Shown piece after piece: positions 1 through 26,697 of a stretch of DNA of 26,697 bases. Each line of letters opens with the position of its first letter. Positions within the stretch are counted from its first letter, which is position 1. Origin of the DNA: a virus. The stretch spans positions 1 to 26,697 of the IMG/VR virus record IMGVR_UViG_3300008012_000148; one strand, given 5' to 3'. The notes beneath the pieces were generated by a model. That model saw only the letters and a list, made by a program, of their open reading frames with translations, did no database searches and was not told where the DNA came from. A program made the position numbers and the translations under genes.

Positions 1-63
1 GTGGACGTATCCACGAAGCCAGAGGCCGGAACTCCCGACAACCTATCAAGGCGACAAATTTAA
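1..63 (+). CDS. Possible C-terminal end of the gene upstream of the capsid gene (partial)
   Basis: Frame 1 is open from the window edge to a TAA at 61-63 and would encode a hydrophilic tail of about 20 residues (ends LSRRQI). In podoviruses the gene before the capsid gene is usually the scaffolding protein, whose C-terminus is charged, so this could be its end. Only about 60 bases are visible and frame 2 is also open across this stretch, so the reading frame is a guess based on position. The stop lies 26 nt before the capsid ATG, leaving room for the promoter-like element and ribosome binding site. Confidence 0.3.
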   Translation: MDVSTKPEAGTPDNLSRRQI

Positions 64-81
64 CTGGTTCAATATAGGAGC
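62..81 (+). promoter_or_regulatory. Promoter-like 20-nt element before the capsid gene, resembling a T7-type phage promoter
   Basis: The element AACTGGTTCAATATAGGAGC matches 18 of 20 bases with an element on the minus strand at 22255-22236. Its core CAATATAGG differs by one base from the CACTATAGG core of T7, SP6 and K11 promoters (T7 phi10 sits just before the T7 capsid gene). No good sigma-70 -35 box stands 16-18 bases upstream. The AGGAG inside it also serves as the capsid Shine-Dalgarno, 9 nt from the ATG at 90. Whether a phage RNA polymerase gene exists elsewhere in this genome cannot be seen. Confidence 0.45.
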
Positions 82-89
82 TATAAATT

Positions 90-938
90 ATGTCTACGAA
101 CCTCAGTCCAGCGTTCGTGCAACTATTTGAAGCGGAAGTTCATCAAGCGTATCAAGGCGCTGCTGTTCTCCGTGGTGCTGCACGTACCCGAAATGGTGTA
201 ACGGGAGACACCGTAAAATTCCCGAAAGTCGGCAAAGGAACTGCGTCGGTTCGCGTTCCACAAACTGACGTCACACCGATTAACGCAGCCTTTTCACAAG
301 TCTCCGTTAGTATGCAAGACTTTGTTGCTGCTGAATATTCTGATATATTTAATCAGCAAAAAGTTAACTTCGATGAGCGTCAAGAATTAGCGCAAGTCGT
401 AGGTAACGCTATCGGACGCCGCGAAGACCAAATCATTATTGATGCACTTAACGCCGCTTCAGCCGGGTCTACAGTTGCTAAAACTGTTGTTACCTCTGGT
501 TCAGCAGCAGCATCAAACTTGAACGTTGGTAAAATTTTAGCAGCGAAAAAAGCTTTGGACGCTAAAAACGTTCCAGCAGCAGACCGTCACATGGTAATCC
601 ATGCTAATAACTTGTCTGGTTTGCTTGGTGATGAGCGTGCAATTTCAAGTGACTTCCAAACTGTTCAAGCATTAGTCAGCGGAAACGTTAACACAATGCT
701 AGGCTTTCAGTTTCACATTGTGGGTGACCGCGATGAGGGTGGTCTACCGTTGGCAACTGCTGACAGAACTTGTTTTGCTTTCCATCGTTCAGCACTTGGT
801 GTTGGTGTTGGTATCGCTCCAAAAACTGAAATCAACTACATCCCTGAGAAAACTTCTTTCTTAGTGACAGCAATGTTGTCAATGGGTGCTGGTGCAATCG
901 ACGTAGACGGCATCGTTGATGTTGTTTGCGAAGAATAA
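90..938 (+). CDS. Major capsid protein
   Basis: This 282-aa protein is most likely the major head subunit that assembles the icosahedral shell. It looks like the short capsid proteins of marine podoviruses. An N-terminal helical part (residues about 1-35) leads into a beta-rich segment with VKFPKVGKGTASVRVPQ, a helical stretch with a double-Arg (about 110), and a C-terminal beta region ending AGAIDVDGIVDVVCEE. The size and position fit: it is directly before a small head protein and then tail tubular protein A, as gene 10 precedes genes 11 and 12 in T7. The start is supported by AGGAG 9 nt upstream. It is probably the most highly expressed gene here, with a promoter-like element before it and a strong hairpin after the next gene. 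The assignment rests on overall resemblance and context; there is no single diagnostic motif. Confidence 0.85.
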   Translation: MSTNLSPAFVQLFEAEVHQAYQGAAVLRGAARTRNGVTGDTVKFPKVGKGTASVRVPQTDVTPINAAFSQVSVSMQDFVAAEYSDIFNQQKVNFDERQELAQVVGNAIGRREDQIIIDALNAASAGSTVAKTVVTSGSAAASNLNVGKILAAKKALDAKNVPAADRHMVIHANNLSGLLGDERAISSDFQTVQALVSGNVNTMLGFQFHIVGDRDEGGLPLATADRTCFAFHRSALGVGVGIAPKTEINYIPEKTSFLVTAMLSMGAGAIDVDGIVDVVCEE

Positions 939-950
939 GGAGAGATAATC

Positions 951-1235
951 ATGGCATTTGCAGCAACAGGTATGTCCTCACTAGGTGGTCAGTCAATGAA
1001 GGGTACAGTCCCGGCATTGTATTGTTACACAACAACGGACGCTCATACAGTCGTTGATGGCTCTGGCTATTTCAACGATTTGTCAGACACACTAGCAGTT
1101 GGGGATATGATTATTGTCCACGGTGCTACGGGTGGTACACGAACAATTACTATGCACGTTGTAGTCAGCAATGCTTCAGGCGTTGTTGATATGTCAGACG
1201 GTACAGTAATCGCTGTGGTAACTGACTCAGACTAA
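951..1235 (+). CDS. Small head-associated protein, possibly a decoration protein
   Basis: This 94-aa protein starts 12 nt after the capsid stop with a strong AAGGAGA ribosome binding site, so it is almost certainly co-transcribed with the capsid gene. It is rich in Gly, Thr and Val and predicted to be all-beta. The central SGYFNDLSDTLAVGDMIIV resembles a family of small phage proteins found beside capsid or tail genes in marine phages, sometimes recovered with virions. A role as head decoration or stabilising protein is inferred from position, size and beta content. There is no transmembrane segment or signal peptide. The gene is followed at once by the hairpin at 1243-1265, which would let capsid and this protein be made in excess over the tail genes. 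Confidence 0.6.
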   Translation: MAFAATGMSSLGGQSMKGTVPALYCYTTTDAHTVVDGSGYFNDLSDTLAVGDMIIVHGATGGTRTITMHVVVSNASGVVDMSDGTVIAVVTDSD

Positions 1236-1242
1236 TATGGTT

Positions 1243-1265
1243 GGGGGCGGTTGCGCCCCCTTCCC
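1243..1265 (+). terminator. Strong GC hairpin after the head genes, probable (leaky) terminator
   Basis: A perfect 7-bp G/C stem pairs GGGGGCG (1243-1249) with CGCCCCC (1254-1260) around a GTTG loop. It is followed by TTCCCTAATT, a poor U-tract. It lies 7 nt after the stop of the small head protein and 18 nt before the tail tubular protein A start. This is the same place as the T7 late terminator Tphi, which follows gene 10. The weak U-tract suggests partial read-through into the tail genes, or a transcript-end stabiliser. Confidence 0.65.
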
Positions 1266-1283
1266 TAATTCAAGGAGAGACTT

Positions 1284-1913
1284 ATGGCGGCTGGCGACAC
1301 AGACGTAAGTATATGTAACAAAGCCCTTGTGTTCCTTGGGGCAAGTAAAATCACAAGTTTTTCAGATGCGTCGGCTGCGGCTGACGCTTGTAATATTTTG
1401 TATAAGGAAGTTAAAGCATCCACCCTTGCGATGTACTCTTGGACATTTACACTAGGTAAAGCAACGCTAGCGCAAGAAACGACAGTACCTACAAGTGAAT
1501 GGTCATATCAGTACGCTTTACCGAACGATATGCTCAGTGGCGTTCCTAGAGCGGTTCGAGCCAGTACCACAGCGGGTTCACCTCTTATTAAGAATTGGGA
1601 AATAGGTCAGTCATCTAATGGTGGTACGGTTTTGTTTTCTGATGAAACGACCATAACAATAGATTACCAAAAAGATGTAAATGAAGGAGCTTTGCCGTCG
1701 TACTTTGTCACGCTCTTAGCTTATCAGTTAGCATGGCATCTTGCAGAAACAATGACAGACCAAACAACTAAGGTGGAATTGTGGCGTAGTATTGCACTAG
1801 GCACACCGGGCGAAGGTATGCGCGGCGGTTATTTTAGACAGGCAGTAAGCACTGATAGTGCGGGTCAGACGCCGGGAGTTATATCAGATTATATGTTGAC
1901 CGAGCTTAGATGA
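1284..1913 (+). CDS. Tail tubular protein A (head-tail adaptor, T7 gp11-like)
   Basis: This 209-aa protein belongs to the family of T7 gp11 (196 aa), which forms the ring between portal and nozzle in short-tailed phages. The diagnostic N-terminal part is CNKALVFLGASKITSFSD (residues about 11-28), followed by a helix with ADACNILYKEVKASTLAMYSW, where family members carry the conserved segment ending in W. The mid-region YALPNDML is also typical. A good site (AAGGAGAGACTT) precedes the ATG. Its stop overlaps the ATG of tail tubular protein B by four bases (ATGA), giving translational coupling of two proteins that contact each other in the virion. Confidence 0.9.
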   Translation: MAAGDTDVSICNKALVFLGASKITSFSDASAAADACNILYKEVKASTLAMYSWTFTLGKATLAQETTVPTSEWSYQYALPNDMLSGVPRAVRASTTAGSPLIKNWEIGQSSNGGTVLFSDETTITIDYQKDVNEGALPSYFVTLLAYQLAWHLAETMTDQTTKVELWRSIALGTPGEGMRGGYFRQAVSTDSAGQTPGVISDYMLTELR

Positions 1914-3988
1914 GTAAATTCCAAGCATATCAGGCTAGCTTTACTGGCGGGGAAATGGACCCCCTACTCCGTGGTCGTACTGACTTACAGCAATACTATA
2001 ACACTGTAGCTACCGCCGATAATGTTTTGTTTGAACCGCAAGGTGGTTTTAGTCGCCGTCCGGGTTTACGTTTTCTGCAAGATATAACCGCTGACAATGC
2101 GGCTAATGGTGTTCTGCTTATACCGTTTGAGTTTAGCACGACCCAGAACTTTATGATTGTTGCAACCCGATATGCAAACGCAACTATACGTTTTCGTTTC
2201 TACGCTAATCAGGTTTTGCTCACCAACATCAACGGGTCGGGCAATAGTTATTTAGATTTTAGTGTGGGAACTTTGTACGTTGAGACTGCGGTTGATATGG
2301 ATAAAGTTTATTTTACGCAATCTGCTGATACTCTTATTGTTGTCAATGAAGCTTTTGCTCCGTTTAAAATTGTGCGCGGGGCTAATAATTCAACTTGGAC
2401 GGTTGCAGCACTTTCGTTAACTGCTCCCAAAACAGTTTTTGATTTAGTAGAAACAGAACGACCCGGCGGTGTAGTCGCATCAATTACACCTTCGGCTGTT
2501 ACTGGTGCAATAAAATTAACAGCTTCTACTGGTATGTTTCTTGTTGGTCAAGTTGACCAGTTTTTTACTGTTAATAATGGTTTTGGTAGAGCTAAAGTTA
2601 CTAAATTTATTAGTTCTACAGTTGTAGAGGCTGTGGTAGAAATACCCTTTCATAACACAGATGCTATAGCTTCTGGTGATTATGTTATGGAAACTCAGCA
2701 TGAAGACTCTTGGAGCAATACAAGGGGATGGCCTAGGACTTGTTCCTTTCACGAGGGCCGATTGTATTTTGGTGGTTCGGCTTCTGAACCTTCAACGCTT
2801 TTTGCATCAAAGGTTGGAGACTTTTTTAATTTTAAACCAACCGAAGGTTTAGACGATGACGCTATAAAAGTTACGCTTTCAACGGACAGTGTAAACGCGA
2901 TAACGGCTTTACGCTCTGGGCGTGACCTACAAATATTTACGTCAGGTGCAGAGTTTTTTGTTCCGCAAGCTGACCTATCTCCTATTACACCGTCTAACAT
3001 AACCGTGAAGTCTGCAACCCGGCGTGGCTCTAAGCTAGGTATTCGACCTCAAGCGGCTGAAGGTGGCACGTTGTTTATTCAACGTCAGGGTAAAGCCTTA
3101 CGTGAGATGTTGTTTAGTGATGTAGAACTAAGCTATGTGGCTAACAACGTGTCGTTGCTTAACTCCCATCTTTTACTCGACCCTCAACGCATGGCGCTTC
3201 GTAACGCCACCGATACAACCGAGGGCGATTTGCTAATGATTGTGAACGGTACAGACCCAACAGGCTATAGAGCGTCTTCTGTGGGGCTAACAGGTACAAT
3301 AGCGGCTTATATGCTTAATAGACCCCAACAGATTGTGGCCCCGGCTGTCTGGACCACAGACGGTGATTTTATCGACATAGGCGTGGACCTAGATACAATC
3401 TACACGGTGGTCAAAAGAACTATCGGTGGTTCCGCTAAATACTATCTAGAAGTCTTTGACGATGACCGCACAACAGACAGTGCTATTCAATATTATTCTG
3501 GTGCAGTAAGCCCGGACCAATCGTTGCCGGGAAGCACTACAGCCGGGAGCCTATCGCATCTAGAAGCTAAGACGGTAAAGATAGTACGCGACGATATTGT
3601 AGATACAGACAGAACGGTAAGCTCTGGCAATGTTACGTTAAATGGTACGGCGTCAAGTTATGTAGAGGTAGGTCTTGATTTTAGTGTTGAGGTAACAACA
3701 CAGCCCGTTGAGTTACGTTTGTCCACAGGTTCAATGCAATCAACTAAGCGACGTATCATAGAGGCTTCTCCAATTTTATTTCTTACACAGAATGTAACTG
3801 TAGGGGGCAAAGAAGTGCCAACACAAACCACCCTATCGGGGTCAGGTGGCGTTACGTCCTTTTCTGGGGTCAAGACCGTAGATGGATTAACCGGGTTTTC
3901 CTTAGACGGTCAGGTTACCATTTCACAAGACAAACCATTATTTATGACAGTTTTAGCATTAGATTATAAAGTGAGCAGCGGAGCATGA
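1910..3988 (+). CDS. Tail tubular protein B (nozzle, T7 gp12-like)
   Basis: This 692-aa protein forms the tail nozzle below the adaptor ring. Family hallmarks are the N-terminal GGEMDPLLRGRTDLQQY (residues 13-29), then GGFSRRPGLRFL (about 45-56), and near residue 282 the block GRLYFGGSASEPSTLFAS. A long beta-rich C-terminal half follows, as expected for the nozzle propellers. T7 gp12 is somewhat longer (794 aa), and members in other podoviruses vary. It is coupled by ATGA overlaps to tail tubular protein A upstream and to the gp14-like core protein downstream. The three large antisense open frames in this region have no protein-like features. Confidence 0.9.
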   Translation: MSKFQAYQASFTGGEMDPLLRGRTDLQQYYNTVATADNVLFEPQGGFSRRPGLRFLQDITADNAANGVLLIPFEFSTTQNFMIVATRYANATIRFRFYANQVLLTNINGSGNSYLDFSVGTLYVETAVDMDKVYFTQSADTLIVVNEAFAPFKIVRGANNSTWTVAALSLTAPKTVFDLVETERPGGVVASITPSAVTGAIKLTASTGMFLVGQVDQFFTVNNGFGRAKVTKFISSTVVEAVVEIPFHNTDAIASGDYVMETQHEDSWSNTRGWPRTCSFHEGRLYFGGSASEPSTLFASKVGDFFNFKPTEGLDDDAIKVTLSTDSVNAITALRSGRDLQIFTSGAEFFVPQADLSPITPSNITVKSATRRGSKLGIRPQAAEGGTLFIQRQGKALREMLFSDVELSYVANNVSLLNSHLLLDPQRMALRNATDTTEGDLLMIVNGTDPTGYRASSVGLTGTIAAYMLNRPQQIVAPAVWTTDGDFIDIGVDLDTIYTVVKRTIGGSAKYYLEVFDDDRTTDSAIQYYSGAVSPDQSLPGSTTAGSLSHLEAKTVKIVRDDIVDTDRTVSSGNVTLNGTASSYVEVGLDFSVEVTTQPVELRLSTGSMQSTKRRIIEASPILFLTQNVTVGGKEVPTQTTLSGSGGVTSFSGVKTVDGLTGFSLDGQVTISQDKPLFMTVLALDYKVSSGA

Positions 3989-4479
3989 GTGGAGCATTAC
4001 AAATAGCGGGTTCAGTATTAAGCGGCCTTGCACAAATAAGACAAGCCCAAGCACAGGCTGTTCAATATGAAATGAAAGCCCGTAACGAGGTTATTCAAGC
4101 TCGAACGGATGCGGTCAATTATAAGGTAGAAGGTAACGAGCGCATGAAAGAGTTGCTTGTTGCTATGAGTAGTTCTGTAGCAAATGCGGCGGCTGGTGGC
4201 TTAGACCCTTACGGTGCAATGGAAACCAAAGACTTAATAAACATGAACTCTATGAGGGTTGCGGGTATGGATATTCGTAAGCTTAATCTTAATTCAGAGA
4301 TGGCAATTCTTCGCGGTGAGTCAAATGCACAACAAGCTAGGTTAGCTGGTAAGGCTGGCGTTAAATATGCAAGCGTTGCAGCAGCGGCTAATGTTGCTAC
4401 GACAACAGGTCAGGTCATGGCGACGGGCGGTAGTTCTGGTTCTTTTATGCCACCTAGTAACTTGGCGGCAATAAGCTAA
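3985..4479 (+). CDS. Internal virion core protein, T7 gp14-like
   Basis: This 164-aa protein has the features of small internal core proteins that are ejected first into the host envelope. An N-terminal glycine/alanine-rich hydrophobic helix (SGALQIAGSVLSGLAQI) is followed by long amphipathic Ala/Gln/Arg-rich helices (QAQAQAVQYEMKARNEVIQA) and the conserved mid-region with AAAGGLDPYGAMETK. The location after tail tubular protein B and before two large internal proteins is that of T7 genes 14-15-16. The start overlaps the preceding stop (ATGA), and its own stop overlaps the next start (TAATG). The function in forming an outer-membrane channel for DNA entry is known for T7 gp14 and inferred here. 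Confidence 0.75.
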   Translation: MSGALQIAGSVLSGLAQIRQAQAQAVQYEMKARNEVIQARTDAVNYKVEGNERMKELLVAMSSSVANAAAGGLDPYGAMETKDLINMNSMRVAGMDIRKLNLNSEMAILRGESNAQQARLAGKAGVKYASVAAAANVATTTGQVMATGGSSGSFMPPSNLAAIS

Positions 4480-6239
4480 TGGCTGAAAGCGTAAGATATC
4501 AAGGGCGGCGGGTAGCACTTCGCATACCTGAAGCCCAAGCGTTTGAGGCGCAAGCTATAGAGCGTGGCATGGGGCAACTACAGCAATCCCTAAATCGTAT
4601 GACTAACTTCTTTGCAGAACAAAACCAAATAAAAGCAAAGATCGAAGGTGAAGAGTACGGCGCGGCTAATGCTCCTACGATGGAGCAAATTCTAGCAGCT
4701 AGAGAAACGGGCGAAGAGTTAAAACTGCCCGGTGATAAAAACAGTTTATATGGTCGAGCGGCACGACAAGCAGCGGCAACGGTTGTGTCTTCCGAGTTAG
4801 AGCTTGCAGCTCGAAAAGAAATGAACTCTGCTATATTAGATTTTGAAACTAGAGAAGCTAACCCGGCTAGCCTACAAGATAAGTTAGATGCAATTATTCA
4901 AGGGTACTCATCAACCTTTGATGAAACTGTTCCCTCAATGGCTAGAAGCATGAAAGCTAAGTTGGCTCTTACAGCAAACGCAAAATACACTAGTTATCAC
5001 AGTTCATATATTAAAAACCAAAAAGATAAATCAAAGTCAGCTTGGATGGCTTCAGCGCAACTTGACCTAGAAAACATGGATGAGCTTCTTCAAGTTAATC
5101 TAACTGGTTTAGATGCTAACGGTCAGATTGAAGCAAAGTTTGTTGATGCTAATACGCTTGCATCTTTAAAAGCTAATAAACTTGTTGAAATGCAAGCTAG
5201 AGATTTTTCACCTTCACAAATATCTGCATGGAGTTCTGCATGGGATACTCAGTCAGTAGCTTCTGCAACGCAGTTAGTTAATGACAATATACTTACTTTA
5301 AAAAACCCTGATGCTTTAATTAGAAATATAGCACGGGGAGATATTTCAAAACTTGATGTTAAAACTAAAGCGGCAATATCTATTCTACAAAATAATGATT
5401 TATCATTTGCTGAAATAGCGCAAAACCTTCGCAACTTTAGAAGTAATGAGTTAGCAGCTAGAGCGCAGCAAGAGGCCGCTAATGACAAGGAACAAATTAA
5501 GTTAAATGATGGTTATGCCGCTATTATGCTTGGAGCTATAAACGAAGGTGATGCAACGTTATTCAAAGAAAACTATGACCAACTTTATAAATACGACAAA
5601 TTTAGGGCTGAAGAACTTAAAACAAAATATTTAGAGGCCGGACTTGCGCCAGCTATTAGTGATAATGGTTCTCGTGGCTATCTCCAAGGGTTACGGTCTA
5701 ACATAGGTTTTGATGATGTTAATGACCATTGGCTCAATTTAAGTTTAGCTGACCGAGATAAGTTTTATAAACTAGCAGAATTTCATCAAAATGAAGAAAC
5801 CCAAGTAGCTGTTAATAATTTACTTGGAGCAATGGAATTACCTAAAAACTATAAGGAACTTGATAGTAAAGACCCTAACTTTCAAAAAACTTTTCTTGCA
5901 CAAAAATTAGTTAGCGCATTAGAAAACGAAGCTTTAACATTTAAAAGGCTTGACCAAGATTTTGATGCCACGGGATTTGTTCAAACTTTAATAACTCAAT
6001 TTAATGATGACATAGAAGCGGCTGTTAATAATGTAAGAGTTGTTGCTGCAAAAAGCCTTATCGACCTAATAAATAGAGAGGGTCAGCTAGATTTACAATT
6101 AGACGATTTTAATGCAGCAATATCAACGCTTCAGGGTTTCAAGGGATTACTTGAAAACAGACAAGGTTTGCCCGGTGACCTAAACCTTACTCAAGATAAC
6201 ATTGACGCGTTTATTCGTAAAATGGAAGAGGCTTTATAA
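4479..6239 (+). CDS. Internal virion protein (gp15-position), helical
   Basis: This 586-aa, largely alpha-helical, charged protein contains long stretches free of Gly/Pro and several Ala/Glu/Lys-rich coiled-coil-like segments. It begins MAESVRYQGRRVALRIPEAQAF. I see no catalytic motif. Its place between a gp14-like and two larger internal proteins corresponds to T7 gp15, part of the ejected periplasmic DNA-transport tunnel, and length and helicity fit. It is linked to both neighbours by TAATG one-base overlaps, so stoichiometry may be controlled by translational coupling. The name rests on position and composition. Confidence 0.65.
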   Translation: MAESVRYQGRRVALRIPEAQAFEAQAIERGMGQLQQSLNRMTNFFAEQNQIKAKIEGEEYGAANAPTMEQILAARETGEELKLPGDKNSLYGRAARQAAATVVSSELELAARKEMNSAILDFETREANPASLQDKLDAIIQGYSSTFDETVPSMARSMKAKLALTANAKYTSYHSSYIKNQKDKSKSAWMASAQLDLENMDELLQVNLTGLDANGQIEAKFVDANTLASLKANKLVEMQARDFSPSQISAWSSAWDTQSVASATQLVNDNILTLKNPDALIRNIARGDISKLDVKTKAAISILQNNDLSFAEIAQNLRNFRSNELAARAQQEAANDKEQIKLNDGYAAIMLGAINEGDATLFKENYDQLYKYDKFRAEELKTKYLEAGLAPAISDNGSRGYLQGLRSNIGFDDVNDHWLNLSLADRDKFYKLAEFHQNEETQVAVNNLLGAMELPKNYKELDSKDPNFQKTFLAQKLVSALENEALTFKRLDQDFDATGFVQTLITQFNDDIEAAVNNVRVVAAKSLIDLINREGQLDLQLDDFNAAISTLQGFKGLLENRQGLPGDLNLTQDNIDAFIRKMEEAL

Positions 6240-7534
6240 TGGATATACTTGAAGCCCGAAGACAGTCTCACAGCGTAAGACAAAACCCTATGCACGATTT
6301 GGTTTTTACATCAACGGGCGTTGAGGTTGCTAATATGCGCCCCAGAAACACCACTAAAGAAATGTTTGGGTTTGATGGGCAAGATGTAGCGAATACAGCA
6401 AAAGCGGCGGGTCGAGCAATAGCTGGTGGTGTTCAAGATACTGTAACGGGCGTTGTTGGTTTAGCCGATGATATTGGTCAAACGATTGATGAAAAAATTG
6501 GTGGTCTTGGTTATTTAACGATGGGGCCTGACGGTATTGAGTATACGCGAGAAAAAAAAGAAGATGCGCCTAGATTAGACGAATTATTTGAGTCTGGCTT
6601 GCAAGAACTTGGAATAAAAGTTCCGCAAGGTGATAGCCCGGTTGAGGCTATGGCTAGGGGCCTAGTGCAGTTTGGTGCGGGTATGGTTGCCGCTCCTATT
6701 CGTGGTGCGGGATACGTTAATACAATGTTGCGTGGTGGTTTTGCTGATGCGCTGTTTGACCCAGAAGAAGGTAACCTTTCAACGCTTCTTAAAGAGTTTG
6801 GATTAGAGGGTGCAGTTCTTGATTTCTTAGATAGTAAAGTTGACGAGGATGCTACTGCTGAAGAACGCTTAACGGCTAGAGTTAAGCAAGCAATAGAAGG
6901 TGCTGGCGTTGCATTGCCAATAGACGCTTATCCATTAATAACTCAAGGCTTTAAAACAGTTAAAGAAAATGGTGGTGCGGTTGAAATAATTCGTAACAAA
7001 CTGTCAACTGTTAAAAAACGACTAACGCAGCCCGGTGATATGCCTACGGTTGGTAGCACTGGTGGTAACATAGGCGTTGATACTTCCTATAGGATGCAGC
7101 ATCAACCAAATGAAGAAGGTGCGCCACTTTTTGATATGACCGGTGGTGGTGAAGTTTTTCCTGATGATATCTATTCATCAAATGGTTTAAGGTTTTACGG
7201 TAGCCCAAACAATGAATTTGATAGAGAAAGCTTTGAAATAATACAAAAGGTAAGAGGCAACCCAGAAGCAGAAGTAACTATCTATAGAGCGGTTCCAAAC
7301 GAAGAAAGTATTTCTACTATTAACCCCGGTGACTTTGTAACGATAAGTAAAAAATATGCAGAATTACACGGTGAAAGTGGTTATGGAAAAGATGGAACTG
7401 ACAAAGGTAAAATTATAAGCATTAAAGTAAAAGCAAAAGATTTAAGGTCTGAAGGTAATGACTTAAATGAATTTGGTTATTTTCCAAAAAGTGTACAAAA
7501 ACCAGACGTTATAACTGGAAAAAGTGAAGGTTAA
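6239..7534 (+). CDS. Internal virion protein with C-terminal ADP-ribosyltransferase-like domain
   Basis: This 431-aa protein has two parts. Residues about 40-260 resemble the N-terminal regions of large phage polyvalent and internal proteins: Gly/Ala-rich membrane-active-looking helices, then a FADALFDPEEGNLSTLLKEF segment of a kind frequent in such proteins. Residues about 310-425 match the pattern of ADP-ribosyltransferase domains of phage polyvalent proteins (ART-PolyVal type). They show IYRAVP with Arg350, INPGDFVTISKKYAELHG with His377, a lysine-rich strand KIISIKVKAKDLRSEG, and NEFGYFP with Glu411 as the likely catalytic Glu. An enzyme packed inside the virion could modify a host protein as the DNA enters; this is inference from the family. 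It may alternatively be an inactive structural relic. It is separated by only 5 nt from the 950-aa protein, so the two may work as one internal complex. Confidence 0.65.
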   Translation: MDILEARRQSHSVRQNPMHDLVFTSTGVEVANMRPRNTTKEMFGFDGQDVANTAKAAGRAIAGGVQDTVTGVVGLADDIGQTIDEKIGGLGYLTMGPDGIEYTREKKEDAPRLDELFESGLQELGIKVPQGDSPVEAMARGLVQFGAGMVAAPIRGAGYVNTMLRGGFADALFDPEEGNLSTLLKEFGLEGAVLDFLDSKVDEDATAEERLTARVKQAIEGAGVALPIDAYPLITQGFKTVKENGGAVEIIRNKLSTVKKRLTQPGDMPTVGSTGGNIGVDTSYRMQHQPNEEGAPLFDMTGGGEVFPDDIYSSNGLRFYGSPNNEFDRESFEIIQKVRGNPEAEVTIYRAVPNEESISTINPGDFVTISKKYAELHGESGYGKDGTDKGKIISIKVKAKDLRSEGNDLNEFGYFPKSVQKPDVITGKSEG

Positions 7535-7539
7535 AAATA

Positions 7540-10392
7540 ATGTCAGCCTATCGTGAATTAGTTGAGTTTATAACCAAGTCGGTAACGAACGCTGAAAATA
7601 AATCTTATGGTAATTTAGCACCAGAAGAAAACATAACACCCGGCCCCGGCGGTTCGCTTGTTATTAAGGGGTTAGATGATAGCGACGTTAAGGCTCTCAA
7701 CGATGTTTTGCGTGAAGGTGGTTTCGAACAAGGTTTAGACCTTGGTCGCATTGGTAAAATATTTGATGGCACGACAGATGACTTTAATCCAACAACTGTT
7801 TTTGAAAACATAAAGAAAAACAACGAAGCTCTGTTTAAACATCTAAAAAGAGATAAGCAGTCTATGGAAGCAATGGTTGCAATGGCAAATGCAACTGGTT
7901 TTGAAAACATTGCAGTTAAGTTTCTAAACCGAAAACCCGGTGAAATACTGCCAGCAGAGGATGCATTAGCTGGCATTTTAACGCTTATAAAATTTGGTAA
8001 AGAACTACAGTATGGAGCGCACAAGGCTTACCGTAGCCTAGACCGTAAAACCAGAGAAACAGAGTTTAAAAAATTACAAGTTATGGCGGCTGTGCAATCT
8101 AACTTGGCTGCACAGGTCTCTGGTAATGTGTCTGAATATGGTAGAGGTTTAGGTGTTGTCAGTTCAATAGCAAAGCTAGAAAATTTGGATGTATCTGCTT
8201 ACGCTGAAAGTTTAGATACATGGGTACGGGAAGCTGATGAGGGTTTAGTTGATTATCACCTACATACTTTTTTACAGCTTTCTACACCAATGCAAAGAGC
8301 AAGATATGCAGAAAAAGGTTTTGTTTCAAAGTCTTGGGATTTTGCAATGGAAAACTATATTAACGCTCTTTTGTCAGCCCCTTCCACACATATCGTAAAC
8401 ATTGCGGGTAATGCTGGGTTTCAAGTGCAAACTTTAGCAGAACGTGGATTAGCTGGGGTAATAGGAAACATTAGAACACTTGGGGGTTTACGAGGTGACG
8501 TTGGCGACCAAAGATATGTAGGGGAAGCGGCTGCTGAAGCTCACGGTCTTATGATGGCTCAAAAAGATGCTGTTCTTCTTATGGCTAGAACTATGGCTAC
8601 TGGTGAAAGTGGTGACCTAGTAAGTAAAATAGATTTGCGTACTAGACGGGCATTAGGAAGCACTGACAACTTAAATGATATTAAAACAAGTATGGCTCAA
8701 GGCGATTATTTTAAATCGTTTGTTGATTTGTTTGGCATATCTACAAGGTTACCCGGACGGTTCCTAGCAAGTGAAGATGAGTATTTTAAAGTTATTACGA
8801 TGCGTCGTGTACTGTACCGAGAAGCACACAGAGCATCACAAATAGCTTACACTACAGCAAGGCGAGAAGGAATAAGCAGAGATGAGTCTAAAGAACTAGC
8901 ATCACAAAAATACGCAGATATTTTAACTACTACACCTGATGAAATTAAAAATATGATGACTACGGAAGCACGTAAGATGACTTTTCAAGGTGCGCCTGAT
9001 GGATTTTTTGGTCGTGCGGGTTCGTTTGTAAATAGTGTTCCTTTAATAAAAACTGTTGTGCCTTTTTATAATACGCCGACTAATATTATTAACGAGGCGT
9101 TTGACCGTACCTTAAACTGGTCACCTGTTTACAAAGCAATAAAAGGAAATATTAAAGGCGAACAAACCATAACAGGCAAAGAATTAGATGATGCTTTAGC
9201 CAAACTAACTTTAGGCAATGGTTTAGCTATGACAATGTATCTAATCGCTAGTGGAGAGTATGGTGATGATATTGTAATTACTGGCACAGGTCCAAGTGAA
9301 TTTGCTGCTAAACGTAATATTATGGATTCCGCTGGGTTTAACCCAGCATCTATTGGATTTAAACAGCCTGACGGCACTTACGAAACAATGACTTTTAGTA
9401 GGTTTGACCCTATGTCGGCGTTGCTTGTAATGGGCGCAGACCTAGCAAACTATATGAAATATGAAGATGACCCTAACGCACTGTCAGCCGTTATAAACGG
9501 TTATGTTTTAGCAACTGCTGAATATGCGTCAAGCTTACCGTTTCTTCAAGGCGTGGCAGAAATGTCTGAGTTTGCTATGGGTCGAGGTACAAAAGAAGAC
9601 GCTGGTCAAAGAATGTTGCAATATTTTGGTCAGCTTTCTTCAGGTGTTGGTACGAATGTACTTGGTAATTTAGACCGTGCAAGTTTTGGAATAGGTAGTT
9701 ACGCTGCACATTATTTAAGCGACGGTCAGTATACACCCGTAACACAATCTAGTTTTCACGCAATGCTCGAAAGAATGAACGACCCAACTTCTAGTAATAC
9801 AGCATTACCACCGGGCAAAGACCCCATAACTGGCAAGCTTTACACCGAGGCCCCTTTGTTTATGCAAGGGTTCTATAGCGGATTACAAAAAGCTAAAGCA
9901 AGAAACCCATACTTTGCAGATGATTTACCACCGGGTTTAGATTTTTGGGGGAATGAAGTTGCGCGAGGTCAGGGGACTCTAGGTGAAAATTTTAACCCTA
10001 CAAGACTAAGAACGGCTAAATATTCTAAAGTAGACCAAGAGTTGCTTAGATTGAGTGAGATAGGTATTGGCACTTTTTCATTGCACAACAAAAGTATTAA
10101 TCAAGTTAAGCTAAACAACGAGGAAATTAACGAATTTCATACGCTTATAAACACCGTTGATGCAAACGGTAATACGCCCGAAGAAACAGGATACGACCCA
10201 ACAAGCACTTTAACTAATGCTTTGTTGTTTGAAGTTCTTGACGCTGATTATAATTCGTTAGTTACAGACGAGGACAAATTTAAAGCTTTAAACACTATTT
10301 TAAGTGATAGACGCGAGTTAGCTAGAGAAGCGTTTATTGAAAATTCTTCAAGGTTTCAACTAATGAAAGTAGTAGAGGAAGCAATGCAGTGA
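7540..10392 (+). CDS. Large internal virion / polyvalent protein with LPD38-like regions
   Basis: This 950-aa protein is the last of the internal protein run, in the position of T7 gp16. Two blocks are recognisable from large polyvalent phage proteins (LPD38-type). One is near residue 267 (FAMENYINALLSAPSTHIVN, then IAGNAGFQ). The other is near residues 500-520 (PLIKTVVPFYNTPTNIINEA), where the helices look membrane-interacting. Further helical, charged segments follow to the C-terminus. I see no lysozyme-like transglycosylase motif of the kind at the T7 gp16 N-terminus. Such proteins are packed in the head and injected with DNA. The start has an AAGG 9 nt upstream within the end of the previous gene. 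The 139-codon antisense frame under its N-terminus is not credible. Confidence 0.7.
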   Translation: MSAYRELVEFITKSVTNAENKSYGNLAPEENITPGPGGSLVIKGLDDSDVKALNDVLREGGFEQGLDLGRIGKIFDGTTDDFNPTTVFENIKKNNEALFKHLKRDKQSMEAMVAMANATGFENIAVKFLNRKPGEILPAEDALAGILTLIKFGKELQYGAHKAYRSLDRKTRETEFKKLQVMAAVQSNLAAQVSGNVSEYGRGLGVVSSIAKLENLDVSAYAESLDTWVREADEGLVDYHLHTFLQLSTPMQRARYAEKGFVSKSWDFAMENYINALLSAPSTHIVNIAGNAGFQVQTLAERGLAGVIGNIRTLGGLRGDVGDQRYVGEAAAEAHGLMMAQKDAVLLMARTMATGESGDLVSKIDLRTRRALGSTDNLNDIKTSMAQGDYFKSFVDLFGISTRLPGRFLASEDEYFKVITMRRVLYREAHRASQIAYTTARREGISRDESKELASQKYADILTTTPDEIKNMMTTEARKMTFQGAPDGFFGRAGSFVNSVPLIKTVVPFYNTPTNIINEAFDRTLNWSPVYKAIKGNIKGEQTITGKELDDALAKLTLGNGLAMTMYLIASGEYGDDIVITGTGPSEFAAKRNIMDSAGFNPASIGFKQPDGTYETMTFSRFDPMSALLVMGADLANYMKYEDDPNALSAVINGYVLATAEYASSLPFLQGVAEMSEFAMGRGTKEDAGQRMLQYFGQLSSGVGTNVLGNLDRASFGIGSYAAHYLSDGQYTPVTQSSFHAMLERMNDPTSSNTALPPGKDPITGKLYTEAPLFMQGFYSGLQKAKARNPYFADDLPPGLDFWGNEVARGQGTLGENFNPTRLRTAKYSKVDQELLRLSEIGIGTFSLHNKSINQVKLNNEEINEFHTLINTVDANGNTPEETGYDPTSTLTNALLFEVLDADYNSLVTDEDKFKALNTILSDRRELAREAFIENSSRFQLMKVVEEAMQ

Positions 10393-10439
10393 CAAACGTG
10401 TGTAAATGGTGTACAAATACCAAAAGTGAGGTGTGGTAA

Positions 10440-11417
10440 ATGGCTACGTTTAGTATAACAGACCAAACAAGACGGGCGCAGTATACGGCTAATGGGTCAA
10501 CTACTGAGTTTAGTTTTAGTTTTCAGGTCAATAATACTTCGGATATTAAAGTAGATGTTGACGGTACACTAAAGACTGAAAGCACCCATTACGATATAAA
10601 AACTTCGTCTAACTCTGTAGGGCTGAACACAGACGGCACGGGCAAGGTGGTGTTTAGAACTAGTCCATCTGACCATACTCCGGCTAACACTTCGGTTGTT
10701 AGTGTCTTTAGTGACTTACCTCTTAGCAGAACGAGCGTATATACGAGCGGCGGTAATATTACAGCAGCTTCGCTAGAAAATGATTTCGACACACTAACGA
10801 TGATACTGGCTAGCCATGAAGAACGGCTAAACAGAGCAATGGTTGCCCCGGTAAGAGATGCGGTAAGCGTAGACCTTACTGTTCCTGATAAGGATGACCG
10901 TAAGGGTCGTGTATTAGGTTTCAACGCAACTTCAGGCGCAGCAGAGCAAGGCCCGTTAATAGCTGATGTACAATCGTTAGCAAATATTACTGCCGACATT
11001 GCTACACTGGCAGACATAGAAGATGGCACAGATGCGACTGATGCTATTCAGTCCGTTGCGGCGATAGCTAGTAACGTAACTACAGTTGCCGGGATAGCGA
11101 GTAATGTAACCGCAGTTGCTGGCAATGCTACGAATATAAACGCCGTTGCCGCTGATGCTACGGACATAGGTGCAGTAGCAGCAAAGGCTACACAAATAGG
11201 TTTGCTTGGTACTACTGACGCCATTGCTGATATGAACACTTTAGGCACTGCTCAAATAGTAAGTGACATGAATGCTTTGGCTGCTATCTCTGCCAACATA
11301 ACCACAGTTGCTGACAACACTGCCAACACCAATATTGTAGCAAGTAACATTTCAACAATTTCGCAGAAAGCAACCGTAGACGAAAGTACTGCGCTTGCGA
11401 TTGCCTTGGGTGGATAG
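10440..11417 (+). CDS. Tail fibre protein with T7 gp17-like N-terminal anchor
   Basis: This 325-aa fibre protein starts with the phage T7 fibre anchor domain (residues about 1-150). This is YTANGSTTEFSFSFQV, a strand-rich region with VDGTLKTESTHYDI, then LPLSRTSVYTSGGNITAASL and a helix with LNRAMVAPVRDAV, the usual anchor-to-shaft transition. Residues about 204-253 form about five imperfect 10-residue repeats of the type IASNVTTVAG / NATNINAVAA, expected to form a trimeric helical or beta-spiral shaft. No receptor-binding head follows, so this chain is likely an adaptor that attaches the tail to the fibres encoded downstream. A 47-nt gap precedes it, with GAGG near the ATG. Confidence 0.85.
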   Translation: MATFSITDQTRRAQYTANGSTTEFSFSFQVNNTSDIKVDVDGTLKTESTHYDIKTSSNSVGLNTDGTGKVVFRTSPSDHTPANTSVVSVFSDLPLSRTSVYTSGGNITAASLENDFDTLTMILASHEERLNRAMVAPVRDAVSVDLTVPDKDDRKGRVLGFNATSGAAEQGPLIADVQSLANITADIATLADIEDGTDATDAIQSVAAIASNVTTVAGIASNVTAVAGNATNINAVAADATDIGAVAAKATQIGLLGTTDAIADMNTLGTAQIVSDMNALAAISANITTVADNTANTNIVASNISTISQKATVDESTALAIALGG

Positions 11418-11426
11418 GAGAATAGA

Positions 11427-11780
11427 ATGGCAAATACATTTAAACTTATTACAAGGGATGTTGCGCCAGCTACCGCTGGTACTCCCGAAACAATTTACAC
11501 TGTCCAGACAGGCAGCACGATAGTTATGTTGGGAATGACACTAGCTAACGTCCACACTTCTCAGGTTACAGCGAGTGTAACGCTTGTTAGTACGACAACG
11601 CAGACAGGGCAGACGCAAAACACTACAGCACATTTGATTAAAGATGTGGCAATCCCTGCTGGTTCTACGCTTTCCCCACTTGAAGGAAAGATAAACATGA
11701 ACGTTGGCGATATTATAAAAGTGGACTGTTCAGTAGCAGATAAACTTTCTGTCACAATGAGCTATATGGAGATAACCTAG
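11427..11780 (+). CDS. Small tail/fibre-associated structural protein
   Basis: This 117-aa, beta-rich protein (many Thr and Val, no Cys-rich or catalytic motif) begins MANTFKLITRDVAPATAG and contains TIVMLGMTLANV. I recognise the pattern from small structural proteins that sit beside fibre genes in marine phages. A role as a fibre-tip or attachment protein is likely from context only. It lies 9 nt after the fibre anchor gene with a GGAGAATAG ribosome binding site, and its stop is directly followed by the ATG of the S74 fibre, so all three are co-translated. No signal peptide is present. Confidence 0.6.
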   Translation: MANTFKLITRDVAPATAGTPETIYTVQTGSTIVMLGMTLANVHTSQVTASVTLVSTTTQTGQTQNTTAHLIKDVAIPAGSTLSPLEGKINMNVGDIIKVDCSVADKLSVTMSYMEIT

Positions 11781-13265
11781 ATGGGTGGATACATAGGAGC
11801 AAGGGCTGGAACTATTAGTGCTACGGTTGCTAACGTCCAAGACGTAACAGCTACTGACACTACGCCAGAAGTTACTATAGTCAACACAACGCACGAAGAC
11901 ACTGATGGTGGGCGTGAAGGTAAGGTTATCTTCAAAGGTCAACAAAGTGGCGGTGAGGAAACTACATTAGCTGAAATTCAAGGTAGCCATGACGGTACGG
12001 CTGACGATGAAAAAGGCGATTTGATCTTCAGGACCAATGACGGCTCTGATGGCGCTAGTCCAACGGAGAGGCTACGCATAGATTCTGATGGGTCTATAGT
12101 TCCTGCTACATTAGGTACATCAAATGTAAAGCTTGGCCTTAATGCAGGTAAAGCTATCGCATCTGGCGGTAATTATAATACTGTTATTGGTGAAGAATCA
12201 GGAGCATCTTTGAGTACTGGGGATGTAAATACGTTTGTTGGGTATCAATCTGGAGACTCAACAACAACGTCAGGAAATAACGTAGGAGTGGGTTACGCTT
12301 CACTAACTACAAATATTTTATCTTCAAAAAATGTAGCCATAGGTAATAATGCTTTAAAAACTCATAATCTTGGTTCAGCAGGTGACGGTTTAAATGTAGC
12401 TGTTGGTCATGGTGCGGGTGAATCAGTTACCACAGGTGCAGAAAATACCTTTATTGGGGCTGAGGCTGGAGATGCTTGTACTGTAGGTAATGGAAATGTC
12501 GCAGTAGGAGTTCAAGCATTAACGACTGACCAAAACGGTAGTCGCTCAACTGCCGTTGGTACTACTGCTTTAAAAAACCAAGAAGCATCAGGAAGCACTT
12601 CTAACAATTATTATAATACTGCTCTTGGTTATGCTGCTGGATTAAATATATCAACAGGATATTACAATCAATGCTTTGGTGCTTTTGCAGGTGATGCAAT
12701 TAGCACAGGAACACACAATGTTATTATTGGTTATGACGCTGATGTAGACACAGGTGCTCGTGCAGGTGCGATTGCTATTGGCTCTATTTCAACTCATGCA
12801 GCAGATAATTCATTTAGAGTAAATGGTGGTGGTGGTGTTTATCACTCAGGCAACACTTCATCTTGGAATACAACTTCAGATGAAAGAATAAAAAAGAATA
12901 TTTCTGACAGCACTGTTGGATTAGCCGAAATAAATCAAATAAAAGTTAGAAACTTTGAGTATAGAACAGCAGAAGAAATTACCGATGAGGCTCTTCAAAG
13001 TTATGACTTAGAAAATTTAGCAGTAGCAAAAGAAGGTGTTCAAGTTGGTTGTATTGCTCAAGAGTTAGCAGCAGTCATACCAAGTGCTGTTATTGAAGAT
13101 GATAGAGGTGTTAAAAACGTACAAGATGATGAGATTAAATGGCACATGATTAAAGCTGTGCAAGAACTCTCAGCAAAAGTAACAACACTAGAAACAGAGA
13201 ACACAACCCAAGCAACACAAATAGCTGACCTCATTACGAGAGTAACGGCATTGGAGGCAGGATAA
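11781..13265 (+). CDS. Tail fibre/spike with C-terminal peptidase S74 intramolecular chaperone
   Basis: This 494-aa fibre contains about 230 residues of repeated YadA-head-like strands (patterns such as NTFVGYQSG, NVAVGVQAL, NTALGYAAG, residues about 125-345), which build a left-handed trimeric beta-roll. Residues 366-494 are the S74 chaperone domain. SDERIKKNI supplies the catalytic Ser366 and the expected Lys371, followed by NFEYRT and a C-terminal trimeric coiled coil (VQELSAKVTTLETENTTQATQIADLITRVTALEAG region). In known members this domain trimerises the fibre and then cuts itself off just before the Ser. The protein is therefore expected to mature to about 365 residues. It is coupled to the next gene by a TAATG overlap. 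Confidence 0.9.
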   Translation: MGGYIGARAGTISATVANVQDVTATDTTPEVTIVNTTHEDTDGGREGKVIFKGQQSGGEETTLAEIQGSHDGTADDEKGDLIFRTNDGSDGASPTERLRIDSDGSIVPATLGTSNVKLGLNAGKAIASGGNYNTVIGEESGASLSTGDVNTFVGYQSGDSTTTSGNNVGVGYASLTTNILSSKNVAIGNNALKTHNLGSAGDGLNVAVGHGAGESVTTGAENTFIGAEAGDACTVGNGNVAVGVQALTTDQNGSRSTAVGTTALKNQEASGSTSNNYYNTALGYAAGLNISTGYYNQCFGAFAGDAISTGTHNVIIGYDADVDTGARAGAIAIGSISTHAADNSFRVNGGGGVYHSGNTSSWNTTSDERIKKNISDSTVGLAEINQIKVRNFEYRTAEEITDEALQSYDLENLAVAKEGVQVGCIAQELAAVIPSAVIEDDRGVKNVQDDEIKWHMIKAVQELSAKVTTLETENTTQATQIADLITRVTALEAG

Positions 13266-13717
13266 TGGCTGGATATGTAGGCAATGTACCTGTTCCACAG
13301 GCTACCCAAACAAGGGATTTGACAACAGCAACGGCTGGTCAAACAACATTCCCTACTGGTGGTTATACTCCTCAGTTTTTAGACGTTTATCTCAATGGAA
13401 TATTGCTCGTAAACGGAACAGACTACACAGCTAGTAATGGCTCTGATGTTGTCTTAACTGTAGGTGCTACTGTTGGCGATATTCTTTCTGTCATTGCTTA
13501 CACAACCTTTGAAGTCGCTAACGTATCGGGCGGTGGGATGTTTAAAGGTGACAACGGAACGGTAGGCTCTAGGGCTGGTGATATATTTCGCATTAACGAA
13601 CAGACACTAAACTCTAACACAACCATTGACGCAGCAGAAAATGCTTCATGCACAGGCCCACTTACTGTGGCATCTGGAGCAACGCTTACTGTCTCTGGCA
13701 ACTTAACGGTGGTATAG
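13265..13717 (+). CDS. Tail fibre-like protein with beta-rich LNG-type domain
   Basis: This 150-aa protein belongs to a common class of phage fibre modules. Its first 80 residues contain QTTFPTGGYTPQFLDVYLNG and then LVNGTDYTASNGSDVVL, the signature of a small beta-sandwich found in many tail-fibre and short-tail proteins. The C-terminal part has low-complexity Thr/Ser strands (GPLTVASGATLTVSGNLTV) like the start of a beta-helix that ends early. It starts on the last base of the S74 fibre stop. It could be an exchangeable tip domain. The host receptor cannot be inferred. Confidence 0.7.
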   Translation: MAGYVGNVPVPQATQTRDLTTATAGQTTFPTGGYTPQFLDVYLNGILLVNGTDYTASNGSDVVLTVGATVGDILSVIAYTTFEVANVSGGGMFKGDNGTVGSRAGDIFRINEQTLNSNTTIDAAENASCTGPLTVASGATLTVSGNLTVV

Positions 13718-13718
13718 A

Positions 13719-14240
13719 ATGAGTACACTCACGGTTCAAACACTGCAAGCTCCTACAAGTGGGGCTAATGCAAACAAACTTCTTGTTGGTAGTGGGCATA
13801 CACTTCATGCGGCTGGTCATGTTATTCAATATATACCAGCAACCTTTGCTACTTTTCAAACAAGGTTTACAACAACTTCTAATTCTTATGGTACAAGTGG
13901 ATACTCACTAACAATCACACCGAAGTCTGCCACTAATTTAATTTTAATAAGTTATCATCTTTCAGCATATTGTAACAATTCTAGTCATTACATCTATTCT
14001 ATTGTTCATAAATCAACAACAAATTCTTTACTTACCCAAACAGAAAATGCTGTTGGCCTTGGTGCTTGGGCTACACTATCGTGTTCTGCTAGTGAAGTTG
14101 CGGGAACAACAAGTGCTATAACTTATACTATTCATGGTAAAGCTAGTGGTGGCACTGGTTATTTAGGATGGAGTGGCGGCGGTTATGTTTCGCCTTCTCA
14201 AAATTTTAACTCATTTCATCTAATGGAGATAGCACAATGA
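13719..14240 (+). CDS. Fibre-tip module protein, first of a tandem set
   Basis: This 173-aa protein starts MSTLTVQTLQAPTSG, a short N-terminal leader shared in form with the next two genes (M-S-x-L-x-V-D/Q-T/A-L/I-Q). In marine phages this leader heads many small fibre or tip proteins and seems to be an attachment peptide. The body (residues about 40-170) is beta-rich, with FTTTSNSYGTSGYSLTITPK and a C-terminal FHLMEIAQ strand, consistent with a jelly-roll-like sandwich. The stop overlaps the start of the next gene (ATGA). Receptor binding is inferred from the neighbourhood. Confidence 0.6.
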   Translation: MSTLTVQTLQAPTSGANANKLLVGSGHTLHAAGHVIQYIPATFATFQTRFTTTSNSYGTSGYSLTITPKSATNLILISYHLSAYCNNSSHYIYSIVHKSTTNSLLTQTENAVGLGAWATLSCSASEVAGTTSAITYTIHGKASGGTGYLGWSGGGYVSPSQNFNSFHLMEIAQ

Positions 14241-14710
14241 GCATCCTCAAGGTCGATACTCTCCAGCCAGCGACAAGTTCTTTTGTTGATATTGCTGGTC
14301 ATATTATTGGATATGGCCATGCTGAACACACTACTCAATTAGTTGTTACTAGCACTTCTTTTGTAGATAGTGGCATATCTCTTTCTTACACAGCAAAAAA
14401 AGCAAACAGCAAACTATTAATTAACTGGTGTGTTCCATGTGAACATTATGATGGTGGTAGTAATTCTGAACTTATAGGTCAACTACAGCTATTTAAAGAT
14501 GGCTCTACTGTTGGCAGTGATTACGATAGTCTTCTGACTCAGGAAAATATTAAAAGAAGCGGTGGGTCAGTAACAGCCCAATGTTTACTAGACGCTGGTG
14601 ATACAAGCGCACACACTTGGAAGCTATACGCTAAAACAACTGCCGACAATTTTACTATATTTAGATACGGTGTAAGAGGTAATTTAACTATACTGGAGAT
14701 AGCCCAATGA
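14237..14710 (+). CDS. Fibre-tip module protein, second of a tandem set
   Basis: This 157-aa protein has the leader MSILKVDTLQPATSS and a beta-rich body ending LTILEIAQ, matching the leader and ending of the preceding protein. The middle diverges completely, with SKLLINWCVPCEHY and LLTQENIKRSGG. It appears to be a paralogue generated by tandem duplication with a replaced or fast-evolving middle, as seen for phage receptor-binding modules. Start and stop overlap both neighbours by four bases. Two cysteines (CVPC) are present but the cytoplasmic assembly makes a disulphide doubtful. Confidence 0.6.
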   Translation: MSILKVDTLQPATSSFVDIAGHIIGYGHAEHTTQLVVTSTSFVDSGISLSYTAKKANSKLLINWCVPCEHYDGGSNSELIGQLQLFKDGSTVGSDYDSLLTQENIKRSGGSVTAQCLLDAGDTSAHTWKLYAKTTADNFTIFRYGVRGNLTILEIAQ

Positions 14711-15192
14711 GTTCAGTATTAAAAGTAGATGCAATACAGAATACGGCTGGTACTAGTGCGCTGACTATAGATAGTGGTGGAAGAATATTGAAGCCAACAA
14801 CCCCTCATTTTCATGTAACAAAAACGGATGGTCATGTAGGCGCAAGTACAACTATCGTTTGGAATAATAAAGTCAGAGATACTGAAAATGCTTATAGTAC
14901 CTCTACAGGAAAATATACAATCCCATCTGGTTTAACTGGGCTTTGGTGGTTTGGAGTATCAGGATTAGCACAAAGTACTGATTTTATAGAAATTTCTATG
15001 AAAAATAATGGCACATTAGTCTTTAATGCTAGAGATAGAGATGATGGAAATACTACATCTAGTAGTGCCACAATAAATGTTGCTTACTACGTCACAGCAG
15101 GGGATGAATTATTACTCAATACAGAAGCAAGTTCTAGTATGTATGGAACAGGAAGCCCATACTCTTTTTGGACTGGATATTTTATAGGATAG
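14707..15192 (+). CDS. Fibre-tip module protein, third of a tandem set, C1q/jelly-roll-like
   Basis: This 161-aa protein carries the leader SSVLKVDAIQNTAGTSALTI common to many phage fibre modules. A body follows that resembles C1q/TNF-like jelly-roll domains: HFHVTKTDGH, a segment NAYSTSTGKYTIPSGLTGLW (the usual position of the G-x-Y-x-h-P motif in phage C1q-like domains), and a C-terminal SYSFWTGYFIG-type strand. Such domains trimerise and present variable loops. The stop is 5 nt before the tail chaperone gene start. Confidence 0.65.
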   Translation: MSSVLKVDAIQNTAGTSALTIDSGGRILKPTTPHFHVTKTDGHVGASTTIVWNNKVRDTENAYSTSTGKYTIPSGLTGLWWFGVSGLAQSTDFIEISMKNNGTLVFNARDRDDGNTTSSSATINVAYYVTAGDELLLNTEASSSMYGTGSPYSFWTGYFIG

Positions 15193-15197
15193 GAAAA

Positions 15198-15596
15198 ATG
15201 ACAGATATAAGCATATCAACAGCACTAAACGAGTTGGGTATTACGGAGTGGGTTCTTCGTGGTGAACCAACAACAGAAGCAGAGTTCAATGAGATGTTCC
15301 GAAAGGTAACAGGCTCAGATGACAATGGCTCTGCAATAGAAAGCAGTAACCCTAGTGACTTTGGAGTTACATGGAAGCAAGCATCAGATAAAAAGACTGA
15401 GCTAGTTAATGCCAAGCCAATGGCTGACCTTCGAGCAGAGCGTGACAGACGCTTGGCTGAGACAGATTGGATGGCTAGTTCTGATGTAACCCTAGCAGAC
15501 GCTTGGAAGACCTATCGACAGGCATTGAGAGATGCTCCAGCGCAAGATGGGGTCACTGGATTAGACAATGTAACTTGGCCCACAAAGCCATCGTGA
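15198..15596 (+). CDS. Tail assembly chaperone (Phage_tail_APC family)
   Basis: This 132-aa protein has the diagnostic C-terminal domain of phage tail assembly chaperones: LRAERDRRLAETDWMAS followed by AWKTYRQALRDAP and ending NVTWPTKPS. The N-terminal half (GITEWVLRGEPTTEAEFNEM) is also typical of the longer forms. These proteins help fold or attach fibres and are not usually kept in the virion. I chose the ATG at 15198 because TAGGAAAA precedes it. An ATG 30 nt further upstream lies inside the previous gene and lacks a site. Its place directly after a series of fibre genes fits the role. Confidence 0.85.
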   Translation: MTDISISTALNELGITEWVLRGEPTTEAEFNEMFRKVTGSDDNGSAIESSNPSDFGVTWKQASDKKTELVNAKPMADLRAERDRRLAETDWMASSDVTLADAWKTYRQALRDAPAQDGVTGLDNVTWPTKPS

Positions 15597-15604
15597 GGTA
15601 GACA

Positions 15605-16639
15605 ATGAGTTTAGCGAGAGATATAGCAGACCTTGGAGCAGTAACTTCTAGGCTCGATACTGTTGGTGCTAGTAGCGGTGCGCTGAGTAATAGAAATTTG
15701 GTGACTAATGGTTCCATGATTATAAGCCAACGCTCAACAAGTGTAAGTAGCCAGACAGGTTCGGGATATAAAACTGTAGATAGGATTTACACAAATGCTT
15801 CTGGTGCTACATACAATCAGTCTCAGCAAACTGTAACTGTTGGAGGTGAAACAGGATTACCTCTACAGTTTACTAAGTATCTTAGACATAATGTTACAAC
15901 TGGTAATAACTGGTCACAGATTTATCACAAAATAGAAGATGTAGCTTTAGTTCCTGAAGGTACTGTTACTTTGTCTTTTTATGCAAAAGGAACTAGCCCA
16001 AACGCTGGTTTGACTTTCTATGCTTGGCAAAATTTTGGAAGCGGAGGTAGTAGTGAAGTTGGAATTTCATCAATAAGCCAAACTGTTACTTTAACTTCAA
16101 CTTGGCAAAGATTTACTGTTCCTATTACAGTACCTTCAATGACAGGTAAGACAATAGGAACTGGTAGCCATTTTTACTTTGGAATAGGACAAGGTGGTAG
16201 TACATCTACTGATGCTTGGACACTAGATATAACAGGACTACAACTAGAAGTAGGCGACACCGCCACGGACTTCGAGCATAGAAGCTTTGGGGATGAGTTG
16301 CAGAGGTGTCAAAGGTATTACAATCAAATACAAAAAGGAGCATGGGGAGTAGCTTCTGCTGGTGGTACTCCTGTTTTTCATTTTTTTCCACCTGTTGAAA
16401 TGAGGGTAGCACCTTCTTACAGTTTGACTGTAAATAAAGTAGCTATGGGTGATATGTTAACACAAGGTTTTGATTTAACTGGAGCAACTATTTCTGCTAA
16501 TAACCATAACACCTCAAGTGTTTGTGTTTGGTATTTTACTGCTAGTAGCTTTTCAGCAACAATGACGAATTTTAGACCTTTATTATTAGAATCTGGTGGT
16601 TCTTTTAATGGCGAAGTTCAAATGTCAGCGGAGTTATAG
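15605..16639 (+). CDS. Tail fibre protein with lectin-like (carbohydrate-binding-like) domain
   Basis: This 344-aa protein starts with a coiled-coil-like leader (SLARDIADLGAVTSRLDTVG). A segment NRNLVTNGSMIISQRSTS opens a beta-sandwich widely found in phage fibres, with VDRIY, LSFYAKGT and TWQRFTVPI strands and the closing block LQLEVGDTATDFEHRSFGDELQRCQRYY (cited in part; residues about 210-240). This fold resembles carbohydrate-binding modules. The last 100 residues are a separate beta-rich tip. It is the longest receptor-type module after the S74 fibre and is a good candidate for the actual receptor-binding protein. A GAGGTAGACA site precedes the ATG. Confidence 0.8.
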   Translation: MSLARDIADLGAVTSRLDTVGASSGALSNRNLVTNGSMIISQRSTSVSSQTGSGYKTVDRIYTNASGATYNQSQQTVTVGGETGLPLQFTKYLRHNVTTGNNWSQIYHKIEDVALVPEGTVTLSFYAKGTSPNAGLTFYAWQNFGSGGSSEVGISSISQTVTLTSTWQRFTVPITVPSMTGKTIGTGSHFYFGIGQGGSTSTDAWTLDITGLQLEVGDTATDFEHRSFGDELQRCQRYYNQIQKGAWGVASAGGTPVFHFFPPVEMRVAPSYSLTVNKVAMGDMLTQGFDLTGATISANNHNTSSVCVWYFTASSFSATMTNFRPLLLESGGSFNGEVQMSAEL

Positions 16640-16641
16640 TT

Positions 16642-16821
16642 ATGAATATTGAATCAGCAAAATACACTAAAGACCCCATCACAGATAAAAACTGTGCAGT
16701 TACTGTTGTTGTTGATGGTAAGCCTTGGTCTGTAAGTATAGGGGCAGTAGGTAATGTTCACTGGGATGCTCTACAAGAATGGGCAAAAGAAGACGGCAAC
16801 GAGATAGCCGCTGCTGACTGA
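16642..16821 (+). CDS. Small phage protein following the fibre genes
   Basis: This 59-aa protein begins MNIESAKYTKDPITDKNCAV and continues with VTVVVDGKPWSVSIG and a short helix with LQEWAKEDGNEI. I recognise the type from very small proteins that sit beside fibre genes in many phages, with a small beta-hairpin then a helix. The function is unknown to me. The start is 2 nt after the fibre stop, and its stop shares one base with the next ATG (TGATG). A translation of 60 codons without a stop, in strict overlap with both neighbours, supports it as a real gene. Confidence 0.7.
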   Translation: MNIESAKYTKDPITDKNCAVTVVVDGKPWSVSIGAVGNVHWDALQEWAKEDGNEIAAAD

Positions 16822-16991
16822 TGACAAAACCAACCTTAAATAACTTATCGCAAAGATTAACCGTAGTTGAAACCCAGCTTCAAGAACGCTGGACGGAAAC
16901 TATACTTCGTATCAAACGGCTAGAAGGTATATTGATTGGCTCTGCTGGGGCTACAATCGTTTTGCTTTTGACTATGCTGTACAAATCCTAG
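16821..16991 (+). CDS. Small membrane protein, one C-terminal transmembrane helix
   Basis: This 56-aa protein has an N-terminal amphipathic/coiled-coil part (LSQRLTVVETQLQERWTETI) and a single hydrophobic helix near the end (GILIGSAGATIVLLLTMLY). It opens the run of membrane proteins before the endolysin. The layout, with a cytoplasmic helix followed by one C-terminal anchor, matches small hypothetical or holin-accessory proteins (antiholin or pinholin-like). No specific family motif is visible. The start overlaps the previous stop by one base. Confidence 0.65.
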   Translation: MTKPTLNNLSQRLTVVETQLQERWTETILRIKRLEGILIGSAGATIVLLLTMLYKS

Positions 16992-17000
16992 AGGTAACCT

Positions 17001-17180
17001 ATGCCACATATATATGATTTAAACCCCCATCTGCGCCCGGACGCTGCGCCTAAACCTAAGAGGGCCAGAAATGAAAACGGTACGCTTAAAGCGGATGACC
17101 CTAGTACGCCTGACGTAAACGAGGCTTGGCAAGTACAACTTCCAAAGAAAAAAGCCGGGCGTCCTAAAAAGAAAAGCTGA
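17001..17180 (+). CDS. Small basic protein with a C-terminal AT-hook-like motif
   Basis: This 59-aa, proline- and lysine-rich protein is probably disordered, beginning MPHIYDLNPHLRPDAAPKPK and ending KKKAGRPKKKS. The Gly-Arg-Pro core flanked by lysines is the AT-hook consensus, a peptide that binds the minor groove of AT-rich DNA. A start preceded by GAGGTAACCT and a one-base stop/start overlap with the next gene support translation. It could bind phage or host DNA late in infection, or be packed with DNA. It is also short enough that the AT-hook resemblance may be fortuitous. Confidence 0.65.
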   Translation: MPHIYDLNPHLRPDAAPKPKRARNENGTLKADDPSTPDVNEAWQVQLPKKKAGRPKKKS

Positions 17181-17470
17181 TGGAGAACTTCAAGCTCCCT
17201 TTAGTTTTAGTGATTGCTTTGGGCGCACAGCTTGCCGGGGCAGTATTTTGGGGGGCTAATGTTCTGCGAGATATTAACGACAATACCTCTAGGACTGATG
17301 AGCTTATCGAAATTCTTATTGATACTGAGGAATCTTTAGAGGAAGTCGATGAAGAGATTTGGTCAGAGTTTGATGTGGTTCCACGTTTAATGACTGACTT
17401 GATACGCTTACAAGCTCGCGTAGCAATACTAGAAAAGACCGTAGAGTTTAGCCGCCGTGATGGGATGTAG
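17180..17470 (+). CDS. Membrane protein with N-terminal anchor and coiled coil
   Basis: This 96-aa protein has one N-terminal hydrophobic helix (LPLVLVIALGAQLAGAVFW, residues about 6-24). After it comes a charged, acidic helical part (ELIEILIDTEESLEEVDEEI) and a second helix with LIRLQARVAILEKTVEFSRR. The layout, with a membrane anchor followed by a coiled coil on the other side, is that of inner-membrane spanin subunits and of some holin partners. No lipoprotein partner (lipobox) gene is apparent next to it. The spanin assignment is therefore tentative, and a structural or unknown membrane role is possible. Confidence 0.65.
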   Translation: MENFKLPLVLVIALGAQLAGAVFWGANVLRDINDNTSRTDELIEILIDTEESLEEVDEEIWSEFDVVPRLMTDLIRLQARVAILEKTVEFSRRDGM

Positions 17471-17472
17471 TC

Positions 17473-17928
17473 ATGGACCCGCTGACAATTCTTGCTGGTA
17501 TCAAAACAGGATTGGCTGCTGGTAAGACTGTAGCTGGCCTAAGTAAACAGATTGGGCAATTCTTTGATGCAACCGACCAAGCCAAGAAAGCATATAGTAA
17601 GAAACGTGGGTCTAGCTCTAGTGTTGGGGCAGAGAGTTTATCAAGGTGGGCAGATTTACAACAGAAAGCAGCCGCTGAAGAAGAGCTTCGTGAGTGGATT
17701 GTGAACACAAAAGGATTATCCCAATGGAACGAGCTTTTAAAAATACGCAAGGAAGTTTTGCAAGAGAAGCGTGACACAGAAGCGAGGTTGAAGCGTGAGG
17801 CTATAGAGCGTCAAGAGTTAGCCATTACCCTAGCCGGGATTTTCTTCTTACTCACTGCCAGTGCCATTGGAGCTATAGCATATCTCCACCACATGAAGTG
17901 GGTAAATTTTTGGGATTGGCTCCCATGA
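17473..17928 (+). CDS. Helical protein with C-terminal transmembrane segment, common in marine podoviruses
   Basis: This 151-aa protein begins MDPLTILAGIKTGLAAGKTV, followed by LSKQIGQFFDATDQAKKAY and a long charged coiled coil (about residues 55-115). It ends in one membrane helix (LAGIFFLLTASAIGAIAYL) and a short aromatic tail. I recognise the overall pattern from unnamed proteins encoded between fibres and lysozyme in marine phages; no function is established that I know of. Co-location with holin-like genes suggests a role at the membrane in lysis or in virion assembly. The stop overlaps the following gene. Confidence 0.65.
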   Translation: MDPLTILAGIKTGLAAGKTVAGLSKQIGQFFDATDQAKKAYSKKRGSSSSVGAESLSRWADLQQKAAAEEELREWIVNTKGLSQWNELLKIRKEVLQEKRDTEARLKREAIERQELAITLAGIFFLLTASAIGAIAYLHHMKWVNFWDWLP

Positions 17929-18098
17929 TGTACGCTCTCGTTTGGTTTCATTTTATCCGACATGACCATCTCCAATATTATCTTTTGGATAGCTACCCTA
18001 GTGAACAGCTTTGCCAAACAGAACGAGACAAAGCCGGGGTGTTGGTTACCAGTAACGATATGATTTTAGAGTGTGTTCTTTTGGATGAAGCTAGTTGA
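17925..18098 (+). CDS. Small unnamed phage protein (57 aa)
   Basis: The protein is MMYALVWFHFIRHDHLQYY followed by LDSYPSEQLCQTERDKAGV and a C-terminal ILECVLLDE strand. The two consecutive ATGs at 17925 and 17928 overlap the stop of the preceding gene. A longer version starting at 17898 would need more overlap and is less likely. The pattern (hydrophobic beginning, two conserved Cys, a strand at the end) recurs in small secreted-looking proteins near lysis genes of marine phages. The N-terminus is hydrophobic but too short for a clear signal peptide. Function unknown. Confidence 0.6.
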   Translation: MMYALVWFHFIRHDHLQYYLLDSYPSEQLCQTERDKAGVLVTSNDMILECVLLDEAS

Positions 18099-18207
18099 GG
18101 TGAAGTTGGGTAGATGGGTGATTTACGAAAACGGAAAGGTGGTTCTTCAAACAAAGGACAAGCTTGTAGCAATGAGGATTATGCAAAATGGCTCACGTAA
18201 TAATTGA
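18085..18207 (+). CDS. Possible 40-aa protein in the lysis region
   Basis: The frame beginning ATGAAGCTAGTTGAG encodes MKLVEVKLGRWVIYENGKVV and 20 further residues ending MRIMQNGSRNN. It starts 14 nt inside the previous gene and ends 20 nt inside the next. The intervening bases 18099-18187 would otherwise be non-coding, which is unusual in this compact genome. The sequence reads like a small beta-hairpin plus helix. There is no good ribosome binding site, so translation would rely on coupling. I do not recognise a family. Confidence 0.45.
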   Translation: MKLVEVKLGRWVIYENGKVVLQTKDKLVAMRIMQNGSRNN

Positions 18208-18388
18208 TGATTGGAAAATAGTACCCCGGCTAATGATGCTGGCGGTGACTGTCTTAACCTATCAGTCAGTGCATTGGTATATGGGGCTGGAAGAACCGAC
18301 TAACGGACAAGCTGGTTTAGTCTCTGTGTGCATGGGTGCGCTCACTGGTTGCTTTGGAATTTGGATGAACAAGGAGGCTACTAAATGA
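18188..18388 (+). CDS. Small two-helix membrane protein, holin candidate
   Basis: This 66-aa protein has two hydrophobic segments separated by a short polar turn. The first is LMMLAVTVLTYQSVHWYMGL (residues about 15-34); the second is LVSVCMGALTGCFGIWM, with Met or Lys at its end. The layout and size resemble class II holins, which make the cytoplasmic membrane permeable to endolysin. I recognise the beginning AHVIIDDWKIVPRLMM from holin-type proteins of podoviruses of marine hosts. It lies two genes before the endolysin and is coupled by ATGA to the next membrane protein. Confidence 0.7.
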   Translation: MAHVIIDDWKIVPRLMMLAVTVLTYQSVHWYMGLEEPTNGQAGLVSVCMGALTGCFGIWMNKEATK

Positions 18389-18726
18389 TTGGGATTGTAA
18401 ACAGCTTAAGCGGCCTAGCCAAAAGTTATATTGATGCAAAGACAGCAGTTAAAATTACAGAGGCAGAGATTAAAAAGAAACAGCTTACCGGGGAAATTGA
18501 TTGGGAACAATCTGCGATTGAGGCGAGCAAAGATAGTTGGAAGGATGAGCTTTGGACACTTGTGTTTGTTGTTATCCTTGTTGCTAATTTTATTCCTTCT
18601 CTACAAGAAACTATGGCACGAGGATTTGCCAACCTTGAGACTACCCCCCTCTGGGTTCAATGGGGGATGTATGCGTCCATTGCCGCCTCGTTTGGAATAA
18701 GAACTATGAAAGGCTTTGGAAAATGA
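18385..18726 (+). CDS. Holin-like membrane protein
   Basis: This 113-aa protein has an amphipathic N-terminal helix (VNSLSGLAKSYIDAKTAVKI) and a DWEQSAIEASKDSWKDELW segment typical of a phage holin-like family. Two hydrophobic helices follow (LVFVVILVANFIPSL, then VQWGMYASIAASFGI), and it ends with a basic tail. It resembles 3TM/HP1-type phage holin-like proteins that directly precede the endolysin. The stop overlaps the endolysin ATG by four bases, so the two are co-translated. With the preceding gene this gives two holin candidates, probably a holin and an antiholin or partner. Confidence 0.7.
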   Translation: MIGIVNSLSGLAKSYIDAKTAVKITEAEIKKKQLTGEIDWEQSAIEASKDSWKDELWTLVFVVILVANFIPSLQETMARGFANLETTPLWVQWGMYASIAASFGIRTMKGFGK

Positions 18727-19238
18727 AACAGAACTTTGAGCAATCATTAAAGATGTTGTTACACCACGAAGGTGGATACGTCTGGCATCCTGAAGACCCC
18801 GGCGGTGAAACAAACCTTGGTGTAACCCGTGCAGTATACGAGCAATGGGTTAATCGTCAGGTCATGGATGGTGAGATGAAAGGCTTAACTGTATCTAGCG
18901 TAGCTCCCATCTACAAAACAAATTATTGGGATAGAATACGAGCCGATGAATTACCTTCGGGGCTTGACTTCGCAGCGTTCGATTGGGCGGTAAACTCTGG
19001 TACAGGTAGGCCAGCCAAGGTCATTCAGAAGTACATTTCAGCAAAACAAGATGGAGCCATAGGACCGAAAACCCTTGCACTTGTGGCAGAGAATGACCCG
19101 GCAAAAATGATTCAATACTTATACGAGCAACGTCAGAAATTTTACGAACGGCTAAAGACGTTTGAAACATTTGGTAAGGGTTGGACTAGGCGTAACCAAG
19201 AAACATTAAAAGCTGCTATGGAGATGACTAATGGCTAA
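18723..19238 (+). CDS. Endolysin, glycoside hydrolase family 108 (N-acetylmuramidase)
   Basis: This 171-aa peptidoglycan hydrolase releases progeny at the end of infection. The N-terminal GH108 signature is HHEGGYVWHPEDPGGETNLG, with the catalytic Glu at residue 16. The C-terminal half carries a peptidoglycan-binding-type region (FAAFDWAVNSGTGRPAKVIQ, then DGAIGPKTLALV). Family members are about 160-190 aa, so this one is complete. The ATG at 18723 overlaps the holin-like stop (ATGA). A longer reading frame starting at 18660 has no site and runs through the holin gene. No signal peptide or signal anchor is present, so export would depend on the holin. Confidence 0.92.
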   Translation: MKQNFEQSLKMLLHHEGGYVWHPEDPGGETNLGVTRAVYEQWVNRQVMDGEMKGLTVSSVAPIYKTNYWDRIRADELPSGLDFAAFDWAVNSGTGRPAKVIQKYISAKQDGAIGPKTLALVAENDPAKMIQYLYEQRQKFYERLKTFETFGKGWTRRNQETLKAAMEMTNG

Positions 19239-19407
19239 GAAAAAAGGTTTGTGGGATAACATCCACGCTAAAAGAAAAAGAATTAAGGATGGTAGTGGCG
19301 AGAAGATGCGTAAGCCGGGAAGTCCGGGCGCACCTACTAATCAGGCCATAAAGCAAAGTCAAGCGAAGCCTAGGCGACGCTCGACAATGGCAAACATGAG
19401 TGCTTAA
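19231..19407 (+). CDS. Small basic phage protein of a widespread family
   Basis: This 58-aa protein starts KKKGLWDNIHAKRKRI and contains GSGEKMRKPGSPGAPTNQAI. I recognise this combination from short, very basic proteins encoded in many phages and environmental viruses, with no proven role. It may be a DNA- or RNA-associated protein or a head constituent. It overlaps the endolysin by eight bases. Its TAA at 19405-19407 overlaps the stop of the convergent LexA-like gene on the minus strand (shared TTAA), leaving no terminator between the two transcription units. Confidence 0.75.
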   Translation: MAKKKGLWDNIHAKRKRIKDGSGEKMRKPGSPGAPTNQAIKQSQAKPRRRSTMANMSA

Positions 19408-19640
19408 ATAATACGAATACCTCTGGGGGTGTATGGCATTACTTCTATCCACCCTCTTTTCTGTAGGCTTTTAAGTAAGTTGTGAACATTACTTTCCACT
19501 CGCTTGTTAAGAATAACCTGACCGTCAATCTTACCTTGTGCTATTTCCCGGGTAGAGGGAAACACTCCGTAAGTTTTGTGGTACATTCGTAGAAACTCAA
19601 ATACCTGTTTCTGTTTTGCAGTTAAACCTATCTTATCCAT
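19404..19640 (-). CDS. LexA-like winged-helix DNA-binding protein lacking the protease domain
   Basis: This 78-aa protein equals the N-terminal DNA-binding domain of LexA: LTAKQKQVFEFLRMYHKTYG, PSTREIAQGK (recognition-helix region) and VHNLLKSLQKRGWIEVMP with the wing PRGIRI. LexA proper is about 200 aa with a Ser/Lys self-cleaving domain that is absent here, so this may be a regulator that is not SOS-cleaved. It could compete for LexA-type operators. The ATG at 19640 has GAGGAAAA before it; an upstream start would overlap the RecT gene more. It is the last gene of the leftward operon. Confidence 0.8.
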   Translation of the reverse strand: MDKIGLTAKQKQVFEFLRMYHKTYGVFPSTREIAQGKIDGQVILNKRVESNVHNLLKSLQKRGWIEVMPYTPRGIRII

Positions 19641-20601
19641 TTTCTTTTTCCTCAATACCTAGGCTTGCGTTGTAAGCAATGCGTTTTTCTTTTAATTCTT
19701 TTACCAAGTCTTCAGGTAATGTTTCGAAAGTGTTAGCGTTCTCTTGTTCTAACTCTTTCATTTTGGTACGACGAACCGCCGGGGAAATACTTGAGGCCCG
19801 ACGAACTGCCAGCAGCAAGTCGCTATAAGCATCCCTATAATTTAGTGGGTCTTGATAAGTTGTTGGTTTTTTATTTGGAACACAAAGCTCAAAGCTTTCT
19901 GCTATAACAGTTTCCGTTTTCCCCGGCACGACATTTTCTAAATACTTGTCAAAGACTGATACAGGTGGCTCCTGTTCTTTTTCTGGAATAACTTCAGCTT
20001 CCTCAACCTTTGGGGCGGTCAATGTTTCTATAGTAGGTGGGGCCACAGCTTCTTGCCGGGGTGTTACATCCTTTGGCTCATCGTAGTCTTGTGCCTCTTC
20101 AGCAGAAATAAGCCCGTGTATGACGTCAGGGAAAGCGTCACGAATAGCGTTACCCCTCGCCCGGTGCTGTAACATTCTCTGCGGGTAAGCTTTCCATGTA
20201 GGTCTATTTGATAGCCCGGCTTGCTGTGCTTGTTTCATTGAGAAGGTTCTCTTAACTTCCTCTATGCTACCGTCAGAGTGCTTACGCTTGATAATGCACA
20301 CAGCAAGACCATCCTTTTGCTCTTCATGTACACCCAGACAACGACTGTCGGCACGTACCATAGCCAGTAAAGCATCACCGTACATTGAGGGCTTACCATT
20401 TATTACGGCGATTGACTGAAGCGCCTGAAGCGGTGCAAGGCCACATTCCAAACCCCACTGGATTGCAACAAAACAATTAGCGGGTTTGCCCTGATAGTCT
20501 TTTGGAACTAAAATTGACTTGCTCAGTTTTTCTGCAAACAATTCCATTTCATTTATTGTTGTCGGCACTAGGCTTTGCCGGGTGGTTACAATACTATTCA
20601 T
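19633..20601 (-). CDS. RecT-family single-strand annealing protein
   Basis: This 322-aa protein matches the RecT-type recombinases. The N-terminal part has FAEKLSKSILVPKDYQGKP and the hallmark APLQALQSIAVINGKPSMYG (residues about 56-75), then DALLAMVRAD. Further family blocks are FSMKQAQQAGLSNRPTWKAY and RMLQHRARGNAIRDAFPDVI. Residues about 175-240 are an acidic, proline-rich linker followed by a helical tail. It anneals complementary single strands and works with the neighbouring exonuclease during phage recombination or replication of ends. I chose the ATG at 20601, with AAAGGAA about 8 nt upstream. A GTG just before it is in frame. The start overlaps the exonuclease stop. Confidence 0.9.
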   Translation of the reverse strand: MNSIVTTRQSLVPTTINEMELFAEKLSKSILVPKDYQGKPANCFVAIQWGLECGLAPLQALQSIAVINGKPSMYGDALLAMVRADSRCLGVHEEQKDGLAVCIIKRKHSDGSIEEVKRTFSMKQAQQAGLSNRPTWKAYPQRMLQHRARGNAIRDAFPDVIHGLISAEEAQDYDEPKDVTPRQEAVAPPTIETLTAPKVEEAEVIPEKEQEPPVSVFDKYLENVVPGKTETVIAESFELCVPNKKPTTYQDPLNYRDAYSDLLLAVRRASSISPAVRRTKMKELEQENANTFETLPEDLVKELKEKRIAYNASLGIEEKENG

Positions 20602-21520
20602 CACTTGTTTCCTTTACCGTAAATGACACAGCCTCATAAAATTCACCCGTGCCAATAGATTGTTTTTTTTCTTTTGTCTGTGATGCGGCTTTAATCTGAT
20701 AACCGGGAATACTAGCGTACTCGACGCCGAGGCTATCTAGTGCAAGCGTGATGGCAAACTTAACTTCTTCTTTAGTTTTTTTCCATTTACGCTCTTCACC
20801 AGAAGCAAGATTATAATCAGCACATAACTGTTGTAAGTCTTGATTACTTTCTTTTAGCACTTCAGTCACATCCACATACTCAGGCTTTGCGTCTTCAGCT
20901 ACGGGTGGATATTCACCACCCTGTTCAACCAATTCCCAGAACTCAGCGTAAGCATCTACCATTACGTTAACCAGTTTCGCATCCCATAGCACTGGATACA
21001 AGTGCAGACGTCCCTTCTGGCTCATGCACGCTATGACCGCCCAAGAAAGTTCAGCACAAAACATTTGATGCATCACTTGAATGACCCACTCAGGTTTTGG
21101 TTTGTCGTGATGATAAAAGTCCGTTTTAATTTCCACGATACCTTGACCATGAAAAGTTACATTGTCACCGTCAGGCTTTTGCAAGGTCAACGGTTCAGTA
21201 AGCTCTATGATCCTATCAATGCTTGACGCAACACCTAGACCTTCCCGGCGATAGGCTTCAGTCGGTTCAAACATTATAGCATCACCGCCTGACAAGCGTT
21301 CTATCTCTTCGTTAGCCCACGAAGCAACACCAGCCTCAAGGTGAGTACCGCGACGCAAAGCACGTTCATTACGCACATCGTCGATAGACTCCACCCCTGC
21401 CCGTGCAAGCTTGTGTTTCTCTAAAACCTCATGCCTACTTTGAAAAGCGGTCTTATGTAATACAATAGCTCCCGCTTCGCTGCTACCTATTTCGTAGCCA
21501 GTTTTTGTAAATTTTGGCAT
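20594..21520 (-). CDS. YqaJ-type viral recombinase exonuclease (lambda Exo-like)
   Basis: This 308-aa protein is a PD-(D/E)XK nuclease of the YqaJ/lambda Exo type. It degrades one strand from double-strand ends to give the ssDNA used by RecT. The motifs are in order: GSSEAGAIV near the N-terminus, RRGTHLEAGVA (Glu62), SSIDRII (Asp102), IVEIKT (Glu130, Lys132), and WVIQVMHQM (Gln148, Q-x-x-x-Q type). The C-terminal third is helical and charged. It is adjacent and translationally coupled to the RecT gene, the usual two-gene recombination module. The start is ATG at 21520, three bases after the preceding gene's stop on the minus strand. Confidence 0.9.
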   Translation of the reverse strand: MPKFTKTGYEIGSSEAGAIVLHKTAFQSRHEVLEKHKLARAGVESIDDVRNERALRRGTHLEAGVASWANEEIERLSGGDAIMFEPTEAYRREGLGVASSIDRIIELTEPLTLQKPDGDNVTFHGQGIVEIKTDFYHHDKPKPEWVIQVMHQMFCAELSWAVIACMSQKGRLHLYPVLWDAKLVNVMVDAYAEFWELVEQGGEYPPVAEDAKPEYVDVTEVLKESNQDLQQLCADYNLASGEERKWKKTKEEVKFAITLALDSLGVEYASIPGYQIKAASQTKEKKQSIGTGEFYEAVSFTVKETSDE

Positions 21521-21523
21521 TGA

Positions 21524-21751
21524 TTAGTACCCTTGCGCCGAGGCACAAGCGTCATCAATTGCACACCCAATATAGAACAGACAGTACAGTGAGAACAGAA
21601 ACAACAGAAAGAACAGTGTGGCCAGTGTTTCCTGCAAGAACAGCCTACCCTGACTATTCTCTAAAACAGTTACAACAGAACACACTAAGATAATATATAT
21701 TATGCGAATCCCTTTTACAGGAAGCGCGATAAGTTTTTGTAATAAAAGCAT
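21524..21751 (-). CDS. Small membrane protein with two hydrophobic segments
   Basis: This 75-aa protein has two hydrophobic stretches. One is IRIIYIILVCSVVTVL (about residues 15-30); the other is a very Leu/Phe-rich one (ATLFFLLFLFSLYCLFYIG, about 43-61). A short acidic C-terminus follows. The start ATG at 21751 is preceded by AAAAAGGGCTT; a TTG start 39 nt upstream is less likely. The Leu/Phe codons create a run of CTGTT(C/T) repeats in the DNA. It lies between an unknown gene and the exonuclease. Possible roles are superinfection exclusion or membrane regulation, but nothing specific is visible. Confidence 0.6.
   Translation of the reverse strand: MLLLQKLIALPVKGIRIIYIILVCSVVTVLENSQGRLFLQETLATLFFLLFLFSLYCLFYIGCAIDDACASAQGY
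21691..21708. repeat. 18-bp repeat, copy 1 (inside the membrane-protein gene)
   Basis: TAATATATATTATGCGAA occurs here and again, identical and in the same orientation, at 23708-23725. It contains the perfect 12-bp palindrome TAATATATATTA. Here it falls within codons for the first transmembrane helix of the 75-aa membrane protein. Confidence 0.6.
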
Positions 21752-21769
21752 AAGCCCTTTTTCCTCGTT

Positions 21770-21777
21770 TTGTGCAA
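21770..21777. promoter_or_regulatory. Third copy of the TTGTGCAA operator-like sequence
   Basis: TTGTGCAA lies in the 55-bp gap (21752-21806) upstream of the membrane-protein gene, 18 bases from its ATG. It matches the arms of the inverted repeat at 24196-24231. The same 8-mer also occurs in a few coding regions where it encodes Ala-Gln, so its regulatory meaning depends on the intergenic location. Confidence 0.3.
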
Positions 21778-21806
21778 ACCCTAGACGCAATTTTTAAAAG
21801 ACCAGA

Positions 21807-22223
21807 CTACCCCTTGGGGAATTGCCCACGCTCATAAATGCTAAGATTTTGCTCTTCGTTTAAATCGTCACGCGCAAGTAATTCAGCGTGTCCGGTTCGG
21901 TCAGTCCAACCTTGATCAGTATATTCTCCAAGTTCCGCACCGCGAGAACGCGGGTCTTGTGGCCCCATTATGGCAAACCTTCCGTTAGCTACGGTAATGG
22001 CAGTCTGTGCATACATACACTTATCAGCGTGGCGAGATGAGTTTCCTTTGCGGATCTCTTCTAAGCTTGCTAATAGTTCTTGAAACACAACTATGGATTT
22101 ATTTAAGTGGTCTATGTGCCACATGGGGACATCGAGCCTACGCTTAAAGCGCATACGCCCAGCTTTCATGTGGTCTATTACAGCATTAGACTTTCTACGT
22201 TTATTACGGGTTTGTTTGGTCAT
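21807..22223 (-). CDS. Unknown basic protein, first gene of the recombination operon
   Basis: This 138-aa protein has a strongly basic start (MTKQTRNKRRKSNAVIDHMK), a helix with KSIVVFQELLASLEEIRKG, and a segment CMYAQTAITVANGRFAIMG followed by a polar C-terminus. I do not recognise a family. The ATG at 22223 has GAGAAG four bases before it. The ATG at 22235 lies almost at the predicted transcript start, so I chose the shorter form. It is the first gene read from the promoter-like element at 22236-22270 and precedes the membrane protein, exonuclease and RecT. It might be a regulator or a recombination accessory protein. Confidence 0.65.
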   Translation of the reverse strand: MTKQTRNKRRKSNAVIDHMKAGRMRFKRRLDVPMWHIDHLNKSIVVFQELLASLEEIRKGNSSRHADKCMYAQTAITVANGRFAIMGPQDPRSRGAELGEYTDQGWTDRTGHAELLARDDLNEEQNLSIYERGQFPKG

Positions 22224-22235
22224 TATACTTCTCAT

Positions 22236-22255
22236 GTTCCTATATTGTACCAGTT
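22236..22255 (-). promoter_or_regulatory. Promoter-like element of the leftward recombination operon
   Basis: On the minus strand this reads AACTGGTACAATATAGGAAC, 18 of 20 identical to the element before the capsid gene, with the same CAATATAGG core that resembles T7-type promoters. An alternative host-type reading is also possible: TTGATA (22270-22265), a 17-bp spacer and CAATAT (22247-22242). Either would start a transcript at about 22240-22235, just before the unknown basic protein gene. Confidence 0.5.
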
Positions 22256-22260
22256 TCTTT

Positions 22261-22315
22261 TTGATATCAATATCTGTTGACTATACACTCATGTGTCACC
22301 TTACCATACACTTAT
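22261..22315. promoter_or_regulatory. Palindrome and two direct repeats upstream of the leftward operon, operator candidates
   Basis: TTGATATCAA (22261-22270) is a perfect 10-bp palindrome that overlaps the possible -35 box. Beside it, ACTATACACTCAT (22280-22292) and ACCATACACTTAT (22303-22315) are the same 13-mer with two differences, 23 bp apart (about two helical turns). Such an arrangement suits binding of a regulator, for example the winged-helix protein whose gene ends at 22312. Confidence 0.35.
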
Positions 22316-22773
22316 TTGTAGCTATCCAAATGTTTCAAAACGCTGATACCATGCGTAATATGTAGCATATTTGAGGTATAATAAGCGCCGACGAGCCAAG
22401 CACAATAGTCTCCATAATGCTTTAATAATATGGCTGTCGCAGTAATTTTATTTTTATTTTCTTCTCTACAAACTTTAATCCAGCCAGCGTCTTCACATTC
22501 TTTTATGTATCCTAAAATTGTTTGGCGTTCTGCGACACCTAAAGTGACTAGTTCTGGTACAGTAATATGACAGTTATCTAGCGTTGCACGAATAATATTT
22601 AACAAAAATTTGCGTTTACTTGGTGTAGACAGCCCCCAATTTTTAATTTCTGTGTGTATATTGTCTGTCGGACGTTCACCGTTCATAATGCCAAGTTCAA
22701 TATCAATATTTTTTCTTACCCACATTGCTCTTAGGTCAGTTAATGCTGGGGCGTATTTTTTTTCTGATGTCAT
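22312..22773 (-). CDS. Winged-helix DNA-binding protein, probable regulator
   Basis: This 153-aa protein has a helical N-terminal part (YAPALTDLRAMWVRKNIDIE). A winged helix-turn-helix-like region follows: ITVPELVTLGVAERQTILGY, then IKECEDAGWIKVCREENKNK as second helix, strand and wing, ending in a helical C-terminus. The pattern resembles MarR-like and similar phage regulators, though I cannot name the family. The gene sits just after the serine recombinase. Its ribosome binding site (AAAGG) lies within the end of that gene, so the two are co-expressed. A role in controlling the recombination promoter downstream, or as a recombination directionality factor, is inference. Confidence 0.65.
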   Translation of the reverse strand: MTSEKKYAPALTDLRAMWVRKNIDIELGIMNGERPTDNIHTEIKNWGLSTPSKRKFLLNIIRATLDNCHITVPELVTLGVAERQTILGYIKECEDAGWIKVCREENKNKITATAILLKHYGDYCAWLVGAYYTSNMLHITHGISVLKHLDSYK

Positions 22774-22777
22774 TGTT

Positions 22778-23551
22778 CTAACCTTTCACTCTCATAATAT
22801 AATTACGCACACTGGTTGCGTGCCATTCTGTTTTACGCGCTAGGTCTGGATTACGACGCTTGGCTGGTGTGGTGATTTGCATACGATTAAGTTCCCGGGC
22901 TATGCCTCTGTAACTTAATCCTTTATCACGAAGGTTCTCTATGATGGGCCATAGATCAGCAGCCCTTTCGTCAGCTTGTTTCTTAGACACATCATTGCCA
23001 AGCTTTCCCGATTCGGCTAGCCCGTCGTGTACACCGAGCTTGGTGATGACTCGGCCTGACTTCGCTTTATAGCCCCCCTTCTCTGCTATTTCAGCTTGAA
23101 TACGGCTCAAAGCCAACTTAGTACGAACGCGAATTTGCTCACGTTCTTGCTTTGCAAACATAGCCTTAAAGCCAATTGTTTTCTCATCAAGCGTCGGGTC
23201 ATCAACAACGACAAGCTTTATTCTACCCGTGCTTACTTCTTGGTCAAAAAAACGTAATGTCTCCCAATCTCGCCGGGCCAATCGGCTAATCGAATAAATA
23301 ACTAACGTGGCTTTTTCTTTACGACAGTAAGTTAGGCAATCTTGCAAGATCTCCCGGTTATGCCAATCTTCGCCAGAGCTTACCCCCTCTTCGCGGAACC
23401 ACTTTACTTTGTAGTCACCACCGTTCAGATAAACTTTGATGCCGTACTCTTGGTTCGCAACATCCTGTTTATCGGTAGACACACGGACAAAGGCCGCATA
23501 CTTCCCAGAGTGCGGTGTTCCGTGGTCTTCCCTAGTTTGATAAAGTGTCAT
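22778..23551 (-). CDS. Serine recombinase (resolvase/integrase family)
   Basis: This 257-aa site-specific recombinase has a catalytic domain of the resolvase type at residues 17-150. It shows AAFVRVSTDKQD with Arg23 and the nucleophile Ser25, then IYSISRLARRDWETL (Arg90 and Arg93), and the E-helix segment MFAKQEREQIRVRTKLAL. After a basic linker comes a short helix-turn-helix with LSYRGIARELNRMQITTPAK and a final W-x-x-x-x-V-x-N-Y-I helix, the beginning of a Recombinase domain. At 257 aa it is shorter than large serine integrases (over 450 aa) but longer than plain resolvases (about 180-200). It may integrate the phage, invert a segment or resolve multimers. The start overlaps the preceding gene's stop (ATGA). 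Confidence 0.9.
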   Translation of the reverse strand: MTLYQTREDHGTPHSGKYAAFVRVSTDKQDVANQEYGIKVYLNGGDYKVKWFREEGVSSGEDWHNREILQDCLTYCRKEKATLVIYSISRLARRDWETLRFFDQEVSTGRIKLVVVDDPTLDEKTIGFKAMFAKQEREQIRVRTKLALSRIQAEIAEKGGYKAKSGRVITKLGVHDGLAESGKLGNDVSKKQADERAADLWPIIENLRDKGLSYRGIARELNRMQITTPAKRRNPDLARKTEWHATSVRNYIMRVKG

Positions 23552-23694
23552 TGCTCACCTCTCAAACGATTAAATACTGAGTAAAAAGCTTCAACGTATT
23601 CCTTACCGTGTTCTTCTTCATCAAGCCCACGCTCAAACTCTTGGCACATATAAACAAGCAAAGCCTGTTGTGTTTCTGTAAGTTCAATGTTCAT
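23548..23694 (-). CDS. Small acidic protein before the serine recombinase
   Basis: This 48-aa protein is MNIELTETQQALLVYMCQEF followed by a run with ERGLDEEEHGKEYVEAFYS and a basic end. It is predicted to be helical. A good site (AAAGGGG) precedes its ATG, and its TGA overlaps the recombinase ATG, which supports translational coupling. I recognise no family. It could act as a small regulator or partner of the recombinase. Confidence 0.65.
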   Translation of the reverse strand: MNIELTETQQALLVYMCQEFERGLDEEEHGKEYVEAFYSVFNRLRGEQ

Positions 23695-23707
23695 AGTGTA
23701 TCCCCTT

Positions 23708-23725
23708 TAATATATATTATGCGAA
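23708..23725. repeat. 18-bp repeat, copy 2 (upstream of the recombinase cassette)
   Basis: This is an identical copy of TAATATATATTATGCGAA at 21691-21708. Here it lies in the 32-bp gap before the 48-aa gene, right upstream of its AAAGGGG site. On the minus strand it contains CATAAT/TATATT sequences that could serve as a -10 region. Confidence 0.6.
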
Positions 23726-23726
23726 C

Positions 23727-23906
23727 CTAAACGCTGCGCTTTGCCTTGACCGAAAAATTTATAAATCGGTCACTTATTTGGTATTTCCTTGGAGAAAGAA
23801 CGAGTTGAATAAACTCGCGTAAATCTTTTTCAGAAGGTTCATGTTCATCGTAAGGGTCAGTCTCTATGACCACCTCAAACTTACGCTTTGTTCCATACGA
23901 ATTCAT
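23727..23906 (-). CDS. Small unknown protein (59 aa)
   Basis: The protein reads MNSYGTKRKFEVVIETDPYD then EHEPSEKDLREFIQLVLSPR and a C-terminal strand/basic end. It has a beta-strand then a helix, is charged, and has no membrane segment. The ATG overlaps the stop of the preceding gene (ATGA) and is preceded by GGAAAG. The gene contains the inverted repeat TGACCGA/TCGGTCA. I do not recognise a family. Confidence 0.65.
   Translation of the reverse strand: MNSYGTKRKFEVVIETDPYDEHEPSEKDLREFIQLVLSPRKYQISDRFINFSVKAKRSV
23747..23772. repeat. Inverted repeat, 7-bp arms
   Basis: TGACCGA (23747-23753) and TCGGTCA (23766-23772) form perfect arms around the AT-rich 12-bp centre AAAATTTATAAA. It lies inside the coding sequence of the 59-aa protein, near the end of that gene. 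It could be an operator or only a chance coding palindrome. Confidence 0.35.
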
Positions 23907-24133
23907 TGGCTTTCCTTTCCTAAGTCAATAAGTTGCTGATTAAACTTAACGCTTGCACCAATCGCATCTAGCAAGTCTTGGTAAACATCCTCATAGTCAC
24001 CCGCCATGCGTGGAACATACGGGTCAAATGGGTCGTTAAGGTCCATCCAAATAGATAGCTTCAAAGCCTCTATTGTTTCAGGCAAGATAGTTATCTTTGA
24101 CAAATCAGGTTTAGAGAAATCGTCTAGATTCAT
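23903..24133 (-). CDS. Small acidic protein, first gene of the leftward module
   Basis: This 76-aa acidic protein begins MNLDDFSKPDLSKITILPET and has a segment SIWMDLNDPFDPYVPRMAGD and a helical end. The ATG at 24133 is chosen because GGGAGCG precedes it; the frame remains open 96 nt further upstream but without a good start there. It is the first leftward gene after the divergent region. The family is unknown. Genes in such positions in temperate phages often encode small regulators or host-takeover proteins. Confidence 0.65.
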   Translation of the reverse strand: MNLDDFSKPDLSKITILPETIEALKLSIWMDLNDPFDPYVPRMAGDYEDVYQDLLDAIGASVKFNQQLIDLGKESQ

Positions 24134-24195
24134 AATTCGCTCCCATAACGTTCTTATTTCATTCCTATTTACAATAGATAGCAACGTGATAGCAT

Positions 24196-24231
24196 TTGTG
24201 CAAGTACCAAACGTAACTTTATTTTGCACAA
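24196..24231. promoter_or_regulatory. Inverted repeat in the divergent promoter region, probable operator
   Basis: TTGTGCAA (24196-24203) and TTGCACAA (24224-24231) are perfect 8-bp arms 28 bp centre to centre, in the 108-bp gap between leftward and rightward genes. Each arm is nearly palindromic by itself. The left arm would overlap a rightward -35 (TTGTGC, 17 bp before TTATTT). The right arm touches the AAGG ribosome binding site of the ribbon-helix-helix gene at 24242, so binding could repress that gene. Confidence 0.45.
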
Positions 24232-24241
24232 GGTTATTTTT

Positions 24242-24424
24242 ATGAAGACAGAAGTGATATATTTAAGGCTCAATCCAAGCATAAAAGAAGCTGTAAATGT
24301 TAAAGCTTTGGATGAAGGCAAGTCCGTAAACCTCTATTTACAAGACCTTATTTGTAAAGAGCTAGGCTTAGAAGTTGAACAGAAACTAAAGCTGGTACGT
24401 AACGCGGCGGGGCAAGTTGCGTGA
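24242..24424 (+). CDS. Ribbon-helix-helix (Arc/MetJ-type) DNA-binding protein
   Basis: This 60-aa protein has the size and pattern of RHH regulators. A short strand (EVIYLRLN, residues about 4-11) inserts in the major groove. Helix 1 is SIKEAVNVKALDEG, a Ser-capped turn is KSVN, and helix 2 is LYLQDLICKELG. A charged tail follows. The ATG at 24242 has AAGG eight bases upstream. Located at the divergent promoter with the inverted repeat 24196-24231, it may be an autoregulator that sets the balance between leftward and rightward early transcription. An antitoxin without its toxin is the alternative. Confidence 0.7.
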   Translation: MKTEVIYLRLNPSIKEAVNVKALDEGKSVNLYLQDLICKELGLEVEQKLKLVRNAAGQVA

Positions 24425-24819
24425 AATACAAATCCAAAAAGGTAGAGCTAGACGGTTATGTTTTCGACAGTATGTCCGAGGCAAAGCACTACTACCACAC
24501 ACTAAAACCTAGGCTTGAGGCCGGGGAAATAAAAGACTTGAGGATGCAGCCAGCTTTTCGCTGCGAGATAAACGGGAGACTAATATGCAAGTATATAGCG
24601 GATTTTCAGTACGTCGATTTAAACACGATTGGTCTACAAGGCCAACAGGGATGCACCATAATAGAGGATGTGAAGGGTTTCAAAACGCCAGTGTACAGAC
24701 TGAAGAAGAAACTGGTGGAAGCGATACATCTGGGTACAAAGATCTTAGAAGTATCTCCGCGACCATATCAATTAAAAAAATACTCGCTGCCATCTCACGC
24801 CGTTCTCATATCCAACTAG
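24421..24819 (+). CDS. DUF1064 family nuclease (PD-(D/E)XK-type, Holliday-junction-resolvase-like)
   Basis: This 132-aa protein matches DUF1064. Motifs are SKKVELDGYVFDSMSEAKHY with Glu20, GEIKDLRMQPAF, IADFQY with Asp61, IIEDVKGFKTPVYRLKKKL with Glu82 and Lys85, and KILEV near residue 111. These are the elements of a PD-(D/E)XK nuclease and suggest cleavage of branched or structured DNA. Start: GTG at 24421, coupled to the preceding TGA. Typical members end near the KILEV position. Here 21 more residues follow, and codons 119-120 (AAA AAA) form an A AAA AAA heptamer at 24774-24780. A -1 shift there would lead straight into the DnaA-type domain of the next frame. Confidence 0.85.
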   Translation: MKYKSKKVELDGYVFDSMSEAKHYYHTLKPRLEAGEIKDLRMQPAFRCEINGRLICKYIADFQYVDLNTIGLQGQQGCTIIEDVKGFKTPVYRLKKKLVEAIHLGTKILEVSPRPYQLKKYSLPSHAVLISN

Positions 24820-25049
24820 AAGTATTGACCGGGCGTAAACGCAATAAGATTATCATGCCGTGGCGTCAGCTAGCCTACCTTCTCAGCTATGAACTCACGG
24901 GCTGTACACTGACACAAATAGGTAAAGTCCTTAACCGTGACCACACCTCGCTCATGCACGGTATCAAACAAATCAATAAGCTACGTCAGCAAGACCAGTA
25001 CGTAGAGCATATCTACCGGGAGTTGAGGCGTGAACTGTCCGGAGTGTAG
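24585..25049 (+). CDS. DnaA domain IV-like DNA-binding protein, start uncertain
   Basis: The recognisable part begins at about 24780. It has the helix IQLEVLTGRKRNKIIMPWRQ and the helix-turn-helix signature LTQIGKVLNRDHTSLMHGIK of the DnaA C-terminal domain, where Arg-Asp-His-Thr contacts the DnaA box. DnaA domains I-III (ATPase) are absent. The frame is open from ATG 24585 with GGGAG six bases upstream, but residues 1-63 look like a shadow of the DUF1064 gene they overlap. Alternatives are a -1 frameshift fusion from the DUF1064 gene at the A7 run 24774-24780, or an internal start (TTG, about 24828). It could bind DnaA boxes at a phage or host origin and so control replication. Confidence 0.75.
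   Translation: MQVYSGFSVRRFKHDWSTRPTGMHHNRGCEGFQNASVQTEEETGGSDTSGYKDLRSISATISIKKILAAISRRSHIQLEVLTGRKRNKIIMPWRQLAYLLSYELTGCTLTQIGKVLNRDHTSLMHGIKQINKLRQQDQYVEHIYRELRRELSGV
24774..24780 (+). other. A AAA AAA heptamer, possible -1 frameshift site
   Basis: The heptamer A AAA AAA is in the correct phase (codons 119 and 120 of the DUF1064 frame). It lies at the exact point where the frame -1 relative to it becomes the DnaA domain. The pattern is the one used by known -1 slippery sites. No strong downstream hairpin was found by eye, only a short GCGTAAACGC about 50 nt later. A homopolymer error or a transcription slip could produce the same effect. Confidence 0.45.
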
Positions 25050-25221
25050 CAACCAAAGTACCGTCGTGCTTAACAAGGCCAAGCAGCGCGAAAAACTATA
25101 TAGGCTGTACTCATGCCCGGCGTGCAAGATAAGATTTCAAACAACAGAAGTATTAAGAAACAAACCCGAAGACGAAACCTACAATTTTCAACGTAAAGAA
25201 AATAGAAATAAATATAGGTAA
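25030..25221 (+). CDS. NrdR-type zinc ribbon protein
   Basis: This 63-aa protein has a four-cysteine zinc ribbon. CPEC at residues 3-6 and CPAC at 29-32 are separated by a Lys/Arg/Tyr-rich strand (KQREKLYRLYS), followed by FQTTEVLR. The arrangement equals the N-terminal zinc ribbon of the NrdR repressor, but the ATP-cone domain is missing, so it is more like small phage zinc ribbons that act in transcription. The start is GTG at 25030, preceded by GGGAG, inside the end of the DnaA-type gene. Its stop is 3 nt before the next gene. Confidence 0.75.
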   Translation: MNCPECSNQSTVVLNKAKQREKLYRLYSCPACKIRFQTTEVLRNKPEDETYNFQRKENRNKYR

Positions 25222-25224
25222 CCC

Positions 25225-25674
25225 ATGTCATCAATGTACAATTTCCAGACGTACCGACCTGTGTATGAACGTCCACTAGACCGGGATAACGAAGGTCAAC
25301 TGGCCCAACTCGTTACACAGAAATGGAAATGCACCATGTCCAAGTTACGCGATAAGTCAGCGTTCGACTACGCCGCTATCCGTAATGATGACGTCATGGC
25401 CTTTATCGAAATGAAAACACGCAAGAACGAAATGAACACGTACCCCACCTACATGATTAGCTTTACCAAAGTATTCAAAGCCAAGCAGCTTAACCAAGCT
25501 CTGCACCTACCCGTACTTCTTATCGTGAAATGGGCCGACGCCGTGGGCTTTACCTCACTGCACAACTGTAAACCATCCATCAAAATAGGTGGTCGTAAAG
25601 ACCGTAAAGACCCAGCCGACATAGAACCCGTCGCGTTAATTCCTATCAAAGACTTTCAAAGGATACCAACATGA
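25225..25674 (+). CDS. Putative PD-(D/E)XK nuclease-fold protein
   Basis: This 149-aa protein shows a plausible nuclease active site: Glu23 in an N-terminal helix (DNEGQLAQLV), Asp48 in KSAFDYAAIRND, and IEMKTRKN with Glu62 and Lys64. This is the E..D..ExK pattern of the PD-(D/E)XK superfamily. The rest has alternating strands and helices (FIEMKTR, YPTYMISFTKVFKA, LPVLLIVKWADAV), in line with Holliday-resolvase-like folds. A good site (AGGTAACCC) precedes the ATG. It overlaps the next gene (ATGA). It may act with the DUF1064 protein in early DNA processing. The substrate is unknown. Confidence 0.65.
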   Translation: MSSMYNFQTYRPVYERPLDRDNEGQLAQLVTQKWKCTMSKLRDKSAFDYAAIRNDDVMAFIEMKTRKNEMNTYPTYMISFTKVFKAKQLNQALHLPVLLIVKWADAVGFTSLHNCKPSIKIGGRKDRKDPADIEPVALIPIKDFQRIPT

Positions 25675-25823
25675 CCGACACAATCCCTTGCCCGAACTGC
25701 GACGGCGAAGGTCAATACTATGCCGAGGTTCCAGTGGTAGACTTTACCAACGGCGGCTATCTCGACGAACGGCTAGTTGAATGTGAAGACTGCGACGGCT
25801 CCGGGGAGCTAGACGATGACTAG
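25671..25823 (+). CDS. Mini zinc-finger protein, DnaJ-type
   Basis: This 50-aa protein consists almost entirely of two CxxCxGxG units: CPNCDGEG (residues 7-14) and CEDCDGSG (38-45), separated by a strand-rich loop (AEVPVVDFTNGGYLDERLVE). This is half of the DnaJ/Hsp40 cysteine-rich zinc-finger region, which has four units. It can bind one zinc ion as a hairpin and might act in protein binding or as a chaperone-like adaptor. It overlaps the preceding gene (ATGA) and the methyltransferase start by eight bases. Confidence 0.75.
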   Translation: MTDTIPCPNCDGEGQYYAEVPVVDFTNGGYLDERLVECEDCDGSGELDDD

Positions 25824-26583
25824 CCCCATCATGGACCACGTTGATTTATGCAGTGGAATCGGTGGGTTTGCTCTTGGTTTTGAATGGGCTGGACTTAGCC
25901 GCCCTGTTCTTTTTTGCGACATAGAACCGTGGAGCCGCAAAGTTTTAAGAAAGCATTGGTCAGACGTACCCATAGCAGAAGACGTGAAGGAGTTAGCAAA
26001 TGACCCAGATGGACTTATTCCAGACACAGACCCAAGACGAACAATCCTCACAGCCGGATATCCATGTCAATCATTTTCACTTGCCGGGAAGCGCAGAGGC
26101 ACAGAAGATGACCGACATATCTGGCCGTACATATTTTCCATTATTCAAGCCAAACGACCCGCTTGGTGCGTTTTCGAAAACGTTTATGGTCACGTTACTC
26201 TGGGCCTCGACCAAGTGCTATCTGACTTGGAAGGTGAGGGCTACGCCACAAGGCCGTTCATTGTTCCAGCTTGTGCCACGGACGCACCTCACAGAAGAGA
26301 CAGACTTTGGATTATCGGAAGAAATGTGGCCGACGCCATGCGCATCAAACGCCAAGGGAGCAGCGAGAGACAGATTTATGGGGAGCGAGACTTACAGAAG
26401 CAACTTGGACGAGGCAGTCAGGACACACAAGTACGATGGCCAATTGAACCCCCAGTGGGTCGAGTGGCTGATGGGATACCCAGAAGGGTGGACAGACTTA
26501 GAGGACTAGGTAACGCAATCGTACCTCAGATTGCCCAGAGAATTGGTGAAACAATACTTCACGGGAGTTCTCAAAATGAGTAG
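25816..26583 (+). CDS. DNA (cytosine-5)-methyltransferase
   Basis: This 255-aa Dcm-type enzyme is complete in its motifs. Motif I is DLCSGIGGFALGFEWAG (residues 10-26). Motif IV is GYPCQSFSLAGKR with catalytic Cys84. Motif VI is ENV (121-123). Motif VIII is HRRDRLWIIG (159-168). Motifs IX-X are VDRLRGLGNAIVPQIA (225-240). It methylates cytosine in a target set by the short region between motifs VIII and IX (about 45 residues), which is smaller than in most Dcm proteins. It could protect phage DNA from host restriction. GGGGAG lies 7 nt before the ATG. Bases 26000-26509 are also open in the +1 frame and appear to encode a second protein, and the end overlaps the PAPS-reductase-like gene. Confidence 0.95.
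   Translation: MTSPIMDHVDLCSGIGGFALGFEWAGLSRPVLFCDIEPWSRKVLRKHWSDVPIAEDVKELANDPDGLIPDTDPRRTILTAGYPCQSFSLAGKRRGTEDDRHIWPYIFSIIQAKRPAWCVFENVYGHVTLGLDQVLSDLEGEGYATRPFIVPACATDAPHRRDRLWIIGRNVADAMRIKRQGSSERQIYGERDLQKQLGRGSQDTQVRWPIEPPVGRVADGIPRRVDRLRGLGNAIVPQIAQRIGETILHGSSQNE
26000..26509 (+). CDS. Gene overlapping the methyltransferase in the +1 frame
   Basis: A 169-aa frame lies wholly inside the cytosine methyltransferase gene. It has an exact AAGGAG (25987-25992) 7 nt before its ATG and no stop for 169 codons. Its sequence resembles proteins often found beside phage cytosine methyltransferases: FPLFKPNDPLGAFSKTFM (46-63), KCYLTWKVRATPQGRSLFQL (72-91), RTHLTEETDFGL (94-105), MWPTP, and a conserved-looking end LNPQWVEWLMGYPEGWTDLE (149-168). 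It is polar, with no membrane segment. The function is not known to me. It may be a partner of the methyltransferase or may read the same DNA as a by-product of codon constraints. See the findings. Confidence 0.6.
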   Translation: MTQMDLFQTQTQDEQSSQPDIHVNHFHLPGSAEAQKMTDISGRTYFPLFKPNDPLGAFSKTFMVTLLWASTKCYLTWKVRATPQGRSLFQLVPRTHLTEETDFGLSEEMWPTPCASNAKGAARDRFMGSETYRSNLDEAVRTHKYDGQLNPQWVEWLMGYPEGWTDLED

Positions 26584-26697
26584 CCCGTACAAACTTCCCG
26601 AAGGTAATGTTGCCATTAGTTTTAGCGGCGGTAGAACGTCCGGGTATATGCTCCACCAAATCTTAACAGAAAACGGAGACTTGCCAGAACGATGCAA
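26576..26697 (+). CDS. PAPS reductase-like / PP-loop nucleotide hydrolase (5' part only)
   Basis: The last 122 bases encode MSSPYKLPEGNVAISFSGGR and 20 more residues before the window ends. ISFSGGRTSGYM (residues 14-25) is the PP-loop (SGGxxS) of adenine-nucleotide alpha-hydrolases such as phosphoadenosine phosphosulfate reductase. The family is common in phages, where its role is unclear (sulfur metabolism or nucleic-acid modification). The start overlaps the methyltransferase stop by eight bases, with GGGAG upstream. The remainder lies outside the window. Confidence 0.8.
   Translation, partial: MSSPYKLPEGNVAISFSGGRTSGYMLHQILTENGDLPERC

Follow-up and report, generated by a model that had tools for sequence, protein, structure and literature searches.

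Does the +1 frame inside the cytosine methyltransferase gene of this virus encode a protein of its own and, if it does, what is that protein for? The window analysed here is a stretch of 26,697 nucleotides from a virus contig. The initial annotation had described a 169-codon +1 frame, with AAGGAG 7 nt before its ATG, inside an intact Dcm gene, and re-reading the sequence confirmed this. It had also laid the two translations over each other at two places, APHRRDRLW on HLTEETDFG and EPPVGRVADGIPRRVDRL on NPQWVEWLMGYPEGWTDL, and both overlays agreed base by base. We refer to the outer gene as alpha and the inner one as beta. The features of the pair are as follows.

25816-26583, + strand: alpha, an m5C DNA methyltransferase gene (Dcm-like), 255 aa, intact, with motifs I-VIII and X and without motif IX
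25843-25878, + strand: alpha motif I (DLCSGIGGFALG), AdoMet binding, outside the overlap and near-invariant in the alignment
25987-25992, + strand: AAGGAG ribosome-binding site of beta, lying in Lys-Glu codons of alpha
26000-26509, + strand: beta, a +1-frame gene nested wholly in alpha, 169 aa, intact, ATG start and TAG stop, putative small subunit
26062-26079, + strand: alpha motif IV (PCQSFS) with the catalytic Cys; P83 and C84 invariant
26176-26184, + strand: alpha motif VI (ENV), invariant
26293-26310, + strand: alpha motif VIII (RRDRLW); R161 and R163 invariant
26327-26437, + strand: variable WPTP module region of beta, candidate for target recognition; a poorly conserved linker in the alpha frame
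26444-26494, + strand: motif IX-like block of beta (LNPQWVEWLMGYPEGWT), from a motif profile scan of single-chain enzymes
26509-26556, + strand: alpha motif X (GNAIVPQIAQRIGETI), at and past the end of beta; G232, N233 and P237 invariant; predicted helix

The genes around the pair were also noted. A DnaA C-terminal-like HTH protein (24585-25049; PF08299, E=2.7e-15) is followed by an NrdR-like zinc ribbon (25030-25221), and a phage PD-(D/E)XK endonuclease gene lies shortly upstream of alpha (25225-25674; PF24579, E=4.1e-40). The next gene begins in the last codons of alpha (26576-26697) and resembles the N-terminus of a PP-loop/PAPS reductase (SGGRTSGYM). Phage C72C1 has a PAPS reductase gene a little downstream of its methyltransferase.

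A first sample of relatives was gathered by similarity to the +1 protein, comprising 102 phage records at E<=1e-5 and the best 80 of 435 IMG/VR stretches. A methyltransferase ORF with a relative of beta in its +1 frame was found in 87 of 87 sequences (85 loci, the window and its self-copy). Because sampling of this kind favours conserved +1 frames, a second sample of 80 loci was collected with alpha residues 1-60 only, which lie outside the overlap and make the sample blind to the +1 frame. In this sample the beta ORF was present in frame +1 at 79 of 80 loci, the 80th contig ending inside the methyltransferase, and was fully nested in 71 of 72 complete pairs. The other same-strand frame contained a mean of 15 stops over the beta span and was never open. 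When the synonymous codons of the window gene were shuffled with its alpha protein kept, the +1 span acquired a mean of 6.5 stops and 0 of 2000 shuffles left it open. The expectation is 4-8 stops per gene, yet nearly all +1 frames are open.

Divergence at four-fold sites of alpha was then compared inside and outside the overlap. In the alpha-sampled set, differences amounted to 0.54 in the 5' flank, 0.28 in the overlap and 0.65 in the 3' flank, and the fall in divergence started and stopped at the beta boundaries. The first sample gave the same result (58% upstream, 22% in the overlap and 64% downstream). Extra constraint on alpha-synonymous sites, for which the initial annotation had called as a check, is therefore present and limited to the overlap.

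An untranslated +1 frame might still look conserved only because the methyltransferase is, and conserved genes do retain some identity in frame +1: with selection on the methyltransferase alone, a +1 identity of 0.29 was expected over motifs IV-VIII and 0.26 over the C-terminal (motif IX) block. The observed values were 0.51 and 0.56, well above this null, and the beta protein is about twice as conserved as the methyltransferase alone would predict.

Codon positions were compared between pairs that were 70-97% identical and not phylogenetically independent. Over motifs IV-VIII these showed the normal alpha pattern, with position 3 changing fastest, in damped form. Beyond motif VIII, change was fastest at position 1 of alpha, equivalent to position 3 of beta, both in the variable region and over motif IX. 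Identity was also higher in the +1 frame than in alpha, both in the variable region (0.592 against 0.528) and in motif IX (0.838 against 0.802). Taken together, the shift of the fastest position and the higher identity of beta suggest that beta takes over from alpha as the dominant coding frame. A second beta subfamily, of the Acinetobacter/Salmonella phage type, showed the same switch.

Beta is a real gene under its own selection. The initial annotation had left two alternatives, a conserved overprinted gene or a frame shadow; the first is strongly supported and the second we consider exceedingly unlikely, because synonymous constraint is confined to the overlap, the +1 frame is open in a sample blind to it, and the codon-position signature is that of the inner frame. 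It had also named breakage of the +1 frame in most homologues as the observation that would count against a gene, and beta was instead carried by every alpha-sampled locus long enough to show it.

Next, the spread of beta was studied. When 84,980 bacterial and archaeal genomes were searched with the beta alignment, 309 relatives were confirmed. All of the best 80 overlapped a methyltransferase in frame +1, 75 of them fully nested and 5 partly, and they came from Proteobacteria, Firmicutes, Bacteroidota, Verrucomicrobia, Acidobacteria, Chloroflexi and others. The second subfamily, which starts MSWLFSQAL and has a different N-terminal half, overlapped in +1 at 80 of 80 loci, and phage records picked by hand from weaker beta matches all showed the same overlap. 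On the question raised earlier of whether the family ever occurs with no Dcm frame beneath it, no such case was found in the viral, phage and genome loci, covering the best 80 per scan; with only top-ranked matches examined, rare exceptions are possible.

The hypothetical family that the initial annotation had mentioned does exist, as 32 of 32 beta homologues tested matched phrog_1008, which is labelled 'DNA methyltransferase'. Beta gave no meaningful match in Pfam or NCBIfam, and its profile found no relative by sequence in PDB or Pfam. In phage Lily the inner ORF is annotated as 'g62 internal gene', inside the methyltransferase gene, and the 'Mte8-like protein' of K1 phages (K1G) belongs to the beta family or a close relative of it, whilst most other phage records leave beta unannotated. 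PHROG 1008, 'Mte8-like protein' and 'g62 internal gene' are thus names for the beta family itself or its close relatives, and none of these annotations carries the motif IX or subunit explanation. In the literature we found no text giving the inner ORF a function or describing the nested family or its spread; the P. larvae phage papers merely tabulate two methyltransferases. New here is the apparent change of dominant frame, from alpha up to motif VIII to beta immediately beyond it; this change and the breadth of the nested pair are the points of note.

What alpha lacks gave the first indication of the role of beta. Alpha matched PF00145 over residues 6-176 (E=5.8e-35) and phrog_363 (E=1e-64), and motifs I, IV, VI, VIII and X, which mark the large polypeptide of an M.EcoHK31I-type enzyme, were all present. 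The alpha family profile matched M.HhaI over residues 12-176 (E=1.4e-28); beyond these only the motif X helix was matched, non-significantly. The predicted structure of alpha likewise consists of a large domain like that of HhaI and HaeIII and a separate C-terminal helix, with a low-confidence linker between them. No window of alpha after residue 150 ranked motif IX first in any of five single-chain enzymes. At one locus (L188:2286-3557) alpha carries a stop between motifs I and IV and beta is intact.

By contrast with alpha, beta carries a candidate for the absent motif. Its C-terminal end, the block listed above, matches motif IX (LSPRECFRLQGFPDSF), and M158, G159, P161 and W164 are invariant. 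Of five classical single-chain m5C methyltransferases, each offering about 290-400 windows, four had motif IX as the top-ranked window under a profile of beta residues 149-165, and 0 of 2000 column-shuffled beta profiles reached four enzymes. With the same scoring, motif IX came top in 3 of 5 enzymes for two further windows of beta, and the SPbeta-type motif IX came only 29th in the scan. The case for beta as the carrier of motif IX is strong but not perfect, resting as it does on a short block. The predicted structure of beta was poor (AlphaFold, pLDDT 57), and a fold search with this low-confidence model found no PDB match.

Related loci place the same block differently. In Gordonia phage Rabbitrun the motif IX block is read in frame with the methyltransferase and immediately precedes motif X. 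Two overlapping ORFs are present in Mycobacterium phage SheaKeira and at locus L213, and there motifs IX and X are both carried by the second of them. These layouts are what would be expected of alternative arrangements of one split enzyme, and they support the assignment of motif IX to beta. At the Rabbitrun locus (L264:1489-2352) a beta-like WPTP module was also seen in the +1 frame just upstream of the in-frame motifs IX and X, a layout that may reflect programmed frameshifting or a compensating indel. SheaKeira genes 80/79 (L256:1471-2494) form a partly overlapping AquI-like pair, whose second ORF consists of WPTP modules, IX and X; other mycobacteriophages have two 'DNA methylase' genes annotated in the same way.

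Beta could alternatively be an accessory protein in its own right, such as an anti-restriction factor or a regulator, overprinted by chance and not a subunit. Consistent with this, its N-terminal half has no detectable relative outside the family in profile searches against PDB and Pfam, and the alpha-beta complex is a prediction from sequence. We nevertheless regard an accessory protein as unlikely: alpha has no motif IX whilst the most conserved block of beta matches it, that block and motif X are fused at related loci, beta was never seen without alpha in the loci examined, and M.EcoHK31I provides a biochemical precedent. The two products are better read as subunits of one enzyme, because the most conserved block of beta is the very motif that is absent from alpha. 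This goes beyond the initial annotation, which had not recognised what the protein is, and it is preferred to a pairing of an enzyme with an unrelated protein.

How beta is produced was also considered. Of 60 alpha-sampled relatives, 56 had AAGGA or AAGGAG ahead of the beta start, spaced, as in the window, about 7-8 nt from the beta ATG or GTG, and the N-terminus that follows the ATG is conserved (MTQMDLFQ). Both observations speak against beta being read by programmed frameshifting from alpha, which would yield an alpha-beta fusion in place of a protein initiated internally. Four of the 60 relatives have no clear internal Shine-Dalgarno, and a frameshift could join the module to motifs IX/X as these are placed in Rabbitrun and SheaKeira; even so, frameshifting is very unlikely as the route to beta, and we favour internal initiation.

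Out-of-frame HNH genes occur in actinobacteriophage methylases (PMC11855218), which raises the question of whether beta is, like the ShiLan element, a homing endonuclease that has inserted into a methylase gene of a phage. Domain and profile searches found no HNH or zinc-finger match in beta, which overlies the essential alpha motifs IV-VIII and is no insertion, and no relatives were seen in which the beta region was a mobile insertion absent from an intact alpha. A ShiLan-type HNH element was rejected on these grounds and is scarcely conceivable here.

The locus is very probably that of a C5-cytosine DNA methyltransferase made of two polypeptides, as in the M.EcoHK31I type, the beta gene being nested in the alpha gene. 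In the mechanism we propose, alpha would supply the AdoMet-binding and catalytic large domain (motifs I-VIII) together with motif X. Beta would be started independently inside the alpha gene, in frame +1 from its own AAGGAG and ATG, and would supply motif IX and probably the target-recognition region, so placing specificity in beta. The two would assemble into one active enzyme that is expected to methylate the phage's own DNA, most likely as a means of evading host restriction.

The WPTP region offers some support for specificity in beta. Beta homologues contain 1-8 WPTP-like modules, and their number correlates with beta length (r=0.83), as would be expected if target-recognition units duplicate in beta. 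One unusually long beta, of 489 aa (L119:2179-3645), probably has many recognition modules and possibly belongs to a multi-specific enzyme. Simple repeats were seen in the variable region at three loci, (AG)11 at L206:3540-3561, (AG)7 at L219:3503-3516 and G9 at L156:3271-3279. These are all three of the loci in which motifs X and IX are displaced into other frames, each has a repeat, and just one such dinucleotide tract was seen among intact alpha genes. The repeats suggest phase-variable methyltransferase switching by slippage, or indel errors of assembly.

Over motifs I-VIII and X the ancestral frame may have been that of alpha, and over the recognition region and motif IX that of beta; the overprinted parts would then be the N-terminal half of beta and the linker of alpha. 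A fuller account, which we consider evenly balanced between right and wrong, is one of reciprocal overprinting: the ancestral single-chain frame would switch at the end of motif VIII, specificity would reside in beta and be diversified by WPTP duplication, and the nested pair would be widespread in phages and bacteria with its annotation largely missed or mislabelled.

When genes of bacteria and phages overlap at length on the same strand, this is usually written off as an artefact of annotation. The pair described here is conserved across many bacterial phyla and has a likely biochemical role, with both products acting, we suggest, in one enzyme. It would explain a confusing database family variously called 'DNA methyltransferase', 'Mte8' or hypothetical. 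It also predicts that methyltransferases of this kind annotated without beta are incomplete and, cloned alone, would look dead. Because the dominant frame appears to change mid-gene, the pair should be a clean system for studying how two frames share one sequence.

Comparison with known methyltransferases places the window among the split enzymes. The single-chain M.HhaI and M.HaeIII have the catalytic domain and motifs found in alpha but, unlike the window, they are one chain, with motif IX in-frame between the recognition domain and motif X. M.AquI is split after motif VIII into two polypeptides, the small subunit having both IX and X (PMC3404938). The window shares the two polypeptides and the point of the split but keeps motif X in alpha, which does not fit an M.AquI-type split; overlapping pairs of AquI-like form were seen in SheaKeira (L256) and at L213.

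The closest counterparts are M.EcoHK31I and M.EaeI, two-polypeptide m5C methyltransferases of YGGCCR. The small subunit of M.EcoHK31I is reportedly encoded in an alternative frame inside the large-subunit gene, and in the window too the small gene lies in another frame within the large one. Motifs I-VIII and X of M.EcoHK31I are in the large subunit and motif IX alone is in the small one (PMC3404938), the same division, going by the published description, as in the window. Both proteins are required for methylation in vitro, according to Lee et al. (1995 NAR 23:103) as cited in PMC3404938. The window pair differs in being a phage gene, with no partner restriction enzyme identified for it. It differs also in that the target-recognition domain of M.EcoHK31I is predicted in the large subunit (PMC3404938), whereas the variable region of the window is better conserved in the beta frame and evolves at its pace. 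Apart from this predicted place of the recognition domain, the window appears, from its sequence, to fit every testable feature of the M.EcoHK31I type.
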